A stretch of DNA of 64,000 nucleotides from Gemmatimonadaceae bacterium (GTDB lineage Bacteria > Gemmatimonadota > Gemmatimonadetes > Gemmatimonadales > Gemmatimonadaceae): assembly GCA_019637445.1 (NCBI GenBank), contig JAHBVS010000001.1, positions 2,019,586 through 2,083,585 on the forward strand. Reading direction: 5' to 3'. Below the pieces are notes generated by a model that saw nothing but the letters and a program-made list of their open reading frames with translations, had not been told where the DNA came from and ran no database searches. This document shows positions 1 through 64,000 of this stretch, piece after piece; the stretch's first letter is position 1, and every line of letters begins with the position of its first letter. The translations under genes were made by a program, and so were the position numbers.

Positions 1-2
1 CC

Positions 3-2246
3 ATCATCTCGCTACTCAGTCGGCGTGACGTGCGCACGGAATCCGAGCAGCTCAAGCTGGTCATCGATTCCTACCACGACCGCCGCACGGCCTACCAGTT
101 CATCCTGAACCCGGCGGGCACCAAGCGCGACTTCTACGTCTACAACGACAACACCGAGGACGCGACCTGGGATGCCGTCTGGGATGGTGCCGCGCGCGTG
201 GATTCTCTCGGCTGGGTGGCGGAGTTCCGGATTCCGTTCAGCCAGATGCGCTTCGCCGAGCGCGACGAGCACACGTTCGGACTGCTGGTGGTGCGTGACG
301 TCGCCCGCACCCGGCAACGCATCTCCTGGCCGTTGTTCGACCGAAACAAGCAGGGCTACGTCTCGCAGGCGGGCGACATCTCGGGCATCGCGGGGCTGTC
401 ACAGCCCCGCCGGCTCGAGGTGCTGCCGTATCTCGTCACGAAGAACGTCACGCTGCCGCAGGCGGGTGGCGGCTGGTCGCACCCGCAGGAGCAGACCATC
501 GGCGCGGACGTGAAATGGGGGCTGACCTCGAACCTCACGATGGACGCCACGCTGAATCCGGACTTCGGGCAGGTGGAAGCGGACCCCGCCGTGCTCAACC
601 TCTCGGCCTTCGAACAGTTCTTTGAGGAGCGACGTCCGTTCTTCCTCGAGGGTGCGGGCATCTTCAACTTCCGCACCTCCTGCGGCGACATCGATACCGG
701 CTGCCGCGGGCTGTTCTACTCCCGCCGCATCGGTCGCGCGCCGCAGCTTGGCGGCGTCTACAGCGCGGCCGGCAACGCCACCTCCTCGCGCGTGCTCGGG
801 GCGGCAAAGCTGTCGGGGCGGCTGTCCAACGGGCTGAACATCGGTGTGCTCAACGCGGTGACCGCCGACGAGCACGGGAGCCTCGGCCGCACCATCGAGC
901 CGCAGACGAACTACGCCGTCGTGCGGCTACTGCAGGACCTCAACGAGGGCCGCAGCGGCGTGGGGGCGATGTTCACCGCGGTCAATCGCAGCCTCGACGC
1001 CGACACGAAGGACTTTCTGCGGCAGTCGGCCTACACAGGTGGGCTCGACCTGCGCCAACGGTTCTTCGAGAACAGGTACGAGCTTACGGCTTCGCTCAGC
1101 GGCAGTGTGATCGATGGCAGCGCGGACGCCATCGCCGCGACGCAGCGCGACGGCGTGCACCGCTACCAACGGCGCGACGACCGCCTGACCTACGATCCGA
1201 CGCGCACGCAGCTGCTCGGCGACGCCCAGCGCCTGACGGTCTCCAAGTTCGGCGGCGGCATCACCCGCTTCCAGACCGTGCTGCAGCGCTTCTCGCCCGG
1301 TTTCGAGATCAACGACCTCGGATTTCAGACGCGCGCGGACGAGCAGATGCTGCGGAATTGGTTCTCGTTGCAGTTCAATACGCCGACGCGCGCGTTCCGC
1401 CGCTTCTTCATGAACTTCAACACGATGAGCACCTGGACCACGCAGGGGCTCCCGACGCGCCAGAGCCTGAATACCAATTGGCACATGGAGCTGCCGAACA
1501 CGCATTGGCTGCACTTTGGGCTCAACGGCGACCTCCCAGGCACCTTCGACGACCGCAGCGCGCGCGGCGGCGTGGCCTTCCGTCGGGCGTCCACGTTCGA
1601 AGTCTGGGGCGGCTGGGAAGGCGACCGGCGGGTCTGGTACACCCCGGTGTTGTTCGGCGGTATGTGGCGCGGCGACGAGTGGGCCTCGCGCGGCGGCTGG
1701 CTTGATGCCGGCTTCCAGTTCCGCGCCGGCCCGCAGTTCTCGGCCTCGCTCAGTCTCAACGCCCAGCGTAGCCTCAACGACTCGCAGTGGTTCGAGAACT
1801 TCGGCGACGTCTCGACGGACACGGCGCACGTGACCTTCGCGCAGCTCGACCAGTGGACGGTCGGCATCACCTCGCGCATCAACTACACGGTGACGCCGAA
1901 CCTCTCGCTTCAGGTCTATGCCCAGCCATTCGCGAGCGTCGGCGACTTCTCCGAGTGGAAGGAGCTCAGCGACACCCCGCGCGCCACGCGCTATGCGGAT
2001 CGCTTCCAGCCCTACGGCGGCGGCGCGGATCCGGGTGGCGTGAACTTCAAGCAGCTGCGCACCAACACGGTACTGCGCTGGGAGTATCGCCCAGGTTCGA
2101 TCCTCTTCCTGGTCTGGCAGCAGGGGCGCGACGCCTTCGCCGGAAATCCCACGGATTTCAGCTTCCGCCGCGACTTCGGCGACCTACTGGCCCTGCACCC
2201 CAACAACACCTTCCTGCTGAAGATGTCGTACTGGTTCAATCCGTAA
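3..2246 (+). CDS. DUF5916 domain outer-membrane protein (5' truncated by window edge)
   Basis: The reading frame is open from base 3, so the true start lies upstream and the N-terminal signal and carbohydrate-binding-like region are partly missing. The visible start (LLSRRDVRTESEQLKLVID and following) matches the end of the CBM9-like beta-sandwich that precedes DUF5916 barrels. The rest is rich in alternating aromatic/polar strands and ends in MSYWFNP, a C-terminus suited to an outer-membrane barrel. The family often accompanies TonB-type or amidohydrolase genes, and its function is unknown. The gene converges on lgt with 47 bases between the two stops. Family assignment is fairly sure; substrate is not known. 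Confidence 0.8.
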   Translation: MISLLSRRDVRTESEQLKLVIDSYHDRRTAYQFILNPAGTKRDFYVYNDNTEDATWDAVWDGAARVDSLGWVAEFRIPFSQMRFAERDEHTFGLLVVRDVARTRQRISWPLFDRNKQGYVSQAGDISGIAGLSQPRRLEVLPYLVTKNVTLPQAGGGWSHPQEQTIGADVKWGLTSNLTMDATLNPDFGQVEADPAVLNLSAFEQFFEERRPFFLEGAGIFNFRTSCGDIDTGCRGLFYSRRIGRAPQLGGVYSAAGNATSSRVLGAAKLSGRLSNGLNIGVLNAVTADEHGSLGRTIEPQTNYAVVRLLQDLNEGRSGVGAMFTAVNRSLDADTKDFLRQSAYTGGLDLRQRFFENRYELTASLSGSVIDGSADAIAATQRDGVHRYQRRDDRLTYDPTRTQLLGDAQRLTVSKFGGGITRFQTVLQRFSPGFEINDLGFQTRADEQMLRNWFSLQFNTPTRAFRRFFMNFNTMSTWTTQGLPTRQSLNTNWHMELPNTHWLHFGLNGDLPGTFDDRSARGGVAFRRASTFEVWGGWEGDRRVWYTPVLFGGMWRGDEWASRGGWLDAGFQFRAGPQFSASLSLNAQRSLNDSQWFENFGDVSTDTAHVTFAQLDQWTVGITSRINYTVTPNLSLQVYAQPFASVGDFSEWKELSDTPRATRYADRFQPYGGGADPGGVNFKQLRTNTVLRWEYRPGSILFLVWQQGRDAFAGNPTDFSFRRDFGDLLALHPNNTFLLKMSYWFNP

Positions 2247-2293
2247 GCGAGGCGCGCCGTCGGTGGTCCCGATGCCACCGCCGCGACACGCGA

Positions 2294-3115
2294 CTATGCC
2301 TTGCGGATTGCGGGCCGCCCCTCTCCCGGGGTGGCCCGCATCGCCATCCAGGCCAGGCCCGCGCAGGCGAAGCCGATCGCAATCATCTGCGCGACGGTGA
2401 AGGGACCGAAGAAGCGGTCATCCTTGGCGCGGAAGAACTCCACGACGAAGCGCTCGAGGCCGGCCAGAACGCAGTAGGCTCCGAACAGCCAGCCCGTGGC
2501 GTGCTTGTGGTCGCGGAAGCGCCAGAGGATGAAGAACATCAGCAGGCCCATCGCCGTCTCGTAGAGCTGCGTGGGGTGCACGGCCATCACCTGCGTCGGT
2601 GGCAACCCGGCCAGGTCCTTCGCACCGAACTCCATCAGGTTCGCCACCGTGCTCGGCGGCGCACCGTCGGGGAAGGCCACGGCCAGCGGACCGTCCCAGG
2701 CGCGGCCGTAGTCGTCGCCCACCGCCCAGCAGCCGCTGCGGCCCACGCTGTACGCCGCCGCGAGACCCGGCGCCGAGGCGTCGGAGATCTGCGCGAAGCT
2801 GGCCTTTTTGTAGAGGATGACGCCGGCCGAGGCCACGATGCCGCCGATGAGTCCGCCCCAGAACACGAAGCCGGCGCGCGAGAAGATCGCCGTGGGGTCA
2901 CCCGTGAGAATCGCGTAGTAGAGCTTCGCGCCGCCAAGCCCGCCAATCACCGCCGCGACGGTGACGTCGCCCATGATGTTCGGATCCTCGCCGCGCGCCT
3001 CAAGGTTCTCGCTGGCCACCATCTGGCCGATCACGAACGCGAGCAGCATCGCCACGCCGAAGCCGGTGAGCTGCAGCGGGCCGAAGTCGTAGGCGAAGGG
3101 GATGTGCGTGAACAT
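2294..3115 (-). CDS. lgt: Prolipoprotein diacylglyceryl transferase
   Basis: 273 residues with about seven hydrophobic segments. It transfers diacylglycerol from phosphatidylglycerol to the lipobox cysteine of prolipoproteins in the inner membrane. The Lgt signature is present in divergent form (VGRSGCWAVGDDYGRAWDG, where many homologues read GRIGNFxNxE), followed by the typical HPTQLYE near residue 200. ATG at 3113-3115 is preceded by a 63-base gap to tsaD. It is the last gene of the minus-strand housekeeping run. A hairpin in its last codons (2310-2339) has no T tract. The divergent signature lowers certainty slightly, but topology and HPTQLYE fit. Confidence 0.85.
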   Translation of the reverse strand: MFTHIPFAYDFGPLQLTGFGVAMLLAFVIGQMVASENLEARGEDPNIMGDVTVAAVIGGLGGAKLYYAILTGDPTAIFSRAGFVFWGGLIGGIVASAGVILYKKASFAQISDASAPGLAAAYSVGRSGCWAVGDDYGRAWDGPLAVAFPDGAPPSTVANLMEFGAKDLAGLPPTQVMAVHPTQLYETAMGLLMFFILWRFRDHKHATGWLFGAYCVLAGLERFVVEFFRAKDDRFFGPFTVAQMIAIGFACAGLAWMAMRATPGEGRPAIRKA

Positions 3116-3178
3116 TGAGGCGGGTGAGGCGGTGACTGGGCGGCTCGGCGTCGGCCGCAGCGATGTGCCGAACTGAAG

Positions 3179-4234
3179 CTAACGCGCAGCCGCGGGGGCA
3201 GCGACGAGCCCCGGAATCGGTTGCGATGAGTAGGCGTTGAGCGACCAGTCGTCGCGCTGGCCCAGCTCCAGGCGGAAGAGCGCCGCAGCGGCGATCATCG
3301 CGGCGTTGTCGGTTGCCAAGCGCGGCGTGGGTGCAAAGACCTCGGCGCCAAGCTCAGCAGCCGCCTCACGCATCGCGGCGACCAGCGTGCCGTTGCAGGC
3401 GACACCTCCGCCGAGCACGATGCGCTCTCGCGCCTTGGCGCGTGCCGCGCGGATGGTCTTGGTCACGAGCGTGTCCACCAGCGAGTCCTGGAATCCGCGA
3501 GCGATGTGCGCCTTCTCGGCCTCGAGGTCCGCGGCGCCCTGCACGGCCAGCAGCACCGCCGTCTTCAAGCCGCTGAATGAGACGTCGTAGTAGTCGCGAT
3601 CCCCCTCGCGTTGGCCGCCGTGCAGCATCGGACGCGTGAAACGGTGGCGTTTCGGGTCGCCGTCGCGCGCGAGCGCCTCGAGATGGCGACCGCCCGGGTA
3701 GGGCAACCCGAGCAGCTTCGCCGCCTTGTCGAAGGCCTCGCCGGCGGCGTCATCGCGCGTGCGGCCGAGGAGTTCGTAGCGGCCCCAGTCGGGAACGTCG
3801 AGCAACAGCGTGTGGCCGCCGGACACAAGCAAGGCCGTGAACGGAGGCGTGGCATTCGGATGCTCAAGCGCGGTGGCAAAGAGGTGCCCCTCCATATGGT
3901 GCACTCCAACCACCGGCTTGCCCGTCGCGAAGGCGAGCGCCTTGGCATAGCTCACGCCGACCAGCAGCGCGCCGACGAGTCCCGGCGCGTGGGTTACGGC
4001 GATGGCGTCGATGTCATCGAGCGAGACATTCGCATCGCGCAGCGCCTGATGCGTGACGGGCACGATGGCCGTGAGATGCTCCCGCGACGCGATTTCCGGC
4101 ACCACGCCGCCGAACACACGATGGATATCCTGCGAGAGGATGACCAGCGCCTCCAGACGTGGCTCGGCTGCCGTGCCGCTGACGACGGCGGCCGAGGTCT
4201 CGTCGCAGGAGCTCTCGATGCCGAGCACGCGCAC
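3179..4234 (-). CDS. tsaD: tRNA N6-adenosine threonylcarbamoyltransferase
   Basis: 351 residues, normal for the family. TsaD transfers threonylcarbamoyl from TC-AMP to A37 of ANN-decoding tRNAs, working with TsaB and TsaE. The ASKHA-fold N-terminus begins VLGIESSCDETSAAVV, and the metal-binding HxxxH appears as HHMEGH near residue 110. The nucleotide-binding GGHT and SGLK motifs and the late GGGVACN segment are also seen. It starts with GTG (4232-4234), two bases after the ybbR-like stop, so it is probably translationally coupled. tsaB and tsaE are not in the window. Confidence 0.96.
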   Translation of the reverse strand: MRVLGIESSCDETSAAVVSGTAAEPRLEALVILSQDIHRVFGGVVPEIASREHLTAIVPVTHQALRDANVSLDDIDAIAVTHAPGLVGALLVGVSYAKALAFATGKPVVGVHHMEGHLFATALEHPNATPPFTALLVSGGHTLLLDVPDWGRYELLGRTRDDAAGEAFDKAAKLLGLPYPGGRHLEALARDGDPKRHRFTRPMLHGGQREGDRDYYDVSFSGLKTAVLLAVQGAADLEAEKAHIARGFQDSLVDTLVTKTIRAARAKARERIVLGGGVACNGTLVAAMREAAAELGAEVFAPTPRLATDNAAMIAAAALFRLELGQRDDWSLNAYSSQPIPGLVAAPAAAR

Positions 4235-4236
4235 GG

Positions 4237-4665
4237 TCAGCGGTCCCCGTCCGAGGCGGAAATGGACCGCAGGCGCAGAGTCACCGCGCTCGGCCGCACC
4301 TCGCGGGCGGTTGCCTGCACGCCCAGCGGGAACTCCACGTCCGCCGGCTGGAGGACGAGGCGCACACGCGTGCTCCCGTTCTCCTCCACGCGCCGCCGCA
4401 CGATCGGCGGATGCGTGCTGAGCTTGAGCAGCTCGCGAGTGCGTCCGGAGACCACGACCTGCACGGAGTCCGGTGCGCCGCCCACGAGCTCCATCGCCCC
4501 GTCGACCACGGGCGCGAAACGCACGGTCATCACGACTTCACGTGGTTCCTCCCCGCGCACCAGCACCCAGAGCAAGAGGGCAAGGACGAGGGCCGCGAGC
4601 TTGGTCGGCAGCCGCTCGGTGAAGGCCGCCACAAACCGCGAGCGCGGCGCGGCGGCGGCGCTCAT
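4237..4665 (-). CDS. YbbR-like domain protein, short form
   Basis: 142 residues: a cytoplasmic N-terminus, one membrane helix at about 22-37 (KLAALVLALLLWVLV), then one extracytoplasmic beta-rich domain (VVMTVRFAPVVDGAMELV, VQVVVSGRTRELLKL) that fits a single YbbR repeat. Canonical CdaR/YbbR proteins carry several repeats and sit beside the diadenylate cyclase gene; neither is true here. The ATG overlaps the tlpA-like stop (ATGA at 4662-4665). With only one repeat, a regulatory link to c-di-AMP cannot be assumed. Function is unknown. Confidence 0.65.
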   Translation of the reverse strand: MSAAAAPRSRFVAAFTERLPTKLAALVLALLLWVLVRGEEPREVVMTVRFAPVVDGAMELVGGAPDSVQVVVSGRTRELLKLSTHPPIVRRRVEENGSTRVRLVLQPADVEFPLGVQATAREVRPSAVTLRLRSISASDGDR

Positions 4666-5216
4666 CGCGGCGCCGGCTCCGCGAGCAGCCGCTCCAGGAA
4701 CGCGACGTTCGCCGGGCTGGACCAGTTGTCGGCACCGATCACCCGTCGCCGCAGCTTTCCGTCACGCCCGATGATGAACGTCTCCGGCACACCGGTGGTC
4801 TGGTACTCCTGTTGGATGCGACCCGGCGCGTCGTGGAGGATCTCGAAGCTGAGCTTGTACTCCTCGGCGAAATCGTTGATGGCCCGCTCCATACCGGCCA
4901 CGTCAACGCTCACGGCAACGATGCGCAGGCCCTTGGGACCGAGCTGCTCCTCCAACTCCTGCATCGACGGCATCTCGACGCGGCAGGGGCCGCACCAGGT
5001 GGCCCAGATGTTGAGCAGGACGACCTCGCCCTCGTAGTCGTCGATGCCCTTCGCCTCAGCGCCAGCGGCCATTGGCACGGCGCTGAAGTCCGGTGCGTCA
5101 TCGCCGATACGCAGTGGGAAGAGTTCGGCGCCCAACTGCGAGCTGGCGACGAATAGGCCAATGCCGAGCACCAACACCACGGCGCCCACCACGCCCCACT
5201 GCCCGCGCAGCGTCAC
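4662..5216 (-). CDS. TlpA/ResA-like membrane-anchored thiol-disulfide oxidoreductase
   Basis: 184 residues from a GTG start at 5214-5216 that overlaps the rpe stop (GTGA). A longer open frame extends upstream but only through rpe, so I reject it. An N-terminal membrane anchor (residues 8-25) is followed by an AhpC/TSA-Redoxin-type thioredoxin fold. The redox motif WCGPC is at 74-78, with the cis-proline loop in TTGVPETFIIG. It probably faces the periplasm and reduces or maintains thiols, for example in cytochrome c or envelope proteins. No cytochrome maturation gene is adjacent, so the partner is unknown. Confidence 0.88.
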   Translation of the reverse strand: MTLRGQWGVVGAVVLVLGIGLFVASSQLGAELFPLRIGDDAPDFSAVPMAAGAEAKGIDDYEGEVVLLNIWATWCGPCRVEMPSMQELEEQLGPKGLRIVAVSVDVAGMERAINDFAEEYKLSFEILHDAPGRIQQEYQTTGVPETFIIGRDGKLRRRVIGADNWSSPANVAFLERLLAEPAPR

Positions 5217-5887
5217 GCCTGTTCCGCGCAGAGCGCGCGCAGGGCGCGGATCTCGGCGGCCGGGTCCTTGGCGGAGAAGACCGCGTTGCCCGCCACGAAG
5301 GTTTCGGCGCCCGCGCGCCAGCAGGCGGTGATGGTCTCGCGCGCGATGCCGCCGTCGATCTCCAGCACGGCCTTGGAACGCGTGGCGTCCAGCAGCTGCC
5401 GCGCCCGCGCGACCTTGTCCACCGAGCCGGGGATGAACTTCTGCCCACCGAAGCCGGGGTTCACGCTCATGATGAGCAAGAGATCCAAATCCGCGGCGCA
5501 CTCGCGCAGCATGTCCAGCGAAGTGCTCGGATTCAGCGTCGCGCCCGCCTTGGCGCCCAGCTCCTTGATGCGCATCAGCTGGCGGTGCAGGTGCGGCGCA
5601 GTCTCGACGTGGATCGTGATGGTCTCGGCACCGGCCTTGATGAAGCTCTCGAAGTACTTCTCCGGCTCCACCACCATCAGGTGGCAGTCGAGCGGAAGCT
5701 TCGTGAGCTTGCGGCAGGTCTCGATGACCTTGGCGCCGAAGGTCAGGTTCGGCACGAAGACGCCGTCCATCACGTCCACGTGCAGCCAGTCGGCGCCGCC
5801 TTCCTCGAGCATCGCGAGGTCCTCGGCGAGCTTGCCGAAGTCCGCCGAGAGCAGCGAGGGTGCGATGCGAACACTGCGGGCGGGCAT
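5213..5887 (-). CDS. rpe: Ribulose-phosphate 3-epimerase
   Basis: 224 residues. It interconverts ribulose-5-phosphate and xylulose-5-phosphate in the pentose phosphate pathway. TIM-barrel hallmarks are IAPSLLSADFGKL at the N-terminus, the metal-binding HVDVMDGVFVPNLTFG, HLMVVEP, and MSVNPGFGGQKFIP, with the phosphate-binding ending VAGNAVF. I chose the ATG at 5885-5887, which overlaps the rsmB stop by one base (TGATG). An upstream extension of the frame has no homology. The rsmB-rpe adjacency is common in bacteria. Confidence 0.96.
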   Translation of the reverse strand: MPARSVRIAPSLLSADFGKLAEDLAMLEEGGADWLHVDVMDGVFVPNLTFGAKVIETCRKLTKLPLDCHLMVVEPEKYFESFIKAGAETITIHVETAPHLHRQLMRIKELGAKAGATLNPSTSLDMLRECAADLDLLLIMSVNPGFGGQKFIPGSVDKVARARQLLDATRSKAVLEIDGGIARETITACWRAGAETFVAGNAVFSAKDPAAEIRALRALCAEQA

Positions 5888-7212
5888 CAGGCCTGGCCCC
5901 GGCGGAGACGCGCGGCGAAGGATCCATCGGCGCCGTGGCGTTGCGGCAGTACGCGCAGGCGACCGGCGTCGAGCACGGTCTCCGGCACGGTGCCAGCCGG
6001 CGGCGGTTCCAGCGTCCAGCCCGGATGATCGGCGAGGAAGGACTCGACCTGTGCGTCGTTCTCCTCCGGCTCCAGCGAGCAGGTGGAAAAGATGAGCAGG
6101 CCGCCGGGCTTCACGCACTTGGCCGCGCCGCGCAGCACGGCGCGCTGCGTGGCGCCCATCACCGCGAGGTCACTGGTCTTGAGGCGCCAGCGCGCGTCCG
6201 GATGCCGACGGAAGGTGCCGGTGCCGGTGCAGGGCGCATCCACGAGCACGGCGTCGAACTCGCCGAGCGTACCGTCGCGCGCGTCGGCGACGACGGGGTC
6301 CACGTTCTCGAGCTCCAGCCGGTTGATCGTTTCGATGATCCGCGTGATGCGGCTCTCGTTGGCGTCCGCGGCAGTGACGTGGGCAGCGCGGCGCGAGAGC
6401 TCGACCGACTTGCCGCCCGGCGCGGCGCAAACATCGGCGACGCGTGCGCCTTCGGGCACAGCGGCGTAACGCGTCACCAGCGTGGCCGCCGGGTCCTGCA
6501 CGAAGCAGCGCCCCTGCTGGAACGCGCCCAGCGCAGTGAGCACGGTGCCCGGCGCCAGCGTCAGTGAGTCATCAACCAAGGGGGCATCGCTGACGGCGAC
6601 GCCGGAGTTCTCGAGCATGGCCTCGAGCTGCTCGCGCACGACGCCCCAGGGCCGCACGATCAGCGGCGCCTCGCGGTTGTTTGCCTCGAGCAGCGCGCGC
6701 GTCTCATCGGCGCCCCAGCGGGCCACCCAGCGCGCCACCAACCAACGCGGATGCGAGTACTCGATGGCCAAGGCCTCCACCGGATCCGACGGCAGCACGG
6801 TGCCGAGATCCTCGCGCTCGCGGTCCAGTCGCCGCAGCACGGCGTTGGCCAACTTGCTTGCGCCGATTCCGTGCCGCTGCTTGGCCAGCTCCACTGTCTG
6901 CGCGATGGCGGCGTAAGCGGGCACGCTGTTCATCTCGAAGAGCTGGTAGGTGCCGAGCCGCAGCAGGTCGGCCAGGTCCGCATCGAGGCGCGCAATCCCA
7001 CCGCGCACGCGCGTCGAGAGCAGATGGTCAATCCAGCCGCGCTTGCGCAGCATCCCCCACACCAGTTCCTGCGTCCAGCGGCGGTCGCGGGCATCGAGCT
7101 CCGCGGCGCGGCGGTCGAAGGCGGCATCAAGCAGCATCCCACCACGGAGATCCGTGAGGGTCTCGGCGGCGGCGATGCGGGCGTCGGTCACGAGGGAGAG
7201 GGTACTGGGCAT
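5887..7212 (-). CDS. rsmB: 16S rRNA (cytosine-5)-methyltransferase RsmB
   Basis: 441 residues. The N-terminal NusB-like helical domain (about 1-140) is followed by a SAM-dependent RNA m5C methyltransferase domain. It methylates C967 (E. coli numbering) of 16S rRNA. Visible motifs are the SAM-binding VCAAPGGKSVELSRRA, the motif IV cysteine in VDAPCTGTGTFRRHPD, and the catalytic cysteine in IFSTCSLEPEEND. ATG at 7210-7212. It lies 34 bases downstream of fmt, the classic fmt-rsmB order. Confidence 0.95.
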   Translation of the reverse strand: MPSTLSLVTDARIAAAETLTDLRGGMLLDAAFDRRAAELDARDRRWTQELVWGMLRKRGWIDHLLSTRVRGGIARLDADLADLLRLGTYQLFEMNSVPAYAAIAQTVELAKQRHGIGASKLANAVLRRLDREREDLGTVLPSDPVEALAIEYSHPRWLVARWVARWGADETRALLEANNREAPLIVRPWGVVREQLEAMLENSGVAVSDAPLVDDSLTLAPGTVLTALGAFQQGRCFVQDPAATLVTRYAAVPEGARVADVCAAPGGKSVELSRRAAHVTAADANESRITRIIETINRLELENVDPVVADARDGTLGEFDAVLVDAPCTGTGTFRRHPDARWRLKTSDLAVMGATQRAVLRGAAKCVKPGGLLIFSTCSLEPEENDAQVESFLADHPGWTLEPPPAGTVPETVLDAGRLRVLPQRHGADGSFAARLRRGQA

Positions 7213-7246
7213 ACCCTCGAAAGATAGTCGGTTTGGGGGCGGCTCC

Positions 7247-8185
7247 CTACTCTGGCAGCGCCCACTCGTCTCCCACGGACACGCCGCGGCCCTGAGCCCA
7301 GTCGAGCGCCGCCAGCCGACGTCGTCCGGCGGGGTGCACGGTCTCCACGGCCACCGCCCCGGTGCCGCAGGCGACCACCATCCCCATCTCGCCGACTTCG
7401 AGCACTTCTCCCGGCCCGCCGCGGCGATCGCTCAGCACGCGCACGCCGAAGAGCCGCGTCTCGACGCCGTTCACCGAGCTCCAGGCGCCAGGCCGCGGGT
7501 CGAAGGCACGGATTGCCCGCGCCACCTCGACGGCGGGCCGCCGGAAGTCGAGGCGCGCCATCGCGCGGTCGATCTTGGGCGCGAACGTCACCAGCGCCGC
7601 GTCCTGCTCGCGCTCCTCGATTGCCCCAAGCTCCGACAACGCGAGGAACTCGATGATGGTCTCGGCGCCGAGCTCCGAGAGCGCGAGCGTGAGCTCGCCG
7701 CCCGTCATTTGCTTGGGGATTGGAATTCGCGATTCGTGCAGCACTGGTCCCGCGTCCAGCTGCAGCACCATGCGCTGGATGCTCACGCCGGTTTCGACAT
7801 CGCCCGCGAGTATGGCCGCCTGGATCGGAGCGGCGCCTCGCCAGCGCGGCAGCAGCGAGGCGTGGATGTTCACCGTGCCGCGCGCGGGCACGTCAATCAC
7901 ATCCTGGCGCAGGATGTGGCCGTAGGCGACGACGACGCTGAGGTCGGGCTCGAAGGCCTTGATCTGCGCAATGAACTCGTCGCCGCGCGGCCGCTCCGGC
8001 TGCAGCACCGGGATGCCCTCGGCAAGCGCAATCTCCTTCACTGGCGGCGGCACCAGCGTGGAGCGCGAGCGGCCCTGCGGACGGTCGGGTTGGGTCACCA
8101 CGGCCACGACGTCGTGGCCCTCGCCAATCAGCGCGCGCAGCGGCGGCGCGGCGAAGTCAGGGGTGCCCCAGAAGAGGATCCGCAT
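7247..8185 (-). CDS. fmt: Methionyl-tRNA formyltransferase
   Basis: 312 residues, usual size. It formylates initiator Met-tRNA using 10-formyl-tetrahydrofolate. The N-terminus MRILFWGTPDFAAPPLRAL is typical, and the folate-binding/catalytic segment HASLLPRWRGAAPIQAAI is present, as is the C-terminal OB-fold tRNA-binding domain. It follows def by 81 bases and precedes rsmB, so the formylation and deformylation enzymes are co-oriented. Confidence 0.96.
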   Translation of the reverse strand: MRILFWGTPDFAAPPLRALIGEGHDVVAVVTQPDRPQGRSRSTLVPPPVKEIALAEGIPVLQPERPRGDEFIAQIKAFEPDLSVVVAYGHILRQDVIDVPARGTVNIHASLLPRWRGAAPIQAAILAGDVETGVSIQRMVLQLDAGPVLHESRIPIPKQMTGGELTLALSELGAETIIEFLALSELGAIEEREQDAALVTFAPKIDRAMARLDFRRPAVEVARAIRAFDPRPGAWSSVNGVETRLFGVRVLSDRRGGPGEVLEVGEMGMVVACGTGAVAVETVHPAGRRRLAALDWAQGRGVSVGDEWALPE

Positions 8186-8266
8186 ACACGAAAACTGTAG
8201 TGGCGGGCTCCAGGCCGCACGGGCCGCGGCGACACCGGCGGGTGCGCGGCCGCAGCGCGGCCGGCG

Positions 8267-8866
8267 TCAGAGGTCCGTGGCGGGAGTTGCAGCGGCGCCG
8301 GAGTCGCCGGTCGCGTCGGCGGTGGTCGCCGGCTTCGACTCCCGGTCTCCCGGCTTCAGGATGCGCAGGAGGTTCGGGTACTTCTCCTTCTCGTCATCCC
8401 AGGTCCCCAGGGCGCGCCGACGATTCAGGAAGCTCAGGTGGTCGATGAACAGCTTGCCGTCGAGGTGGTCCAGTTCGTGCTGTAGGCACACGGCGAGCAA
8501 CTCCGTTCCCTCGACCTCGAAGGGCTGTCCATCAAGCCCCAGCGCGCGGACCTTCACGTAAGCCGAGCGCTCTACCCAGCCGAAGACCTCTGGGATGGAG
8601 AGACAGCCCTCTTCCCATTTGATCTTGCCGTCGCGCGCGATGATCTCGGGATTGAACAGCGCCACCGATACATCACCGACCTCGACCACGCAGAGCCGCT
8701 CGTTGCGCCCCACCTGCGGCGCGGCGAGCCCCACGCCGTCGGCGGCGCGCATCGTGTCGAACATGTCGGCAGCGAGCTGGCGCAACTCGTCCGTCACCTC
8801 CGTCACCGGCGTGGTGACCTGACGGAGGATCGGCGCGCCGAGGACGGTGATCGGGAGGACCGCCAT
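8267..8866 (-). CDS. def: Peptide deformylase
   Basis: 199 residues. It removes the N-formyl group from nascent proteins using a metal ion. All three signature motifs are visible: GVGLAAPQVG (motif 1), EEGCLSIP (motif 2, metal cysteine) and QHELDHLDG (motif 3, two metal histidines and the catalytic Glu). A low-complexity tail of about 25 residues rich in Ala, Thr and Gly (SKPATTADATGDSGAAATP) extends beyond the catalytic domain. The ATG at 8864-8866 lies 5 bases after the yajC stop. Confidence 0.96.
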   Translation of the reverse strand: MAVLPITVLGAPILRQVTTPVTEVTDELRQLAADMFDTMRAADGVGLAAPQVGRNERLCVVEVGDVSVALFNPEIIARDGKIKWEEGCLSIPEVFGWVERSAYVKVRALGLDGQPFEVEGTELLAVCLQHELDHLDGKLFIDHLSFLNRRRALGTWDDEKEKYPNLLRILKPGDRESKPATTADATGDSGAAATPATDL

Positions 8867-8871
8867 ACTGA

Positions 8872-9228
8872 TTAGCTGGCGGCCTCGCTGCCGCCCACCG
8901 AAGCAATGCGCCCGCGCGTCACGACAAGTCGCGACTCGCCCGACTTGATGGTGATGTGGTCACCGAGCCCGGACTGTGGCGCGCCGTCCTTGAGGCCTTC
9001 CTTGATGTGGATGACCTCGCCGACGATGCCGCCGGCGGTGACGACCTGGTCGCCCTTCTTGATGGCGAGGATTGAGGCCTCGTGAGCCTTCCGCTGCTTC
9101 TGCTGCGGACGGATCATCAGGAAGTAGAAGATCGCGAAGATCGCGCCGATCTGAAACAGGAACGGGGCGAGCGAGGAGCCGCCGCCAGCGGGGGCAGCCT
9201 GCGCGAAGATGAGATGCAGTGCGGACAT
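8872..9228 (-). CDS. yajC: Preprotein translocase auxiliary subunit YajC
   Basis: 118 residues with one membrane helix (about 20-40) followed by RPQQKQRKAHEASILAIKKG and the conserved DQVVTAGGIVGEV motif. YajC is the small SecDF-associated subunit. It follows queA (33 bases). In many bacteria tgt lies between queA and yajC; here tgt is absent and no secD/secF follows. Confidence 0.93.
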   Translation of the reverse strand: MSALHLIFAQAAPAGGGSSLAPFLFQIGAIFAIFYFLMIRPQQKQRKAHEASILAIKKGDQVVTAGGIVGEVIHIKEGLKDGAPQSGLGDHITIKSGESRLVVTRGRIASVGGSEAAS

Positions 9229-9261
9229 TCTGGTCTTGGTTCGAGGTTCGCTGAAAGCTAA

Positions 9262-10320
9262 TCAGGCCAGCAGCATCGCATCGCCGTACGAGTAGAAGCG
9301 GTAGCCCTCGCGCACGGCGGTCTCGTAGGCCTGCATGGTGAGCTCGTAGCCGGCGGTGGCCGCCACCAGCATCAGCAGGGTGGAGCGGGGCAGATGAAAG
9401 TTCGTGACGAGCAGGTTGGCGGATTGCACTGCGGCCGGGGGCCGGATGAAGATGCGGGTCTCGCCGCTGCCGGCCGCGTACGACCCGTCTGGGCGCCAGA
9501 CGCTCTCCAGCGTGCGTAGCGACGTGGTGCCCACTGCGCAGACGCGATTGCCTGCACGTCGCGTTTCCTCGAGCAGGCGCGCCGTCTCCACCGGGACGTC
9601 GTACCACTCCTCGTGCATCTGGTGCTCGGCGGGGTTCTCGACCTCGACGGGCTTGAACGTGCCGGCCCCGACGTGCAACAGCACCTCCGCGCGGCGCACA
9701 CCCTTTGTGTCGAGCGCAGCCAACAGCTCGGGCGTGAAGTGCAGCCCGGCGGTTGGTGCGGCGACCGAGCCTTCCTGTCGCGCGTAGACCGTTTGGTAGC
9801 GTTCCACGTCCGCTGGGCGATCTGCGCGCTCGATGTACGGCGGCAGCGGCACGTGACCGTGCTCGGCGACCGCGCGGCGCTCGGCGCTGCGGTCTCCGGC
9901 GGCGGCGCCCTCGACGTGCAGCTGGACAAGACGCGTCCCGCGATCGGTCGGCGCTAGGATCTCGGCGCGGAAACCAGGTGCAAACGTGACGATGCGGCCC
10001 GGCTTGAGCTTCGCGCCCGGCTGCACCATGGCTTCCCAACAGCCGTCGCCAGCCTCCCGCAGCAGCAACACCTCGGCCGGCGCGCCTGAGTCGCGCTTGC
10101 CGAGCAGTCGCGCACGAAACACGCGCGTGGTGTTGAGCACCAGCGCATCGCCGGCGCGGAGGAACTGCGGCAGGTCGCGAAAGCGGTGATGCGAGATCCG
10201 GCCGCTCGCGCGGTCCACGACCATCAGGCGGCTCTCGTCGCGACGGTCCAGCGGCGACTGCGCAATCTGCTCGGGCGGAAGCTCGAAGTCGTAGTCGGAG
10301 GTGCGAAGGCCGCGCGTCAT
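9262..10320 (-). CDS. queA: S-adenosylmethionine:tRNA ribosyltransferase-isomerase
   Basis: 352 residues. It adds the cyclopentene-type ring precursor to preQ1-modified tRNA in queuosine synthesis. The N-terminus TSDYDFELPPEQIAQSPL is diagnostic, and PTAGLHFT, LHVGAGTFKPV and NLLVTNFHLPRSTLLMLV follow. I chose the ATG at 10318-10320 because the family begins at the SDYDF segment. An upstream ATG would add 17 Pro/Arg-rich residues. It sits between ruvB and yajC. Confidence 0.95.
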   Translation of the reverse strand: MTRGLRTSDYDFELPPEQIAQSPLDRRDESRLMVVDRASGRISHHRFRDLPQFLRAGDALVLNTTRVFRARLLGKRDSGAPAEVLLLREAGDGCWEAMVQPGAKLKPGRIVTFAPGFRAEILAPTDRGTRLVQLHVEGAAAGDRSAERRAVAEHGHVPLPPYIERADRPADVERYQTVYARQEGSVAAPTAGLHFTPELLAALDTKGVRRAEVLLHVGAGTFKPVEVENPAEHQMHEEWYDVPVETARLLEETRRAGNRVCAVGTTSLRTLESVWRPDGSYAAGSGETRIFIRPPAAVQSANLLVTNFHLPRSTLLMLVAATAGYELTMQAYETAVREGYRFYSYGDAMLLA

Positions 10321-10397
10321 CGGCGAATCGTGGGACGGGGTGCGGGGCGGCGGCCGGCGTCGAGGCGACACCGCTGCGCGCGGCGCGCCATCAGTCC

Positions 10398-11429
10398 CTA
10401 GAAGAGATCCGACTGCGCATCCGCCGGCCGATTCGGCGGCGGAAAGCCGAGATGGCGATACGCCTGCGCCGTGGCCTGTCGCCCGCGCGGCGTGCGCTGC
10501 AGGAAGCCGTGCTGCACGAGGAAGGGCTCGTAGACCTCCTCGAGCGTGTCCGCATCCTCGCCGACCGCCGCGGCGATCGTCCCAACGCCCACCGGCCCGC
10601 CGTCGAACTTCTCGATAATGGCGCGCAGCAGGCGCGTGTCCATTTCGTCGAGCCCGAACTCGTCCACGTCGAGCATCGCCAGCGCCTCACGGGCGACGTC
10701 GCGCGAAATGTGCCCGTCGGCCTTCACCTGGGCGTAGTCGCGCACCCGGCGCAGCAGGCGATTCGCGACGCGGGGCGTCCCACGCGCGCGGCGTGCCAGC
10801 TCCTGCGCGCCGGCGGCGTCGAGGCCCGAGCCGAGCACCGCTGCCGTGCGGTGCACGATCTCCTCGACCTCCTCGGCGGGATAGTAGTTCAGCCGCAGTT
10901 CGATGCCGAAGCGCGCACGCAGCGGCGCGGTGAGCATGCCCAGCCGTGTCGTCGCGCCGATCAAGGTGAAGCGCTCGATCGGCATTGTGATCGTCTGCGC
11001 CTTCGGGCCCTCGCTGAGCCGGATGTCGATCTTCCAGTCCTCCATCGCCGGATACAGGAACTCGTCGATCACCGGCCGCAGGCGATGGATCTCATCAATG
11101 AAGAGGATGTCGCCGGCGCGCAGGTTGGTGAGCGTACCGACGAGGTCGCCGGGCTTCTCGAGCGCAGGTCCACTCGTGGCGTAGATGTTCACACCCATCT
11201 CGCGGGCAATCAGCTCGGCCAGCGTGGTCTTGCCGAGCCCCGGTGGCCCGAAGAGCAGCGTGTGGTCCAGCGGCTCGCGCCGTGCCAGGGCGGCGTCCAC
11301 ATAGATGCGCAGTGCATCCTTCACCTTGGACTGGCCGATGAACTCGGCCAGGCGCTGTGGGCGCAGCGAGAGTTCGACGACCGATTCGTCGGCCAGCGAT
11401 TCCGGTGTGGTGATCTCGGCGCGGCTCAT
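10398..11429 (-). CDS. ruvB: Holliday junction branch migration helicase RuvB
   Basis: 343 residues. AAA+ motor of the RuvABC resolvasome. Walker [11 protein letters not shown], Walker [10 protein letters not shown], sensor 1 [10 protein letters not shown], and the C-terminal winged helix ([20 protein letters not shown]) with [17 protein letters not shown] are all seen. ATG is 10 bases downstream of ruvA. The order ruvC-ruvA-ruvB is conserved. Confidence 0.97.
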
Positions 11430-11439
11430 CGTCGGGAAT

Positions 11440-12039
11440 CTACTTGGCGAGCGCCGCCAGCGACCGGCGGATCAGGTCCGCCGTGGTCTCGCCCTTCGGC
11501 GCGCCATCCAGTGAGGCGCGCACCGCACGCTCGGCGTCGGCGGGCTGGTAGCCCAGGGCCAGAAGCGCGCGCACAGCGTCGGCCGACGGGCCGCCGCTGG
11601 CAATCGGCGCGCCGGGCGCCGCTCCGTTCGCTGCGGCGTCGAGCTTGTCGCGCAGCTCGAGTACCAGACGCTCAGCGAGCTTCTTGCCCACGCGGGGAAC
11701 TCGCGTCAGCGTGGCGAGGTCGCCCTCGCGCACCGCGCGCACGAGTCGCGCGCCGGTGAGCGTGGAGAGCAGGTTCATCGCGAGCGCGGGGCCGACGCCT
11801 GTGGTGCCCATCAGGCGCTGGAACAGTTTGCGCTCCTCTGCCGTGGCGAAGCCGTAGAGTGTGGTGGCATCCTCGCGCACGACCATCGCCGTGTGCAGCG
11901 AGAGTTCGCCGCCCACGCGGGGCAGGGATTCGAGCACGCCCAGCGGCACCAGGACTTCGTAGGTGACGCCGCCGCCGGTGGTGAGTTCGATGCGATCGAT
12001 GCCGTGGCCGGCAAGCGTGCCGGCGAGCCGCGAGATCAT
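11440..12039 (-). CDS. ruvA: Holliday junction branch migration protein RuvA
   Basis: 199 residues from ATG 12037-12039 ([11 protein letters not shown]), the family start; a longer frame upstream overlaps ruvC out of frame. It holds an OB-fold domain I, then two helix-hairpin-helix motifs ([15 protein letters not shown] and [16 protein letters not shown]), an Ala/Gly/Pro-rich linker, and the C-terminal UBA-like domain III that contacts RuvB ([18 protein letters not shown]). Confidence 0.95.
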
Positions 12040-12097
12040 CGGCGGTCTCCGCGAGACTGCGTACGGCGATGACAGCGTGCGTCCGTGCTGGCAGCGA

Positions 12098-12610
12098 TCA
12101 TCTCGCGCTCCTGTCCCGGCGTGCGCCGGCAATCGCTCCCTCGACGCGTAGCCGCATCGCACAGGTCAACGCTGCCGCCACGCCGTCGGCGGCGTCGGCG
12201 GGCTGCGGGGCGGTCTTCAGGCGCAGAAGCTTGGTGAGCATGAACTGGATCTGGGTCTTGGTCGCGGCGCCGGTGCCGGCAATCGCCTTCTTGATCTCTG
12301 CCGGCGGATACTCGTGAATCTCGATGCCCGCGCGCGCGCCGGCCAGCAGGATGACACCGCGAGCGTGGCCGAGCACCAAGGTCGTGCGCACGTTGCGCGC
12401 GTAGAAGACGTCCTCGACTGCCATGGCGCCTGGACGGTGCCGCTCCACCAGCTCGCCGACGCCGTCGGCAATGTCACGCAGACGCTCGGGCAGCGGGCGG
12501 TCGGCCTTGGTGCGAATCACGCCACACTCGACCAACTCCGGCGTGGTCCCCGCGCGCACCACGCCGTAGCCAGTGACCGCGGTGCCGGGGTCGATCCCGA
12601 GGATCAGCAC
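12098..12610 (-). CDS. ruvC: Crossover junction endodeoxyribonuclease RuvC
   Basis: 170 residues. RNase H-fold Holliday junction resolvase. Catalytic acidic residues are in LGIDPGTAVTGYG (Asp7), MAVEDVFYARN (Glu) and PADAADGVAAAL (the two late Asp). It starts at ATG 12608-12610, 22 bases after yebC. A short spacer (12040-12097) separates it from ruvA. Confidence 0.96.
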   Translation of the reverse strand: MLILGIDPGTAVTGYGVVRAGTTPELVECGVIRTKADRPLPERLRDIADGVGELVERHRPGAMAVEDVFYARNVRTTLVLGHARGVILLAGARAGIEIHEYPPAEIKKAIAGTGAATKTQIQFMLTKLLRLKTAPQPADAADGVAAALTCAMRLRVEGAIAGARRDRSAR

Positions 12611-12632
12611 GCCGGCCGGCGCGTCGCCGCGG

Positions 12633-13376
12633 TCACGACTGCGACATCTCCGAGACGTCCATGTCGAAGTTCGCGTCCACCTTCTGCACGTCGTCGAGGT
12701 CCTCGAGCGTTTCCAGCAGCTTGACGAGCTGCGCGGCCTGCTCGCCCTCCACGCGGACCGTGCTCTTCGGGATCCAGGCCAGCTCGGCCTCGCTGGCCAC
12801 CAAGCCCGCCTCCTCGAGCGCCTGTTTCACCGCGTGCAGGTCCGCGGGTGCCGTGCTGATGGTGAACTGGCCGTCCTCGGCCACGAAGTCCTCGGCGCCG
12901 GCTTCCAGCGCCTGCTCCATCACCGTGTCCTCGTCGCGACCCTCGGCGGCCACGTAGATCTGGCCCTTGCGGTCGAACATGAATGCCACGGAGTTCACGG
13001 CGCCCAAGTTGCCGCCGCCGCGCGAGAGCTTCGCACGGACCTCGGCCACGGTGCGCGTCGGATTGTCGCTGAGCGCCTGGATCATCAGGGCGACGCCGCC
13101 CGGTCCGTAGGCCTCATACAGCACCTCGCTGTAGTCCACACCCTCGAGCTCGCCCGTGCCCTTTTTCACGGCACGCTCGATGTTCTCCTTGGGGCAGGAC
13201 TGTGCCTTGGCGTTTTCAATGGCGGTGCGCAGGCGCGGGTTGCCCGCTGGATCGCCTCCACCAGCCTTGGCGGCGACGGTGATCTCACGCAGCAGCTTCG
13301 TGAACTTGGCGCCGCGCTTGGCGTCGGCGGCCGCCTTGTAGTGCTTGATCTGCTTCCACTTGCTATGGCCAGCCAT
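12633..13376 (-). CDS. yebC: YebC/PmpR family protein
   Basis: 247 residues from ATG 13374-13376 (MAGHSKWKQIKHYKAAAD), the invariant family start; a longer upstream frame is not supported. Members are reported as DNA-binding regulators and, more recently, as translation factors for proline-rich stalls. The KENIERAVKKGTGE and YGPGGVALMI segments are typical. The yebC-ruvC-ruvA-ruvB order is widely conserved. The upstream hairpin (13444-13486) isolates it from the barrel gene, so a promoter probably lies in 13377-13443. Confidence 0.95.
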   Translation of the reverse strand: MAGHSKWKQIKHYKAAADAKRGAKFTKLLREITVAAKAGGGDPAGNPRLRTAIENAKAQSCPKENIERAVKKGTGELEGVDYSEVLYEAYGPGGVALMIQALSDNPTRTVAEVRAKLSRGGGNLGAVNSVAFMFDRKGQIYVAAEGRDEDTVMEQALEAGAEDFVAEDGQFTISTAPADLHAVKQALEEAGLVASEAELAWIPKSTVRVEGEQAAQLVKLLETLEDLDDVQKVDANFDMDVSEMSQS

Positions 13377-13443
13377 ATCGGACGTACGCTGAGGGGAATC
13401 CGGCGCGGTGCCGAAGAGGGGCCGCGCAACCTGCAGGGAATCT

Positions 13444-13486
13444 AAAACCAGCGGGGGGCGGTCGCCGCGTGGCAACCGCCCCCCGC
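13444..13486 (-). terminator. Intrinsic terminator after the barrel gene
   Basis: A perfect 12-bp stem (13451-13462 with 13475-13486, GCGGGGGGCGGT type) is followed on the minus strand by TGGTTTTAGA. It lies just past the stop at 13502 and before yebC. The T tract is only four long, so strength is moderate. Confidence 0.7.
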
Positions 13487-13501
13487 CTCAGGCCGCACCT
13501 A

Positions 13502-14599
13502 TCAGTTGTAGCGCGCCGTGAGCGTGAACCGCAGGCCGCTCACCTTGGTCCCCGTTCCATCCGCCACGGAGTACACGGTGCCGGTGCTGTAGCCGAGCCC
13601 TGGGAACAGCGAGATCGCACCAGCCGGCACCCGCACGCGGAACCCAAGGCTGGTGAGGTTGCCGGCACGTGCGCCGCCCACCTGCCATAGCCGCGTCTCG
13701 ATGTTCGGCTGCACGAGAAAGTTCGCGACCTCGAAGCTCACCGCACCCGCCACGTTGAACACGTTCTCCTTCGGGGCATCGCCGCCGAGCTGCTGGCCCT
13801 CGAGGCGATACAGGTTCCAGGCGCTGAGGAACACGTCGGTGCCGCGCAACGGAAAGCTCCAGCCCGCCGTGGCGATGAGCCGGTCGCCCGTGCTGTAGGT
13901 CGTGGTGTCCGCGAGATCCTCGCCGAACGCGGAGTAGGTGAGGCCAAGCTGCACCTGTCCGTTGCCCGCTGGCCGGTCGGCGCTGAGACGCAGGCGGTAC
14001 TCATCCGCTGGCTGGAAGCGAAACTCGTCTGACGCCACCGTGAAGGCCGCGAACTCCGCCGACTTCCGCAGGCTCGCGCCGATGCCGAGGTTCCACATGC
14101 CAGCCGGGCGCGCATAGGCCAGGCCGCCGGTGGCCGCGAAGCCGTTGCCCATCGACGAGATGGGATAGAACAGGAAGTCGTTGCCAATCTGCCCCGCCGC
14201 TTCCTGCTGATCTTCCGCGACAGAGTACTGGCCCGTCGGCAGGTTCAGGCCAAGTGTGAACAGCACCTGGTCGGAGAAGAGGCGCAGGTTGGCACGCAAC
14301 TGCGTGTCGGTGAGTCCGTTGATTTCGCTGACGGTGCTGTCGCCCGCGCTGACCGTGCTGGTGGCGTAGGCCGTCGTGATGTCAACGGTGAAGCGCTCCG
14401 TGAACGGCAGCACCAGCACGATGGGAATCGCGAACTGGTCCACGCTGCGCTTTGCCGCGCCGGAGCCGAAGGTCAGCCCCGCGTAGGTCGGCTGCAGGAT
14501 GACCGCGGTCTCCTCGAGTCCCTGCGCGCCCAGCGGCGCCGCGACGAACAGGGCGGCCGCCAGAGCCAGCCGGCGAGTGGCGTGTGAGGTCTGGATCAC
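13502..14599 (-). CDS. Secreted outer-membrane beta-barrel protein, unknown role
   Basis: 365 residues with a signal peptide (cleavage after about residue 25, LFVAAPLGAQG). The mature protein is a run of amphipathic strands ending LRFTLTARYN, consistent with a barrel. It resembles putative transporter or porin-like proteins of the MetA-pathway/phenol-degradation type, but I cannot name a substrate. The GTG start overlaps the stop of the upstream TPR/CsgG gene (GTGA at 14596-14599), so the two are probably made in fixed ratio and may act together at the outer membrane. Confidence 0.7.
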   Translation of the reverse strand: MIQTSHATRRLALAAALFVAAPLGAQGLEETAVILQPTYAGLTFGSGAAKRSVDQFAIPIVLVLPFTERFTVDITTAYATSTVSAGDSTVSEINGLTDTQLRANLRLFSDQVLFTLGLNLPTGQYSVAEDQQEAAGQIGNDFLFYPISSMGNGFAATGGLAYARPAGMWNLGIGASLRKSAEFAAFTVASDEFRFQPADEYRLRLSADRPAGNGQVQLGLTYSAFGEDLADTTTYSTGDRLIATAGWSFPLRGTDVFLSAWNLYRLEGQQLGGDAPKENVFNVAGAVSFEVANFLVQPNIETRLWQVGGARAGNLTSLGFRVRVPAGAISLFPGLGYSTGTVYSVADGTGTKVSGLRFTLTARYN

Positions 14600-15936
14600 G
14601 GGCGGCGGATGATGACGGTGACGGTGCCCGTGCGGGCCACCGGTGAGTCAGTGCCGGTCGTCGTGCTGGTCGGATCACGCTGCGGTGCCGCCGGTGAGCC
14701 GCTGGGTCTGTTGGTGTTCGAGATTGGCGAGACGGTCGGCGGATTCACGTCCTGCACCGTGTTGCGCAGGGTGTTCTCGATCAGCGGCGCATCGGCGATG
14801 CCCCGTTCGGCGGCGGCGACCTGCTGGCCCTCGCTGCTGCCCGAGAGGCTGGACTCGATGTTGGCAGTCGAAATCTGCGCGCCCGCCATCGCCGCCTGCG
14901 CCGCGTTGAACCGCGCGGATGCCGCACCGAAGCCCGGGTCCAGTCCGCGCGCCTCGTCAAAGAATCGTGAGGCGTCCTCGAAGCGGCCGTCGTCGGAGGC
15001 CTGCAGGCCGCGGCTATAGGCAAGGAAGGCGTTCAGGTTGCTCGTCGCCTGCCGGTCCACCAGTTGCCGCTCGGCCGGCGTCAGGGTCACGCCGAGCTGA
15101 TCGAAGATCTGGAACACCAACTGCTTCTGCATCGCGAAGATGTTGTCCAGCGAGTTCGTGACCTGCACCGGCGCCGTGAGTTGCGATGTGGAGACGTCCA
15201 CGATCCGCGACGCGAGGGTGAGCTCGTTGCCGCCCTGAATCATCGAACCGTTCACCAATCGCCCGGCCTGCATGAGGCGGCCGGCGCGCACCGCAGAGCT
15301 CGAATCCACTCGGCCGGACTGGCCCAGTGCGATCTCGTCGGCGAGTGCCTGCATGCGGTCGCGCTCCACGATGGTCAGCTGCGACGAGCGTGAGAGGTCT
15401 GTGATGACGAGATCCGCGAGGCCACGCTCAAGCGGGGCCAGCTGTTCGGCATCAGGACCCTCGAACTTGAAGGGCGGCACGGCGATGGTGCGCGGGTTGC
15501 CGGGCGTTTGCGAGAGCCGGGCTTCATTGGCCACCGCCGCCTTTGCCGCGGCCTCCGCCTCGGCCGCCGACATCGCCACCAGGCGCTCACGGATCTGGTT
15601 GCGCACGCGACGCGTCCGACCGACGCGCAGGTAGCTGTCGTAGGCGTTGCGGGCGCCCGTGTAGTCCTGCAGTTGCTCGGCGCTCAGCCCGGCATACAGC
15701 GCGCTGACGCCGTCGCGTGGGTCCAGCTGTCGCGCCTGGTCCAGCACCGTGCGCGCGTCGGCATAGCGCTGAGCCTTGTAATAGGCCACGCCCAGCGCCC
15801 GCAGCGCCGCGACGTTGCGTGGGTTCGCCGCGCGGGCGGCTTCCAGCCGCGCGATCGGGTCAGACCGCTGCGCCTTAGCCGCGGGGGCGGCCAACGCGAG
15901 CAGGGACAGGACAAGCAGGACTCGTTGGATGCGCAT
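14596..15936 (-). CDS. TPR and CsgG-like domain secreted protein
   Basis: 446 residues from ATG 15934-15936. A signal peptide (1-22, ends AAKA-QR) is followed by TPR-like repeats at about 28-110 (VAYYKAQRYADARTVLDQAR). A CsgG/FlgO/LpoB-like domain spans about 148-300 (IAVPPFKFEGPDAEQL, LADLVITDLSRSSQLTIVER, LVNGSMIQGGNELTLASRI). A second TPR-like stretch follows, then a Ser/Thr/Pro-rich tail. CsgG-like domains occur in outer-membrane secretion pores and in PBP-activating lipoproteins. No lipobox cysteine is visible, so it is probably soluble periplasmic. It is coupled to the barrel gene downstream. Confidence 0.75.
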   Translation of the reverse strand: MRIQRVLLVLSLLALAAPAAKAQRSDPIARLEAARAANPRNVAALRALGVAYYKAQRYADARTVLDQARQLDPRDGVSALYAGLSAEQLQDYTGARNAYDSYLRVGRTRRVRNQIRERLVAMSAAEAEAAAKAAVANEARLSQTPGNPRTIAVPPFKFEGPDAEQLAPLERGLADLVITDLSRSSQLTIVERDRMQALADEIALGQSGRVDSSSAVRAGRLMQAGRLVNGSMIQGGNELTLASRIVDVSTSQLTAPVQVTNSLDNIFAMQKQLVFQIFDQLGVTLTPAERQLVDRQATSNLNAFLAYSRGLQASDDGRFEDASRFFDEARGLDPGFGAASARFNAAQAAMAGAQISTANIESSLSGSSEGQQVAAAERGIADAPLIENTLRNTVQDVNPPTVSPISNTNRPSGSPAAPQRDPTSTTTGTDSPVARTGTVTVIIRRP

Positions 15937-15944
15937 CACATCTC

Positions 15945-16757
15945 CTAGCGATCGGGGTCGAGCATATCCTCGAACCGCAACCACTGCTTGTAGAAATACA
16001 GGTCCACGTAACCCGTGGTGCCGTTTCGGTTCTTGCGTACGAGCAACTCGGTGCCGCCTTCCACGCCGTAGCCGGGCGCGTACATCTCCTCGCGGTAGAT
16101 GGCGAGCACGATGTCCGCGTGCTGCTTCACGGCATCGAGCGCGCCGAAATCCTCCAGTGCCGGCCGCGGATCCTGTCGACCCCGCGTCCAGTGCGGCAGG
16201 TGTGCCGTGACCAGGACTGTCACGCTGAGCGACAGTGCGGCCGACTTCAATGCCCACACCGCCGCCGCGAGTGCCTCATCCTTCGTCGCCGATGCACCAG
16301 CCAATGCCTGCAACGCATCGACCACAACCACCTGCGCGTCCAATGCGCGAAACCGCTCCACCAGACCGTCCAAGGGGTCGGCCCCAAGCGCCTCGATCCG
16401 CGGCGCCCGGTCCCGCAGCCGCAACGCGGCTGCTCCGACGCCAGCCCGGGTCAGCTCGTCCAGCTTTCCCTGCCGCAGGTCGTCAACGCGCACGCGCCCT
16501 TCAAGGGCCAACGCGCGCTCCATCACGCGCTCGGCCGTCATCTCGCCAGTCAGGAACGCAACCTTGGTGCCGGACTGCGCCATGCGTAGCGCCATCGCCA
16601 GCGCCAAGGCCGACTTGCCGCTGCCGACATCGCCGCCGAGCACCACCAGATCCCCCTGCCGAATGCCGCCGCCAAGCCAGCGGTCCACGCTCGGAAAGCC
16701 GGTGGCGACCGAATCGGTCGACGGCTCACCGTCCGAGGCGAGGTCCACCCGCCGCAT
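15945..16757 (-). CDS. Stand-alone DnaB C-terminal-type RecA-fold ATPase
   Basis: 270 residues. It opens directly with the DnaB motor-domain entry (ATGFPSVDRWLGGGIRQGDLVVLGG). Walker A is GDVGSGKSALA, Walker B is QVVVVDALQALAG, and it ends with the DnaB-like VRKNRNGTTGYVDLYF. The DnaB N-terminal primase-binding domain is missing, and full-length DnaB is about 450 residues. It ends 9 bases before the TPR/CsgG gene. It may be a RadA/KaiC-like regulatory ATPase or a helicase paralogue rather than the replicative helicase. Fold is sure; role is not. Confidence 0.8.
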   Translation of the reverse strand: MRRVDLASDGEPSTDSVATGFPSVDRWLGGGIRQGDLVVLGGDVGSGKSALALAMALRMAQSGTKVAFLTGEMTAERVMERALALEGRVRVDDLRQGKLDELTRAGVGAAALRLRDRAPRIEALGADPLDGLVERFRALDAQVVVVDALQALAGASATKDEALAAAVWALKSAALSLSVTVLVTAHLPHWTRGRQDPRPALEDFGALDAVKQHADIVLAIYREEMYAPGYGVEGGTELLVRKNRNGTTGYVDLYFYKQWLRFEDMLDPDR

Positions 16758-16866
16758 GACGCGGGAAATGGGGGAGATGTCGTTACTGCGCAGGTCGGCC
16801 TCTCTTATACAGGAAGCGCAGGCAAAAACCTACGGGCCTGCGCGCGAGCGCGGCAAGCACCGCCCC

Positions 16867-17262
16867 TCAGCGACGAAGGGCGGCGATGGCCTGGGTCAGT
16901 TCTGAACGTGCGCCTCGGTCGAGGTGTGGCGCGGTGACCTCAGTCACCCCCTCGAGGGCATCGGCCATCACAGCGCGGTCCTCGCCGGCGCTGGCCGCAA
17001 TCGCCTTCTGGAACGCCGTGCGCGTACGCGAGGGAACGGCGAGCGCCGTCAGCCAGTTGCGGGCTCCGCCCGCCCGTGTGCTCCGCACCGTTGATGGCAG
17101 GGGATGCACGCCGAGCAATCCCTGAGCCAGCCGCACGCACATCAGCGTGCCCAGCAGGGCCTCGCGTGGTCCGCCCAAGGCGGCGCGCGCAGCGGCCGCT
17201 GCCAGCGCTGGAGCAACGGGCGTCGCCCGTTCGGGCGCGTACGGGGGCGTCGGGGCGGTCAC
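16867..17262 (-). CDS. Hypothetical alanine-rich protein
   Basis: 131 residues from a GTG at 17260-17262. The frame stays open further upstream to 17343, but that part overlaps the probable promoter of the divergent ABC transporter. It is predicted helical with three Ala/Leu-rich segments, has no signal peptide and no recognised motif. It lies upstream of the DnaB-like gene on the same strand (109-base gap). The tail AVMADALEGVTEVTAPHLDR suggests a real helical protein rather than noise, but coding status is only probable. Confidence 0.5.
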   Translation of the reverse strand: MTAPTPPYAPERATPVAPALAAAAARAALGGPREALLGTLMCVRLAQGLLGVHPLPSTVRSTRAGGARNWLTALAVPSRTRTAFQKAIAASAGEDRAVMADALEGVTEVTAPHLDRGARSELTQAIAALRR

Positions 17263-17357
17263 AGGCCAAACGTGCCGCAGCACCGAGCCCACGGGAAGGG
17301 GGCTATCTTCCCCTCCTGCATGCATACGCTCGACCTCGCCCACCCACGGCCCCGCTG

Positions 17358-19172
17358 ATGCGGCTCTACCGCCGCCTCCTCGTCTTCCTCCGGCCGCACA
17401 CCTGGCGCCTGGTCGGGAACGTCTCGCTCAACGTCATCGCGGCCGCCCTCGACGGCATCGCGTTCACGCTGCTCATCCCGTTCCTGAACACGCTCTTCGG
17501 CCTGCCCAGCGCCATCGCCCGCGACATGGGCTGGCTGACCACGGTGCAGGATCGGCTCATCGGCTCGTTCATGGATCCGGCGGACCCGATGGGTTCGCTG
17601 CGCGGCGTGATCTTCGTGATCATCGCGATGGTCGCGCTCAAGAACTTCTTCCTGTGGGCCGGCGGGCAGCTCGGCGCCTCGCTGCAGGAGTACATCACGC
17701 GTGACCTGCGCGCCGCCGTGTTCACGCATATGCAGCGGCTGCCGATGCGCTGGTTCTCCCGCACGAAGACGGGCCAGATCATCGCGCGCATCCTGACCGA
17801 CACGGAGCAGACCAAGGCGATCCTGGCTGAGGTCGCGACGCGGACGATCCAGAACGCCGCGCAGCTCGTGGTCACGGTCTGGATCCTCTACACGATGTCG
17901 CCGCGGCTCACGCTGTACTCCATCGTCGTGGCGCCGCTGATCATCGGACTGCTGCAGCCCATCCTGCGCAAGCTGCGCAAGGGCCATCGCCGCCTGCGCG
18001 CCGAGTACGGCGAGATCACCAGCGTGCTGCAGGAAGTCGTGAGCGGGATTCGGCTGGTGAAGTCCTTCCGTGGCGAGACCTACGAAGACGGTCGCTTCCT
18101 CGGCGCCTCGGCGCGCTACTCGAAGGGGATGACCCGCATCCAGCGGCTCTCGCTGCTGAGCGGGCCACTCACCGAGGTGCTCGGCACCGTGGTCGCGGTC
18201 GCGGTGCTCTGGCTCGGCGCGCGCGAAGTGCTGCAGACCAACACGATGGACGGCGGCACGTTGATCGCCTTCATGGTCCTGGTGATGCGGCTGCTGCAGC
18301 CGCTCAAGCAGCTCTCGCAGGCGCCGACAACGGCGCAGCAGTCGCTGGCGGCAGCCGAGCGGCTGTTCGAGGTGCTTGACGAGGACACGGAGGCGCAATC
18401 GGACCGCGGCACGAAGACGGTGGACGGGCTTCGCGAGTCCATTGCCTTCGAGGCCGTCGGTTTCTCCTACGGCGATGCGCCGGTGCTGCACGAGGTGTCG
18501 TTCACGGCGAAGCGGGGCGAGATCATCGCGCTTGTGGGTGCCAGCGGATCGGGCAAGAGCACGTTGGTGGACCTGATCCCTCGGTTCATCGCACCGACGT
18601 CGGGGCGAATCCTTCTCGACGGCGTGGACACGCAGGAGATCTCGCTGCCGTCGCTGCGTGCGCTCACCGGCATCGTCAGCCAGGACACCGTGCTGTTCAA
18701 CGATACGGTGCGGGCCAACATTGCCTACGGGGCGGAGCATAAGTACTCGCAGGAGAAGATCGAGGCGGCGGCGCGCGCGGCGAACGCGCACGAGTTCATT
18801 GCTGCGCTGCCGGAGGGCTATGACACTGTGCTCGGCGAGCGGGGCACGCGCCTTTCCGGCGGTCAGCGCCAGCGCCTCGCCATCGCCCGCGCGCTGCTCA
18901 CTGATCCGCCGATTCTCATCCTCGACGAGGCAACGTCGGCGCTGGACACGGAGAGCGAGCGCCTGGTGCAGGAGGCCCTGGACCGATTGCTCGAGGGGCG
19001 CACCACGTTCGTCATCGCCCATCGGCTGTCGACCATCGTGCACGCCACGCAGATCCTCGTGCTGGAGGCCGGGCGGATCGTGGAGCGCGGCACGCACGCC
19101 GAGTTGCTGGCGCGTGGTGGGGCGTATGCCCGCCTGCACGCGATGCAGCAGCGACAGGGGGTCGAGGCGTGA
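17358..19172 (+). CDS. msbA: MsbA-like lipid/polysaccharide ABC exporter
   Basis: 604 residues from ATG 17358-17360; a longer upstream frame has no homology. Six membrane helices in the first about 330 residues, then an ATPase domain with Walker A GASGSGKST, Q-loop VSQDTVLF, signature LSGGQRQR, Walker B ILILDEATSALD and H-loop IAHRLST. The fused half-transporter works as a homodimer. The overlap (GTGA) with an LpxL-like acyltransferase supports lipid A-core flipping, the MsbA role, although the sequence alone would also fit other type IV exporters. Confidence 0.88.
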   Translation: MRLYRRLLVFLRPHTWRLVGNVSLNVIAAALDGIAFTLLIPFLNTLFGLPSAIARDMGWLTTVQDRLIGSFMDPADPMGSLRGVIFVIIAMVALKNFFLWAGGQLGASLQEYITRDLRAAVFTHMQRLPMRWFSRTKTGQIIARILTDTEQTKAILAEVATRTIQNAAQLVVTVWILYTMSPRLTLYSIVVAPLIIGLLQPILRKLRKGHRRLRAEYGEITSVLQEVVSGIRLVKSFRGETYEDGRFLGASARYSKGMTRIQRLSLLSGPLTEVLGTVVAVAVLWLGAREVLQTNTMDGGTLIAFMVLVMRLLQPLKQLSQAPTTAQQSLAAAERLFEVLDEDTEAQSDRGTKTVDGLRESIAFEAVGFSYGDAPVLHEVSFTAKRGEIIALVGASGSGKSTLVDLIPRFIAPTSGRILLDGVDTQEISLPSLRALTGIVSQDTVLFNDTVRANIAYGAEHKYSQEKIEAAARAANAHEFIAALPEGYDTVLGERGTRLSGGQRQRLAIARALLTDPPILILDEATSALDTESERLVQEALDRLLEGRTTFVIAHRLSTIVHATQILVLEAGRIVERGTHAELLARGGAYARLHAMQQRQGVEA

Positions 19173-20104
19173 GCGGCTACGTGCCGCCCAAGCCGACCCT
19201 CGCGATGCGGCTCGAGTACGCCGCGCTGCGCGTGGCGAGCACGTTGGTTCGGCCGTTGGGGTTCTTCGGCGCCTCGCGCGTGGGGGCGATGATCGGGGCG
19301 CTGGGCTGGCGGCCGCTGCGGATCCGCGCGGACCGGGTTGAGCGCGCCGTGCGCGCTTGCTTCCCCGAGTTCAGCGACGCACGCGTGCGCGAGGTGGCCA
19401 AGGGATCGTATGCGTCCATGGGCCGCATGGCGATGGAGATCATCTATCTGTCCAAGGCGACCGGGGAATCCGTGCTCGACAAGTTCGTGGAGCCCGAGGG
19501 CTGGGAGTTGATCGAGCGGCAGAAGGCCTCGGGGAAGGGTGTGCTCTTGGTGGCCGCGCACTTTGGCAACTGGGAGCTGAGCGGCGCCTACGTCGCGGCG
19601 CGCACGGGGCAGATCGAGGGCATCGCCATGCACATGGCGAACCCGTACAGCGACGCGTTCCTCAAGCGCACGCGTGAGCGCCTCGGGACCACCGTCACCT
19701 TCGACGAGGACGCCGTGCGCCGCATCCCCCGCGTGCTTCGCGACGGGAACATCGTGGCCTTGGTGTCCGACCAGGGCGCCAAGGGATTGGCCGCGACCTA
19801 TGCCAACTTCTTTGGCCGACCGGCGCGCACGCCGCGTGGCGCGGCCGTGTTCGCGCTACGCAACGGGCCGCCGCTGCTGTTCTTCGCCGCCGTGCGCCAA
19901 CCCGACGCGCGCTACAAGATCATCGTACGCGAGGTGCCGATCGCCAACACAGGTGACCGCGAGCGCGACGTGGACCAGACGGTGCAGAACTACACGGACG
20001 TGATCGAGCAGTTTGTGCGCGAGTATCCGGAGCAGTACTTCTGGCAGCATCGGCGCTGGAAGCGACAGCCGCCGGACACGCCGCCCCATCTCCGCGAACC
20101 CTGA
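19169..20104 (+). CDS. Lipid A biosynthesis acyltransferase (LpxL/HtrB family)
   Basis: 311 residues, GTG start overlapping the exporter stop. It adds a secondary acyl chain to Kdo-lipid A or a related glycolipid at the inner membrane. The HxxxxE-type catalytic motif is seen as HFGNWE near residue 130, then GIAMHMANPYSD, VSDQGAKG and NFFGRPARTPRGAAVFA, all conserved family blocks. Which acyl position it modifies cannot be told. Coupling to the MsbA-like gene fits a lipid A assembly pair. Confidence 0.9.
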   Translation: MSGYVPPKPTLAMRLEYAALRVASTLVRPLGFFGASRVGAMIGALGWRPLRIRADRVERAVRACFPEFSDARVREVAKGSYASMGRMAMEIIYLSKATGESVLDKFVEPEGWELIERQKASGKGVLLVAAHFGNWELSGAYVAARTGQIEGIAMHMANPYSDAFLKRTRERLGTTVTFDEDAVRRIPRVLRDGNIVALVSDQGAKGLAATYANFFGRPARTPRGAAVFALRNGPPLLFFAAVRQPDARYKIIVREVPIANTGDRERDVDQTVQNYTDVIEQFVREYPEQYFWQHRRWKRQPPDTPPHLREP

Positions 20105-20109
20105 CGACC

Positions 20110-21291
20110 GTGCACAACGCCCCGCTTCGGTATCCGCACCCGCAGGCCCTCGATGCGCTGCGCCGCCGTGAGTTCGGCTTCGAGGCGCGCGGCGAGGCCA
20201 GGCATCTCGACCACGCCAGCATCGGGGCCATCCCACAGCGCGCGCGGGATGCCGTCAGCGCCTACAACGACAAGCGCGCCGAGATGTACCGGATGCGCGC
20301 CGAGGATTTCTTCCCGGTACTCGACCGCTCACGAGAGTTGGTCGGACGGTTGATCGGTGCGGGCGGCGATGAAATCGCACTCACGACGAACACTTCGTGG
20401 GGCGTGAACCTCGCGGCCTTCGCACTGCCGCTCGGGCCAGGCGACATCGTGCTCGGGTCGGCCGGCGAGTTTCCGGCGAATGTGTATCCATGGATGGCGG
20501 CGGCGAAGGCGCGCGGGTTCGGCTTCGAGCTCGTGCCCATGCTCGGACGCGGCGTGGACGAGGACGCGATCGTCGAACGCGTGGCGAGCGATGCGCGCGT
20601 GAAGGGCGTGGCGCTAAGCTGGGTGTCGTTCTGGAGCGGGTATCGGATCGACCTCGACCGCATCGGCACGGCGTGCCGGGCGCGCGGCGTGTGGTTCGCT
20701 GTGGATGCGATTCAAGGGCTCGGGCCATTGGCGCTGGACTTGGCGAAGACGCCGGTGGACATCCTCAGCTGCGGGGCGCAGAAGTGGCTGTGCTCACCCT
20801 GGGGTGCGGCGTTTGCGTACGTGCGCCGGGAGCTGATCGCACGGCTCGAGCCGCCGGCGGCGGGTTGGCTGTCGCAGGCGACGGCGGGCGACTTCGCGCG
20901 TTTCCTCGACTACGATCCCGCCTGGCGCGGCGACGCGCAGCGCTTCGAGGTGGGCTCGCTGCCGATCCAGGACTTCGTCGGGATGAACGCGTCGATTGAG
21001 CTACAGTTGGAGCTCGGGCCGTCGGCGATCCAGGCGCACGTGGCGGCGATCACGCGGCCGATTCTGGATTGGGCGGCGCTGCGGCCGGACGTTACCTGCT
21101 TTACGCCGAGCAACGACGCGCAGCGCGCAGGCATCGTTGCGTTGGCGACGCCTCGGCTGGACGCGGACTCCAAGCGGTTGCGCGAGGCGGGCGTGGTGCA
21201 CGCGGTGCGAGAGGGGGCGATTCGGCTGGCGCCGCACTTTCACAATACGGATGCGGATATCGGCAAGGCGATTTCTGCGCTGGAGAGCTGA
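20110..21291 (+). CDS. Class V aminotransferase / cysteine desulfurase-like protein
   Basis: 393 residues, GTG start 5 bases after the acyltransferase. A PLP fold-type I enzyme: LDHASIGAIP at the N-terminus, ALTTNTSWGVNLAA in the cofactor-binding region, VDAIQGLGPLALDL with the PLP-ring Asp, and the Schiff-base lysine in SCGAQKWLCSPWG. It belongs to the isopenicillin-N epimerase/selenocysteine-lyase-like branch of class V. No desulfurase active-site cysteine loop is obvious, so substrate is open. Its place after lipid A genes is probably simple read-through. Confidence 0.85.
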   Translation: MHNAPLRYPHPQALDALRRREFGFEARGEARHLDHASIGAIPQRARDAVSAYNDKRAEMYRMRAEDFFPVLDRSRELVGRLIGAGGDEIALTTNTSWGVNLAAFALPLGPGDIVLGSAGEFPANVYPWMAAAKARGFGFELVPMLGRGVDEDAIVERVASDARVKGVALSWVSFWSGYRIDLDRIGTACRARGVWFAVDAIQGLGPLALDLAKTPVDILSCGAQKWLCSPWGAAFAYVRRELIARLEPPAAGWLSQATAGDFARFLDYDPAWRGDAQRFEVGSLPIQDFVGMNASIELQLELGPSAIQAHVAAITRPILDWAALRPDVTCFTPSNDAQRAGIVALATPRLDADSKRLREAGVVHAVREGAIRLAPHFHNTDADIGKAISALES

Positions 21292-21358
21292 CGTCGACGT
21301 CGGGGGCAGGGCTGCGCTGCCGCTCGGGTCTGCCCCCGGGCCTGACTAGATTCCACGG

Positions 21359-23032
21359 GTGACCGCCCCCGCCACTTCCGGTGCCCCGCTCGCCGCCCAG
21401 ATCGCGCGACGCCGCACCTTCGCCATCATCTCGCATCCCGACGCTGGCAAGACCACGCTGACGGAGAAGCTGCTGCTCTACGGCGGCGCCATCCACCAGG
21501 CGGGTTCCGTGAAGGCGCGCAAGGCGCAGCGTCACGCGACGTCCGACTGGATGGCGCTCGAGCAGGAACGCGGCATCTCCGTGACCAGTTCGGTGCTGCA
21601 GTTCGAGTACCAGGGCTACAACGTCAACCTGCTCGACACGCCCGGCCACGCCGACTTCGGCGAGGACACCTTCCGCACCTTGGTCGCCGCGGACTCGGTC
21701 GTGATGCTGCTCGACAACCGTAAGGGCGTCGAGGAACGCACGCGGCAACTGTTCGACGTCTGCCGCCGCCGGCGGATGCCGATCTTCACCGTGGTGAACA
21801 AGTGTGACCGCGTGGGTGAGGATCCGCTCAAGCTTGTCTCCGACGTCGAGGCTGAGCTCGGCATCATCGCCGTGGCGGCGCACTGGCCCATCCATATGTC
21901 AGATGCGGTGCACGGCACGCTGTTCCGTGGCGTCTATGACCGTCGCCGCAGGCGCGCCTACCTCTTTGCCCGCGACGACAAGCACGGTGCGGACAAGGTC
22001 GCCACCACGACGCTGGAACTCTCGGGCCCCGACGACCCCGCGCTCGCCAAGGCGCTTGGCGACAGCGAGGAGGCGCGGGAGGCAGCAGCCAAGCTCGCGC
22101 ACGATGTCGAGCTGCTGGACATGGCCGGCCACGAGTTCGACGCCGCGTCGATCATCAGCGGCGAGCAGACGCCCGTGTACTTTGCGTCCGCGCTCACCAA
22201 CTTCGGCGTCGAGCCTTTCCTCGAGGACTTCCTGCCACTCGCGCCCTCGCCGGTCGGCCGCGAGAGCAACGCCGGCGTGATCGAGCCCTCGGTGGAGGCC
22301 TTCACCGGATTCGTGTTCAAGGTGCAGGCGAACATGGATCCGCGGCACCGCGACCGCGTCGCCTTCCTGCGCGTCTGCAGCGGGCGCTACGCGGCCGGCC
22401 TCGACGTCACGCACGTGCGCACCGGCAAGAGCTTCAAGCTCGCGCCGCCGCAGCAGTTCATGGGCCGCGAACGCGCGTTTGCCGAGGAAGCGCTGCCCGG
22501 GGATGTTGTGGGCGTGCACGACCGCGGCAGCCTACGCATCGGCGACACGCTCGCCGCACCGGGCGCACCCAAAGCCAACGGCAAGCTGCTCGAGTACGTC
22601 GGCATCCCACGCTTCGCGCCGCAGCACTTCGCGCGCATTCTCTCCAAGGATCCGTTGCGCCGGAAGGCGCTCGACAAGGGCCTGCGCGAACTCTCGGACG
22701 AAGGCGCGGCGCAGGCCTTCTTCGCCGAGTCGGTGCTGGGGCCCCAGCCCGTGATCGGCGCGGTCGGCCTGCTGCAATTCGATGTGATGGTGCATCGGCT
22801 CGAGAACGAGTACGGTGCGCCCTGCACGCTCGAGAACCTGCCGTATCGCTTCCCGCGCTGGCTCACTGGGCCCGAAAAGGAGATCCAGAAGCTTGGGGAG
22901 ATGCAGGACCTCACGCTGCTCAACGACTCCAAGGGACACCCGGTACTCGTCTTCCGTGACGAATGGCGATTGCGCTGGGCGTTGGAGAAGGGCGCTGAGG
23001 TAGGGCTGACCTTCCATACCGAGGCGCCGTAG
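21359..23032 (+). CDS. prfC: Peptide chain release factor 3
   Basis: 557 residues, GTG start. A translational GTPase that recycles RF1/RF2 after termination. G1 is SHPDAGKTTLTEKLL, G2 region RGISVTSSV, G3 DTPGHADFGEDT, G4 VVNKCDR. The RF3-specific HATSDWMALEQERGISV and the domain II/III blocks (RKALDKGLRELSDEGAAQ, FDVMVHRLENEY) separate it from EF-G. It stands 67 bases after the aminotransferase. Confidence 0.96.
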   Translation: MTAPATSGAPLAAQIARRRTFAIISHPDAGKTTLTEKLLLYGGAIHQAGSVKARKAQRHATSDWMALEQERGISVTSSVLQFEYQGYNVNLLDTPGHADFGEDTFRTLVAADSVVMLLDNRKGVEERTRQLFDVCRRRRMPIFTVVNKCDRVGEDPLKLVSDVEAELGIIAVAAHWPIHMSDAVHGTLFRGVYDRRRRRAYLFARDDKHGADKVATTTLELSGPDDPALAKALGDSEEAREAAAKLAHDVELLDMAGHEFDAASIISGEQTPVYFASALTNFGVEPFLEDFLPLAPSPVGRESNAGVIEPSVEAFTGFVFKVQANMDPRHRDRVAFLRVCSGRYAAGLDVTHVRTGKSFKLAPPQQFMGRERAFAEEALPGDVVGVHDRGSLRIGDTLAAPGAPKANGKLLEYVGIPRFAPQHFARILSKDPLRRKALDKGLRELSDEGAAQAFFAESVLGPQPVIGAVGLLQFDVMVHRLENEYGAPCTLENLPYRFPRWLTGPEKEIQKLGEMQDLTLLNDSKGHPVLVFRDEWRLRWALEKGAEVGLTFHTEAP

Positions 23033-23150
23033 GGCGAGCAGTTCGTCGACGGAGCGCTGCCGGGTCTCCGTGGCATCCCGCCGCCGCCGCGCGGGCCATG
23101 CCGCTCCAGCTGGGGTATATTCCCGCCGTCCCAACTCCCTGGAGAGTGCA

Positions 23151-23822
23151 ATGCGTACGTTCGTCGCTGTTGCTGCATCGCTGCTGCTCGCTGCCCCGGC
23201 CATCGCCCAAGATGCCGACCGCGTGGTCGGCGGTGGAATCCAGATTGACGGTTGGAAAGGCCGCGTGGACCGTCGCGCCGCCTCGCAGGGCCGTACCGTG
23301 AACGACTCGCGCGTACGGATGGAGAATGGCGCGTTGCGCCTCTCGATCGGTCCCGCCGGAAACCTCTGGAACCCGTCAAATCACGCGCACGGCAACTATG
23401 AAGTCAGCGGGACCTTCAAGGAACACAAGATGGCCGCCTCGCACCCGCATTCGTACGGCGTGTTCATCGGCGGTGCGAACCTCGAAGGCGACACCGAGAC
23501 CCTGATGTACTGCATCGCCTACGGAAACGGTACGTACTCGGTGAAGACCTTCCACGGCGAGAACGTGCAGACGTTGGTGGATCGTGAGGCCTCGACGGCG
23601 CTGGTCAAGGCTGGTGAGAGTGGCGAGGCTACCAACACCATCGGCTGGCGCGTGCAGGGTGGCCGTGCCTCCTGCGTCATCAACGGCACGGTCGTGAAGA
23701 CCTTTGAGCGCGCCCAGGTCGTCTCGGCGGACAAGCTCACGGCGCTCGACGGGGTCTATGGCATCCGCGTCAGCCACAACCTCGAGCTGACGGTCAGCAA
23801 CTTCCGGATGACGGCGCGCTAG
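23151..23822 (+). CDS. Secreted beta-sandwich protein, DUF1080/LamG-like
   Basis: 223 residues from ATG 23151, preceded by GGAGAG. The signal peptide covers about 1-20 (SLLLAAPAIAQ-DADR). The mature part is all-beta (GNYEVSGTFKEHKM, SYGVFIGGANLEGD, VKTFHGENVQTLV, YGIRVSHNLELTVSNFRM), which matches the jelly-roll fold of 3-keto-disaccharide hydrolase (DUF1080) and laminin-G-like domains. No catalytic residue set can be assigned. Probably periplasmic or surface, perhaps glycan binding. It converges on tyrS with a 3-base gap. Confidence 0.7.
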   Translation: MRTFVAVAASLLLAAPAIAQDADRVVGGGIQIDGWKGRVDRRAASQGRTVNDSRVRMENGALRLSIGPAGNLWNPSNHAHGNYEVSGTFKEHKMAASHPHSYGVFIGGANLEGDTETLMYCIAYGNGTYSVKTFHGENVQTLVDREASTALVKAGESGEATNTIGWRVQGGRASCVINGTVVKTFERAQVVSADKLTALDGVYGIRVSHNLELTVSNFRMTAR

Positions 23823-23834
23823 CGCCTAGCGCGC
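23814..23834. terminator. Small inverted repeat spanning both stop codons of convergent genes
   Basis: GCGCGCTA (23814-23821), a 5-base loop, then TAGCGCGC (23827-23834). The TAG stop of the plus gene is at 23820-23822 and the TAG of tyrS at 23826-23828, so the stops touch both arms. There is no T tract on either side, so bidirectional termination is only a possibility. Confidence 0.35.
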
Positions 23835-25109
23835 GAGGTCGAGCACCGCGACCTCGCGCGCACCCTTCCGCAGCAGCATCCAACGACCGCGCACGGCATC
23901 CGATGCCGGCGCGGTCGTTGCGTCTGCGGCGAGCCTCGTGCCGTTCACGCTGACGGCGCCCTGCTGCACCAGCTTGCGGGCCGCTGTCTTCGAGAGCGAA
24001 AAGGCCTGGGTCAGTGCGTCGACGACGTCCACGTCGCTCCCCGACGAAGCCTCGGCCTGAACAGACGGCATCTCCGCCGCCAGCATCGCGAACACTTCGT
24101 CGCTGAGCGCCTGCGCGTCGGCCTTCTTGTCGAACACGGTGCGGCTGACCGTCTCCGCCACGCGTGCCGCTTCGGCACCATGGATCAGCGTCGTCACCTC
24201 GGCGGCCAGCCGCTTCTGCGCCCCGCGCTCGTGCGGTGCCGCGGTGTGTGCTGCCTCAATTGCGGTGATCTCGGCTGCATCCAGCAAGGTGAAGGTGCGC
24301 AACAGCCGCCCGACGTCCGCATCCTCGGCGTTGATCCAAAACTGATAGAACTTGTAGACGCTGGTGAGCTTGGCATCGAGGTACACGGCGCCAGCCTCGG
24401 TCTTGCCGAACTTCTTGCCCGCAGAGTCTGTGAGCAGCGGGAACGTTAGCCCATGCGCCTCGCCACGTGACGCGCGCCGAATCAGCTCCGTACCGGCCGT
24501 GATGTTGCCCCACTGGTCGCTACCGCCGATCTGCAGCGACACGCCGTCCTTCTCGTGCAGGCGTTGGAAGTCGTAGGCCTGCAGCAGCATGTAGCTGAAC
24601 TCGGTGAAGCTGATGCCCGACGCGTTCTCCATCCGGGACTTCACCGAGTCCTTCTGCTGCATCCAGTTCACGGTGAAGTGCTTGCCCACGTCACGCAGGA
24701 ACGTGATCAAGCCCTCTTTGGCCAACCACTCGGCGTTGTCGCGCACGAGGAATCGCTTGGCCCCCGCCTCGCCGAGCGCGTTGGTCGCCACGCGCTGGAT
24801 CTGCTGCCAGATGAGCTGAGCGTTGGCGGCGATCTCCTCGGCAGAGCGCATCGGGCGCTCCTCGCTCTTGCCACTGGGGTCGCCGATCATGGCCGTGCCG
24901 CCGCCCACGAGTGCGATGGCCGTGTGGCCCGCGCGCGCCAGATGCACGAGGCCCATCAACGACACGAGGTTGCCGACGTGCAGGCTCTCGGCCGTGGGGT
25001 CGAATCCGCAATAGCCCTTCACGGGGGCCTTGGAAAGCTGCGCCTCGCAGCCCTCGGTCGCCTGGTGCAGCAGTCCGCGCCAGCGGAGCTCCTCGTGCAG
25101 CGTCGTCAT
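23826..25109 (-). CDS. tyrS: Tyrosyl-tRNA synthetase
   Basis: 427 residues from ATG 25107-25109; the frame is open far upstream but the family start is MTTLHEELRWRG. Class I synthetase: GYCGFDPTAESLHVGNLV contains the HIGH-equivalent HVGN, SYMLLQAYDF and the tyrosine-binding QIGGSDQWGNI follow, and the KMSKS-equivalent reads KKFGKTEAG. The last about 70 residues form an S4 RNA-binding domain (AARKLVQQGAVSVNGTRL). It is divergent from PBP1A. Confidence 0.96.
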   Translation of the reverse strand: MTTLHEELRWRGLLHQATEGCEAQLSKAPVKGYCGFDPTAESLHVGNLVSLMGLVHLARAGHTAIALVGGGTAMIGDPSGKSEERPMRSAEEIAANAQLIWQQIQRVATNALGEAGAKRFLVRDNAEWLAKEGLITFLRDVGKHFTVNWMQQKDSVKSRMENASGISFTEFSYMLLQAYDFQRLHEKDGVSLQIGGSDQWGNITAGTELIRRASRGEAHGLTFPLLTDSAGKKFGKTEAGAVYLDAKLTSVYKFYQFWINAEDADVGRLLRTFTLLDAAEITAIEAAHTAAPHERGAQKRLAAEVTTLIHGAEAARVAETVSRTVFDKKADAQALSDEVFAMLAAEMPSVQAEASSGSDVDVVDALTQAFSLSKTAARKLVQQGAVSVNGTRLAADATTAPASDAVRGRWMLLRKGAREVAVLDLAR

Positions 25110-25250
25110 CCGCACAAAACTATGGGCCAAGGGGAGGGAAGTCACCGCCACGGCCGCTCCCGCGTCCATCAGTGGCCGCGAGGTCAGCTCACGTCGTCCC
25201 GGGTACCACTGCGCGTTGCCCAGCCCCCCACGTCCCTCTAGCTTCCCTCC

Positions 25251-27368
25251 GTGCACGCCTACGTACGCAAGACGCTCCGTTGGGGGCTGATCACTGCCGC
25301 CGCCCTCACGCTCGTCGGCGGCCTGACCTTTCTGGTCTGGTGGAGCTTCTTCCTGTGCTCGGACGAGACCTGCCCGAGCATCGAGCAGTTCGCCGAGTAC
25401 AAGCCAGCCCAGCCCGCGCGCCTCTACGCCGCGGACGGCCGCTTCATCGGTGAGATCGGGCTCGAGCGCCGTTCCGTGGTGACGCTGGACCAGATTCCGC
25501 GCCACGTGGTGGACGCCTTCGTCATTACCGAAGACAAGCGCTACTACCGCCACCGCGGTGTGGACTACACGCGGGTGCTCGGTGCGCTCATCGCGAACAT
25601 TCGCGCGATGGGCTTCGCCGAGGGTTTCTCGACGATCACGATGCAGTTGGCACGCAACGTGTTCCCCGAGCAGTTGCCCTCGCGTTCGCGCGCGGGCAGC
25701 GCGTACAACACCCTCGTGCGCAAGTTCCGCGAGGCGAAGGTTGCACGGCGGCTCGAGAAGCGCTTCACCAAGGAGCAGATCCTCGAGCTCTACCTGAACC
25801 AGATCGCACTCGGCGCCGGTGCATTCGGCGTAGAGGCTGCGTCGCAGCGCTACTTTGGGCGCCCCGTCAGCGAGATCACGGTGGCTGAGGGCGCGCTGCT
25901 CGCGGCCCTGCCGAAAGCACCGTCCCGCTACAATCCGCGTCGCTTCCCCGATCGCGCCATCCAGCGTCGCAACACGATCCTCGAGCTGATGCGCCGCGGC
26001 GACGCGCTCTCCGACGCGGACGCCTCGGTGGCCAAGGCCTACCCGCTGCGGCTGAATCGCGCCTCGCGCGGTTCGGGTGAGACCGCCCCGTATTTCGTGG
26101 AATGGGTGCGCGCCGAGCTCGAGCGCCGCTTCGGCAAGCAGGTCTACCAGAACGGCCTGCGGGTGCTCACGACGCTGGACCTCGACATGCAGGGCGCCGC
26201 CGAGCGCGCGGTGGAGCGGCAGCTGCGCGCCATCGAGGCCGGCACCTGGGGCAACTACGAGCACACGACCTACGAGGAATACCTCGCGCGCGTCGCCGCC
26301 GGCGACGTGGATGGCAGCGGCAACAACTCGCCGTACCTGCAGGCCTCGTTCGTGGCGCTGGATCCGCGCACGGGCGCGGTGCGCGCACTGGTCGGCGGCC
26401 GCGACTTCGAGGACTCCAAGTTCGACCGCGCCGTGCGTGCCACGCGGCAGCCGGGCTCGACCTTCAAGCCCATCGTCTATTCGGCGGCCATCCGCTCCGG
26501 GCGCCCGACCACGTATTTCCTCGACGACGAGCCCATCGAGGTCCCGCAGCTCGACGGCTCCCTGTGGACGCCGCAGAACTACGATCTCACGTTCGAGGGC
26601 CGCGTCTCACTGCGCCGCGCGATGATCCGTTCGCGCAACCTGCCGGCCATCCGCCTCGCGATGGAGATCGGCGAGGGCAGCATCGCCGACCTTGCGCGCA
26701 ACTTCGGCATCACCACGCGTGTGCCGCCGTATCCGTCCATCGCGCTGGGCTCGGCGGATGTGTATCCGCTGGAGATGATCTCCGCGTATTCGACCTTCGC
26801 GAACCTCGGGTGGCGCACGGAACCGAACCCGATCCTGCGCGTCGAGACGCTGGACGGCCGCCGCCTGTGGGAAGCCAAGGAGGAGCGCATTCAGGTGCTC
26901 TCCCGGGAAGAAGCCTGGATCCTCACCGACATGCTGAAGGACGTCGTCCGGCGAGGCACGGGCACGGCGGTTTGGAACAGTGGCTTCCATATCCCGAGCG
27001 GCGGCAAGACGGGCACGACCAACGACTACACGGACGTGTGGTACGTCGGCTTCACGACGGATCTCGTGGCCGGCGTGTGGATCGGCTTCGACGCGCCGAA
27101 GCAGATCATGGGCAACGCGCAGGGCGGCCGCCTCGCGGCGCCCGCCTGGGTGTCGTTCATGAAGGAAGTCTACGAGCGCAAGCCGACGCCGCCCGACTGG
27201 CCGAGGCCGCCGGGCATCCTCGCGATCCCAATCGATCCTGAGACCGGCCTGCGTGCCGGCCCCGGCTGTGTGTCCGACGCCATCATCACCGAATACTTCC
27301 TGCCCGGCACCGAACCCACCGCCGAGTGCGGACGACGGGGGCTGCTGCAGAGCTTCTTCAATCCGTGA
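25251..27368 (+). CDS. Bifunctional penicillin-binding protein 1A
   Basis: 705 residues, GTG start. One N-terminal membrane anchor (about 12-32) precedes a GT51 transglycosylase domain (ITEDKRYYRHRGVDYTRVL with the catalytic Glu, then GFSTITMQLARN) and a transpeptidase domain. The three penicillin-binding motifs are S403-TF-K406, S461-R-N463 and K586-T-G-T. It polymerises and cross-links peptidoglycan in the periplasm. Its TGA overlaps the GTG of an amidohydrolase, an unexpected partner. Confidence 0.94.
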   Translation: MHAYVRKTLRWGLITAAALTLVGGLTFLVWWSFFLCSDETCPSIEQFAEYKPAQPARLYAADGRFIGEIGLERRSVVTLDQIPRHVVDAFVITEDKRYYRHRGVDYTRVLGALIANIRAMGFAEGFSTITMQLARNVFPEQLPSRSRAGSAYNTLVRKFREAKVARRLEKRFTKEQILELYLNQIALGAGAFGVEAASQRYFGRPVSEITVAEGALLAALPKAPSRYNPRRFPDRAIQRRNTILELMRRGDALSDADASVAKAYPLRLNRASRGSGETAPYFVEWVRAELERRFGKQVYQNGLRVLTTLDLDMQGAAERAVERQLRAIEAGTWGNYEHTTYEEYLARVAAGDVDGSGNNSPYLQASFVALDPRTGAVRALVGGRDFEDSKFDRAVRATRQPGSTFKPIVYSAAIRSGRPTTYFLDDEPIEVPQLDGSLWTPQNYDLTFEGRVSLRRAMIRSRNLPAIRLAMEIGEGSIADLARNFGITTRVPPYPSIALGSADVYPLEMISAYSTFANLGWRTEPNPILRVETLDGRRLWEAKEERIQVLSREEAWILTDMLKDVVRRGTGTAVWNSGFHIPSGGKTGTTNDYTDVWYVGFTTDLVAGVWIGFDAPKQIMGNAQGGRLAAPAWVSFMKEVYERKPTPPDWPRPPGILAIPIDPETGLRAGPGCVSDAIITEYFLPGTEPTAECGRRGLLQSFFNP

Positions 27369-28717
27369 ACGACCGCGTCCGCTGGCACGCACGCTGGGTG
27401 GTCCCAGTGGCGGCGCCGCCGATAGCGGACGGAACGGTCGTCACGGATGGTGATCGGATTGCCTGGGTAGGTCCGCGCGCGAGCGCGCCGGTCGGCGGAC
27501 GCGACGAGCAACTCGGCGACGCCATCCTCACACCAGGCTTGGTCAACGCGCACACGCATCTCGACCTCACGATGCTGCGCGGACTGCTGGAGGACCTGTC
27601 GTTCTTCGATTGGGTCCGCACGGTCACGCGACTGACCCGCGAGGCGTTGGATGATCGCGACTTCGCGGATGCGGCGACCCTTGGCATCGCCGAAGGACTG
27701 ACGGCCGGCATCACGACCTACGCCGACACCGCGCCCGGCGATGCACCCTTCAATGCGATGCTGGCGATGGGCGTGCGCGGCATCGCGTATCGCGAGGTGT
27801 TCGGGCCGGACCCGGCGCAGGCCGCGGCCTCGCTGGCCACGCTCAAGGACCACGTCGCGGCGATGCGTCCGCGCGAGACGGACCTCGTCCGCGTCGGCGT
27901 GTCGCCGCACGCGCCGTACTCGGTGAGCGACGCGCTGTTCGCCGCGGTGGCCGAGTACGCTGAGCGAGAACTGCTGCCGGTGGCTGTGCACATCGCGGAG
28001 AGCGCTGAGGAGACGGCGCTGGTCGCGGAGGGCGCCGGACAGTTCGCCGATTTCCTGCGAGGGCGCGGGATTCCTGTAGTTCCACGCGGCCCGCAGCCGG
28101 CCGAAGTTCTGCAGCGCGCCGGCCTGATGCGGGCCCACACGCTGTTGATCCATTGCGTGCGCGTGGACACCGCAATGGTGCAGGCCATCGCGGCCTCGGG
28201 ATGCGGCGTGGCCCATTGCCCCGCCTCGAACGCGCGGCTCGGGCACGGTATCGCGCCGCTGCACGAGTTTCTGCGAGCGGGTGCACGCGTCGGACTCGGC
28301 AGCGACTCCGTCGCCAGCAACGATCGCTTGGACATTCTTGAGGAGGCGCGGCTCGCCAGCCACCAGCAGCGCGCGCGGCTTGGACGTCACGATGCGGTCA
28401 CGGCCAGGGCCGCCGTGCGTCTTGCGACGCTGGGTGGCGCAGAGGCGCTTCGCCTGGATGGCGCCATCGGATCGTTGGAGACCGGCAAGCAAGCCGACCT
28501 CGCCGCGTTCACTATCGAGCCGCATCACGCACCGGTCACCGATCCACACGTGGCTTTGGCCTTCGGGCCGCGGATGCGCGCGGCGCGCGTCGTCGTTGCG
28601 GGCCGGGAACGCGTGCGCGACGGCCGTGTGATCGGACTTGATGCGGCCGTCGCCGGCCGCGTGCAGGCGGCGGCCGCCAAGGCCGAGCGGTGGCGCCGGA
28701 CGCAGCCGCCCGGTTAG
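27365..28717 (+). CDS. Amidohydrolase, ATZ/TRZ-type deaminase family
   Basis: 450 residues from the GTG at 27365-27367, which overlaps the PBP1A stop. A metal-dependent TIM-barrel hydrolase: VNAHTHLDLT carries the HxH ligands, AVHIAESAEE the third His, CVRVDTAM follows, and HCPASNARLGHGIAPL with GLGSDSVASND gives the late Asp. Architecture fits S-adenosylhomocysteine/methylthioadenosine/aminofutalosine-type deaminases or guanine-deaminase-like enzymes. Which base is deaminated cannot be read from the sequence. It precedes ilvE by 75 bases. Confidence 0.82.
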   Translation: MNDRVRWHARWVVPVAAPPIADGTVVTDGDRIAWVGPRASAPVGGRDEQLGDAILTPGLVNAHTHLDLTMLRGLLEDLSFFDWVRTVTRLTREALDDRDFADAATLGIAEGLTAGITTYADTAPGDAPFNAMLAMGVRGIAYREVFGPDPAQAAASLATLKDHVAAMRPRETDLVRVGVSPHAPYSVSDALFAAVAEYAERELLPVAVHIAESAEETALVAEGAGQFADFLRGRGIPVVPRGPQPAEVLQRAGLMRAHTLLIHCVRVDTAMVQAIAASGCGVAHCPASNARLGHGIAPLHEFLRAGARVGLGSDSVASNDRLDILEEARLASHQQRARLGRHDAVTARAAVRLATLGGAEALRLDGAIGSLETGKQADLAAFTIEPHHAPVTDPHVALAFGPRMRAARVVVAGRERVRDGRVIGLDAAVAGRVQAAAAKAERWRRTQPPG

Positions 28718-28792
28718 CTTCTCCCGGAGAGTGGTGCATCGCCGGCGGCAGGCTGTCTCGATGCGCCCGTGTTCCCCTTACGCCCCCGACCA

Positions 28793-29740
28793 ATGACTCG
28801 AGGCTCCGGCGCGACCGAGCTGATCTGGCGGAACGGCACGCTCGTCCCTTGGGACGACGCGACGCTCCACGTGATGAGTCACGTCGTGCACTATGGGTCG
28901 AGCATCTTCGAGGGCGTCCGCTGCTACAAGACTGACGAGGGCGGCGCGGTATTCCGCCTGCGCGAGCACATGCGGCGCTTCCTCGATTCGGCAAAGATCT
29001 ACAAGATGCCGATGACGTATTCGCTGGATGCGCTGTGCACCGCGGTGACCGACACGATCGTGGCGAACAATCTCGAGGCCTGCTACATCCGGCCGTTGGC
29101 GATCCGCGCGGGACAGGAGATGGGCGTGCTGCCGACCGCGGCACCGGTCGAGGTCTTTGTGATCTGCTGGCGCTGGGGTGCCTACCTTGGGCACGACGCG
29201 CTCGAGCAGGGCGTGGACGTGACGATCTCGAGTTGGCGGCGTGCGGCGCCGGGGACGATTCCGGCGTTGGCCAAGGCGGGCGGCAACTACTTGGGTTCGC
29301 AGCTGACGAAGATGGAAGCCAAGGCCGATGGCTATGTCGAAGGCATCATGCTCGACGTCAACGGCCACGTGTCCGAGGGCAGCGGCGAGAATCTCTTCGC
29401 CGTTCGGGATGGCGTGCTCTACACGTCGCCACTCTCGGCAAGCATCCTCAGCGGGATCACGCGGGATGCCGTCGTGGCGATTGCGCGCGACCTGGGGTAC
29501 GAGGTCCGCGAGATGTTGATGCCGCGCGAGTTCCTGCTCGTGGCGGACGAGGTGTTCTTCACGGGGACTGCGGCGGAGATCACGCCGGTGAAGAGCATCG
29601 ACCACAGTCCCGTGGGTGCGGGGAGGCGAGGCCCCATCACCCACAAGATCCAACAGCAGTTCCTCGCCATCGCCACCGGGAAGGCCCCTGACAGTAGAGG
29701 CTGGCTCACCCCGGTGCCCACCGCGGCGCTGAGGAGTTGA
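28793..29740 (+). CDS. ilvE: Branched-chain amino acid aminotransferase
   Basis: 315 residues from ATG 28793; a GTG at 28769 would add 8 residues. PLP fold-type IV: LIWRNGTLVPWDDATLHV and HYGSSIFEGVRCYKTDEG are class-I BCAT blocks, the Schiff-base lysine is in ALAKAGGNYLGSQLTKMEA, and EGSGENLFAV and TGTAAEITPVKSID bind the cofactor. It makes Leu, Ile and Val from their keto acids. No other ilv gene is nearby. Confidence 0.93.
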   Translation: MTRGSGATELIWRNGTLVPWDDATLHVMSHVVHYGSSIFEGVRCYKTDEGGAVFRLREHMRRFLDSAKIYKMPMTYSLDALCTAVTDTIVANNLEACYIRPLAIRAGQEMGVLPTAAPVEVFVICWRWGAYLGHDALEQGVDVTISSWRRAAPGTIPALAKAGGNYLGSQLTKMEAKADGYVEGIMLDVNGHVSEGSGENLFAVRDGVLYTSPLSASILSGITRDAVVAIARDLGYEVREMLMPREFLLVADEVFFTGTAAEITPVKSIDHSPVGAGRRGPITHKIQQQFLAIATGKAPDSRGWLTPVPTAALRS

Positions 29741-29796
29741 CCGTCACCCGACGGTCCCCTCGACTCGGCGCCCTCACGCAGTAGGAGGAGGTGTCT

Positions 29797-30399
29797 GTGA
29801 CCGTCGGCTGTCTCGCGCTGAATGCATCGTTCGAGCCCCTGACCATGGTTCCGCTCACGCGGGCCCTGCGTCTGGTCATCGATGGCAAGGCGGAGATCGT
29901 CGAGTCGGATCGCGGGCGGAAGATTCGCTCTGAGCACCTCGCGCTGCCGCGGCCGGTGGTCATCCGGCTGCGCAAGTTCGTGCACGTGCCGCGGCGCTTC
30001 CGTCGCCAGGTGACCAACACCTTCCTCTTTGCCCGCGATGGCTACCGTTGCCAGTATTGCGGTCGCGCGAACTTCGAGCTGCGCCAGCGCGAGTCGCTGA
30101 CGCGCGACCACGTGATCCCGATCTCGCGGGGCGGGTTGAACGTGTGGACCAACGTCGTCACCGCCTGCTCCAGCTGCAACACGCGCAAGTCGAACCATCT
30201 GATCGACGAGTGTGGGATGCATCTGGCGCACGCACCGGTGGAGCCGCACTTCGTGCATCTGTCCTGGGCGGTGCGCCGGCTCACGCCCATCCAGGCGCGC
30301 TACATCAAGCTGTTCTATGGTGGCGACGTGGTTCGGCAGCTGGAGGCGATGGAGCGCCGGCACGGCGGGGCGCTGCCGCCCGAGGCGCAGGCGCTGTAG
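29797..30399 (+). CDS. HNH endonuclease family protein
   Basis: 200 residues. The start is decided by the strong AGGAGG at 29783-29788: GTG 29797 lies 8 bases past it, while GTG 29791 is too close. The C-terminal half is an HNH/beta-beta-alpha-metal fold: CQYCGR zinc pair, TRDHVIPISRGG, then NVVTACSSCNTRKSN. The N-terminal about 80 residues (LNASFEPLTMVPLTRALRLV) are conserved in the 5-methylcytosine-restriction-like HNH group common as a single chromosomal gene. No methylase is adjacent, so a classic restriction role is unlikely. Confidence 0.85.
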   Translation: MTVGCLALNASFEPLTMVPLTRALRLVIDGKAEIVESDRGRKIRSEHLALPRPVVIRLRKFVHVPRRFRRQVTNTFLFARDGYRCQYCGRANFELRQRESLTRDHVIPISRGGLNVWTNVVTACSSCNTRKSNHLIDECGMHLAHAPVEPHFVHLSWAVRRLTPIQARYIKLFYGGDVVRQLEAMERRHGGALPPEAQAL

Positions 30400-30409
30400 C
30401 GCCTGCGCC
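30384..30409 (+). terminator. GC-rich hairpin across the HNH gene stop codon
   Basis: A perfect 11-bp stem (GGCGCAGGCGC, 30384-30394, with 30399-30409) and the 4-base loop TGTA; the TAG stop occupies 30397-30399. No T tract follows, so it may be a weak terminator or an RNA 3'-end stabiliser. Confidence 0.35.
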
Positions 30410-30420
30410 GTCCGCGGGAA

Positions 30421-30446
30421 GGAAGCCCGCGCGCGACGTGAACGTC
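30421..30446 (+). promoter_or_regulatory. Candidate ECF-type promoter upstream of the sigma gene
   Basis: GGAAG at 30421-30425, 17 bases, then CGTC at 30443-30446, resembling the GGAAC/CGTC elements used by many ECF sigma factors. It ends 20 bases before the GTG of the sigma gene, the position expected for self-activation. It is a pattern match only. Confidence 0.35.
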
Positions 30447-30465
30447 TAATCCGGGGGAGAAGCTC

Positions 30466-31059
30466 GTGCAGGCACCCATCCCCCCGTCGATGCACTCACG
30501 CGAACAGGAACAGCTGCTGGTGCAGGCCGCGGCCAGCGGTGACGCGAAGGCCTTTGCCGCGCTCGTTCAAGCCGAGGAGTCGCGCGCCCGCGCCGTGGCC
30601 TGGCGCCTCACGCGCGATCCGGCCGCCGCGGCAGAGATCGCCCACGAGGCCTTTGCGCGACTGCACCGCGCGCTGGCCACGTGGCGCGGCGATGCCCGGG
30701 TCGCGACCTGGCTCTACCGCACCGTGCTCAATCTCTGCCACGACCGCAAGCGCGCCGCGGGGCGGGAGCGTGCGCTGGTCTCCCTTGAGGAGCTGGATGA
30801 GATGCCCGCGCCAGACGCAGGCCCCGATGAGGCGGCGGAAGCCGCCGACCGCGCACAACGCGTCGGACTCGCCGTGCAGGCACTGCCGGCGTCGATGCGC
30901 GAAACCGTGATCCTGCGCTACGTGCGTGGGCTGGACTACGAACAGATCGCCGCCACGCTTGAATGCTCGGCCGGTACCGTCGCCTCGCGTCTGCACCGGG
31001 CGCTGCGGCTGCTGGGCGCCGTGCTGGCGGAACAGGGAATCAACGAGGGCTCGCTATGA
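30466..31059 (+). CDS. ECF-type RNA polymerase sigma factor
   Basis: 197 residues, GTG start preceded by GGGGGAG. Region 2 covers about 15-95 (LVQAAASGDAKAFAALVQ, AEIAHEAFARLHRALATW, VATWLYRTVLNLCHDRKR) and region 4 about 125-185 (LPASMRETVILRYVRGLDYEQIA ending in CSAGTVASRLHRAL), joined by an acidic linker. It directs RNA polymerase to a specialised regulon. Its TGA overlaps the ATG of the anti-sigma gene (ATGA), the usual arrangement for a controlled pair. Confidence 0.92.
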   Translation: MQAPIPPSMHSREQEQLLVQAAASGDAKAFAALVQAEESRARAVAWRLTRDPAAAAEIAHEAFARLHRALATWRGDARVATWLYRTVLNLCHDRKRAAGRERALVSLEELDEMPAPDAGPDEAAEAADRAQRVGLAVQALPASMRETVILRYVRGLDYEQIAATLECSAGTVASRLHRALRLLGAVLAEQGINEGSL

Positions 31060-31727
31060 CACACGAGGAATGCCTGGAGCGCTGCGTGGAAGGGCTGGTC
31101 GCGGCCCTCGACGCGCCGACCCGAAGCGCCGTGGACGCGCATCTCGCGGGATGCGCCGAATGCCGCGGTGAGTGGAAGCAGATGCAGGCGGCGGACGCCG
31201 CACTGCGCAGCTGGGGCGATGTGCCTGCACCACCCGCGGCACCCGCGCCCGTCCCTCGGCCGCTGGCACCGCGCGCGGTCTGGCCGCGAATGCTCGCCGC
31301 CGGCCTCGTCGGGCTCGTGCTCGGTGCGGCGGGCGTCTCGCGCTTCACGCCGCCTCCTCCGCTGCCACCCGCACCAGCGCCCGACACACGGTCAGTGTAC
31401 GCGCTGTTCCTCGAGGAGCCGTTGGTGCCAGACGCACCATCGTATGCACAGATGCGTCCGGGCTATGTGCCGTGGATGGACTCGCTCGACGCGGCTGGAG
31501 TGTTTGCCGGCGGCGCGCGTTTCGATGGCTCGGCCGGCTGGTTCGTCGCGCCAGGCGGCGCGGCGATGCCGCTGGGCGAGCTGCCCGCCGGCACCCGCCA
31601 CGAAGCGACCTACAGCGGATTCTTCCTCGTCCGCGCGAATTCGTACGCCGAGGCGGTGGAGATCGCGCGGCACAGTCCGCATCTCGACTACGGCGGAATC
31701 CTCGTGCGAGGTCGCGCGGCGCAGTAG
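31056..31727 (+). CDS. Membrane anti-sigma factor: zinc-finger (zf-HC2) fused to a YCII-like domain
   Basis: 223 residues. The N-terminal anti-sigma zinc motif is H29-AGC33-AEC36 with upstream Cys6/Cys10. A Pro/Ala linker and one membrane helix (about 79-95) follow. The C-terminal extracytoplasmic part (about 113-220) has the pattern of YCII/DGPF-type ferredoxin-like domains: VYALFLEEPL, YVPWMDSLDAAGVFAGGARF, YSGFFLVRANSYAEAVEIA, HLDYGGILVRG. The DGPF motif itself is absent. It is coupled to the sigma gene. The zinc finger should hold the sigma at the membrane; what the outer domain senses is unknown. Confidence 0.78.
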   Translation: MTHEECLERCVEGLVAALDAPTRSAVDAHLAGCAECRGEWKQMQAADAALRSWGDVPAPPAAPAPVPRPLAPRAVWPRMLAAGLVGLVLGAAGVSRFTPPPPLPPAPAPDTRSVYALFLEEPLVPDAPSYAQMRPGYVPWMDSLDAAGVFAGGARFDGSAGWFVAPGGAAMPLGELPAGTRHEATYSGFFLVRANSYAEAVEIARHSPHLDYGGILVRGRAAQ

Positions 31728-31834
31728 CGCCGGGAAGAGACCGCGACGATCCAACGTCAAACACAAGTGGGGCCGCACCTGGGCGGCGTCCGCGCCGCGC
31801 GGCGCGCGCTCTGCACCACGACTGTGAGGCTCCT

Positions 31835-32599
31835 GTGTTGGCACGCCGATTCCTTCCTTCGCGCTCCGCGTGTGCTGCGCGAGCAGGCACTGTCCTCGTC
31901 GCCGTCGCGGCGATCGCCGCTCTCGCCGATTCTATCGCCGCACAGCGGAGTGCGCTCGGGGACATCGCCGAGTATCTGATGCCCGAGGCCGAGGAGATCG
32001 CGATGGCGCGGTCATCCGCGCCGGGCGAGATCGGGGCGGCCGCGTCCGTCTGGGTGCTCACCCGATCTGGCTATCGCGAGGCGGCGAAGGGTTCCAACGG
32101 CTGGCTGTGCTTTGTGGGGCGTGGTTGGTCGGGCCCGATTGTCATCGGACCGCCGCAGGAACGGCGCCTGCATCCGGACGTATTCGATCCCAAGCTGCGT
32201 GCGCCGCACTGCCTGAATCCGATGGCGGTCGAGAGCGTGTGGCCTTGGCAGGTCGGGCGGACCCGCTTGGTGCTCGCCGGCACGCCGGCCGAACGGGTGG
32301 ACGCCGAACTGCACAAGGACATCGACGCTGGCCGACTCAAGGTCCCCGCCGCTGGTGCAATGGCATACATGACCTCACCGCACCAGGATCTGGGCCAGCG
32401 CTTCGGCCACTGGCGTCCCCACGTGATGATCTATCTGGCGGGTCTCAGCAACGAGGCCTGGGGCATCCGCGGCTTCACGCACGACTTTCCGTTTGTTGCC
32501 GAGGCCGGCTCTCCCTGGGCGGTGGCCGTGGTGCCGATGCGGCAGTTCAGCGATGGTAGCTACGCCGAGGAGCGCGTGAGCGGCCGCCACGTGCCCTGA
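31835..32599 (+). CDS. Secreted protein of unknown function
   Basis: 254 residues from GTG 31835. The signal peptide (1-37; VLVAVAAIAALADSIAAQ) is followed by a mature domain without a family I recognise. Visible features are IAEYLMPEAEEIAMARSSAP, WVLTRSGYREAAKGSNGWLCFVG (split by the limit into two blocks), PMAVESVWPWQVG and MAYMTSPHQDLGQRFGHW. Its position after the sigma/anti-sigma pair (107-base gap) makes it a possible regulon member. The start is inferred from the signal peptide. Confidence 0.6.
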   Translation: MLARRFLPSRSACAARAGTVLVAVAAIAALADSIAAQRSALGDIAEYLMPEAEEIAMARSSAPGEIGAAASVWVLTRSGYREAAKGSNGWLCFVGRGWSGPIVIGPPQERRLHPDVFDPKLRAPHCLNPMAVESVWPWQVGRTRLVLAGTPAERVDAELHKDIDAGRLKVPAAGAMAYMTSPHQDLGQRFGHWRPHVMIYLAGLSNEAWGIRGFTHDFPFVAEAGSPWAVAVVPMRQFSDGSYAEERVSGRHVP

Positions 32600-32627
32600 G
32601 TGTCGCGGGGATTCGACCGCAATCGCA

Positions 32628-33299
32628 CTAGCGCGGAATCCTGAACGTCCCTGTGCGCGTCGCGTACTCGCGGCGCTCGCCGCCCAATAGCCGCGTCGTA
32701 AGCGAGCGCAACCCACGGGTGAACGCCGTGCCCGGGTTGCGCTCGCCGCGCACGGCCGGCTGCAACTCGCCGCGCAGCCAACCGTTGACCTCGTCGAGAT
32801 CCGACACGGAGAGCGTCCGTACCTCGAGGGTGCCTTGGTAATAGAAACGCCGACGCGAGATCGGGGCTGAGATCGGCGGACGCAGCGGCCGCTCCACCGC
32901 CGCCTCGGCGTCCTCGACCTTCTCGAACGCCCCAAGCGAGAGCGGTTGCCCACCCACGAACTGCGTGACCTCGTACTTCTGGTCCACGCCGCGCCAGCGC
33001 ACCTGCACCTCCCACTCCACGACGCGGTGCATTTGGTCCAACCAGCGTTCGCTGGACCAGAGCTCCACGCGGTACGAGAGCCGCGCGGGAAACCCACTGC
33101 GCAGCAGCTCGCGCATGCGCGCGTCCGACAAGACGCCCTCAGCGCGGACCAGTGGCCCCTCCGCCGTCAGCCGCGCCGCGACCGGCAGGCTGATCTCCAA
33201 CCGTGGCGCGGTAGAACCCTGTGCTCCCGCCGGCGTCGCGATCGACGCCGCCAGCGTTGTGGCGAGCAGCAGGGTGGGGAGGAGGGCGCGCCGTCTCAC
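32628..33299 (-). CDS. DUF4390-like secreted protein
   Basis: 223 residues from GTG 33297-33299, one base after the stop of the barrel gene. The signal peptide is about 1-26 (LLLATTLAASIATPAGAQ). The mature part shows the DUF4390 pattern: an ascending LVRAEGVLSDARMRELLRSG segment, SYRVELWSSERWLDQ, then KYEVTQFVGG and a late EVRTLSVSDLDEVNGWL. In many betaproteobacteria a DUF4390 gene lies between rsmB and an NtrY/NtrX pair, and here it again shares an operon with such a pair. Function is unknown. Confidence 0.6.
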   Translation of the reverse strand: MRRRALLPTLLLATTLAASIATPAGAQGSTAPRLEISLPVAARLTAEGPLVRAEGVLSDARMRELLRSGFPARLSYRVELWSSERWLDQMHRVVEWEVQVRWRGVDQKYEVTQFVGGQPLSLGAFEKVEDAEAAVERPLRPPISAPISRRRFYYQGTLEVRTLSVSDLDEVNGWLRGELQPAVRGERNPGTAFTRGLRSLTTRLLGGERREYATRTGTFRIPR

Positions 33300-33300
33300 G

Positions 33301-34983
33301 TCAGAAGCGTCGTCCCAAGCGCACGAGGAAGTTGACGGGCTCACGACCGGTGGTCAGCGCCTTCGCGAAGTAGAAGCCGATGTCGCCAAAGTCCACGCCG
33401 AGGCCCAGCGAGGTGCGGAAGGTGTTGAGCGGCGGCACGCCCTTGTCGTGGCGGATCTCCGCCGCGCCGGAGTTCACGGTCCAGCCGCGGCCGGCGTCGG
33501 CGAAGACCACCCACTGGCCACGGCCATTGAAGCCGGGTCGCCACCAATCGTCGTTGTGGTCGGTGCGCACCCAGCCGATATGGAAGTCCTGGCGCAACTC
33601 AACTTGGCCGAGCGCCATACGGTCGCAGAGCGTCGCGCGGCCCTCGAAGGTGGCGATGCCACCGCAGGTGAATACGTCGTCGTCGTAAGGCGAGCGGCGG
33701 AAGTCATAGCCCTCCACCGATCCCGGGCCGCCGATGGAGAATCGCCGCTGCAACGGCAGTCGATCGCCGCCCAGCTGTCCGCCCATCACAACGCGGAAGT
33801 TCAGCTCGGTGCCCGGCGAGACCCGCGTGTATCGGCGCGCATCGATGAAGCCGCGCGTGTAGTTCACGTCCTCAGGCGTCGGCGTGGCACTCGACGAGAG
33901 CTCCAGGGCTCGCGCGATCGTGCCACGTCCTCTCTCGAGATCCGCCTTCACGTACCAGCCGCCCGTCCACGGCGAGCGCGTGCGCTCCCGCGTATCAACA
34001 TTGAATCGCAGGCCGAGGAGGTCGACCGTGCCCTCGTCGATTCCCGGGTTGGCGCGCCAGGGTTCGTCATTGCGAAGCAGGCTGAACGGACGGCGGTCGT
34101 CCACCGACCGCCAGCGCTCGGTGCCGAACACCGCGTGCAGCGAAACCTCTTCGCCGATGCGGCCGCCAATCGTGCCCTCGCCGCCGTGCCGGCCGTAGTG
34201 ATCGCGCAGGTCGCGGTGCAGCAGGAAGGACGCCAGCCCTGCTTCGACGTTCTGCAACTGCCAGTCTTCGATTGGCTGGATCACGTCAAAGGCGCGGGCC
34301 CCGAACACCAAGCCATAGTCGCGTCCCACCCGCAGCTCGGCGCGCGCGTCGTGGCCCAGCGTGCCGCGGTCCCAACGCACCGGCTCGGCAGTGCGCACGA
34401 CGCCAAGCGCCTCGACCGAGATGCGCCCCCAGTCAGTGCGGCGCAGGAAGCGCGGGCCGATGGCGATCGGCAGACCCTCGGTGCGGTTGTACGTGCGCGC
34501 CGCGACGAAGAAGAGGTCAGTGTAGCCATCGCGGTCCGACATTCCACGCCGCATCTGCGGGCGCCAGTCGTCCCAGACGCTCTCCTCGGCGACCATCAGT
34601 TCGCCGTCCATCCGGTAGCGCAGCAGTTCGACCTGGCTGCGGATCTCGCCGCGCACCGTGACGCCCTCGTCGCGGTTGACCGTGCCGCCGACGACAATCA
34701 GGTCGCCGTCGATGCGTGCGCCCGTCTCGAGCCGCACGTCGGCGTTGATGGCCACCAGAGATCCGGTGATCGCGCCGCGCAGCACAATCGGACCGTTGAG
34801 CACGGCGACGGTACCAGGAACAGTCTGGCCGGCGTCCACGTCGTAGGCGCCGGTGACGCGCGTGGTGCTGCGGGCGTTCCAGGTGCGCACGGCGACGTCG
34901 GTGATGCTGCGGAGATCGCGCTGCGCCTGCGCCGGTCCCACCGTGAACGCCAGGGCCAGGACGGCCAGAACAACTGCTCGCAT
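33301..34983 (-). CDS. Outer-membrane barrel protein with bactofilin-like N-terminal beta-helix
   Basis: 560 residues from ATG 34981-34983, which has GAGGAG five bases upstream. A signal peptide (1-20, ends PAQA) is followed at about 45-115 by a short hydrophobic-repeat helix of bactofilin/polymer-forming type (VLRGAITGSLVAINADV, ARIDGDLIVVGGTV). The rest is a barrel whose late segments (RRFSIGGPGSVEGYDFR, GLGVDFGDIGFYFAKAL, VRLGRRF at the end) resemble the Omp85/surface-antigen barrel. No POTRA repeat is seen. It follows a sigma-54 regulator gene by 25 bases. Confidence 0.72.
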   Translation of the reverse strand: MRAVVLAVLALAFTVGPAQAQRDLRSITDVAVRTWNARSTTRVTGAYDVDAGQTVPGTVAVLNGPIVLRGAITGSLVAINADVRLETGARIDGDLIVVGGTVNRDEGVTVRGEIRSQVELLRYRMDGELMVAEESVWDDWRPQMRRGMSDRDGYTDLFFVAARTYNRTEGLPIAIGPRFLRRTDWGRISVEALGVVRTAEPVRWDRGTLGHDARAELRVGRDYGLVFGARAFDVIQPIEDWQLQNVEAGLASFLLHRDLRDHYGRHGGEGTIGGRIGEEVSLHAVFGTERWRSVDDRRPFSLLRNDEPWRANPGIDEGTVDLLGLRFNVDTRERTRSPWTGGWYVKADLERGRGTIARALELSSSATPTPEDVNYTRGFIDARRYTRVSPGTELNFRVVMGGQLGGDRLPLQRRFSIGGPGSVEGYDFRRSPYDDDVFTCGGIATFEGRATLCDRMALGQVELRQDFHIGWVRTDHNDDWWRPGFNGRGQWVVFADAGRGWTVNSGAAEIRHDKGVPPLNTFRTSLGLGVDFGDIGFYFAKALTTGREPVNFLVRLGRRF

Positions 34984-35008
34984 CGGGGCTCCTCGTGAAG
35001 TCATGGCG

Positions 35009-36385
35009 TCACTCTACCCCGTTGATGCCGAGCCGGCGCATGCGGCGATACAGGTTCGGTCGATCCGTTTGCAGGCGGCGCGCGGCCTCGGCGACCACGC
35101 CGTTCGCGGCCTGCAGCGCCCGCTGGATCAGCAGGCGTTCATAGTCGTCGAGTTGGTCGGTCAGGCTGGTCTCCAACCGTGCAGCATCAGGCAGCGTTGC
35201 TGGCGCCGAGGTGGCGATGTCCGTGGCCGGCAGCACCTCGCGCACGTGTGCGGTCGAGATGCTCTGGCCGGCGTGCAGGATGCCGAGGCGCTCGACGATG
35301 TTGGCCAACTCGCGCACGTTGCCGGGCCAGCGATAGCGCGAGAGCGCGGTGACCGCCTCGTCGGACCACGCTGGTGGCGCCTGGCCGCTGCGCCTGCGGT
35401 ACATCATCGCGAAGTGCAGCACGAGGTCCGGGATGTCGCCGGGATGCTCGCGCAGCGCAGGCACCGCTATCGGGATGACGTTGAGTCGGAAGTACAGGTC
35501 TTCGCGAAAGCGTCCCTCGCGGACTTCCTTGGCCAGATCACGGTTGGTGGCGGCGAGCACGCGCACGTCCACCTTGATCGGCCGTCCGCCGCCCACGCGC
35601 TCGATCTCCCGCGCCTCGATGGCCCGCAGCAACTTGGCCTGGGCCTCGGCGCTCAGCTCACCGACCTCATCGAGCAGCAACGTGCCCGTGTGGGCCAGTT
35701 CAAAGCGGCCGATGCGCCGCTCGGTCGCACCGGTGAATGAGCCGCGCTCGTGGCCGAACATCTCGCTCTCCACGAGATCGCGCGGGATCGCGGCGCAGTT
35801 TACTCGGACGAAGGGCTTGTCGCGCCGCGCACTCTGCGCGTGGATGGCGGCGGCCACGAGCTCCTTGCCCGTGCCGGACTCGCCGGTGATCAACACGCGC
35901 GCCTCGCTGGGTGCCACGCGGGCGATCATCGCCTTCAGCGACTCCATGGCGGGACTGGTGCCGACGAGTTGGCCAGCCAACCCAAGATCGGCGCGCAGCG
36001 CACTGCGTTCGCGACGCGCCTGACGCAGCTCAAGCGCGCTGGACAGCGCAAGCAGCACGCCCTCTGGCGTCAGCGGCTTCTCGAGGAAGTTCACCGCGCC
36101 GAGACGTGTGGCCTTCACCGCATCGGCCAGTCCAGCACGCCCGGACATCATCACCACCGGTAGGTCCGGCGAGCGCTCACGGAGCTTCTCGAGCAGCTCG
36201 AGCCCGTCGGTGGGGTTCGGCATCATAAGGTCGAGCAACACAAGGTCGGGATCGACGTCCACGGCCTTGGCCAACCCCGCGGTTGCGTCGGGTGCGTCGT
36301 GGACCTCGAAGCCCTCGGCGCCGAGCAGTGCGCCCACCATGCGTCGGATATTCGGCTCGTCGTCGACGATCAGAACTGAAGGCAT
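35009..36385 (-). CDS. NtrC/NtrX-family sigma-54-dependent response regulator
   Basis: 458 residues. A receiver domain (1-120) has phospho-acceptor Asp52 in LVLLDLMMP. The AAA+ domain carries Walker A GESGTGKE, the sigma-54 contact loop GSFTGA, Walker [10 protein letters not shown] and the arginine-finger region. A Fis-type helix-turn-helix ends the protein ([19 protein letters not shown]). It should activate RpoN-dependent promoters when phosphorylated by the coupled kinase. The barrel gene follows directly, so feedback on its own operon is plausible. Confidence 0.93.
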
Positions 36386-36418
36386 GGCGTTAGGCCGAGA
36401 GTGTCGAAGGGCTGCGCA

Positions 36419-36694
36419 TCAAGCGTCGCGCTCCCGCGGGAGTGCCGCCGGCGCCTTCTCGCGCTCGGCCAGCAGCTTCGTCACGAAACGCTGGGCCTCC
36501 GCGATGCGCTCGACCTCGACCGCCATCGTGTCGATAGCCGTCTCCATTCGGGCGAGGCGTTCGTCGAGTTGCGTCACGATCTTCGGAGGCTGATTGTCGC
36601 GCCTGCGGTTCCAGCCGCGGATCAGCGGGATGCCGAGACTGAGCACGATCACCGTAAAGAAGAATCCGCCAATGGCGAGAATGTCCTCGGTCAT
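36419..36694 (-). CDS. Small membrane-anchored coiled-coil protein
   Basis: 91 residues: one membrane helix (about 6-25, ILAIGGFFFTVIVLSLGIPL), a basic turn (RGWNRRRDN), then a predicted coiled coil (QLDERLARMETAIDTMAVEV and onward). Its ATG overlaps the kinase stop (ATGA at 36691-36694), and the response regulator starts 33 bases past its stop. It could be an accessory or scaffold for the kinase/regulator pair. The same layout (anchor plus coiled coil) is common in phage-shock-like small proteins, but no family can be fixed. Confidence 0.7.
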   Translation of the reverse strand: MTEDILAIGGFFFTVIVLSLGIPLIRGWNRRRDNQPPKIVTQLDERLARMETAIDTMAVEVERIAEAQRFVTKLLAEREKAPAALPRERDA

Positions 36695-37914
36695 CCAACC
36701 TCCGCGTGGGCGTCGCCAGACGACGCCGGAATGTGCAGGGTGATTTCCGTCCCCTCGCCGGGAACGCTGGAGGCGCCCACGCGGCCGCCGTGCGAGAGGA
36801 CGGTCTGTTTGACGATGGCAAGCCCGAGTCCGGTGCCGCCTGTCTTGGCCGTCACGTAGGGATCCCAGATGCGGTCGAGGGCCTCCGCCGCGATGCCGAT
36901 GCCGTTGTCCCGTACGCTGAGCGACACCTCGCCGTTTCGCGCGGCCACCACGATGCGCACACGACCGCGACCATCGGTGGCGTCCACGGCATTCAGCAGC
37001 ACGTTGGCCAGTGCGCGCAGCAGGGCGTCGTGCTGGCCGCGCACGAGGGGAACGCCATCGCCTTCCACCGTGACTTCGTGCGACATGGACGCCGGCAAGG
37101 TGGCGCGGATGGTCTCGCGGGCGAGGTCGGCAAGATCGAGCTCGGCCGTCGGGCCCTCGGGCAGGCGTCCGAACTGCGCGAAGTTGCGGGCCATCGCTTC
37201 GAGGCGCGCCGTCTCGGTGTCGAGCACGCCGAGCGTGTCGGCGTGCTCCGGCCCGACCTTGCTGCGCAGGGCTGCCAAGGCGAAACGAATGGGCGTGAGC
37301 GGATTCTTGAGCTCGTGGGCCACCTGGCGCGCCGACTCCCGGAACGCGGAGAGCCGCTCGGCCTCGATGGCGGCCCGCCGGCCTTCCTCGAGTTGCGCGG
37401 CCATGGTCCGCATCCGGTCGCGCAGGACACCGAACTCGGGCGCGCCCTTCGATTCGCGATCCGTGGGCAGGGGTAACCGATCGCCCTCGGCAATGCGGTC
37501 GGCCCAGCCGACCAGCTCATCGAGCGGACGCGAGAGTTGTCGACTCAGGTGGCCGGCCACGCGCGATGCCACGAACGTGAGCACCGCGAGCACCAGCAGC
37601 CCCAGTACCAGGAGCAGCACCGCCGTCCGTTCGGCGAGGAACGAGAATCGCCGCGCCTGCACCCGTGACTCGCCGAGATTGGCCTCGTGCTCCGACAGCA
37701 ACTCTAGGGTCCGCGGGTCCTGCGGGGCCGTCCGCGCGGCCTCGATGGCGCGCTGGCCTCCCTCGGCCACCGCCTCCCAGGCCGCCTCGCCGCTGAAGCG
37801 GGGGAGCAAGCGGGCCGCGACACCGGACCACGCCAACGTCAGCACAATCGCCGGAATGAAGGCGAACAGGGCCAGGATGACGAAGAGCCGGGTGCGGAAA
37901 CGGGGCTGGCGCAC
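36691..37914 (-). CDS. NtrY-like membrane sensor histidine kinase
   Basis: 407 residues. Helices at about 10-34 and 97-118 enclose a short periplasmic loop of about 60 residues. HAMP (about 120-175) follows, then the dimerisation/phospho-acceptor helix with His200 in QVAHELKNPLTP. The ATPase domain has N-box VLLNAVDATD, G1 RDNGIGI, and G2 TGGTGLGLAIVKQ. There is no PAS domain, unlike classical NtrY. It is the first gene of the minus operon ending with the DUF4390-like gene. Confidence 0.9.
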   Translation of the reverse strand: MRQPRFRTRLFVILALFAFIPAIVLTLAWSGVAARLLPRFSGEAAWEAVAEGGQRAIEAARTAPQDPRTLELLSEHEANLGESRVQARRFSFLAERTAVLLLVLGLLVLAVLTFVASRVAGHLSRQLSRPLDELVGWADRIAEGDRLPLPTDRESKGAPEFGVLRDRMRTMAAQLEEGRRAAIEAERLSAFRESARQVAHELKNPLTPIRFALAALRSKVGPEHADTLGVLDTETARLEAMARNFAQFGRLPEGPTAELDLADLARETIRATLPASMSHEVTVEGDGVPLVRGQHDALLRALANVLLNAVDATDGRGRVRIVVAARNGEVSLSVRDNGIGIAAEALDRIWDPYVTAKTGGTGLGLAIVKQTVLSHGGRVGASSVPGEGTEITLHIPASSGDAHAEVG

Positions 37915-37969
37915 CCCCCAAGTCTAGGCGGTTGGAGGCCCCGCCGCAGGGGCGGAAGTGCCCACCCCA

Positions 37970-37998
37970 CTGACATTTGCGCCCTGTCCGACTAATAT
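37970..37998 (+). promoter_or_regulatory. Sigma-70-type promoter for the NYN gene
   Basis: CTGACA (37970-37975, 5 of 6 to TTGACA), a 17-base spacer, and TAATAT (37993-37998, 4 of 6 to TATAAT). This is the best housekeeping-type promoter I can see in the window. Transcription would begin near 38005 and leave a leader of about 130 bases before the ATG at 38136. Confidence 0.6.
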
Positions 37999-38004
37999 TC
38001 GAGG

Positions 38005-38135
38005 CGGGACGCGCTCGGCGCGTCGATGATCTGCTGCCCACACGGTGCGCGCGACCATCGGCACGTCTAGCTGGCGAACCCCCCTACCGGCGGAAGGCGC
38101 CGGCACTCATTCGGCGCTAGACGCCAGGATTTCAG
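38005..38135 (+). promoter_or_regulatory. Structured 5' leader of the NYN gene
   Basis: Between the predicted start point and the ATG the leader can pair CGTCTAGC (38064-38071) with GCTAGACG (38116-38123). This encloses an inner CCGGC/GCCGG hairpin near 38087-38103. The closing arm ends 12 bases before the ATG. The leader does not match a riboswitch class I know. It could control translation, perhaps through the RNA-associated protein it precedes. Confidence 0.4.
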
Positions 38136-39803
38136 ATGCACCAACGTTCCGCTGCAGCCGCAGCCGTGCGCCCCGCGCGCGGTGCGGTGACCCCCGTCCA
38201 CCGGGGGCCGCAGGCGAGCGCGCTCGGCACCACAACTGCCCACGCGCCCAACGCCGCCCTGCTCATCGATTTCGACAACGTCACGATGGGTATCCGCTCC
38301 GATCTTCAGACGGAGCTCCGTAACCTCCTCAGCAGCTCCATCATCTCGGGCAAGGTCGCCGTCCAGCGTGCCTACGCCGACTGGCGCCGCTACCCGCAGT
38401 ACATCGTGCCGCTGAGCGAGTCGTCGATCGACCTCATCTTCGCGCCGGCCTACGGCTCGTCGAAGAAGAACGCGACGGACATCCGCCTTGCGGTGGACGC
38501 CATCGAACTGGTGTTCACGCGTCCGGAGATCGGTACCTACATCCTGCTCTCTGGCGACTCCGACTTCTCGTCGCTCGTGCTCAAGCTCAAGGAGTACGGC
38601 AAGTACGTGATCGGCGTCGGCATCCGCGAGAGCTCGAGCGACCTGCTCGTGCAGAACTGCGACGAGTACTACTCGTACAACGCGCTCGCCGGCCTCGTGA
38701 AGAGCGGCGACGAGCCCAGCACCAAAAAGTGGGATCCCTGGGAGCTGGTGACCGAGGCCATCGGTCGCATGCAGAAGAACGGCGACGTTATGCGCGCCGA
38801 CCGCCTGAAGCAGGTGATGCAGGAGATCGACGCGACCTTCGACGAGAAGGACCTTGGCATGTCGAAGTTCTCGCGCTTCTGCATGGAGGCCGCGCAGAAG
38901 GGCCTCTTGCACGTGGCCAAGCTGGAGAACGGCCAGCTCGAGGTCGGGCCGGCGAAGAAGGGCGCCGAGGCCGCGAAGGCGGCCGAGCCGCGCGCCGAGC
39001 GTCCCGAGCGCGGTGAACGCGCCGAAGGCGAGGAGCGTGAGGGCCGTGGTCGGCGCGGGCGTCGTGGCCGCGGTGGCCGTGGTCGCGACCGCGAGGACCG
39101 CAAGACGCCGCCCGAAGGCGCCGAGCCCGTGGCGGCCGAGGCGGCCAAGCCCGCCGTCGCCGCTCCGGCGGAAGACAGCACGATCGGCGTGTCGGGCATC
39201 CGCCTGACGCGCGATGAGGCCTTCGGGCTCGTGCGCGATGCCGTCGCCGCCGTGACGGCTGGCGACGATCCCGTGCCGAGCGAGACGGTCCGCGCCAAGG
39301 CCTTCGAGCTACTCGGTCGCGACTCGGAGTCGCTGTCGTCGCGCAACTTCGCGCGCATCCTGAAGGACGCGCACGATGCCGGCCTGCTCGACCTGCGCAA
39401 GCGTGGTGAGGCCTTCGAGGTGACGGCCGTGGCCGCCGCCAGCATCGCTGACCAGTTGGCCGTGGCCGAGGCGGCGCATACACCGGCTGCCGCGCCGGCG
39501 GCGCCCGCCCCCCGTGGAATGGGCCCGCGCGGAATCCCGAGCAAGGGTCGTGGCGGCAAGGCGCCGCCGCCGAACCTCCTCCTGCTCGGCGTGGTCGAGG
39601 ACGCGCCGGCGGCGAAGTCAGAGTCGGCGGCCGACGAGCCCAAGGCCGAGGAGAAGAAGCCGGCCAAGAAGACGCGGGCCAAGAAGACGGCGTCCAAGTC
39701 GGCGACCAAGGCCGAGTCCAACGGCGCCAAGCCGAAGGCGAAGCGCGCGGCCAAGAAGACGAAGAAGGCCGACAAGGTCGAGGCCGAAGCGACGGCCGAG
39801 TAG
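38136..39803 (+). CDS. NYN (LabA/DUF88) domain protein with OST-HTH domains and a histone-H1-like tail
   Basis: 555 residues. The NYN/PIN-like domain spans about 40-185 with acidic residues Asp45 and Asp47 (LLIDFDNV), Asp115 and Asp141/Asp143 (LSGDSDF), typical of a metal-dependent RNase fold. OST-HTH/LOTUS-type domains are at about 200-270 and 355-430. Between them lies an Arg/Gly run (303-318) like an RGG box. The last about 50 residues are Lys/Ala-rich (KKPAKKTRAKKTASKSATK), like histone H1. It is probably RNA-binding and possibly cuts RNA. It has its own promoter and terminator and stands alone. Confidence 0.85.
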   Translation: MHQRSAAAAAVRPARGAVTPVHRGPQASALGTTTAHAPNAALLIDFDNVTMGIRSDLQTELRNLLSSSIISGKVAVQRAYADWRRYPQYIVPLSESSIDLIFAPAYGSSKKNATDIRLAVDAIELVFTRPEIGTYILLSGDSDFSSLVLKLKEYGKYVIGVGIRESSSDLLVQNCDEYYSYNALAGLVKSGDEPSTKKWDPWELVTEAIGRMQKNGDVMRADRLKQVMQEIDATFDEKDLGMSKFSRFCMEAAQKGLLHVAKLENGQLEVGPAKKGAEAAKAAEPRAERPERGERAEGEEREGRGRRGRRGRGGRGRDREDRKTPPEGAEPVAAEAAKPAVAAPAEDSTIGVSGIRLTRDEAFGLVRDAVAAVTAGDDPVPSETVRAKAFELLGRDSESLSSRNFARILKDAHDAGLLDLRKRGEAFEVTAVAAASIADQLAVAEAAHTPAAAPAAPAPRGMGPRGIPSKGRGGKAPPPNLLLLGVVEDAPAAKSESAADEPKAEEKKPAKKTRAKKTASKSATKAESNGAKPKAKRAAKKTKKADKVEAEATAE

Positions 39804-39826
39804 CCGTCGTCCGGTGGGAAGGCGAA

Positions 39827-39870
39827 GAGGCGGGGCGCACCGAATCCGGTGTGCCCCGCCTCTGTTTTTT
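39827..39870 (+). terminator. Strong intrinsic terminator after the NYN gene
   Basis: A 15-bp stem (39827-39841 with 39848-39862, one G-T pair), loop GAATCC, and then TGTTTTTT (39863-39870). It closes the monocistronic NYN unit and points towards the convergent rhodanese gene. Confidence 0.92.
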
Positions 39871-39916
39871 CTTCTGGCCCCGCGCAGTCTGGACTCGAGG
39901 TCCCCGCCGTCGGCCC

Positions 39917-40876
39917 TTAGGGGCGCGACGAGCGTTGCCCCTCGACGGGAAGGTTCGCGTCCCGGCTCCATTCATCGAACGACCCATCGTACAGGGTCAC
40001 GTCGCGCCCGAGGGTGCGCAGCGCGAAGTAAGCCCATGACGCCTGCAGCCCGATGTGGCAGTAGGTGGTCAGCGCCTCGTTGGCGCCGATGCCGGCGACA
40101 CCGAGCATGCGCTCGAGCTCGGCCCGCGGCTTGAGCAGCCCGCGGTCGTCCACGACGGAGTTGAAAGGCAGGTTCACCGCCGACGCAATGTGGCCGCCGC
40201 GCGGCATGCCGTTGGCGCGCGTGTCCCCGTAGAACTCCGGCGTGCGCGCGTCCACCAGCCGACGGCCGCGGCCTTGGGCCGCGGCGAGCACGGAGTCGCG
40301 CGTGGCGACGAGCCCCTGCACGGGACGCACCTCGATGTCACCCGGGGCCGTCGCGGCCGGCCGCCGTCCAGACGCATCGGGGCCGGTAGCCGTGGCAGGT
40401 GCGCCTGAACGCAACGGTTGATTGGCGGCCTGCCACGCCGGCAAGCCGCCATCGAGCACGGCCACGCGCCCGCGCAGGCCCGCCCACTCCAGCGTGAAGA
40501 ACGCACGTCCCGCCATGTGGAATCGTCTCGCGTCGTCGAACACGATCACGACGCGCGAGTCGTTGCGGAGGCCGAGTGCACGCAGGTCGGCCTGCAGGCG
40601 CTCCGGGCTCGGCAACTCGAGTCGTAGGCCGCCCTCCGTCATTGGCGCCGAGAGCACGCCCTGGTAGTCCAGCCGCCGCGCACCGGGAATGTGCGCCGCG
40701 GTGAAGGACGAATCGTCGCCGAGCTGCAGGACAATGAGTCCTGGCTGCGCGAGCGAGGCGGCGAGCCACTCGACACTCACAGCGGGCGGCAGGTCGCCGC
40801 TCTGCGCCTCGGTGGCAACCGGCGCAGCCGCGCAGGCCGCCGCCAACGCCAGCAAATACACAGACGGTAGCCTCAC
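39917..40876 (-). CDS. Periplasmic two-domain rhodanese-type sulfurtransferase
   Basis: 319 residues with a signal peptide (1-24, ends VATEA-Q). Two rhodanese repeats: an inactive first one (about 33-150, HIPGARRLDY) and an active second one (about 170-310) with the persulfide Cys273 in TYCHIGLQASW. The six-residue loop fits a thiosulfate/mercaptopyruvate sulfurtransferase. GTG overlaps the kbl stop (GTGA at 40873-40876). An exported sulfurtransferase coupled to a glycine/threonine enzyme is unusual. Confidence 0.88.
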   Translation of the reverse strand: MRLPSVYLLALAAACAAAPVATEAQSGDLPPAVSVEWLAASLAQPGLIVLQLGDDSSFTAAHIPGARRLDYQGVLSAPMTEGGLRLELPSPERLQADLRALGLRNDSRVVIVFDDARRFHMAGRAFFTLEWAGLRGRVAVLDGGLPAWQAANQPLRSGAPATATGPDASGRRPAATAPGDIEVRPVQGLVATRDSVLAAAQGRGRRLVDARTPEFYGDTRANGMPRGGHIASAVNLPFNSVVDDRGLLKPRAELERMLGVAGIGANEALTTYCHIGLQASWAYFALRTLGRDVTLYDGSFDEWSRDANLPVEGQRSSRP

Positions 40877-42075
40877 TTGATCACTCCCGTCTTGAGCCCA
40901 ACCTTCCGGATCGCCGCCACCGCGCGCTCGAGGTCCTCGCGAGTGTGCGCCGCCGAGATCTGGCAGCGCAGCCGCGCCGTCCCCTGCGGCACCACCGGGA
41001 AGCCGAAGCCGGTGACGAAGATGCCCTCGTCGAGCAGCAGTTCGCTCATCCGGATGGCATCGGCGGTCTCTCCGATGATGATCGGCACGATCGGCGTGTC
41101 GCCGTCAAGCGGCGAGAAGCCCGCCTCCTTGATGGCGTTGCGGAACCAGACCGCGTTCTCGCGCAGCAGGCGCACGCGCTCGGGATGCGCCTCGATGAAC
41201 TCGATGCTGGCCAGCGCGCTGGCCGCCACGGTGGGCGGCAGGGCGTTGGAGAAGAGCTGCGGCCGCGAGCGCTGCGTTAGCGAGTCGCAGAGCGCCGCCG
41301 GTCCGGCCACGAACCCGCCCGCCGCACCGCCGAGCGCCTTGCCGAGCGTGGAGGTGATCACGTCCACCTCGCCGAGCACGCCGAAGTGCTCCGCTGTGCC
41401 GCGGCCCTTGTCGCCCAGCACGCCGGTGGCGTGCGAGTCGTCCATGATGAGCACGGCGTCGTGGTCGCGGGCGATCTGGATGAGCTCGGGCAGCTTGGCC
41501 ACGCTGCCTTCCATGGAGAAGACGCCGTCGGTCCAGATCAGCCGCCGCTTGGCGGCCTTGTTGGCCGAGAGCTTGGCGACGAGGTCATCGAGGTCCGAGT
41601 GCTTGTAGACGGCGGTGCTGCACTTGGTGATGGACTTGGCGAGCCGGATGGAGTCGATGATCGACGCGTGGTTCAGCGCGTCGGAGATCACGAAGTCGCC
41701 TTCCTGTACCACGCTGGCGGTGAGGCCCTCGTTGGCGTTCCAAGCGGACACGTAGCTCATTGAGGCCTCCGTCCCGACGAAGCGCGCGATCGCCGTCTCC
41801 AGCTCGCGGTGCACGGTGAAGGTGCCGCAGATGAAGCGCACGCTGCCGGTCCCGGCACCGAACTTCTTGAGCCCCTCTATTCCGGCTTCGACCACGGCAG
41901 GTTCGTCGCAGAGCCCGAGGTAGTTGTTCGACGAGAGGATCAGCACCTCGCCGCGCCCCTCCATCTGCACGCGCGCCGACTGCGGCGAGTCCAGATGGTT
42001 GAGCTTCTTGTACGTGCCGGCGGCCTTGAGGGCGTCGAGTTCTGTCTGGAGTCCGGAGACAAATGCCTTGTTCAT
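40873..42075 (-). CDS. kbl: 2-amino-3-ketobutyrate CoA ligase (glycine C-acetyltransferase)
   Basis: 400 residues from ATG 42073-42075; 12 more upstream residues would lie inside the inverted-repeat element, so they are rejected. Alpha-oxoamine synthase: SSNNYLGLCDEPAV, GTGSVRFICGTFTVHRELE, DALNHASIIDSIRL, MDDSHATGVLGDKGRG, and the PLP lysine in ITSTLGKALGGAAGG. It splits 2-amino-3-ketobutyrate from Tdh into glycine and acetyl-CoA. tdh lies upstream on the same strand with a 192-base gap that contains the element. Confidence 0.95.
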   Translation of the reverse strand: MNKAFVSGLQTELDALKAAGTYKKLNHLDSPQSARVQMEGRGEVLILSSNNYLGLCDEPAVVEAGIEGLKKFGAGTGSVRFICGTFTVHRELETAIARFVGTEASMSYVSAWNANEGLTASVVQEGDFVISDALNHASIIDSIRLAKSITKCSTAVYKHSDLDDLVAKLSANKAAKRRLIWTDGVFSMEGSVAKLPELIQIARDHDAVLIMDDSHATGVLGDKGRGTAEHFGVLGEVDVITSTLGKALGGAAGGFVAGPAALCDSLTQRSRPQLFSNALPPTVAASALASIEFIEAHPERVRLLRENAVWFRNAIKEAGFSPLDGDTPIVPIIIGETADAIRMSELLLDEGIFVTGFGFPVVPQGTARLRCQISAAHTREDLERAVAAIRKVGLKTGVIK

Positions 42076-42104
42076 TCTGGCTTCTTTGTATGGATGGAAA
42101 CTGA

Positions 42105-42261
42105 TTGCCACAGAGGCACAGAGACACAGAGGACTACAACAAACTAAGGGGGTCAGGGCGGACAGATCTGTCCACCCGGACCCCCAAGATGCTCACTCGA
42201 ACGGCACAGAGGTGGTCAAGCGGAGCCCCGATCCCTCTGTGTCTCTGTGCCTCTGTGGCAA
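42105..42261. repeat. 157-bp palindromic element with 28-bp perfect terminal inverted repeats
   Basis: Arms 42105-42132 and 42234-42261 are exact reverse complements over 28 bases and mismatch immediately inside and outside. Each arm contains three copies of an 8-base unit, CACAGAGR, in tandem. A second nested palindrome lies at 42148-42185. A further CACAGAGG copy sits at 42205-42212. The element fills most of the tdh-kbl gap and encodes nothing. It looks like a non-autonomous miniature element (MITE-like). CACAGAG/GCAGAGG-type repeats recur in many bacterial genomes, as far as I recall. Confidence 0.85.
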
Positions 42262-42267
42262 AGCAGT

Positions 42268-43296
42268 TCAGGCAATCTCGAAGACCACCTTTCCGGCCTC
42301 GCCCGACTTGATCACGGCAATCGCTTCCGCATGCTGCTCCAGCGGGAACCGGTGCGTGATCACCGGCGTCGGATCGAACTGCCCCGAGCGCAGGAACTGC
42401 GTCATCTGGATCCAGGTGTCGTACATACGCCGGCCGACCACGCCGTAGATCGTGACGCCCTTGAAGATCACTTCCGTGGCGAAGTCCACGTCCATTGGCT
42501 TCGCGGGGATGCCCAGCATCTGCACGCGGCCGTCCACGCGGACCAGCTTGAAGGCCTGATGGATCGCCGCCGGGACGCCGCTCATCTCCAGCACCACGTC
42601 CACGCCCAGTCCCTGTGTGGCCGCACTGACGGCCGCGTCTGCGTCCTTCGGATGCACCGCGCTGTGCGCGCCCATCGCCGTCGCCAAGGCCAGTCGCTTC
42701 GGGTTCACATCGCTGGCCACGATGTGCGAGGCGCCCGCCGCCTTGGCGATGCCCACCGCGAAGATGCCGATCGGGCCGCAACCCGTGACCAGCACCGTCT
42801 TGCCCGGCAGGTTCGTGCCGTGGAGCGCCGTGTGGAAGGCGTTGCCCATCGGGTCGTGGATGCCGCCGATCTCGTAGGGCACGTTGTCGTCCAGCGGCCA
42901 CACATTGGTGGCCGGCATCGCGATGTAGTCCGCGAACGCGCCGTCGCGGTCCACGCCGATGATCTTCGTGTTCGGGCAGACGTGCGCGTTGCCCGTGCGG
43001 CAGAGGTGGCACATCCCGCAGACGATGTGTCCCTCGGCCGTCACGCGGTCGCCCACCTTCACATCTGTGACCAAGGCGCCCACCTTCTCCACCTGGCCGG
43101 CGAACTCGTGGCCGACCACGAAGGGAGGCCGGCAGCGACCCTGGGCCCAGGCGTCCCACTCGTGGATGTGCACGTCCGTGCCGCAGACACCGGCCCGGTG
43201 GACACGGATCAAGACTTCATCGGCCCGGATCTCCGGGATGGGGACTTCCTTCAGTACAAACCCCGCGGCGGGGGATTCCTTTACCAGTGCGCGCAC
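42268..43296 (-). CDS. tdh: L-threonine 3-dehydrogenase
   Basis: 342 residues from GTG 43294-43296 (MRALVKESPAAG), which matches the family length of about 341; a TTG at 43308 would add 4. Zinc medium-chain dehydrogenase: catalytic zinc Cys in AGVCGTDVHIHEWD and His in VVGHEFAGQV, structural zinc in CGMCHLCRTGNAHVC, and NAD-binding VTGCGPIGIFAVG. It oxidises threonine to 2-amino-3-ketobutyrate, the substrate of Kbl. It is divergent from the kinase at 43382. Confidence 0.95.
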   Translation of the reverse strand: MRALVKESPAAGFVLKEVPIPEIRADEVLIRVHRAGVCGTDVHIHEWDAWAQGRCRPPFVVGHEFAGQVEKVGALVTDVKVGDRVTAEGHIVCGMCHLCRTGNAHVCPNTKIIGVDRDGAFADYIAMPATNVWPLDDNVPYEIGGIHDPMGNAFHTALHGTNLPGKTVLVTGCGPIGIFAVGIAKAAGASHIVASDVNPKRLALATAMGAHSAVHPKDADAAVSAATQGLGVDVVLEMSGVPAAIHQAFKLVRVDGRVQMLGIPAKPMDVDFATEVIFKGVTIYGVVGRRMYDTWIQMTQFLRSGQFDPTPVITHRFPLEQHAEAIAVIKSGEAGKVVFEIA

Positions 43297-43381
43297 GCAG
43301 AAACTCAAGAATTGTGGGTGGTTGAGCGATACTGAAACGTCGCCCCGCAGGTCAGGGGATGAAAGGGGCGAAGGGCAATCG

Positions 43382-45391
43382 ATGGCAACTCAGACACACA
43401 ACGCCACGCATCCATCCGCGTTCGCGGGCTCTCCGCTGGCACCGGTCGTTATCGGTGTCGTCGGACTCGGCCTCCTGACGTGGCTGGGCTCGCCCGTGCT
43501 GCGACACTTCGAGGGCGCGGCGATTCCCTGGCCCGCGCACGGCCTCGCGCTTGCGCTCCTCCTCTCGGCGCAGCGAGTGCACCGCAACCTCACCGCCGTC
43601 CTCGTGTTGCTGTCTGCGACGCTTGGGGCCGTGTTCGAGGGCGCAACGGCTCCGCGAGCCCTTGGGGCTGCCGCCCTTCTCGTTGGCCAGACGCTCGTGG
43701 TCGTCGAGCTCTATGATCGGCTCACGGCCGGACGCCACCCGCTGCGCGGGACCATCGCCTACTCGCGATTCCTCGCGGCAAGCGTGGTGGGCGTGCTGCC
43801 GACCACCATCATCGCACACCTGACGGTCAGCATCGTCGGACCGGACTACGTTCCCGGCTGGAACATAGGCCACTGGCTCATTGCCGCGATGACTTCGATC
43901 ATCGCGCTCACGCCCGTCCTGCTGGTGGTCAACGCGCCGCCACAGCCGGCGGGCGCGCTACGATCCCTGGTCTCCTTGGAGTTCTTCCTCCTCTGCGCCG
44001 CATATGCCGCGGTGCTGCTGAACGCCTTCCTGCACCTGGGGCAGTTCTGGATCGCGATTCCGCCAGCGGTGGCCACGCTGCCATTCCTGATGTGGGCTGG
44101 CTTCCGTTTCGGCGTCCGTGGGTTCTGCATTGCGGCGGTGCTGTTCATTGCCGCAGTTGTGACGTCGGCCGTCATCAACGTCGGACCATTCAACATTTTC
44201 GGCGCCACGGTGCCCGAGCGCGGTCGCCGCGCGTGGATCTACCTCGCCTCGCTCGTCGGCCCCTCGATGCTGTTTCCCATCGCGCTCACTGAGCACCGGG
44301 TGGCGGAATCGCGGATACGCGGAACGCTCGCGCAGCTGGCCGCCATCATCGAGGGTTCCGGCGACCTCATCGCGGCGGTCGATCGCGACCTGACCATCAT
44401 TGCCGTGAACTCGGCCTGGGTGGATGAGTTCGAGCGTTTGAGCGGCCGGCGCGTGCGCGCTGGCATCCGGATGGCCGACGCCCTGGCACCACTGCCCGGC
44501 GATGCCGCGGACTCGCTGGCCCATTGGCGGCGCGCGCTCAATGGCGAGCGCTTTACCGTGATCCGGGAGATCGGTGAGGTCGCGCGACTACGGTCCGACT
44601 ACGAGATCACCTACGGACCGGTGCGGGACGAGCAGGGCGTCGTGGTTGGAGCCAGCCAGGTCGTTCGCAACATCTCCGAGCGCCGGCGCCGCGAAGCCGA
44701 GGACGCCGATGCAAGGCGCCTCGAGAGCGTCGGGCGACTCGCCGGCGGCGTCGCGCACGACTTCAACAACCTGATGACCGCGGTGATCGGCTACACCGAG
44801 ATCCTCCAGCAGTCGCTGCCCAGTGGTGATCCGCGGCAGGACGACCTCCGGCAGATCGAAAAGGCCGCGTCCCGCGCCGGCGAACTCACGCAGCAGCTGC
44901 TGGCCTTCGCGCGGCGCCGCATGATCGAGCCGCGGCTGGTGGATCTCGCCGAGCTCGTGGATGGCCTCACGGGGCTGCTGCGGCCGCTGCTGGGTTCCGG
45001 CGTGCAGCTCGCGGTGCGTACGGATCCCACGCTACCGACGGTGCGCCTCGACCCGACGCAGTTCGAGCAGGTGCTCATGAACCTCGCCGTCAACGCGCGC
45101 GATGCGATGCCGGGCGGCGGCAAGCTCAGCATCGAGCTGACCAACGACCTGCGCGGCGAGCAGCGTGGCGTGCGCCTCGCGGTTCGGGACTCGGGGACGG
45201 GGATGACACCCGACGTCCTCAAGCGCCTCTGGGAGCCGTTCTTTACGACGAAGCCGCTAGGTAAGGGCACCGGACTTGGACTGCCCACTGTGCACGGGAT
45301 CGTGCATCAGGCAGGCGGTGACATCACCGTGGATTCCGTGGTTGGACGCGGGACCACCTTCATTGTCTTCCTGCCGGCGGCAGAGGCCTAG
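43382..45391 (+). CDS. Membrane histidine kinase with MASE1-like sensor and PAS domain
   Basis: 669 residues from ATG 43382; the long upstream frame runs antisense through tdh and is rejected. About eight hydrophobic helices (residues 17-305) form an integral-membrane MASE1-like sensor. A PAS domain (about 320-440, IIEGSGDLIAAVDRDLTIIA) follows, then HisKA with His459 in GGVAHDFNNLMTAVIGY and an ATPase domain (NLAVNARDAMPGGG, TKPLGKGTGLGLPTVHG). It lacks a receiver domain, and no response regulator is adjacent, so its partner is elsewhere. Confidence 0.88.
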   Translation: MATQTHNATHPSAFAGSPLAPVVIGVVGLGLLTWLGSPVLRHFEGAAIPWPAHGLALALLLSAQRVHRNLTAVLVLLSATLGAVFEGATAPRALGAAALLVGQTLVVVELYDRLTAGRHPLRGTIAYSRFLAASVVGVLPTTIIAHLTVSIVGPDYVPGWNIGHWLIAAMTSIIALTPVLLVVNAPPQPAGALRSLVSLEFFLLCAAYAAVLLNAFLHLGQFWIAIPPAVATLPFLMWAGFRFGVRGFCIAAVLFIAAVVTSAVINVGPFNIFGATVPERGRRAWIYLASLVGPSMLFPIALTEHRVAESRIRGTLAQLAAIIEGSGDLIAAVDRDLTIIAVNSAWVDEFERLSGRRVRAGIRMADALAPLPGDAADSLAHWRRALNGERFTVIREIGEVARLRSDYEITYGPVRDEQGVVVGASQVVRNISERRRREAEDADARRLESVGRLAGGVAHDFNNLMTAVIGYTEILQQSLPSGDPRQDDLRQIEKAASRAGELTQQLLAFARRRMIEPRLVDLAELVDGLTGLLRPLLGSGVQLAVRTDPTLPTVRLDPTQFEQVLMNLAVNARDAMPGGGKLSIELTNDLRGEQRGVRLAVRDSGTGMTPDVLKRLWEPFFTTKPLGKGTGLGLPTVHGIVHQAGGDITVDSVVGRGTTFIVFLPAAEA

Positions 45392-45455
45392 CGGCGACGC
45401 CGCCGCGTATTCTGCCGCGTCGTCGTCCGCCTCGCGCGCTAGGTCCGGCCTCGCC

Positions 45456-48410
45456 CTAGACCGTGCTCAGTCGGTCGGCCTCGATACGCACCGCGCAAAC
45501 CTTGAACTCGGGAATTCCCGAGGGACCGTCGAATGCCGGATTCGTAAGCAGGTTCGCCGCCGCCTCGCGGTAGTGCATCGGCACGAACACCTGCCGGCGC
45601 GCCACCCGCTCCGACAACCGCACGGCGATCCGGATGCTGTTGCGTCGTGAGCTGATCGTGACTTCCTCGCCGTCGCGCACTCCCAGCTCGCGGGCGTCCG
45701 CGGGATTGAGCTCCACCGTCGCCGTGCTTTCGCGCGCGTCCAACGCCGTCGAGCGCCGGGTCATCGTGCCCGTGTGCCAGTGGTACATCTGGCGACCCGT
45801 GTTCATGAAGAACGGATATGCCTCGTCCGGCAGCTCGGCCGGCGGCAGGTACTCCGTGGCGACGAGACGCGCGCGGCCATCCGGCGTGGGGAATCGATCG
45901 GCAAAGAGGAAGTCCGTGCCTTCGTGCGCGGCGTCCGGCACCGGGTACTGCAGTCCGCCGATGCGCTCAGCCAACCGCGCGTGGGACACGCCACGCCAGT
46001 TTGGCGTCACCCGCGCGATCTCATCGAAGACCTCGGCCGGCGTGCTGTACGGCGTTGGGACTCCGAGGCGCCGTGAAAGCTCCAGCACGATGTCCAGATC
46101 CGCCCGTGCGTCGCCCGGTGGCTCCACGGCCTTGTTGGACAGCTGGATGCGACGCTCGGTGTTCACGAAGGTGCCGTCTTTCTCGGCGAACGACGCGCCA
46201 GGCAACACCACGTCCGCGCAGCGCGCGCTCTCCGTGAGGAAGAGGTCCTGCACGGCGAGGAACTCCAGCCCGTGGAACCACTCTTCCGCGTGCGCGACGT
46301 CAGGGTCGGAGATGATGGGATTCTCGCCCATGATGTACAGCCCGCGCACCGGCGAGTCGGCGCCGACGATCTCCGTGACCTTGCGGCCCACCTGCGTGGA
46401 GAGCTTCTCGACCGGCACCCCCCACACGCCCGCGTACTCGGCCAGCACCGTGGCATCGTCCACGCGCCGATAGTCCGTGATGGCGAAGGGGATCGCCCCC
46501 ATGTCGCTGGCGCCCTGCACGTTGTTCTGCCCGCGGATGGGAATCATCGGCGCTCCCCAGCGGCCGATCATCCCGCAGGCCAGCATCAGGTTGAGCAGCG
46601 ACGTGACGATGTCCGTGCCCGTGTGGTGCTGCGTGAGGCCCATCGCCCACAGCGTCGCCGACTTCGGGCCGCGCGCATAGGCCTCGGCCGCCGCGCGGAT
46701 CGTCTCCGCCGGCACACCGGTGATGCTCTCCGCCATCTCCGGCGTGTAGCGCGCCACCGCCGCGCGCACTTCATCGAAGCCCGTTGTGCGCGCCGCGATG
46801 AAGGCGCGGTCCTCCAGCCCCAGTTCCAGCACGTGGTGCAACATCGCGTTGAGCAACGCCACATCCGTGCCCGGCAGCAACTGCAGGTGATGGTGTGCAC
46901 GGGCCGCCAACTCGATCCGCCGCGGGTCGGCGACGATCAGCGTCGCGCCGCGCTTCAACGCGCGCTTGAGCGCGGCGCCAAACACCGGATGGCTCTCCGT
47001 CGTGTTCGCACCCAGCACGAAGATCACGTCGCTCTCGTGCTCCACCTCGCGCATCGACCCGCTGGCCGCCGATGTGCTGAGCGCGCGCTGCATCGCGCTC
47101 ACGGAGGACGAATGGCAGAGTCTCGTGCAGTGGTCCACGTTGTTCGTGCCGATGCCGGCGCGGAACATCTTCTGCAGGACGTAGTTCTCCTCGTTGGCGC
47201 ACTTGGCCGAGGCGAAGGTCGCGAGGCTGTCGGGACCGTGCGTGTCGCGGAGGCGCGCGAGCTGCTGCGCGGCGAGCTCGAGTGCCTCGTCCCAGGTCGC
47301 CTCGCGGAATGGCGAGAACCACTCGGCTGGCGTCGCCAGGCGGTCACGCGGATCGGCCAGCGCCGCTTCGGCGCCCGGATCGGCCCGGCGGCGCAGCGGA
47401 TTCGTGCGCGGCGCGCGTCCCTTGGGCGCGGCACCCTCGGCCTCGACCGCTTCCCAGGGACCACCGCGACGGGGCCACTGTGCCGCCGCCGGATCGCTTG
47501 AGGCGTCGTAGTGCCACGCGCCGTCCGCGTCGCGCTGCCAGCCGCGGCGGATCAGCGGCGTCGTCAGGCGATCGCGATGCAGGATGAAGTCCGTGCCGAA
47601 GCGCCCCTTCACGCAGGTGGAGCCCGCGTTCGGTGTCGGCTCCTCGATCCACGGCGAGGTCACGCGCGCGACTTGCCCGCCGCGCACCTCAAGGTCCAGC
47701 TGACAACCGACGGCGCAATACGGGCAGACCGAACGCACCGTGCGCGCCGGCTCGTCCATCGTGCCCGCGCGCAGCTTGGCCAGCGGCAGGATGTCGTGGA
47801 TCGCGCCCGTGGGGCACACGCGCACGCACTCGCCGCACCAGGTGCAGCCCGCGTGCTCCGGGTTGCCATCGGCACCCACGACGATCTGCGCGTGTTCGCC
47901 GCGCTCGGCCATCTCCAGCACACCAACGACCTGGATGTCCTCGCAGGCCCGCACGCAGCGGGTGCAGAGGATGCAGGTGCTCATGTCGTGCTGGATGATC
48001 TGGTCGCCGGCGCGAGAGTCGCCAACGCGCAGCGGCAGCTCGGCGGAGCGTCGCAGCGGCACTTGGTAGCGGTGGACCAGTTGCTCGAATTCGTTGCGAC
48101 CACGGTCCTCCGGCACCTGCTCCACCGGGTAGCGTTCGAGCAGCAGCGACAGCACGCCCTGTCGGTTCTTCACCGCGGCCTGCGACTCCGTGTGTACCAC
48201 CATGCCGTCCGCCGCCGGTGTGGCGCAGGCGGGCAGCAGCTTCCCCGTGCCGTCCACGCTCACGAGGCAGATGCGGCAGTTGCCCACCGTCGGCAGCTGC
48301 GGATACCAACACAGCGTCGGCACGTCGATGCCCGCCGCACGCGCGGCGTCGAGGATGGTGGCGCCTTCGGCGGCAGTACAGGAGCGGCCGTCGATCGTCA
48401 ACGTGGGCAT
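45456..48410 (-). CDS. Formate dehydrogenase alpha subunit, Mo/W-bis-MGD, NuoG-like N-terminus
   Basis: 984 residues from ATG 48408-48410 (MPTLTIDGRSCTAAEG). N-terminal [2Fe-2S] cysteines are C34, C45, C48 and C62. Two [4Fe-4S] ferredoxin motifs (CILCTRCVRACE, CTWCGECVRVCPTG) follow, then the molybdopterin-oxidoreductase cluster CPYCAVGC. The active-site Mo ligand is Cys432 in CTRLCHSSS (TGC codon, not selenocysteine). A poorly conserved Arg/Pro/Ala-rich insert precedes the catalytic domain. Soluble, probably NAD- or ferredoxin-linked. No beta/gamma subunit or fdhD is nearby. Confidence 0.88.
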   Translation of the reverse strand: MPTLTIDGRSCTAAEGATILDAARAAGIDVPTLCWYPQLPTVGNCRICLVSVDGTGKLLPACATPAADGMVVHTESQAAVKNRQGVLSLLLERYPVEQVPEDRGRNEFEQLVHRYQVPLRRSAELPLRVGDSRAGDQIIQHDMSTCILCTRCVRACEDIQVVGVLEMAERGEHAQIVVGADGNPEHAGCTWCGECVRVCPTGAIHDILPLAKLRAGTMDEPARTVRSVCPYCAVGCQLDLEVRGGQVARVTSPWIEEPTPNAGSTCVKGRFGTDFILHRDRLTTPLIRRGWQRDADGAWHYDASSDPAAAQWPRRGGPWEAVEAEGAAPKGRAPRTNPLRRRADPGAEAALADPRDRLATPAEWFSPFREATWDEALELAAQQLARLRDTHGPDSLATFASAKCANEENYVLQKMFRAGIGTNNVDHCTRLCHSSSVSAMQRALSTSAASGSMREVEHESDVIFVLGANTTESHPVFGAALKRALKRGATLIVADPRRIELAARAHHHLQLLPGTDVALLNAMLHHVLELGLEDRAFIAARTTGFDEVRAAVARYTPEMAESITGVPAETIRAAAEAYARGPKSATLWAMGLTQHHTGTDIVTSLLNLMLACGMIGRWGAPMIPIRGQNNVQGASDMGAIPFAITDYRRVDDATVLAEYAGVWGVPVEKLSTQVGRKVTEIVGADSPVRGLYIMGENPIISDPDVAHAEEWFHGLEFLAVQDLFLTESARCADVVLPGASFAEKDGTFVNTERRIQLSNKAVEPPGDARADLDIVLELSRRLGVPTPYSTPAEVFDEIARVTPNWRGVSHARLAERIGGLQYPVPDAAHEGTDFLFADRFPTPDGRARLVATEYLPPAELPDEAYPFFMNTGRQMYHWHTGTMTRRSTALDARESTATVELNPADARELGVRDGEEVTISSRRNSIRIAVRLSERVARRQVFVPMHYREAAANLLTNPAFDGPSGIPEFKVCAVRIEADRLSTV

Positions 48411-48517
48411 CGAAGCAAACTCTCCAGGGGGTCGCGGACGTCTGAACGTTGGCACCTGCGCCGCACGTACACAATGCGGCTACATTGGATTTCGACATCT
48501 ACCAAAGAGGATGCGTC

Positions 48518-50134
48518 GTGACCGCTTCACGCAGGGACTTCCTCCAACAGTCCGCCGCCGCCGCGGCTGCCGTCGGGCTCATCGGCCACCGCGCGCCGGC
48601 GCAGGCCCCCGACTCCGCCCCGTGGCAAGGCGACAGCAGCCATCGTGAACTCGCGCTGCGCGCCATCGATGCCGCCAAGTCCGCCGGCGCCGACTATGCC
48701 GACTGCCGCATCTCCAGCGCCCGCTCGCAGAACCTCGGCACCCGCGAGCGCCGCGTCACCAACATCGGCGACAATGAGACGTTTGGTTTCGGCGTGCGCG
48801 TGCTGGTGGGCGGGTCCTGGGGATTCGCCGCGTCCAGCGAACTCACGGTCGATGAGATCGCGCGTGTGGCACGGCAGGCCGTGGCCCAGGCCCGCGCCAA
48901 CCGCGTGGCGATGGTGAAGCCGCTGGAGCTGGCGCCCATCCATCACCCGCCCGTGCCGAACGGGACTTGGCGCTCGCCTGCGCGCATCGACCCCTTCACG
49001 GTCGCCATCGAGGACAAGGTTGCCTACCTGCTCGAGGCCAATGCGGCAGCTATGGAGGCCGGCGCACGCTTCGTGAACTCGCAGATGTTCTTCCTCAAGG
49101 ACGAGAAGACCTTCGCGAGCAGCCTCGGCACCGTCACGCAGCAGACGATCTTCCGCGCCCAGCCGGGCATGAATATCACGATGGTCTCGGCGGACAACCG
49201 CGATTTCCAGACGCGACAGTCCACCGACATCCAGCCCCGTGGCCTCGGCTACGAGCACGTGCTCGACGCCGACCTCAAGTCGCACGCCGCGCGATGGGTC
49301 GAGGAGGCGCGGCAGAAACTCAGTGCCAAGCCGGTCGAGGTCGGCCGCTATGACCTGATCCTGCACCCCACGCATCTCTGGCTCACCATCCACGAGAGCA
49401 TTGCGCATCCCACGGAGCTCGACCGCGCCTACGGCTACGAGGCCAACTATGCCGGCACCAGCTTCCTCGCGCCGCCGGAGGACTACCTCGGCAAGTTCCG
49501 CTACGGCCCGGACTTCATGAACGTGGTGGCCGAGCGCAGCACGCCGGGGTCGTTGTCGGCCGCCGGCTGGGACGACGAGGGTGTGAAGCCCGAGGACTTC
49601 CACATCATCAAGGACGGCATCTTCGTGGACTACCAGACCACGCGCGAGCAGGCGATGTGGCTGGACTGGTGGTACAAGCAGCGGCAGATGCCCACGCGCT
49701 CGCACGGCTGCTCGTATGCCCAGACCTGGGCCGACGTGCAGTTCCAGCGTATGCCCAACGTGAACCTGATGCCGGGCGAGGCGGATGTCTCCTGGGACGA
49801 CCTCATCGCCGCCACGGAGAATGGCATCGCCATCGTCGGCGACGGCTCGTTCTCGATTGACCAGCAGCGCTTCAACGCCCAGTTCGGTGGCCAGCTGTTC
49901 TATGAGGTGAAGAACGGCAAGATCACCGGCATGCTGAAGGACGTGGCCTACCAGATGCGCACGCCGGAGTTCTGGAACGCGATGGACATGATCGGCGGCA
50001 AGGCCAGCTACGAGATGGGCGGCGCCTTCGGCGACGGCAAGGGCCAGCCCTCGCAGTCGAACGCGGTCAGCCACGGCTGCCCGCCCACCCGCCACAAGCA
50101 GATCAACGTGATCAACACCGGGAGGAACGCGTAA
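48518..50134 (+). CDS. TldD-family metallopeptidase with Tat signal (first copy)
   Basis: 538 residues from GTG 48518, preceded by AAAGAGG at 7 bases. The twin-arginine signal is TASRRDFLQQSAAAAAAVGL, with likely cleavage near residue 27. TldD-type zinc motif HESIAH covers 292-297 in LTIHESIAHPTELDRAYG. The late CGK-type cysteine of classical TldD appears as Asp506 in FGDGKGQPSQ. TldD/TldE complexes trim unfolded peptides and mature microcin B17-type RiPPs in the cytoplasm; a Tat signal implies export of this one. It overlaps its TldE-like partner by one base. Confidence 0.88.
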   Translation: MTASRRDFLQQSAAAAAAVGLIGHRAPAQAPDSAPWQGDSSHRELALRAIDAAKSAGADYADCRISSARSQNLGTRERRVTNIGDNETFGFGVRVLVGGSWGFAASSELTVDEIARVARQAVAQARANRVAMVKPLELAPIHHPPVPNGTWRSPARIDPFTVAIEDKVAYLLEANAAAMEAGARFVNSQMFFLKDEKTFASSLGTVTQQTIFRAQPGMNITMVSADNRDFQTRQSTDIQPRGLGYEHVLDADLKSHAARWVEEARQKLSAKPVEVGRYDLILHPTHLWLTIHESIAHPTELDRAYGYEANYAGTSFLAPPEDYLGKFRYGPDFMNVVAERSTPGSLSAAGWDDEGVKPEDFHIIKDGIFVDYQTTREQAMWLDWWYKQRQMPTRSHGCSYAQTWADVQFQRMPNVNLMPGEADVSWDDLIAATENGIAIVGDGSFSIDQQRFNAQFGGQLFYEVKNGKITGMLKDVAYQMRTPEFWNAMDMIGGKASYEMGGAFGDGKGQPSQSNAVSHGCPPTRHKQINVINTGRNA

Positions 50135-51504
50135 TGGCGCCCCGATCCCTACAGGCCGTCGCGCGCTACCTCTCCCGCAGCGAGTGCGAGGCCATCGCCA
50201 AGCGCGTGCTGGGCTTCTCGTCGGCCGACGAGTGCCGCGTCAGCATCTTCAGCGGCGTGCGCGCCAACACGCGCTTCGCGGTGAACCAGATCTCCACCGC
50301 CGGCGACAACTACAACAACGCGGTCACCATCCGCTCGGTGTTCGGCAAGCGCGTCGCCAACGTGACGGTGAATCGGTTGGACGAGGCCGCGCTCAAGGCC
50401 GCGGTCGAGAACAGCGAGCGCATCGCCCGGCTCGCGCCGGAGGATCCGGAACTGCTGCCCGAGCTCGGGCCGCAGTCCTACGAGGATTCCATCGTCTGGA
50501 GCGACGCCACGGCGTCGTTGGAGCCGGATGCGCGCGCCGAGGCGGTGCGGGCGATTACGCAGCCGGCGCAGTATGCGGGTCTCATCTCCACCGGCTACCT
50601 CGAGGCGCAGGCACAGGCCTTTGCGATTGCCAACAGCAAGGGGCTGTTCGCCTACCAGCGCAGCACCGGCTGTGCGTTCACGACCACCGTGCGCACGCCG
50701 GACGGCACGGGCTCGGGCTGGGCAGGCGCCTCGGACAACGACTTCTCACGCATCGACCCGCGTGAGCTCGCGGCTCGCGCCATCGAGAAGGCCCAGCGCA
50801 GCGTGAACCCGGCGGCCATCGAGCCAGGCCGCTACACCGTGGTGCTCGAGCCGACCGCGGTGGCGAACCTGGTGCAGCTGATCGGCGGGGCGCTCAACGC
50901 TCGCAGTGCCGACGAGGGCCGCTCGTTCTTCGCCAAGGCCGGCGGCGGAAACAAGATTGGCGACAAGGTCGTAGATGAACGCGTGACGCTCGTGTCGGAC
51001 CCCTTCGACCCGCGCGTTCCGGCCAACACGGTCGGCTTCGACGGCATGCCGAACGGCAAGACGACGTGGATCGAGAACGGAGTCGTGAAGAACCTCGCCT
51101 ACGATCGCTTCTGGGCGCAGCGCACGGGCAACACTCCGCGCTCGACCGGCGGCACGCTGGCCATGTCGGGTGGCGACACGTCGGTGGAGGAGATGATCCG
51201 CAGCACGGAGCGCGGCTTGCTCGTCACGCGCTTCTGGTACATCCGCGGCGTGGACCCACGCACCATCCTGTTCACCGGCCTCACCCGCGATGGCACCTTC
51301 CTGATCGAGAACGGCCGCGTGACGCGGCCGGTGAAGAACCTGCGCTACAACGAGTCACCCATCTTCATGCTCAACAACGTGCTGGCGATGGGACGTCCCG
51401 TCCGCGTCAGCGCGTCGGAGTCCGGCGGGCCCGGCCAGGCCATCATGGTGCCTCCGCTCAAGGTCCGCGATTTCACCTTCACCTCAATCAGCGACGCCAT
51501 CTGA
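50134..51504 (+). CDS. TldE/PmbA-family protein (first copy)
   Basis: 456 residues. ATG shares one base with the upstream TAA (TAATG). The TldE fold is seen in RFAVNQISTAGDNYNNAVTI, the central GTGSGWAGASDNDF block, AFTTTVRTPD, and the C-terminal FLIENGRVTRPVKNLRYNES. It has no HExxxH, as expected for the non-catalytic partner, and no signal peptide. If the TldD partner is exported folded through Tat, this protein could ride along as a hitchhiker. Confidence 0.87.
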   Translation: MAPRSLQAVARYLSRSECEAIAKRVLGFSSADECRVSIFSGVRANTRFAVNQISTAGDNYNNAVTIRSVFGKRVANVTVNRLDEAALKAAVENSERIARLAPEDPELLPELGPQSYEDSIVWSDATASLEPDARAEAVRAITQPAQYAGLISTGYLEAQAQAFAIANSKGLFAYQRSTGCAFTTTVRTPDGTGSGWAGASDNDFSRIDPRELAARAIEKAQRSVNPAAIEPGRYTVVLEPTAVANLVQLIGGALNARSADEGRSFFAKAGGGNKIGDKVVDERVTLVSDPFDPRVPANTVGFDGMPNGKTTWIENGVVKNLAYDRFWAQRTGNTPRSTGGTLAMSGGDTSVEEMIRSTERGLLVTRFWYIRGVDPRTILFTGLTRDGTFLIENGRVTRPVKNLRYNESPIFMLNNVLAMGRPVRVSASESGGPGQAIMVPPLKVRDFTFTSISDAI

Positions 51505-51505
51505 G

Positions 51506-53125
51506 ATGACTGACCGCCGCGATTTCCTCCGGACCACCGGAGCCGCGGCCGCCGCGATCGCCCTCGCGAGCACGCCACGACGCGCGGGCGCCGCCCCGGC
51601 CCTCGATGACCTGGACCGCTTCCAGAGCGGCGCGTCCAAGGAACTGCTGATGGACGCGATCAACGCCGCCAAGATGGCGGGTGCGGCCTACGCCGACGCC
51701 CGCATCGCGCGCATCCGGCAGAACTTCGTCGTCACGCGTGAGAAGCAGATCGTGAACGTGGTCGACACCGACACCCTCGGCTGCGGTGTCCGCGCCCTCG
51801 TGGATGGCTGCTGGGGCTTCGCCGCCACGAAGGACCTCACCCGCGACGCCGTCACGACCGCCGCCCGCGAGGCCGTGGCCATCGCCAAGGCGAATCGCGT
51901 GGCGCGCGACCGTTCCGTCGAGCTCGCCCCGGTGCGCGCGTATCCCAACGGCACCTGGAAGTCGGCCTTCACCACCGACCCCTTCGAGGTGCCACTGGAG
52001 CAGAAGGTCGACCTCCTGCTCTCGGCGAACGAAGAGGCGATGAAGATTCAGAACGTCCGCTTCGTGAACTCCATCCTCTTCTTCGTAAAGCAGGAGAAGC
52101 AGTTCGCGTCCACCGAGGGGACCGTCACCGACCAGACCCTGGTCCGCAGCTGGCCGCTGTTTACCGCCACGGCGGTCGCTCCCGACTTCTCCGACTTCCA
52201 GAACCGGCAGGGCGTCGAGGCCGCGCCGATGGGGCGCGGCTGGGAGTACGTCCTGCAGTGCGATCTGCCCGGCAACGCCAGGAAGTGGGGCGAGCAGGCG
52301 GTCGAAAAGCTCTCAGCCAAGCCGGTCGAGGTCGGGCGCTACGACCTCGTGCTCGATCCGGGCAACATGTGGCTCACCATCCACGAGAGCATCGGGCATC
52401 CCACCGAGCTCGACCGCGCGATGGGCTACGAGGCCAACTACGCCGGTACCAGCTTCGTCGCGCCGCCGGAGGAGCACCTCGGCAAACTCAAGTACGGCCC
52501 CTCGATGATGAACATCCAGGGCGACCGGACGCAGGAAGGCGCGCTGGCGACCATCGGCTGGGACGACGACGGCGAGCGGCCGGACGACTTCCTGATCGTG
52601 AAGGACGGGATGTTCAACGACTACCAGACGACGCGCGAGCAGGCGCCCTGGCTCAAGGACTGGTATGCGAGCCAAGGCAAGGCCGTGCGCTCGCACGGCT
52701 GCTCGTACGCCGACTCCTGGGGCAGTGTGGCATTCCAGCGCATGCCCAACGTCTCGCTGCTCCCGTCGTCCGGCAACACCAGCTGGGACGACCTCGTGGC
52801 CGGCGTCGACCGCGGGATCGCCATCATCGGCGACGGCTCGTTCTCGATTGACCAGCAGCGCTACAACGCCCAGTTCGGCGGCCAGGTGTTCTATGAAATC
52901 CGCGGCGGCAAGATCGCCGGGATGCTCAAGGACGTGGCCTACCAGATTCGCACGCCAGATTTCTGGAACGCCCTCGACGGACTCGGCGGGCGCGACACGT
53001 ATCGCCTCGGCGGGTCATTCTTCGACGGCAAGGGACAGCCGGGACAGGTCAACGCCGTGAGCCACGGCTCACCGCCGGCCCGCTTCCGCCAGGTCAACGT
53101 GATCAACACCGGGAGGAAGGGATGA
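51506..53125 (+). CDS. TldD-family metallopeptidase with Tat signal (second copy)
   Basis: 539 residues, ATG two bases after the first TldE-like stop. Twin-arginine signal MTDRRDFLRTTGAAAAAIAL, cleavage near residue 29. The metal motif HESIGH covers 293-298. The expected late zinc cysteine is replaced by Asp507 in FFDGKGQPGQ. It is close to the first TldD copy over its whole length (shared ELDRA-GYEANYAGTSF, RSHGCSYA, IGDGSFSIDQQRYNAQFGGQ), so the pair arose by tandem duplication. It probably cleaves peptides in the periplasm. Confidence 0.88.
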   Translation: MTDRRDFLRTTGAAAAAIALASTPRRAGAAPALDDLDRFQSGASKELLMDAINAAKMAGAAYADARIARIRQNFVVTREKQIVNVVDTDTLGCGVRALVDGCWGFAATKDLTRDAVTTAAREAVAIAKANRVARDRSVELAPVRAYPNGTWKSAFTTDPFEVPLEQKVDLLLSANEEAMKIQNVRFVNSILFFVKQEKQFASTEGTVTDQTLVRSWPLFTATAVAPDFSDFQNRQGVEAAPMGRGWEYVLQCDLPGNARKWGEQAVEKLSAKPVEVGRYDLVLDPGNMWLTIHESIGHPTELDRAMGYEANYAGTSFVAPPEEHLGKLKYGPSMMNIQGDRTQEGALATIGWDDDGERPDDFLIVKDGMFNDYQTTREQAPWLKDWYASQGKAVRSHGCSYADSWGSVAFQRMPNVSLLPSSGNTSWDDLVAGVDRGIAIIGDGSFSIDQQRYNAQFGGQVFYEIRGGKIAGMLKDVAYQIRTPDFWNALDGLGGRDTYRLGGSFFDGKGQPGQVNAVSHGSPPARFRQVNVINTGRKG

Positions 53126-54498
53126 GCGCACCCAAGCGACTCCGCGACGGCATTCCGGCGGGAGCGGTGCTCTCCCGCGCGGACGCGCAGGCCATTGCCG
53201 AACGCGTGATGAAGTTCTCCAAGGCCGACGGCATCGACGTGAACCTCGCGTCGAACCACACGACCAACGTCCGCTTCGCCGACAACCAGATGAGCACGGC
53301 CGGCGCGCTGACGGACGGTGGGTTGGTGGTGCAGAGCTGGTTCGGCCCGAAGCACGCGGTGGTGACGACCAACGACCTGTCGGAGGCCAGCCTCCGCCGC
53401 TGCGTGGAGGAGAGCGAGCGTCTGGCGCGCCTCGCGCCCGACGATCCCGAAGCGATGCCCTTGGTCGAGCCGCAGCAGTACCGGCCGGTCGAGGCGTTCA
53501 TCGACGCGACGGCCAACATCGGCGCCGCGGAGCGCGCGCAGGCCGCGATGTCGGCCTTGGGACCGGCGCGCCGCGCCGGCGACCTCAAGGCGGCGGGTTT
53601 CCTCGTGATGGGCGCGAACGCCACCGCGCTGGCCAACAGCGCCGGAATGTTCGCGTACCACAACGGGACGAACGTGAATTACACGCTCACCGTGCGCACC
53701 ACGGACGGCACCGGCAGCGGTTGGGCGGCGGCCGACCATCCCGACTGGCGGCAGATCGACTTCAACGCCGTGTCGTCGCGCGCGATCGACAAGGCGCGCA
53801 GTTCGCGGCAGCCAGCCGCCGTCGAACCCGGTCGCTACACGGTGATTCTCGAGCCGCAGGCCGTCGGCGACCTCGTGCAACTGGTGGCGTTCTACGCCGA
53901 CGCGCGTCTTGCCGATGAGGGACGCTCGCCGTTTTCGAAGCAGGGGGGCGGTAACAAAGTCGGGGAGAAGATCGTCGATACGCGGGTGACGATGTTCTCC
54001 GATCCTGCCGATCCGCAGTTGCTGGCGCAGCCGTTCGATGGCGAGGGCATGCCGCTCGCCCGCCAGGTGTGGATCGAGAACGGTGAACTGAAGCAGTTGC
54101 AGACGTCGCGCTTCTGGGCGAAGAAGCAGGGACGCACGCCAACCGGCGGTGCGACGTCGCTGAAGATGGCCGGCGGTTCGAGTTCGGTGGACGAGATGAT
54201 CCGAAGCACCGAACGCGGCATCCTGGTCACGCGATTGTGGTATTTGCGCGAAGTCGATCCACGCACCATTCTTTATACAGGCTTGACACGCGACGGGACT
54301 TTCCTTATCGAACAGGGAAGAATTTCGCGTTCAATTCGGAATTTGCGGTTCAATGAGTCGCCGTTGTTCATGCTGAACAATCTGGAAATGCTCGGCCGGG
54401 CAGAGCGACTCGCAGGGACGGAAGCAGGTGGCAGCGTGGTGATGCCGGCCCTGAAGGTGCGAGACTTTACGTTTACCAGCCTGTCCGAGGCTGTTTGA
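53122..54498 (+). CDS. TldE/PmbA-family protein (second copy)
   Basis: 458 residues, ATGA overlap with the second TldD. Fold blocks parallel the first copy (NVRFADNQMSTAGALTD, GTGSGWAAADH, FLIEQGRISRSIRNLRFNES). No signal peptide. From about 54235 to the stop, codon choice changes to ATT, TTT, TTG, AAT and AGA, lowering GC relative to the rest of the gene. This stretch carries a TTGACA-17-TATCGA sequence. It ends the four-gene tandem. Confidence 0.87.
   Translation: MSAPKRLRDGIPAGAVLSRADAQAIAERVMKFSKADGIDVNLASNHTTNVRFADNQMSTAGALTDGGLVVQSWFGPKHAVVTTNDLSEASLRRCVEESERLARLAPDDPEAMPLVEPQQYRPVEAFIDATANIGAAERAQAAMSALGPARRAGDLKAAGFLVMGANATALANSAGMFAYHNGTNVNYTLTVRTTDGTGSGWAAADHPDWRQIDFNAVSSRAIDKARSSRQPAAVEPGRYTVILEPQAVGDLVQLVAFYADARLADEGRSPFSKQGGGNKVGEKIVDTRVTMFSDPADPQLLAQPFDGEGMPLARQVWIENGELKQLQTSRFWAKKQGRTPTGGATSLKMAGGSSSVDEMIRSTERGILVTRLWYLREVDPRTILYTGLTRDGTFLIEQGRISRSIRNLRFNESPLFMLNNLEMLGRAERLAGTEAGGSVVMPALKVRDFTFTSLSEAV
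54283..54311 (+). promoter_or_regulatory. Possible internal promoter near the end of the second tldE-like gene
   Basis: A perfect TTGACA (54283-54288), 17 bases, then TATCGA (54306-54311, 3 of 6 to TATAAT). It could drive the 21-residue peptide gene at 54615. The -10 box is weak and the site is inside coding sequence, so confidence is low. Confidence 0.3.
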
Positions 54499-54614
54499 TT
54501 TGAGATTCCAAAGTATCGGGATCGCACGAGCTGCGAAGGTGGCGACACTTTCGCGGAACCCACCGATTCACCGGGGAATCGGCAGGGACGAACCTCCTTT
54601 AAGGAGATAGTACA

Positions 54615-54680
54615 ATGGCTGCCAAGAAGAAGAAGGCCGCGAAGAAGGCGACCAAGAAGAAGGCCGCGAAGAAGAAGTAA
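54615..54680 (+). CDS. 21-residue Lys/Ala-rich micropeptide
   Basis: Composed of 13 Lys, 6 Ala and one Thr after Met, built from KKAAKK/KKATKK units like histone H1 C-terminal repeats. AAGGAG at 54601-54606 stands 8 bases before the ATG, an excellent ribosome site. A hairpin at 54697-54732 follows the TAA, so the unit looks deliberate. The ribosome site lies in CTCCTTTAAGGAG, which could self-pair. The peptide should bind nucleic acid or polyanions. It resembles the tail of the NYN protein at 38136-39803. Confidence 0.7.
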   Translation: MAAKKKKAAKKATKKKAAKKK

Positions 54681-54696
54681 GCGGTCCAGCTTCACA

Positions 54697-54732
54697 CACG
54701 AGGGGATCGGCGGAAACGCCGGTCCCCTCGTG
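54697..54732 (+). terminator. Hairpin terminator after the micropeptide
   Basis: A 16-bp stem (54697-54712 with 54717-54732, one G-T pair) capped by a GAAA tetraloop. The downstream tail GCGTTTGGG has only three T, so it may act as a terminator or as a stable 3' end. It ends the tldD/tldE-micropeptide transcript. Confidence 0.6.
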
Positions 54733-54814
54733 GCGTTTGGGCGGCGCGCGTCCCGCGATGTCGCTTCGCGGCGCGGCGGACCCACGTTCGCGAAGCGATC
54801 CCCCGCCCGAAACG

Positions 54815-54848
54815 AAAAAAGCGGGGGCGACCGTCCGGTCGCCCCCGC
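54815..54848 (-). terminator. Intrinsic terminator for the 55-residue small protein gene
   Basis: A 13-bp perfect inverted repeat (54821-54833 with 54836-54848) is preceded on the plus strand by AAAAAA, so on the minus strand the hairpin is followed by TTTTTT (54820-54815). It lies 24 bases past the small gene stop at 54873-54875. Confidence 0.88.
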
Positions 54849-54872
54849 TGCACTCCCAGTGATCCGCGCGAC

Positions 54873-55040
54873 TCAGGCCGCGCGAGTCGGCGTCGTGGTC
54901 GTCGCTTCAAGTTCCTCAGGGATTGGACCCCACACATATGCGGAGAACCGCGGCGTCGCCTCGTCTCGGCTGCCACGGGAAATCACAATACCCACCGGCT
55001 CCTGCTCCATCATCTCGGACTGCATCGCTCGCTCCACCAT
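54873..55040 (-). CDS. 55-residue small protein of unknown function
   Basis: Starts at ATG 55038-55040 with GAGGGG six bases upstream. It has an acidic N-terminus (MVERAMQSEMMEQEP), a middle with GIVISRGSRDEATPRFSA, then YVWGPIPEELEA and a Thr-rich end (TTTTPTRAA). No signal or membrane segment. A strong terminator follows at once, which supports a real transcript. An overlapping frame (stop at 54916) is Arg/Gly-rich and less protein-like. Proximity to TldD/TldE proteases invites the guess of a processed peptide, but nothing in the sequence proves it. Confidence 0.6.
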   Translation of the reverse strand: MVERAMQSEMMEQEPVGIVISRGSRDEATPRFSAYVWGPIPEELEATTTTPTRAA

Positions 55041-55242
55041 AAGTGTCCCCTCTTGGGACGGATGACAAAATCATCGACCGCAACCGGGTCGACTTCATAT
55101 GGTAGACGGTGCAGGGAGAATGCCAGTTTCCAGGCCGAGCTAACGCATTGCAGGATAAGGTTTTAGACTGTGCAACGCGTGTCCCTGGGCAAGGCGGTGT
55201 CGCATCGAGACACGGGGGCAATCGCCGAACCGTGTCAGTGCG

Positions 55243-56022
55243 TTACGCGACGTGCTTCTTCGCGACGAACGTCTTCGACGCCCCAGGCTCCGGCACCAGC
55301 TTGATCTCCCAGCCGCTGTATCGCGACCGGAGCTCCTCCTCCGTGAGCACGGCCTGCCCGGCCACGATGGTCTCGATCAAATGCACGCCGCCGTCCGCCG
55401 TCGCCTGCTGCAACAAGGCGATGACCTGCTCGCGCTCAACCGGCGAGAGTCCGGCGAAGGCAGCCGGCGTACACACAACCGCTGCCAGCGGACCGTCGGG
55501 AGTGTAGCTCACGAGGTCCGCCACGAACCCGCGCAGCTTCTCGATCAACCCCGACTCCTGGGCCGCCCGCACGACGCGGTTCACCACCGCCACCTCGGAC
55601 TCCACCGCCGTCACCTCGCAACCGTTCGCCGCCAGGTACAGCGCCGAGCCCTCGACGCGCGGGCCGGCGACCAAGACCGTCGCTGCCGGACGCGGTGCCT
55701 GCAGCGCCTCGTGCAGCGGCGTGTCGGGACGCAGCCCCCAATGCTCGGGGCGACGCAGTTCGTTCTCCGTCTTCAATCGGCGGCGCCGCCAGGTCTCGTA
55801 GCTGGGCAGTCGCAGGCGCTTGGCGATGATCCGGTCCACCTCCGCCGCCAGCATCACTTCGCGCATTCCGAGCTGTGCGCCTTCCTCGAGTGTGCGCGCA
55901 GCCTCGGTCGCGATGCTGTGCAGGAACGCGGTCGAGACCGAGTTCTTGTAGTCCTCGACCTCGCGTTCCACGAACAGGTCGTACTCGGCGCGGAGCGAGC
56001 GTGGCGAGGCGCGGTGGCCCAT
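55243..56022 (-). CDS. SAM-dependent methyltransferase-like protein
   Basis: 259 residues. A helical N-terminal third (VEREVEDYKNSVSTAFLHSI, RRRRLKTENELRRPEHWG) precedes a Rossmann domain at about 110-240. There VLVAGPRVEGSALYLAANGC resembles motif I and CEVTAVESEVAVVNRVV motif II, with a VCTPAAFAGL strand later. No substrate-specific motif is visible, and the glycine loop is degenerate (AGPRVEG), so catalysis is not certain. The gene is divergent from mutM. 55041-55242 downstream of it holds no clear gene. Confidence 0.65.
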   Translation of the reverse strand: MGHRASPRSLRAEYDLFVEREVEDYKNSVSTAFLHSIATEAARTLEEGAQLGMREVMLAAEVDRIIAKRLRLPSYETWRRRRLKTENELRRPEHWGLRPDTPLHEALQAPRPAATVLVAGPRVEGSALYLAANGCEVTAVESEVAVVNRVVRAAQESGLIEKLRGFVADLVSYTPDGPLAAVVCTPAAFAGLSPVEREQVIALLQQATADGGVHLIETIVAGQAVLTEEELRSRYSGWEIKLVPEPGASKTFVAKKHVA

Positions 56023-56128
56023 CGGGGATGGCAGCGGGGCGGGGTGGGAAGGTCTGCCTGCAAGCTAGGGGCTTCTGCGCACCCGACAACCCTTCCCTCG
56101 CGCGTGACGCGGCCCATCATTCACGGCG

Positions 56129-56914
56129 ATGCCAGAACTCCCGGAAGTCGAGTACGCCGCGCGGCGACTGCGGCGCGCCATCCGCGGACGCGAGATCGTC
56201 GCGTTGCGCACACATCACCGCTCGCAAACGCGGCAGCTACCGCCGCCCCACGCGGCACGGGCAGTCGGTCAGCGCGTCGTCGAGGTAGAACGCCGCGGCA
56301 AGCACCAGCTACTCCATCTCGCCGACTCCGCTACGCTGCTCGTGCACTTCCGCATGAACGGGGACTGGCACTTCGGGCGGTCGGCCACCGCATTGCCGGC
56401 ACACGCCCGCGTGAGCATCGATCTCGACAACGGGCGTCGCGTCACGCTGGTGGACTCCCGTGCGCTGTGCACCGTCTCCTGGCACCCGGATGCCGCGCTG
56501 CCCGACCTCGGGCTCGGCCCGGAGGCGGAGGACCCCGCACTCGATGCCACCGTGCTGCGCGCGCGTCTCGCGGACCGCCGAGGGCCGATCAAGCCCGTGC
56601 TGCTCGATCAGGCCCTGCTGGCCGGCATTGGCAACATCTATGCGGCCGAGGCCTGCTGGCACGCCCGGCTTTCGCCGCGGGTGGCGGCGCAGTCGCTCAC
56701 GCTGCCGCGCGTCGAACGCCTGCTTGTGGGGCTGCGCGCCGCGTTGGCCGACGGCCACGTCAACGCGGGCCGCTATCACAGGGGCGAGCGACTGGTACCG
56801 TTTCGCGTGTACGACCGGGAGGGCGAGCCCTGCCGACGCTGCCGCAGCGCCATCCGGAGAATCGTGCAGGCGGGGCGCAGCACCTACTTCTGCCCGCGCT
56901 GCCAAGCGCGCTGA
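56129..56914 (+). CDS. mutM: Formamidopyrimidine-DNA glycosylase
   Basis: 261 residues. A bifunctional glycosylase/lyase that removes 8-oxoguanine and formamidopyrimidines. The catalytic N-terminal Pro2-Glu3 (MPELPEVE), the conserved lysine in RRGKHQLLHL, the helix-two-turn-helix PVLLDQALLAGIGNIYAAE, and a C-terminal zinc finger (CRRC ... CPRC) are all seen. Slightly divergent in the middle, so Nei-like specificity cannot be excluded fully. Confidence 0.92.
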   Translation: MPELPEVEYAARRLRRAIRGREIVALRTHHRSQTRQLPPPHAARAVGQRVVEVERRGKHQLLHLADSATLLVHFRMNGDWHFGRSATALPAHARVSIDLDNGRRVTLVDSRALCTVSWHPDAALPDLGLGPEAEDPALDATVLRARLADRRGPIKPVLLDQALLAGIGNIYAAEACWHARLSPRVAAQSLTLPRVERLLVGLRAALADGHVNAGRYHRGERLVPFRVYDREGEPCRRCRSAIRRIVQAGRSTYFCPRCQAR

Positions 56915-56968
56915 GCCCGTCGGCTTATGGGGCGTCAGCCGCGGGCGATGTCACTCGCCGCCAAAGCC

Positions 56969-58141
56969 TCAGTCACCCGCCTCCAGCAACGCGCCCTTGA
57001 GGTAACCCGTCTCGGGGATCGTCAGCACCTCGGGATGATCCACCGGCTGCCCGGTCAGCCCGCGCAGGATCATCCGGCGTCCACTGTGTGCCGCCGCCTC
57101 CTGGATCATCGCCAGGAAGTCCGACTTGCCGAGATGGTAGGAGCAGCTCGCCGTATACAGCACGCCGCCGGGCGCGAGCAGGCGCATCGCCCGCAGGTTG
57201 ATGTCGCGGTAGCCGCGCACAGCACCCGCCAGCGAGGCGCGGTTCTTCGCGAACGCCGGTGGATCCAACACGATAGTCTCGTAACGTGAGCCGCCACGTT
57301 CCTCCGCACGCAGGAAGTCGAACGCATCGGCCTCCACCGGCTCGATGTTCGTGTAGCCGTTCAGCGATGCATTCTCCCGCACGCGTGCGAGCGCCGCGCC
57401 ACTGGCATCCACCGCGCGTACCGAATCCGCACGCCGGGCCAGGTGCAGTGCGAAGGACCCGTGGTAACTGAACACGTCGAGCGCCCGACCACGCGCCACG
57501 CTGCCCACGAGCACGCGCGCCTCCCGCTGGTCGAGGAACGCGCCGGTCTTCTGGCCGCTGTGTGGCGCGGCGAGGTACCGCACGCCGTGCTCGCGAACCT
57601 CCACCGTCGCCGGCACATCGCCATACAACGGCTCCACCGCCTTCGGAAGGCCCTCGCGCGCACGAACCGACGCGTCGTTGCGCGCGAGGATGCCCTCGGC
57701 GCCACTCAGCTCCCGCAGCACCGAAACAATCGTGTCGCGCCGCGCCTCGAGTCCCGCCGAGAGCAACTGCACCACCAGCCATCGGTCGTAGCGATCTACC
57801 ACGAGCGACGGCAGGCCGTCGCCTTCGCCGTGTACCAGGCGACAGGCATTCGTGTCCGCATCAAGCAAACCGTGGCGACGGTCCAAGGCGCTGCGTAGGC
57901 GCTCCGCCCACCAGGTGGGCGCGAGGGCCGCATCGTCCCGTGAAAGCATCCGCAGCGAGATCTCGGACTCCGGGCTCCACAGCGCCGCGCCGATCGCGCG
58001 GCCCGCCTGGTCCACCACGGAGACCGTGCCTGCCGGCGCCGCCGGCCGCTCGACCACATCGGAACGGAAGATCCACGGATGCCCGCCCTGCCAGCGCTTG
58101 GCACCGCGGGTGGAGACGACTGCGTGCTGAACTCGCGACAT
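56969..58141 (-). CDS. rlmI: RlmI-type 23S rRNA cytosine-C5 methyltransferase
   Basis: 390 residues from ATG 58139-58141 (MSRVQHAVVSTRGAKR). The N-terminal PUA domain (about 1-75) has RGGHPWIFRSDV-like WQGGHPWIFRSDVVE. A central EEHAD-like region includes LVHGEGDGLPSLVVDRYD. The SAM domain follows: LDVFSYHGSFALHLAR, VLDPPAFAKNRASL, YTASCSYHL with the catalytic cysteine. Target C1962-type specificity is by analogy. Divergent from aroH. Confidence 0.88.
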   Translation of the reverse strand: MSRVQHAVVSTRGAKRWQGGHPWIFRSDVVERPAAPAGTVSVVDQAGRAIGAALWSPESEISLRMLSRDDAALAPTWWAERLRSALDRRHGLLDADTNACRLVHGEGDGLPSLVVDRYDRWLVVQLLSAGLEARRDTIVSVLRELSGAEGILARNDASVRAREGLPKAVEPLYGDVPATVEVREHGVRYLAAPHSGQKTGAFLDQREARVLVGSVARGRALDVFSYHGSFALHLARRADSVRAVDASGAALARVRENASLNGYTNIEPVEADAFDFLRAEERGGSRYETIVLDPPAFAKNRASLAGAVRGYRDINLRAMRLLAPGGVLYTASCSYHLGKSDFLAMIQEAAAHSGRRMILRGLTGQPVDHPEVLTIPETGYLKGALLEAGD

Positions 58142-58263
58142 TCCGGAATCTACCGTGGCTGAGTCGAGCCTCGCTCTGGCGCCGCGCTGCCAGGGTAGCG
58201 TCGGTTGCGCATCTGCGACCGCAGCCGTGGACAGTTCACCGCGCCGCCCGCATCTTCGAGGCG

Positions 58264-58653
58264 ATGAAGCGTCGCCCCGAACGTCCTCGCGGCGTGCGCG
58301 CCGTCCGCGGCGCCACAACCGTCAGCGCCGACCGCCCCGAGCTGATCCGCGAGGCGGTCACCGAGTTGCTGGAGGCGGTGCTCGACGACAACGACCTCGT
58401 CCCCGCCGACATCATCTCCGCCGTCTTCACCGCGACGCCCGATCTCATCAGCGAGTTTCCAGCCTACGCGGCGCGACTCTACGGCTGGACGGACATCCCG
58501 CTGCTCTGCGCGCAGGAACTGCCGGTGCCGGGCGCGTTGACGCACTGCATCCGTGTGCTGGTCCACGCCGAGTGCCGGCTGGCGCGCAATGAAGTCCGGC
58601 ACGTGTACCTGCGCGACGCCGTGCTGCTCCGCGCCGACCTGATGGCGGACTAA
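58264..58653 (+). CDS. aroH: Chorismate mutase, AroH class
   Basis: 129 residues from ATG 58264; a long upstream frame is antisense to rlmI and is rejected. It converts chorismate to prephenate. RAVRGATTVSADRPELI, ADIISAVFTATPDLISEFPA, and GALTHCIRVLVH with RHVYLRDAVLLRADL match the Bacillus AroH trimer fold, including the active-site Arg near residue 14 (GVRAVRGATT). Its TAA overlaps the TAG of the convergent mltG (CTAA, 58650-58653). Confidence 0.93.
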   Translation: MKRRPERPRGVRAVRGATTVSADRPELIREAVTELLEAVLDDNDLVPADIISAVFTATPDLISEFPAYAARLYGWTDIPLLCAQELPVPGALTHCIRVLVHAECRLARNEVRHVYLRDAVLLRADLMAD

Positions 58654-59807
58654 GGCGCGCGTTGCCGGCCGGTCGTGTCGGGCGGCACCTTGGTCGCCGT
58701 CTTTGTGGCGGCATCGCTGGGCGCCTTGGTCGGGACCTTCGTTGCCGCGGCGGCACTCAGCGCCGAGTCCACCCGCGCCTGCGCCGCCTGCCGCCGACGC
58801 TCCAGCGTGTCACGCCGCGCGATGTCGCGCACCATCCGGATGGCCTCGAGGTGCTCGCGATACGTGCGTCGGAACTCGTGGTGTCCGTCCGGATGCGCCA
58901 CGAAGTACAGGAAGTCCACGTCGGCCGGATACAGCGCCGCTTCGATCGACTTCGCACCCGGCGAGGCAATGGGGCCCGGCGGCAGGCCAGCCCGTCGATA
59001 CGTGTTGTAGGGCGAGTCCACGCGCAGGTCGCGGAAGAGCACACGCGCCGGACGCCGACGCTTCAATGCGAACTGAATCGTCGGGTCGGCCTGAAGCAGC
59101 ATGCCGCGCGTGAGGCGGTTGGAGTACACGCCGGCCACGGTCGGCCGCTCCGCGCCCTGCCGCACTTCCTTTTCGACAATCGACGCCAAGGTCACCACTT
59201 GGTGGCGCGTCATCTTCCGCTCGGCGGCGCGCGCTTCCCACTCCGGCGTCCACACCTGTTCGAAGCGGCGGATCATGTAGATGATCGCCTGGCGCGCCGT
59301 CGCGCCTACCGGTAAGTCATAAGTGTCCGGGAACAGATAGCCTTCCATGTCCCGGATCCCTCGTGGCACGCGCAGACGCCGCAGCAGTGCCGTGTCGCGC
59401 ACCACCACCTGCACCGACTCCTCGGGCACCTCAAGCTTCGTTGCGAGCTCTGGCACGATGTCCCACAGCGCCCAGCCCTCGATGATGCGCACGCGGGTCA
59501 CCATCCCCTCGCCCTTCTCCAGTGCGTCCAACACGTCGCTCCAGGAGGATCCACGCTCCAGCAGGTACATCCCGTAGCGGATGCTGCGGTCGCGCCCGAG
59601 CCGCGATGCGTAGAAGCCGAAGAGACGCGGGTTCTTGATCACGCCGTGCGCCGCCAGCGACTCGGCGGCCTCCGGGAAGTTCGAGCCCTTCCGGATATTC
59701 ACGGTGACCTGTGTGCGGTCGTCGGTGCCGCAGGCCGCCGCGAAGCCGGCGACCACTGCCACGCCGGTCGCCACGCAGAAGCGCCGCCAGCGCGCGGCGC
59801 TACGCAT
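58650..59807 (-). CDS. mltG: Endolytic murein transglycosylase MltG
   Basis: 385 residues from ATG 59805-59807, overlapping the ruvX stop by 8 bases. N-terminal anchor with FAAACGTDD, which could be a lipobox instead of a plain helix. YceG domain: LASIVEKEV holds the catalytic Glu, followed by AGVYSNRLTRGMLLQADPTI and SPYNTYRRAGLPPGPIASPG. The last about 45 residues repeat Lys/Ala/Thr/Pro units (KVPTKAPSDAATKTATK). It cuts nascent glycan strands in the periplasm. Confidence 0.92.
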   Translation of the reverse strand: MRSAARWRRFCVATGVAVVAGFAAACGTDDRTQVTVNIRKGSNFPEAAESLAAHGVIKNPRLFGFYASRLGRDRSIRYGMYLLERGSSWSDVLDALEKGEGMVTRVRIIEGWALWDIVPELATKLEVPEESVQVVVRDTALLRRLRVPRGIRDMEGYLFPDTYDLPVGATARQAIIYMIRRFEQVWTPEWEARAAERKMTRHQVVTLASIVEKEVRQGAERPTVAGVYSNRLTRGMLLQADPTIQFALKRRRPARVLFRDLRVDSPYNTYRRAGLPPGPIASPGAKSIEAALYPADVDFLYFVAHPDGHHEFRRTYREHLEAIRMVRDIARRDTLERRRQAAQARVDSALSAAAATKVPTKAPSDAATKTATKVPPDTTGRQRAP

Positions 59808-60267
59808 CCGCGACCCCACCGGACTCGGCCGGCGACTCCTGCAGCTCCATCGCCCGCAGCGCGTGCTGCAGCAGCACTGTCGCCGCCAACGCATCCACGT
59901 CGCCCTTCCGGCCGCGCGTCGAACCCTCCATCTCCTGCACCGCGCGCAGTGCCGCCGCCGTCGAGAAGCGTTCGTCGACCAACTCGGCGGGAAGGCCAAG
60001 CCGGGTCGAGAGTTCCTGCGCCAGTCGTCGCGCCTCCGCCGCACGCGGCGTGTCCTCACCCTGGCCGTCGAGTGGGAGTCCCACCACCAATCCCTCGCCC
60101 TCCAACTCGCGAACGCGGGCCAACAGTGCCGTCAACGGTGGACGCTTTCCAGCGCGCCGCACCACGTGCCCGGCCGGCGAGGCAATCATGCCCGTCGGGT
60201 CGCTCACTGCGAGCCCGATGCGCCGATCGCCGAGGTCGATCGCCACCCACCGACGCGCGCGTCGCAT
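59800..60267 (-). CDS. ruvX: RuvX/YqgF family RNase H-fold protein
   Basis: 155 residues. WVAIDLGDRRIGLAVSDPTG opens the RNase H-like fold with its first catalytic Asp; GEGLVVGLPLDGQGED and LVDERFSTAAAL carry the other acidic residues. Members are implicated in pre-16S rRNA processing and in junction resolution. It overlaps rho by one base (TGATG at 60265-60269) and mltG by 8. The ruvX-mltG order is widely conserved. Confidence 0.92.
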   Translation of the reverse strand: MRRARRWVAIDLGDRRIGLAVSDPTGMIASPAGHVVRRAGKRPPLTALLARVRELEGEGLVVGLPLDGQGEDTPRAAEARRLAQELSTRLGLPAELVDERFSTAAALRAVQEMEGSTRGRKGDVDALAATVLLQHALRAMELQESPAESGGVADA

Positions 60268-61523
60268 CAGCCGCCCTCGGCCATCTTCTGGAAGAACTCC
60301 TCGTTCGTCGCGGTCACCGCCAGCTTGCGCAGCAGGAACTGCGTCGCCTCCTCGGGCGGCATGTCGCCGAGGAAGTGTCGCAGCAGGAAGATGCGGTTCC
60401 GCTCCTTGTCCGTGAGCAGCAGCTCTTCCTTGCGCGTCCCCGACTTGTTGATCTCCACGGCCGGATAGATCCGGCGGTTCGCGATGTCCCGGTCGAGGAC
60501 GATTTCCTGGTTGCCCGTGCCCTTGAACTCCTCGAAGATCACCTCGTCCATGCGTGAGCCGGTGTTCACCAGTGCCGTCGCCACGATGGTCAGCGAGCCG
60601 CCGTTCTCGATGCGCCGCGCCGCGCCAAAGAAACGCTTGGGCTTCTCCATCGCCTTCGCGTCCACGCCGCCCGAGAGGATCTTGCCCGACATCGGGATCA
60701 CCGCGTTGTGCGCCCGCGCCAAACGCGTGATCGAGTCCAGCAGGATCACCACGTCACGCCCGGCCTCGACCAGGCGCTTCGCCCGCTCGATCACCATCTC
60801 CGCCACCTGCACGTGCCGCTTCGGCATCTCGTCGAAGGTGGAGGCCACGACTTCCGCCTCGGGTACCGTCGCGATGAAGTCGGTCACTTCCTCCGGCCGC
60901 TCGTCGATCAACAGCACGATCAGCTCGATCTCCGGATGGTTCTCGGCAATCGCGTTCGCCATCCGCTGGAGAAACAGCGTCTTGCCCGCGCGCGGCGGAG
61001 CGACGATCAACCCGCGTTGCCCCTTGCCCAGCGGCGCAATCAAGTCGGCCACGCGCATCGACAGTCCGCCAGACTTGGACTCGAGTCGGATGCGTTGGTC
61101 GGGATACCGAGGCTTAAGCGCGTCGAAGGGGACGCGCTGCGCCGCCTGCTCCGGCGGCAAGCCGTTGATGCTCTCCACCTGCATCAGGGCCAGGAACTTC
61201 TCCCAGGCCTTGGCTGGCCGCACGAGGCCGCGCACCATGTCACCCGTGCGGATACCCAGTCGGCGGATCTGTGCCGAGGACACGTACACATCGTCCGGCC
61301 CGGCGAGGTAGCTGTGCTCCGGACTGCGGAGAAACCCGTGACCACCCTTCACCAGCTCCAGCGCGCCCTCGGCGATCAACGGCTCGCCTGTCGCGAGCAG
61401 CGCACGCTTCACGCGAAGCGAGAGATCCTCGGGGGGCTGTCGCCCGTCGGTGTCCACGCCCAGCGAGGCACCGAGGGCCTGCAACTCGTCCACCGACATG
61501 TGGCGGAGGGAAGCGATTTCCAC
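60267..61523 (-). CDS. rho: Transcription termination factor Rho
   Basis: 418 residues from GTG 61521-61523; ATG 61497-61499 is the alternative, and neither has a clear ribosome site. The N-terminal helical SAP-like region starts [14 protein letters not shown]. The cold-shock RNA-binding domain includes [20 protein letters not shown]. The motor domain has [18 protein letters not shown] (P-loop), [28 protein letters not shown] and the Q-loop region [16 protein letters not shown]. No N-terminal insert, close to E. coli length. The tRNA lies just upstream. Confidence 0.95.
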
Positions 61524-61618
61524 GCGAAGGGGAGGCTTGGAGGGGGAAGCTCGCGACGGTCGGCGCCGGCCCGCACATCGGGGCGGGGAGGGGAGGGGCG
61601 CGACGGAAGGGGAATGGA

Positions 61619-61692
61619 TGCGCGAGGCGGGATTCGAACCCACGACCTTCGGCTCCGGAGGCCGACGCTCTATCCAGCTGAGCTACTCGCGC
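61619..61692 (-). tRNA. tRNA-Arg (anticodon CCG)
   Basis: The 74-base cloverleaf on the minus strand has acceptor GCGCGAG (61692-61686) pairing with CTCGCGC, D-arm GCTC-AGCTGGAT-AGAGC, anticodon stem TCGGC/GCCGA around loop CTCCGGA (anticodon CCG, reading CGG), and T-arm GTGGG-TTCGAAT-CCCGC. Discriminator A at 61619. CCA is not encoded, so it must be added by the CCA enzyme. Confidence 0.96.
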
Positions 61693-61851
61693 GAACCGTG
61701 AAACCTAGTCCGCTCGGCTGCCACGGGGTAGGTGGCCGGGGTCGCCGGGCCCTCTGCTGGGATGCGGCACCACGCCCCGCGGGCTATTGTATGCACACCC
61801 CGCCAGGGCGCGAGTCGCCCGCGCATCCCCCGAATACAAGAGGACTGCCTG

Positions 61852-63102
61852 ATGTCGGCCACCTTCGCGCCCATTGACGCCGCAACCATCACCGCACTGA
61901 ACGGTGGGAGCGAGCAGGCGCTGGAGACGATCTATCGCTCCAACTACGACTGGCTCCTGGCCCGTGCACTGGAACGGCTGAAGGGCGAGGACGCGGCCGC
62001 ACCGCGGCTGCTCATCGCCACGCTGCGCGAGTTCTGGGCCGAGCGCGACGGCTTCCACAATAGCGGCGAGATCGAGGCCTTCTTCAACGAGGAGATGCGC
62101 CATCGCGCCCGCGCGACGCGCGCGCGTATGGCCGCGGTCCACCGTTTCGAGAAGGCCGAGGGGGTCCAGGCGAGCGCCCACGCCGCGCCGAGCGCCGATG
62201 CGATCTGGCGCGACCTGGTCGCGGAGCTGCACAAGCCGCAGGTCGACGCCGCGACCGCCGCCAAGCGGCGCCGTGAGCATAGCTCGCACGGGGTCGCCGA
62301 ACACATCAACACCGTCGCCAAGCGCGGCAACTGGAAGACGCCCGTCATCATCGCCGTGGTCGCGGCCGTCATGGCATTGGGCGGCGCCTATTGGTTCGGT
62401 ATGGCCAGCCGCGCCTCCGTCATCAACCAGATGCTCGGCTCGGCGGAGGCGGAGCAGATCTCGACTCGCGCCGGCCAGCTGGGCAGCGTGACCTTGGGCG
62501 ACGCCAGCGTCGCCAACCTCGGTCCCGAGAGCCGGCTCGTCATCGTCCCCGAGTTCGGCGCCAAGTATCGCACGCTCACCGTCTCGGGTACTGCGCGATT
62601 CCGTGTGGCAAGCGGCAATCCCGAGCAGTTCGAGGCCAGGCTGGGCGACGTCTCCGTCTTCTCCTCCGGCGGTGTCGTCACGGTTCGTGACTATGCCGAG
62701 GAGATGATCCGCGTGGTGCGCGTCGACTCCGGCAGCGCCCGCATCAAGGTGGGTGATGCCGAGCAGACGCTTGCCGAAGGCGCGGCCGTGACCATCGACC
62801 GCGACGGCAACTCGCAGGCAGCCAGCGCCGCCGACGTCCAGCGCGAACTGAGCTGGACCGAGAATCGCCTCGTGATGCAGGAGCTTCCGGTCAGCGACGC
62901 GCTGCAGAAGCTGTATCGCTGGTACGGACTCGACATCATGTTGGCTGACTCCGCCTCAGCGGCGAAGCCCGTCTCGATGGATGTGCCACTTGAGTCGTCG
63001 CAGGCAGCCATCAGCGCCATCGAGCAGGCGGCGCAGCTGCGCTTCGAGTGGGTGAACAACCGGATGACGTTCCAGGCCGCGACCGGCCGCCGGGCGAGAT
63101 GA
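61852..63102 (+). CDS. Sigma2-like / FecR / STN fusion membrane protein
   Basis: 416 residues from ATG 61852, with AGAGGA 8 bases upstream. Residues 10-95 resemble ECF sigma region 2 (ITALNGGSEQALETIYRSNY, APRLLIATLREFWAERDGF) with no region 4. A membrane helix lies at 163-184, a FecR-type beta domain at about 205-310 (SRLVIVPEFGAKYRTLTVSG, FSSGGVVTVRDYA), and an STN/secretin-like domain at 343-410 (LPVSDALQKLYRWYGLDIML). Normally sigma and FecR are separate proteins. Its stop overlaps the next gene (ATGA). Confidence 0.72.
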   Translation: MSATFAPIDAATITALNGGSEQALETIYRSNYDWLLARALERLKGEDAAAPRLLIATLREFWAERDGFHNSGEIEAFFNEEMRHRARATRARMAAVHRFEKAEGVQASAHAAPSADAIWRDLVAELHKPQVDAATAAKRRREHSSHGVAEHINTVAKRGNWKTPVIIAVVAAVMALGGAYWFGMASRASVINQMLGSAEAEQISTRAGQLGSVTLGDASVANLGPESRLVIVPEFGAKYRTLTVSGTARFRVASGNPEQFEARLGDVSVFSSGGVVTVRDYAEEMIRVVRVDSGSARIKVGDAEQTLAEGAAVTIDRDGNSQAASAADVQRELSWTENRLVMQELPVSDALQKLYRWYGLDIMLADSASAAKPVSMDVPLESSQAAISAIEQAAQLRFEWVNNRMTFQAATGRRAR

Positions 63103-64000
63103 GCCGCGCGCTCCGCCGCCTGAGGGCCGCAGCGGGGGCCCTCGTGTTGCTGCTGTCGCCAGCGGCCCTGCTCGGACAGCGTGTCTCCGGTCAGGTAAAG
63201 CTTCCCGGCGGCGCGACCGGCGGCGGAGGCGTGATTGTGGTTGCGCAGGACAGCGCGGGCACTGAAGTGCTGCGCGTTGTGACCAGCGACGACGGACGCT
63301 ACGCCTTGCCCCTTCCGCGAGCGGGCTACACCCGCGTCGTGCTGGAGCGCGTTGGGTACGAGCGTACGGTCGCGCTGGAACAGGCGGTCGCGGCCGGCGA
63401 GATCGTGTCGCTGGATCCCACGCTGGGCGCCAGCGTTCGGGTGCTGCCGCTGCGCTCATCCGTGGCCCCGAGCTCCTGCGGCAACTCGGCCGTGGACCAG
63501 ACTTACGTCGCGACTTTGATGGACGAGGTACGAAAGGCCATTACGGCGGCGCACCTCACGTCCACTCGGCAGGGCGTCGTCGCACGCTGGGCCGTGACCG
63601 ACCACCGGCTCGCGGCCAACGCGCGCGATACGGCGCGCTTCCTGATCGCGCGCCGCAGTGGAGCGCCGGTCGCGGCGTTCGGCACTCCCGTATTGGGGGA
63701 GCTGCAGCGTTCCGGCTATGTGGTGGTCGCCGGCAAGGACCGGATCTTCCGCGGCTTCGACCTGACGACGTTGCTGTCGCCTTGGTTCGCGAGCTCCTAC
63801 TGCTTCACGGCGCGCGAAGGGTCGGCGACCGCATTCACCGTGAGCTTCGAGCCGAAGGAACGGAAGCGGGACTACGTGGACGTCGAGGGCACCCTGCTTA
63901 TTGAACGCGCTACGATGGCCCTGCAGGAGATCAACTACCGGTACGTAGGACTCACGTCGGATGAAGACAAGCGCGACGGAGGTGGGCGGGTCGGCTTCGC
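63099..64000 (+). CDS. Secreted protein with carboxypeptidase regulatory-like domain (3' truncated by window edge)
   Basis: At least 300 residues, frame open to the last base. Signal peptide about 1-26 (LLLSPAALLGQ), then a carboxypeptidase D regulatory-like beta domain (VSGQVKLPGG, VTSDDGRYALPLPRAG, VVLERVGYERTV) as in TonB-linked and surface proteins. A longer mixed domain follows with DQTYVATLMDEVRKAIT and YVVVAGKDRIFRGFDL, plus Cys residues that could pair. Coupled to the sigma2/FecR fusion, so it may be its signal source or client. Function unknown. Confidence 0.75.
   Translation, partial: MSRALRRLRAAAGALVLLLSPAALLGQRVSGQVKLPGGATGGGGVIVVAQDSAGTEVLRVVTSDDGRYALPLPRAGYTRVVLERVGYERTVALEQAVAAGEIVSLDPTLGASVRVLPLRSSVAPSSCGNSAVDQTYVATLMDEVRKAITAAHLTSTRQGVVARWAVTDHRLAANARDTARFLIARRSGAPVAAFGTPVLGELQRSGYVVVAGKDRIFRGFDLTTLLSPWFASSYCFTAREGSATAFTVSFEPKERKRDYVDVEGTLLIERATMALQEINYRYVGLTSDEDKRDGGGRVGF

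Follow-up and report, generated by a model that had tools for sequence, protein, structure and literature searches.

What is the palindrome that lies between tdh and kbl in this Gemmatimonadaceae genome (G000), and how did it come to be there? In the window, the whole stretch of 64,000 nucleotides that was analysed, tdh (L-threonine dehydrogenase; 42268-43308, minus strand) and kbl (2-amino-3-ketobutyrate CoA ligase; 40873-42075, minus strand), both named from sequence and gene order, are separated by a non-coding palindromic element of 157 bp (42105-42261) that lies 29 bp from the kbl ATG (42075, minus strand) and 6 bp from the tdh stop codon (42268, minus strand). Its arms, 28 nt each and 101 nt apart, occupy 42105-42132 on the plus strand and 42234-42261 on the minus strand; the right arm is the exact reverse complement of the left (100% complementary), and each consists of TTGC followed by three CACAGAGR units (CACAGAGG, CACAGAGA and CACAGAGG). 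The single-stranded form is one long hairpin. A first-pass annotation of the window had described exact 28-bp inverted arms of three such units, in a 157-bp element that has no coding capacity and separates tdh from kbl, and this description was confirmed; no coding sequence of its own and no ORF were identified inside the tdh-kbl copy. The further statement that the arms break off sharply holds for the 28/28 perfect bases and fails at the edges, where an imperfect AACTG(C)T extension runs outward and adds six RNA base pairs (AACTGA at 42099-42104 on the plus strand, common to many copies as AACTGCTT; AACTGCT on the minus strand at 42262-42268, where it touches the tdh stop codon). The interior contains a central G/C-rich palindrome (42148-42185), resembling the centre of many 183-190-bp copies, and an internal half-arm, GGCACAGAGG (42203-42212, plus strand), which together with the right arm makes up a half-hairpin found alone in 68-71-bp copies. 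The internal half-arm is a remnant of a longer doublet structure, the other inner half-arm being missing in the tdh-kbl copy.

Searching the genome with the arm pattern, allowing at most three mismatches, gave 67 forward and 64 reverse matches compared with 5 + 5 for the reversed control pattern, so the matches are not due to chance. Forty-nine paired elements were extracted, and counting unpaired and degenerate arms suggests a total of approximately 55-65 copies. The analysis of the genome covered pattern searches and the regions surrounding the copies. The shortest element measures 52 bp and the longest 314 bp, and most are 68-71 or 183-193 bp long; interiors are variable and arms nearly invariant, with strongly conserved outer bases TTGCC that are often preceded by AACTGC or a GTGCGCTGAG-type stretch. 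Among the 183-193-bp copies plus the tdh-kbl copy, 40/50 halves had an inner inverted half-arm approximately 20 nt inward of the outer arm, versus 3.4% when the interiors were shuffled, indicating that each half folds into a hairpin, as the free 68-71-bp copies do. Judged by this layout of two hairpin halves flanking a G/C-rich central palindrome, the 183-193-bp class is a doublet of the 68-71-bp class. REP singlets and REPIN doublets have a layout equal to that of the short and doublet copies of this family.

Several single arms were also observed. At position 2174 of locus L044 (contig C1 near 802680), an XRE-type regulator gene with a possible nucleotidyltransferase gene after it has an unpaired arm immediately upstream; no second arm was detected in the stretch examined. 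Arms at L070 (920-946), at the start of L081 and in L234 are cut off at CCTTGTATG or CCTTCTATG by an apparent insertion-sequence end, which reads TGTATGTCTCCCAAGGTACGTGG in L070 and L081.

The search with the arm, which the first-pass annotation had proposed for the genome and its relatives, was extended to 148 genomes of the family and showed a patchy distribution of 0 to 132 exact matches per genome, the high-copy genomes falling in separate genera. None of the congeners examined carried this element at the tdh-kbl junction: several had other inverted repeats there, with units of the GACGGAA, GGATGAAG, GATGGGA, AGTTGGG and GAGGTCG types, and others had junctions 5-20 bp long. The patchy arm distribution and the differing junctions indicate that the family is dispersed and labile, and the many copies in this genome, the lack of coding sequence and the absence at congener tdh-kbl junctions identify a dispersed, non-coding, MITE-like element, in agreement with its initial description as MITE-like, non-autonomous and dispersed. 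A single copy conserved at the same site had been named as the observation that would speak against mobility; the opposite was found, namely many copies and a site that is not conserved.

These comparisons bear on the idea that the sequence, instead of being mobile, belongs to the tdh-kbl operon as a resident device for regulation or RNA processing (an RNase III site, attenuator or transcript insulator). The transcript strand folds at -111.1 kcal/mol compared with -62.2 for shuffled sequences (z = -11.2), and the element sits inside the presumed transcript, between the tdh stop and the kbl start, both of which fit such a device. However, the element is not conserved at this site in any relative examined, it is found at dozens of other sites in the genome, and there was neither a terminator-like T tract nor a promoter match at the element, nor an Rfam family above the gathering score (two chance matches scored far below it). 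The comparative data exclude a resident regulatory element as the primary explanation, which we regard as very improbable. A secondary effect on tdh-kbl expression may exist: in the tdh-kbl mRNA the element would be a very stable hairpin, probably serving as an RNase III site or as a spacer between the genes.

Arm sequence differs between related genomes. A CACGAAG pattern matched 103 times in the congener G012, 20 times in G008, 12 times in G002 and not at all in G000, and a CRCRGAG pattern matched 132 times in G000, 20 times in G012 and 14 times in G008. At one G012 locus (L227; C1:225400-226100), CACAGAG-type and CACGAAG-type arms are interleaved in the order A-B-centre-A'-B', an arrangement for which a simple nested insertion is no explanation.

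How such copies spread was addressed through the junctions of the elements and the candidate enzymes. No transposition event was observed, and a base-exact empty site was obtained for none of the copies of G000, owing to the intergenic sequence between species being too divergent. The first-pass annotation had supposed that such copies probably move with a transposase supplied in trans, which is not supported in that form, and had proposed a search for target-site duplications. When the 49 elements were compared at every fixed offset, direct repeats of 3-9 bp did not recur consistently. A Y1/RAYT transposase was rejected as the driver, as PF01797 had no match in G000 and the control genomes were positive. 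IS481 and IS30 transposases found in two G012 elements larger than 1 kb were likewise rejected and are considered passengers, because they come from unrelated families and the IS481 copy possesses separate inverted ends together with a CTAG duplication. These results weigh on the possibility that the copies are conventional MITEs, that is, derived by deletion from an insertion sequence and moved in trans by its transposase (DDE or other), which would recognise the CACAGAG arms. Such an origin would agree with the inverted ends, the small size and the dispersal, and the two G012 transposases do lie between CACGAAG arms, but the inverted ends and CTAG duplication of the IS481 copy are located inside the arms and point to a nested insertion, the second transposase comes from a different family, and a consistent target-site duplication was not found. 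MITEs share with this family their small size, non-coding interior, inverted ends, intergenic dispersal, multiple copies and apparent lack of autonomy; they differ from it in that no parental transposon with a transposase was identified here, no target-site duplication accompanies the copies, and the arms are conserved around a variable interior. A conventional MITE would further require the gene encoding the GxxExxY protein to be a passenger or cargo, whereas this is the only gene class found repeatedly immediately inside the arms. Sharing of ends was seen only with the GxxExxY gene unit. We consider a conventional MITE unlikely.

The G000 genome has exactly one GxxExxY gene (TIGR04256; C1:1771227-1771565), which is bracketed by TTTACC(ACGGAGAC)n repeat arms whose CACGGAG unit is a single transition away from the unit of the dominant CACAGAG copies. 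Compared with this coding element, the tdh-kbl copy has the arms and lacks the ORF. A further palindromic element with GGATGAAGGATGGA tandem arms was noted near the GxxExxY gene (L084, 2530-2660; C1 near 1772300). The association was quantified using 240 bp at each gene end of 40 testable GxxExxY loci from several families and phyla, with two sets of controls, 160 windows of identical geometry displaced along those GxxExxY loci and 29 tdh loci. Inverted arms scoring at least 15 were detected at 23/40 GxxExxY loci, compared with 0/160 shifted windows and 0/29 tdh loci, and 22 of the 23 arm-positive loci matched a loose pattern for an RCRRAG-type unit; the other 17 of the 40 had no strong flanking arms. 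Individual contigs from Bacteroidota, Chloroflexota, Alphaproteobacteria and viruses are among the arm-flanked cases, including a Chloroflexota locus (L175), Bacteroides (L244), Bernardetia (L242), Sphingomonas (L241) and a viral contig (L245). In Bacteroides finegoldii the arm-flanked gene adjoins radA and has TTCACCACAGAGGACGCAGAGGACACGGAGG arms, and in Sphingomonas an arm-flanked GxxExxY element lies between fabD and fabG in one genome, a second Sphingomonas having a short spacer and no element there. No arms were found around the GxxExxY gene of a Persicobacter plasmid (L243), where similar AATCC-rich stretches were seen on both sides in direct orientation. What is new here is that CACAGAGR-type arms also flank a GxxExxY nuclease gene, in several phyla. 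Among open-access papers, none was found that links GxxExxY to mobility or to a repeat, or that mentions this repeat.

In one sister genome, the sequence of the coding arms follows that of the dispersed copies. The GxxExxY gene of G012 has CACGAAG arms matching the approximately 50 dispersed copies of its own genome (the 103 matches above), and the genomes of genus g1 scored as lacking GxxExxY have 0-1 arm matches. At the level of whole genomes, 26/29 genomes of the family with at least two arm matches held GxxExxY versus 76/119 of the other genomes (Fisher p = 0.0045, not corrected for phylogeny), an association that was not significant at thresholds of at least 6 or at least 10 matches; this co-occurrence is weak and was not used as main evidence. 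Three genomes (G100, G116 and G121) had 18-51 arm matches and no GxxExxY gene was detected in them. The gene occupies one syntenic site in G000, G008 and G012, with arms that differ among the three, so the coding copy was not seen to move within the genus; it looks, from this synteny, to be resident while the arm sequence turns over. RAYT genes have been described as single-copy and vertically inherited (PMC8049555), and the residency of GxxExxY with arm turnover resembles that description.

The same observations can be set against spread without any dedicated enzyme, in which the elements spread or persist as RNA/DNA hairpins, replication template switching, gene conversion and recombination amplify palindromes of tandem repeats, and the GxxExxY elements are only coding hairpins of that kind. 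Such a process would suit arms that are tandem repeats varying together on both sides, the different repeat units found at one intergenic site in congeners, and the genomes with arms and no GxxExxY gene. It is at odds, however, with the finding that one nuclease family recurs, across phyla, specifically between RCRRAG-type arms, and with the covariation of coding and non-coding arms from genome to genome, and we judge it possible but unlikely.

The properties of the GxxExxY protein were examined in order to assess its possible activity. Residues E24, D64, E74, K76 and Q88 are invariant or at least 90% conserved in 38 GxxExxY proteins, and the conserved residues, including E74-x-K76, correspond to the PD-(D/E)XK signature, consistent with the Pfam name PDDEXK_3 (PF13366). 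A sequence profile search of the PDB gave no match. The AlphaFold2 model (pLDDT 96) had its best structural match in the Cas4-family protein SSO0001 (Z 9.9), followed by matches of middling strength (Z 6-7) to restriction-like folds and Hjc Holliday-junction resolvases. GxxExxY is thus a predicted PD-(D/E)XK nuclease of the Cas4/lambda-exonuclease/Hjc fold group, and the modelled fold suggests an enzyme that would act on DNA ends, flaps or junctions, such as hairpin or cruciform arms would supply. The gene that such arms enclose belongs to the PF13366/TIGR04256 family, which is known only as one of uncharacterised PD-(D/E)XK proteins.

A parallel arrangement was seen for genes of the four-helix-bundle family (TIGR02436/PF05635, the 23S intervening-sequence protein, IVP). 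Among loci L145-L174, one of which is L164 (G000 C2:529992-530312), inverted arms were present at 22/24 testable ones; the genes lie outside rRNA, and the arms are mostly 7-mer tandems of varied sequence whose unit differs by genome. GATGGGA arms matched 143 times in G016 and 105 times in G010, with no matches in G000, G012 or G008; in both G010 and G016 the four-helix genes carry GATGGGA arms that match the repeats dispersed in the same genome. The 23S rRNA intervening sequence (IVS) of Coxiella is 444 nt long, has 28-bp inverted ends and is excised by RNase III (PMC4990558), and by analogy it looks like a ribosomal member of this four-helix, 7-mer arm class. Such intervening sequences share with the present family a small palindrome with long inverted ends, at most one tiny ORF and a long RNA hairpin, but they interrupt rRNA genes and RNase III removes them from the transcript (PMC4990558), whereas the tdh-kbl element has the 8-mer arms of the GxxExxY class, no ORF and a location outside rRNA.

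The reading to which we give somewhat better than even weight is that the tdh-kbl element belongs, as a non-coding copy, to a dispersed palindrome family of which the GxxExxY nuclease gene is the coding form, in a relationship like that of REPINs and RAYTs. The arms of this family would be tandem 8-mers with RCRRAG-type units and TTYRCC/GGYRAA ends, and the coding form would carry one small gene, GxxExxY, between such arms. Once single-stranded, the arms may fold back into hairpins or cruciforms, which the GxxExxY nuclease would recognise and cut or resolve, and the hairpin, once freed, could be inserted between genes in trans by copying or joining, as proposed for RAYT acting on REPINs. The dispersal, shared arms and anatomy of the copies, the gene-arm association in several phyla and the identity of coding and non-coding arms in one sister genome are features of the sequences themselves; that GxxExxY mobilises the copies is what we infer.

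The comparison with REPIN/REP-BIME repeats and their RAYT (TnpA-REP) enzymes is close in several respects. Both comprise short palindromes, apparently extragenic, whose copies number from tens to hundreds, with singlet hairpins (here 68-71 bp) and inverted doublets (here 183-193 bp), and in both one or few enzyme genes appear linked to a repeat that varies by lineage. In REPIN systems the enzyme gene is flanked by the repeat itself; here, arms of a like type flank GxxExxY, which is not a RAYT, at 23/40 loci, and they are identical to the dispersed ones in G012 and one transition per unit apart in G000. In contrast to REPIN/RAYT systems, G000 has no Y1/HUH transposase (PF01797) and the linked enzyme is a PD-(D/E)XK nuclease; the arms are tandem 8-mers instead of GTAG/CGTC-tagged REPs, and a GTAG/CGTC tag was absent from the aligned flanks of the elements, where the conserved outer bases are TTGCC.

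Taken more broadly, GxxExxY nucleases and, separately, IVP four-helix proteins may be the mobility proteins of two parallel, widespread palindrome classes (with 8-mer and 7-mer arms, respectively), whose hairpins spread without a known transposase and of which the tdh-kbl copy is one product; we hold this wider proposal tentatively, at a little short of an even chance. The evidence points to a kind of mobile repeat not described before, one whose spread would need no classical transposase. The element is thus genuine and of greater interest than a plain MITE, since the REPIN-like family to which it belongs as a non-coding member is linked to a predicted PD-(D/E)XK nuclease. GxxExxY and IVP genes are common, often multicopy and unexplained in environmental bacteria, and their location inside palindromes with tandem-repeat arms gives both a testable role. 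This placement would add a nuclease-based counterpart to REPIN-RAYT systems; it also accounts for intergenic repeats of the CACAGAG, CACGAAG and GATGGGA types and ties them to the long-unexplained intervening sequences of 23S rRNA.

Follow-up and report, generated by a model that had tools for sequence, protein, structure and literature searches.

Two TldD–TldE gene pairs, four genes arranged head to tail, occupy positions 48518-54498 of the window (the whole 64,000-nucleotide stretch of Gemmatimonadaceae DNA analysed here) and are best explained as paralogous copies of a TldD/TldE metallopeptidase (MEROPS M103) that is exported through the Tat pathway and trims peptides in the periplasm, a reading that we regard as likely. 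Fold, active-site motif and partner subunit are those of a TldD/TldE peptidase, while the signal for export, the residue at the metal, the order of the genes and the operon setting mark these proteins out as a distinct variant. TldD/TldE is generally treated as an intracellular protease, associated with microcin maturation and CcdA degradation and tied by name to DNA gyrase.

PmbA_TldD domains 1-3 were found above the Pfam cut-offs in all four proteins, and the HExxxH motif is confined to the two TldDs (Table 1). The initial annotation had described two pairs in one operon with stop/start overlaps; the two pairs are present and the genes overlap at two of the three junctions (TAATG at TldD1/TldE1, ATGA at TldD2/TldE2), but a 1-bp gap separates TldE1 from TldD2. 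The N-terminus of TldD1 is MTASRRDFLQQSAAAAAAVGLIGHRAPAQA..., i.e. (M)TASRRDFLQQSAAAAAAVGLIGHRAPAQA, and that of TldD2 is MTDRRDFLRTTGAAAAAIALASTPRRAGAAPA.... The GTG start chosen for TldD1 places the RR pair at residues 5-6, matching relatives; a longer reading from a TTG codon was dropped, the GTG having a ribosome-site-like AGAGGA upstream. The pairs are flanked upstream by a divergent gene recognised by eye as a molybdopterin/iron-sulphur oxidoreductase of formate dehydrogenase type, and downstream by a short Lys-rich orf; these neighbours in the window give no pointer to a substrate.

Table 1 Genes, signal peptides and metal-site residues of the two TldD–TldE pairs (positions in the window).
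Feature	Position	Strand	Description and basis
TldD1	48518..50134	+	Catalytic subunit, 538 aa, GTG start; Pfam PmbA_TldD 1st/2nd/3rd
TldD1 Tat signal peptide	48518..48607	+	VTASRRDFLQQSAAAAAAVGLIGHRAPAQA, AxA-type end; TIGR01409; signal end by inspection only
TldD1 HESIAH	49391..49408	+	HExxxH metal-binding motif; sequence
TldD1 Asp506	50033..50035	+	GDGKGQP; replaces E. coli Cys454; sequence and bridging CGKGQP relatives
TldE1	50134..51504	+	Non-catalytic partner; no signal, no HExxxH
TldD2	51506..53125	+	Catalytic subunit, 539 aa; AlphaFold2 model pLDDT 88.7
TldD2 Tat signal peptide	51506..51592	+	MTDRRDFLRTTGAAAAAIALASTPRRAGA, AxA-type end; TIGR01409; AxA by eye
TldD2 HESIGH	52382..52399	+	HExxxH metal-binding motif (His293, Glu294, His298); sequence; invariant in 48 relatives
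TldD2 Asp507	53024..53026	+	Predicted third metal ligand replacing Cys454; invariant in alignment; bridging relatives
TldE2	53122..54498	+	Non-catalytic partner; no signal, no HExxxH; AlphaFold2 pLDDT 93.4

The predicted structures place both kinds of subunit in the TldD/PmbA fold that characterises M103. For TldD2, modelled with AlphaFold2 from 48 relatives, the top PDB matches were to E. coli TldD, with TldE/PmbA ranking lower (Foldseek E 7e-38, TM 0.80), and VIA-align superposed the model on E. coli TldD with Z 35 and an rmsd of 3.1 over ~456 residues. Residues 1-38 were assigned low confidence, which is usual where a signal is joined to a linker. The TldE2 model matched TldE/PmbA/TldD structures, with Thermococcus TldE as the best.

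Both TldDs scored above the curated cut-off of the TIGR01409 (TAT_signal) model (24.1 bits for TldD1 and 19.5 bits for TldD2, vs 16.7), which gave no match to TldE1 or TldE2; the Pfam TAT model fell below its cut-off for both TldDs (17.0 and 22.3, respectively, vs 22.7). In a strict test for a start-anchored RRx[hydrophobic] motif followed by an uncharged h-region, 81 of 91 non-redundant Asp-bearing subfamily members (defined below) passed, as against 10/429 neighbouring genes of the same loci, ruling out a chance RR motif. The column-by-column consensus around the RR pair reads S-R-R-D-F-L-K, and its retention at this frequency across phyla is more than chance would give. Among the Asp-bearing members failing the test, several show RK motifs or a charged h-region. 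In several relatives the h-region is followed by a lipobox (e.g. GIAGC, GVAGC, FLAAC), as expected of exported Tat lipoproteins. TatC was identified in the source genome (195.7 bits) and in 37/40 genomes of relatives. The proposal of the initial annotation that both TldDs, and neither TldE, carry a Tat signal is thus strongly supported by the conservation of this pattern across phyla, and TldD is very probably a Tat substrate. No report of the localisation of any protein of this subfamily was found in the open literature.

The source genome (3.35 Mb, 100% complete) contains one further TldD/TldE pair, at C1:1513-1516 kb, whose TldD begins MTSRRDFLATAGLTASALALASRQVGA and is likewise Tat-tagged. 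No other TldD-family gene, and so no untagged TldD, was found in this complete genome, meaning that every TldD of the organism is Tat-tagged. Genomes of the same genus generally retain the tandem pair; no subfamily member was found in three of its small genomes (1.8-2.3 Mb), indicating that the enzyme is not essential there. Within Gemmatimonadota, the tagged type is present in most TldD-bearing genomes of the window's family, and several sister-family genomes carry a canonical-type TldD instead.

A search of one-per-species genomes with the three TldDs confirmed at least 582 relatives, and 78 loci were retrieved from Gemmatimonadota, Acidobacteriota, Bacteroidota, Xanthomonadaceae, SAR86-like Gammaproteobacteria, Myxococcota and others. 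The subfamily was delimited among HExxxH-bearing family members, from the relatives' and further genomes, by score against a window-type profile: canonical TldDs reach at most 91 bits, nearly all subfamily members exceed 300, and two plasmid proteins lie at ~177. Tat-bearing TldDs, which the initial annotation thought might exist in related genomes, thus form a widespread subfamily represented in many phyla. A quick-search maximum-likelihood tree (118 rows; core without the signal) put canonical TldDs and the present subfamily on opposite sides of a fully supported branch, with untagged Cys forms mostly basal within the subfamily (Cys or Asp here being the residue at the third metal ligand, see below). 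As to whether Tat-bearing members form a clade, also raised by the initial annotation, they are concentrated in one, with several losses and with separate gains elsewhere. By parsimony there were ten changes of Tat state, five rows having been assigned by hand after reading by eye (in L161 the motif lies upstream of any plausible start); the signal was present at or near the origin of Asp, followed by losses and by separate gains in canonical-type Acidobacteria. For the ligand, parsimony gives a single change from Cys to Asp and a single return to Cys; the return falls in a clade made up of L111 and two Actinobacteria, and these two Actinobacteria also lack a signal. With only two ligand changes on the tree, no statistical claim of linkage between Tat and Asp is possible.

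TldD1 and TldD2 belong to different Gemmatimonadota clades, both supported (17 and 13 rows, respectively), and each clade also contains TldDs from further tandem loci (L019, L027), which makes the duplication in the window an old one. Tandem pairs of Bacteroidota and Xanthomonads lie elsewhere in the tree and arose separately; arrays in these groups include tandem D-E-D-E, D-D-E and three-copy types. In tandem loci D1 and E1 share nearest neighbours, as do D2 and E2, implying that pairs were duplicated as units, and the tree of D closely parallels that of E (mirror-tree r 0.94, a value inflated by shared species history; 0/2000 permutations as high). The initial annotation took the duplication to suggest two substrate classes, which may be the case; the window pairs themselves are old, co-duplicated and separately conserved paralogues. 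About 149 TldEs adjoining subfamily TldDs (some loci overlap), their N-termini being taken at the earliest start close to where TldD ends, open directly with domain 1, and a convincing signal is absent from all of them, making a signal on TldD and none on TldE the rule. An apparent hydrophobic leader in the TldE of L050/L105 precedes a better ATG.

The metal ligands of E. coli TldD are His262, His267 and Cys454; Glu263 acts as the base, and Lys456, Glu270 and Asp272 play supporting parts (PMC5810440). The counterparts in TldD2, His293, Glu294, His298, Glu301, Asp303 and Lys509, are invariant over the 48 relatives, as is Asp507 at the position of Cys454. A Cys third ligand in the clamp, usual in M103 but not defining, is absent, the D-G-K motif of the two TldDs having Asp506 or Asp507 at this point; an Asp variant was already remarked for Gemmatimonas in 2017 (PMC5810440) and, such variants being accepted in the literature, the absence of Cys is no ground for excluding membership of M103. 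Profile alignment with hhalign set Cys454 one residue off Asp507, beside a three-residue gap, so that the register of the two residues rests on bridging members of the subfamily, in which NCGKGQP stands at the point where the rest have xDGKGQP. On this basis Asp507 is predicted to take over from Cys454 as third metal ligand. Among 211 sequences typed, 127 Tat-tagged members have Asp, whereas 12 untagged subfamily members and the canonical TldDs have Cys. Exceptions occur in both directions: six Asp-bearing members have no Tat signal (L054, L060, L069, L081, L222, L223), one Tat-tagged member has Cys (L111), and three canonical-type Acidobacteria TldDs (L091, L093, L230) have a Tat-like start yet keep the Cys ligand. 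TatC is present in all six genomes of the untagged Asp-bearing members, ruling out loss of the signal through loss of the Tat system and showing that Asp does not demand export. Asp is thus neither strictly needed for export nor strictly caused by it. An Asp ligand would nevertheless suit an oxidising compartment, which may be the reason for the change. A periplasmic disulfide between two SHGC motifs was found to be unsupported, a weak result as the pattern used missed many rows.

In the mechanism that we favour, TldD would fold and take up its metal in the cytoplasm, then close with a signal-less TldE into a hollow heterodimer, and the folded complex would cross the inner membrane via Tat on the single signal of TldD, with TldE as hitchhiker. 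Removal of the signal (in some relatives, lipidation at the lipobox cysteine) would leave the complex in the periplasm, where it may trim the unfolded N-termini of peptides or damaged proteins able to thread into its cavity. With a His-His-Asp rather than a His-His-Cys site, the metal would have no thiolate ligand liable to oxidation in the periplasm, an oxidising compartment. Sec translocates unfolded chains, so that a pair with one signal would be beyond it. TldD and TldE enclose a cavity containing the active site, and the E. coli complex is ~65 Å across (PMC5810440); Tat moves folded proteins of 20-70 Å as well as signal-less hitchhiker partners (PMC4273604), so a folded dimer of this size fits and a single TldD signal would be enough for the loaded heterodimer. 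Of the initial suggestion of a folded protease exported through Tat, perhaps with its partner as hitchhiker, the targeting draws strong support from conservation across phyla, and the hitchhiker is the simplest reading of the signal-less TldE, whose co-export we consider quite probable; action on envelope peptides, also suggested there, is a possibility.

Restriction of the signal to TldD would also be consistent with export of TldD alone, which would then function beyond the membrane as a homodimer or together with some other partner, TldE remaining cytoplasmic (e.g. as a chaperone or proofreading partner that is let go before export). An active TldD homodimer of Sulfolobus, cited by Ghilarov et al. 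(PMC5810440), and the D-D-E arrays of some relatives, with two Tat TldDs and one TldE, are in keeping with this; E. coli TldD, however, requires TldE for activity and is unstable as a homodimer (PMC5810440), and retention and co-duplication of TldE with TldD in nearly every locus make export of TldD alone improbable. Less probable still is a reading in which the RR segment serves to anchor the protein in the membrane, or is a relic, and the enzyme does ordinary TldD/TldE work on the cytoplasmic side. The source genome offers no other TldD for the cytoplasmic job, the six close relatives without the segment still have the enzyme, and h-regions are short in a few members, but neither the retention of SRRDFLK across lineages and phyla nor the gain of lipoboxes is expected of a relic, and Xanthomonads have an untagged canonical TldD alongside the tagged ones. 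In the main text of one paper on a periplasm-enriched proteome of Xanthomonas citri, TldD is absent.

The remaining alternative shares export with the preferred reading and differs in substrate, the main job being to mature one particular secreted peptide or complex (e.g. a DUF4159-MoxR-BatA module, or a RiPP-like precursor). Canonical TldD/TldE matures microcin B17 (PMC5810440), and some or all of DUF4159, MoxR AAA ATPase, DUF58 and BatA genes precede or follow the pair in Xanthomonadaceae, on one contig from Myxococcota, in Bacteroidota and in a single genome from a different Gemmatimonadota family. Several DUF4159 proteins beside pairs have a Tat-like start (MDRRACLRWLAAAASAAALPAWAQA, MPTRRQFATAAFAGAASLLAPG), which counts in favour of export, others having R-A or R-K for RR. 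However, no DUF4159-MoxR-type neighbour was found in the window or in most Gemmatimonadota and Acidobacteriota loci, none of the four DUF4159 genes in the source genome adjoins a TldD/TldE pair, and no conserved precursor or substrate gene was seen near pairs outside the DUF4159-MoxR operon. We therefore regard specific maturation as unlikely, though less so than the two readings above, and general trimming of periplasmic peptides as a main job for which the case is evenly poised. Beyond the preferred reading, the Tat signal and the Cys-to-Asp change may have arisen at about the same point of the tree, giving an oxidation-proof exported ‘pencil sharpener’ for quality control of envelope peptides or proteins that works within a MoxR/Bat module in several phyla and fully replaces the cytoplasmic enzyme in the window's genome; this wider picture is tentative and falls somewhat short of probable.

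The window proteins share with E. coli TldD/TldE (M103; PDB 5NJ5, 5NJC) the fold, HExxxH, equivalents of Glu270, Asp272 and Lys456, and a non-catalytic TldE, but differ from it in sequence (~20% identity), the Tat signal of TldD, Asp for Cys454, tandem pairs in one operon and a longer C-terminal half. The Gemmatimonas-type TldD of Ghilarov et al. (2017; PMC5810440), from the same phylum and with the same Asp for Cys, evidently belongs to the same subfamily; that paper gives one sentence to the ligand, and its main text is silent on export, partner signals, distribution and operons. In S. maltophilia, an uncharacterised operon encoding a MoxR-like ATPase as well as two TldDs is expressed at a lower level in biofilm (PMC7688217) and appears to match the Stenotrophomonas D-D-E-DUF4159-MoxR-DUF58-BatA locus of the present survey; there TldD is cited as a gyrase inhibitor and Tat is unmentioned. 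In the known Tat hitchhiker complexes, HybO-HybC of hydrogenase 2 and PaoABC (PMC4273604), one signal-bearing subunit likewise accompanies signal-less partner(s) in a cofactor-dependent folded complex; these are redox enzymes, while the window pair is a compartmentalised metallopeptidase with predicted co-export. The Asp ligand in Gemmatimonas was thus already known, and the predicted Tat export of a TldD subfamily appears to be new: no title or abstract among open full-text matches, most of them represented by title or abstract, reports export of TldD/PmbA.

Should an export-adapted form indeed be present in hundreds of genomes from several phyla, the label ‘modulator of DNA gyrase’ is wrong for them. 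The Cys-to-Asp swap would be a natural experiment on the adaptation of a metal site to an oxidising compartment, and the pairs would represent a processing enzyme new to the periplasm as well as a Tat hitchhiker pair outside redox metabolism, both directly testable. Recurrence of the tagged form in many phyla points to a widespread, unstudied version of TldD/TldE that may act outside the inner membrane.

Twin-arginine signals and metal ligands do not sort together throughout the relatives' loci. On the canonical, E. coli-type side of the TldD tree, three Acidobacteria copies (L091, L093 and L230; genomes G134, G132 and G450) carry a Tat-like RRDF N-terminus and keep the Cys ligand; they represent a separate origin of tagged TldD. 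TldDs of close relatives L054, L060, L069, L081, L222 and L223, whose genomes encode TatC, have the Asp ligand and no signal, and are possibly forms that have returned to the cytoplasm. Untagged, very divergent TldD/TldE pairs with the motif CGKGEP, adjoined by ABC transporter genes, lie on Pseudomonas and Burkholderia plasmids (L237, L238).

In the window's genus, the genomes G025, G564 and G569 are small (1.8-2.3 Mb) and no family member was seen in them, as would fit gene loss in the course of genome reduction. The TldDs of L084, on a contig labelled Williamsia, cluster with Bacteroidota copies and the gene order resembles theirs; the contig is probably misbinned.

In several phyla a DUF4159-MoxR-DUF58-BatA operon is tied to predicted exported TldD/TldE, and DUF4159 of these linked operons frequently has a Tat-like start; an open-literature search found no mention of DUF4159.

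Coordinates of operons and of a short ORF
Feature	Locus	Position	Remark
DUF4159-MoxR-DUF58-BatA operon	L074	10985-14711	
DUF4159-MoxR-DUF58-BatA operon	L194	7969-10554	
DUF4159-MoxR-DUF58-BatA operon	L208	7710-9436	
DUF4159-MoxR-DUF58-BatA operon	L081		
Short Lys/Ala-rich ORF MAAKKKKAAKKATKKKAAKKK	Window	54616-54681	Shortly after TldE2; ribosome-site-like stretch

In L072, L074, L199, L203 and L208, two intact Tat-tagged TldDs precede one TldE, a gene order which suggests that one partner may be common to two catalytic subunits.
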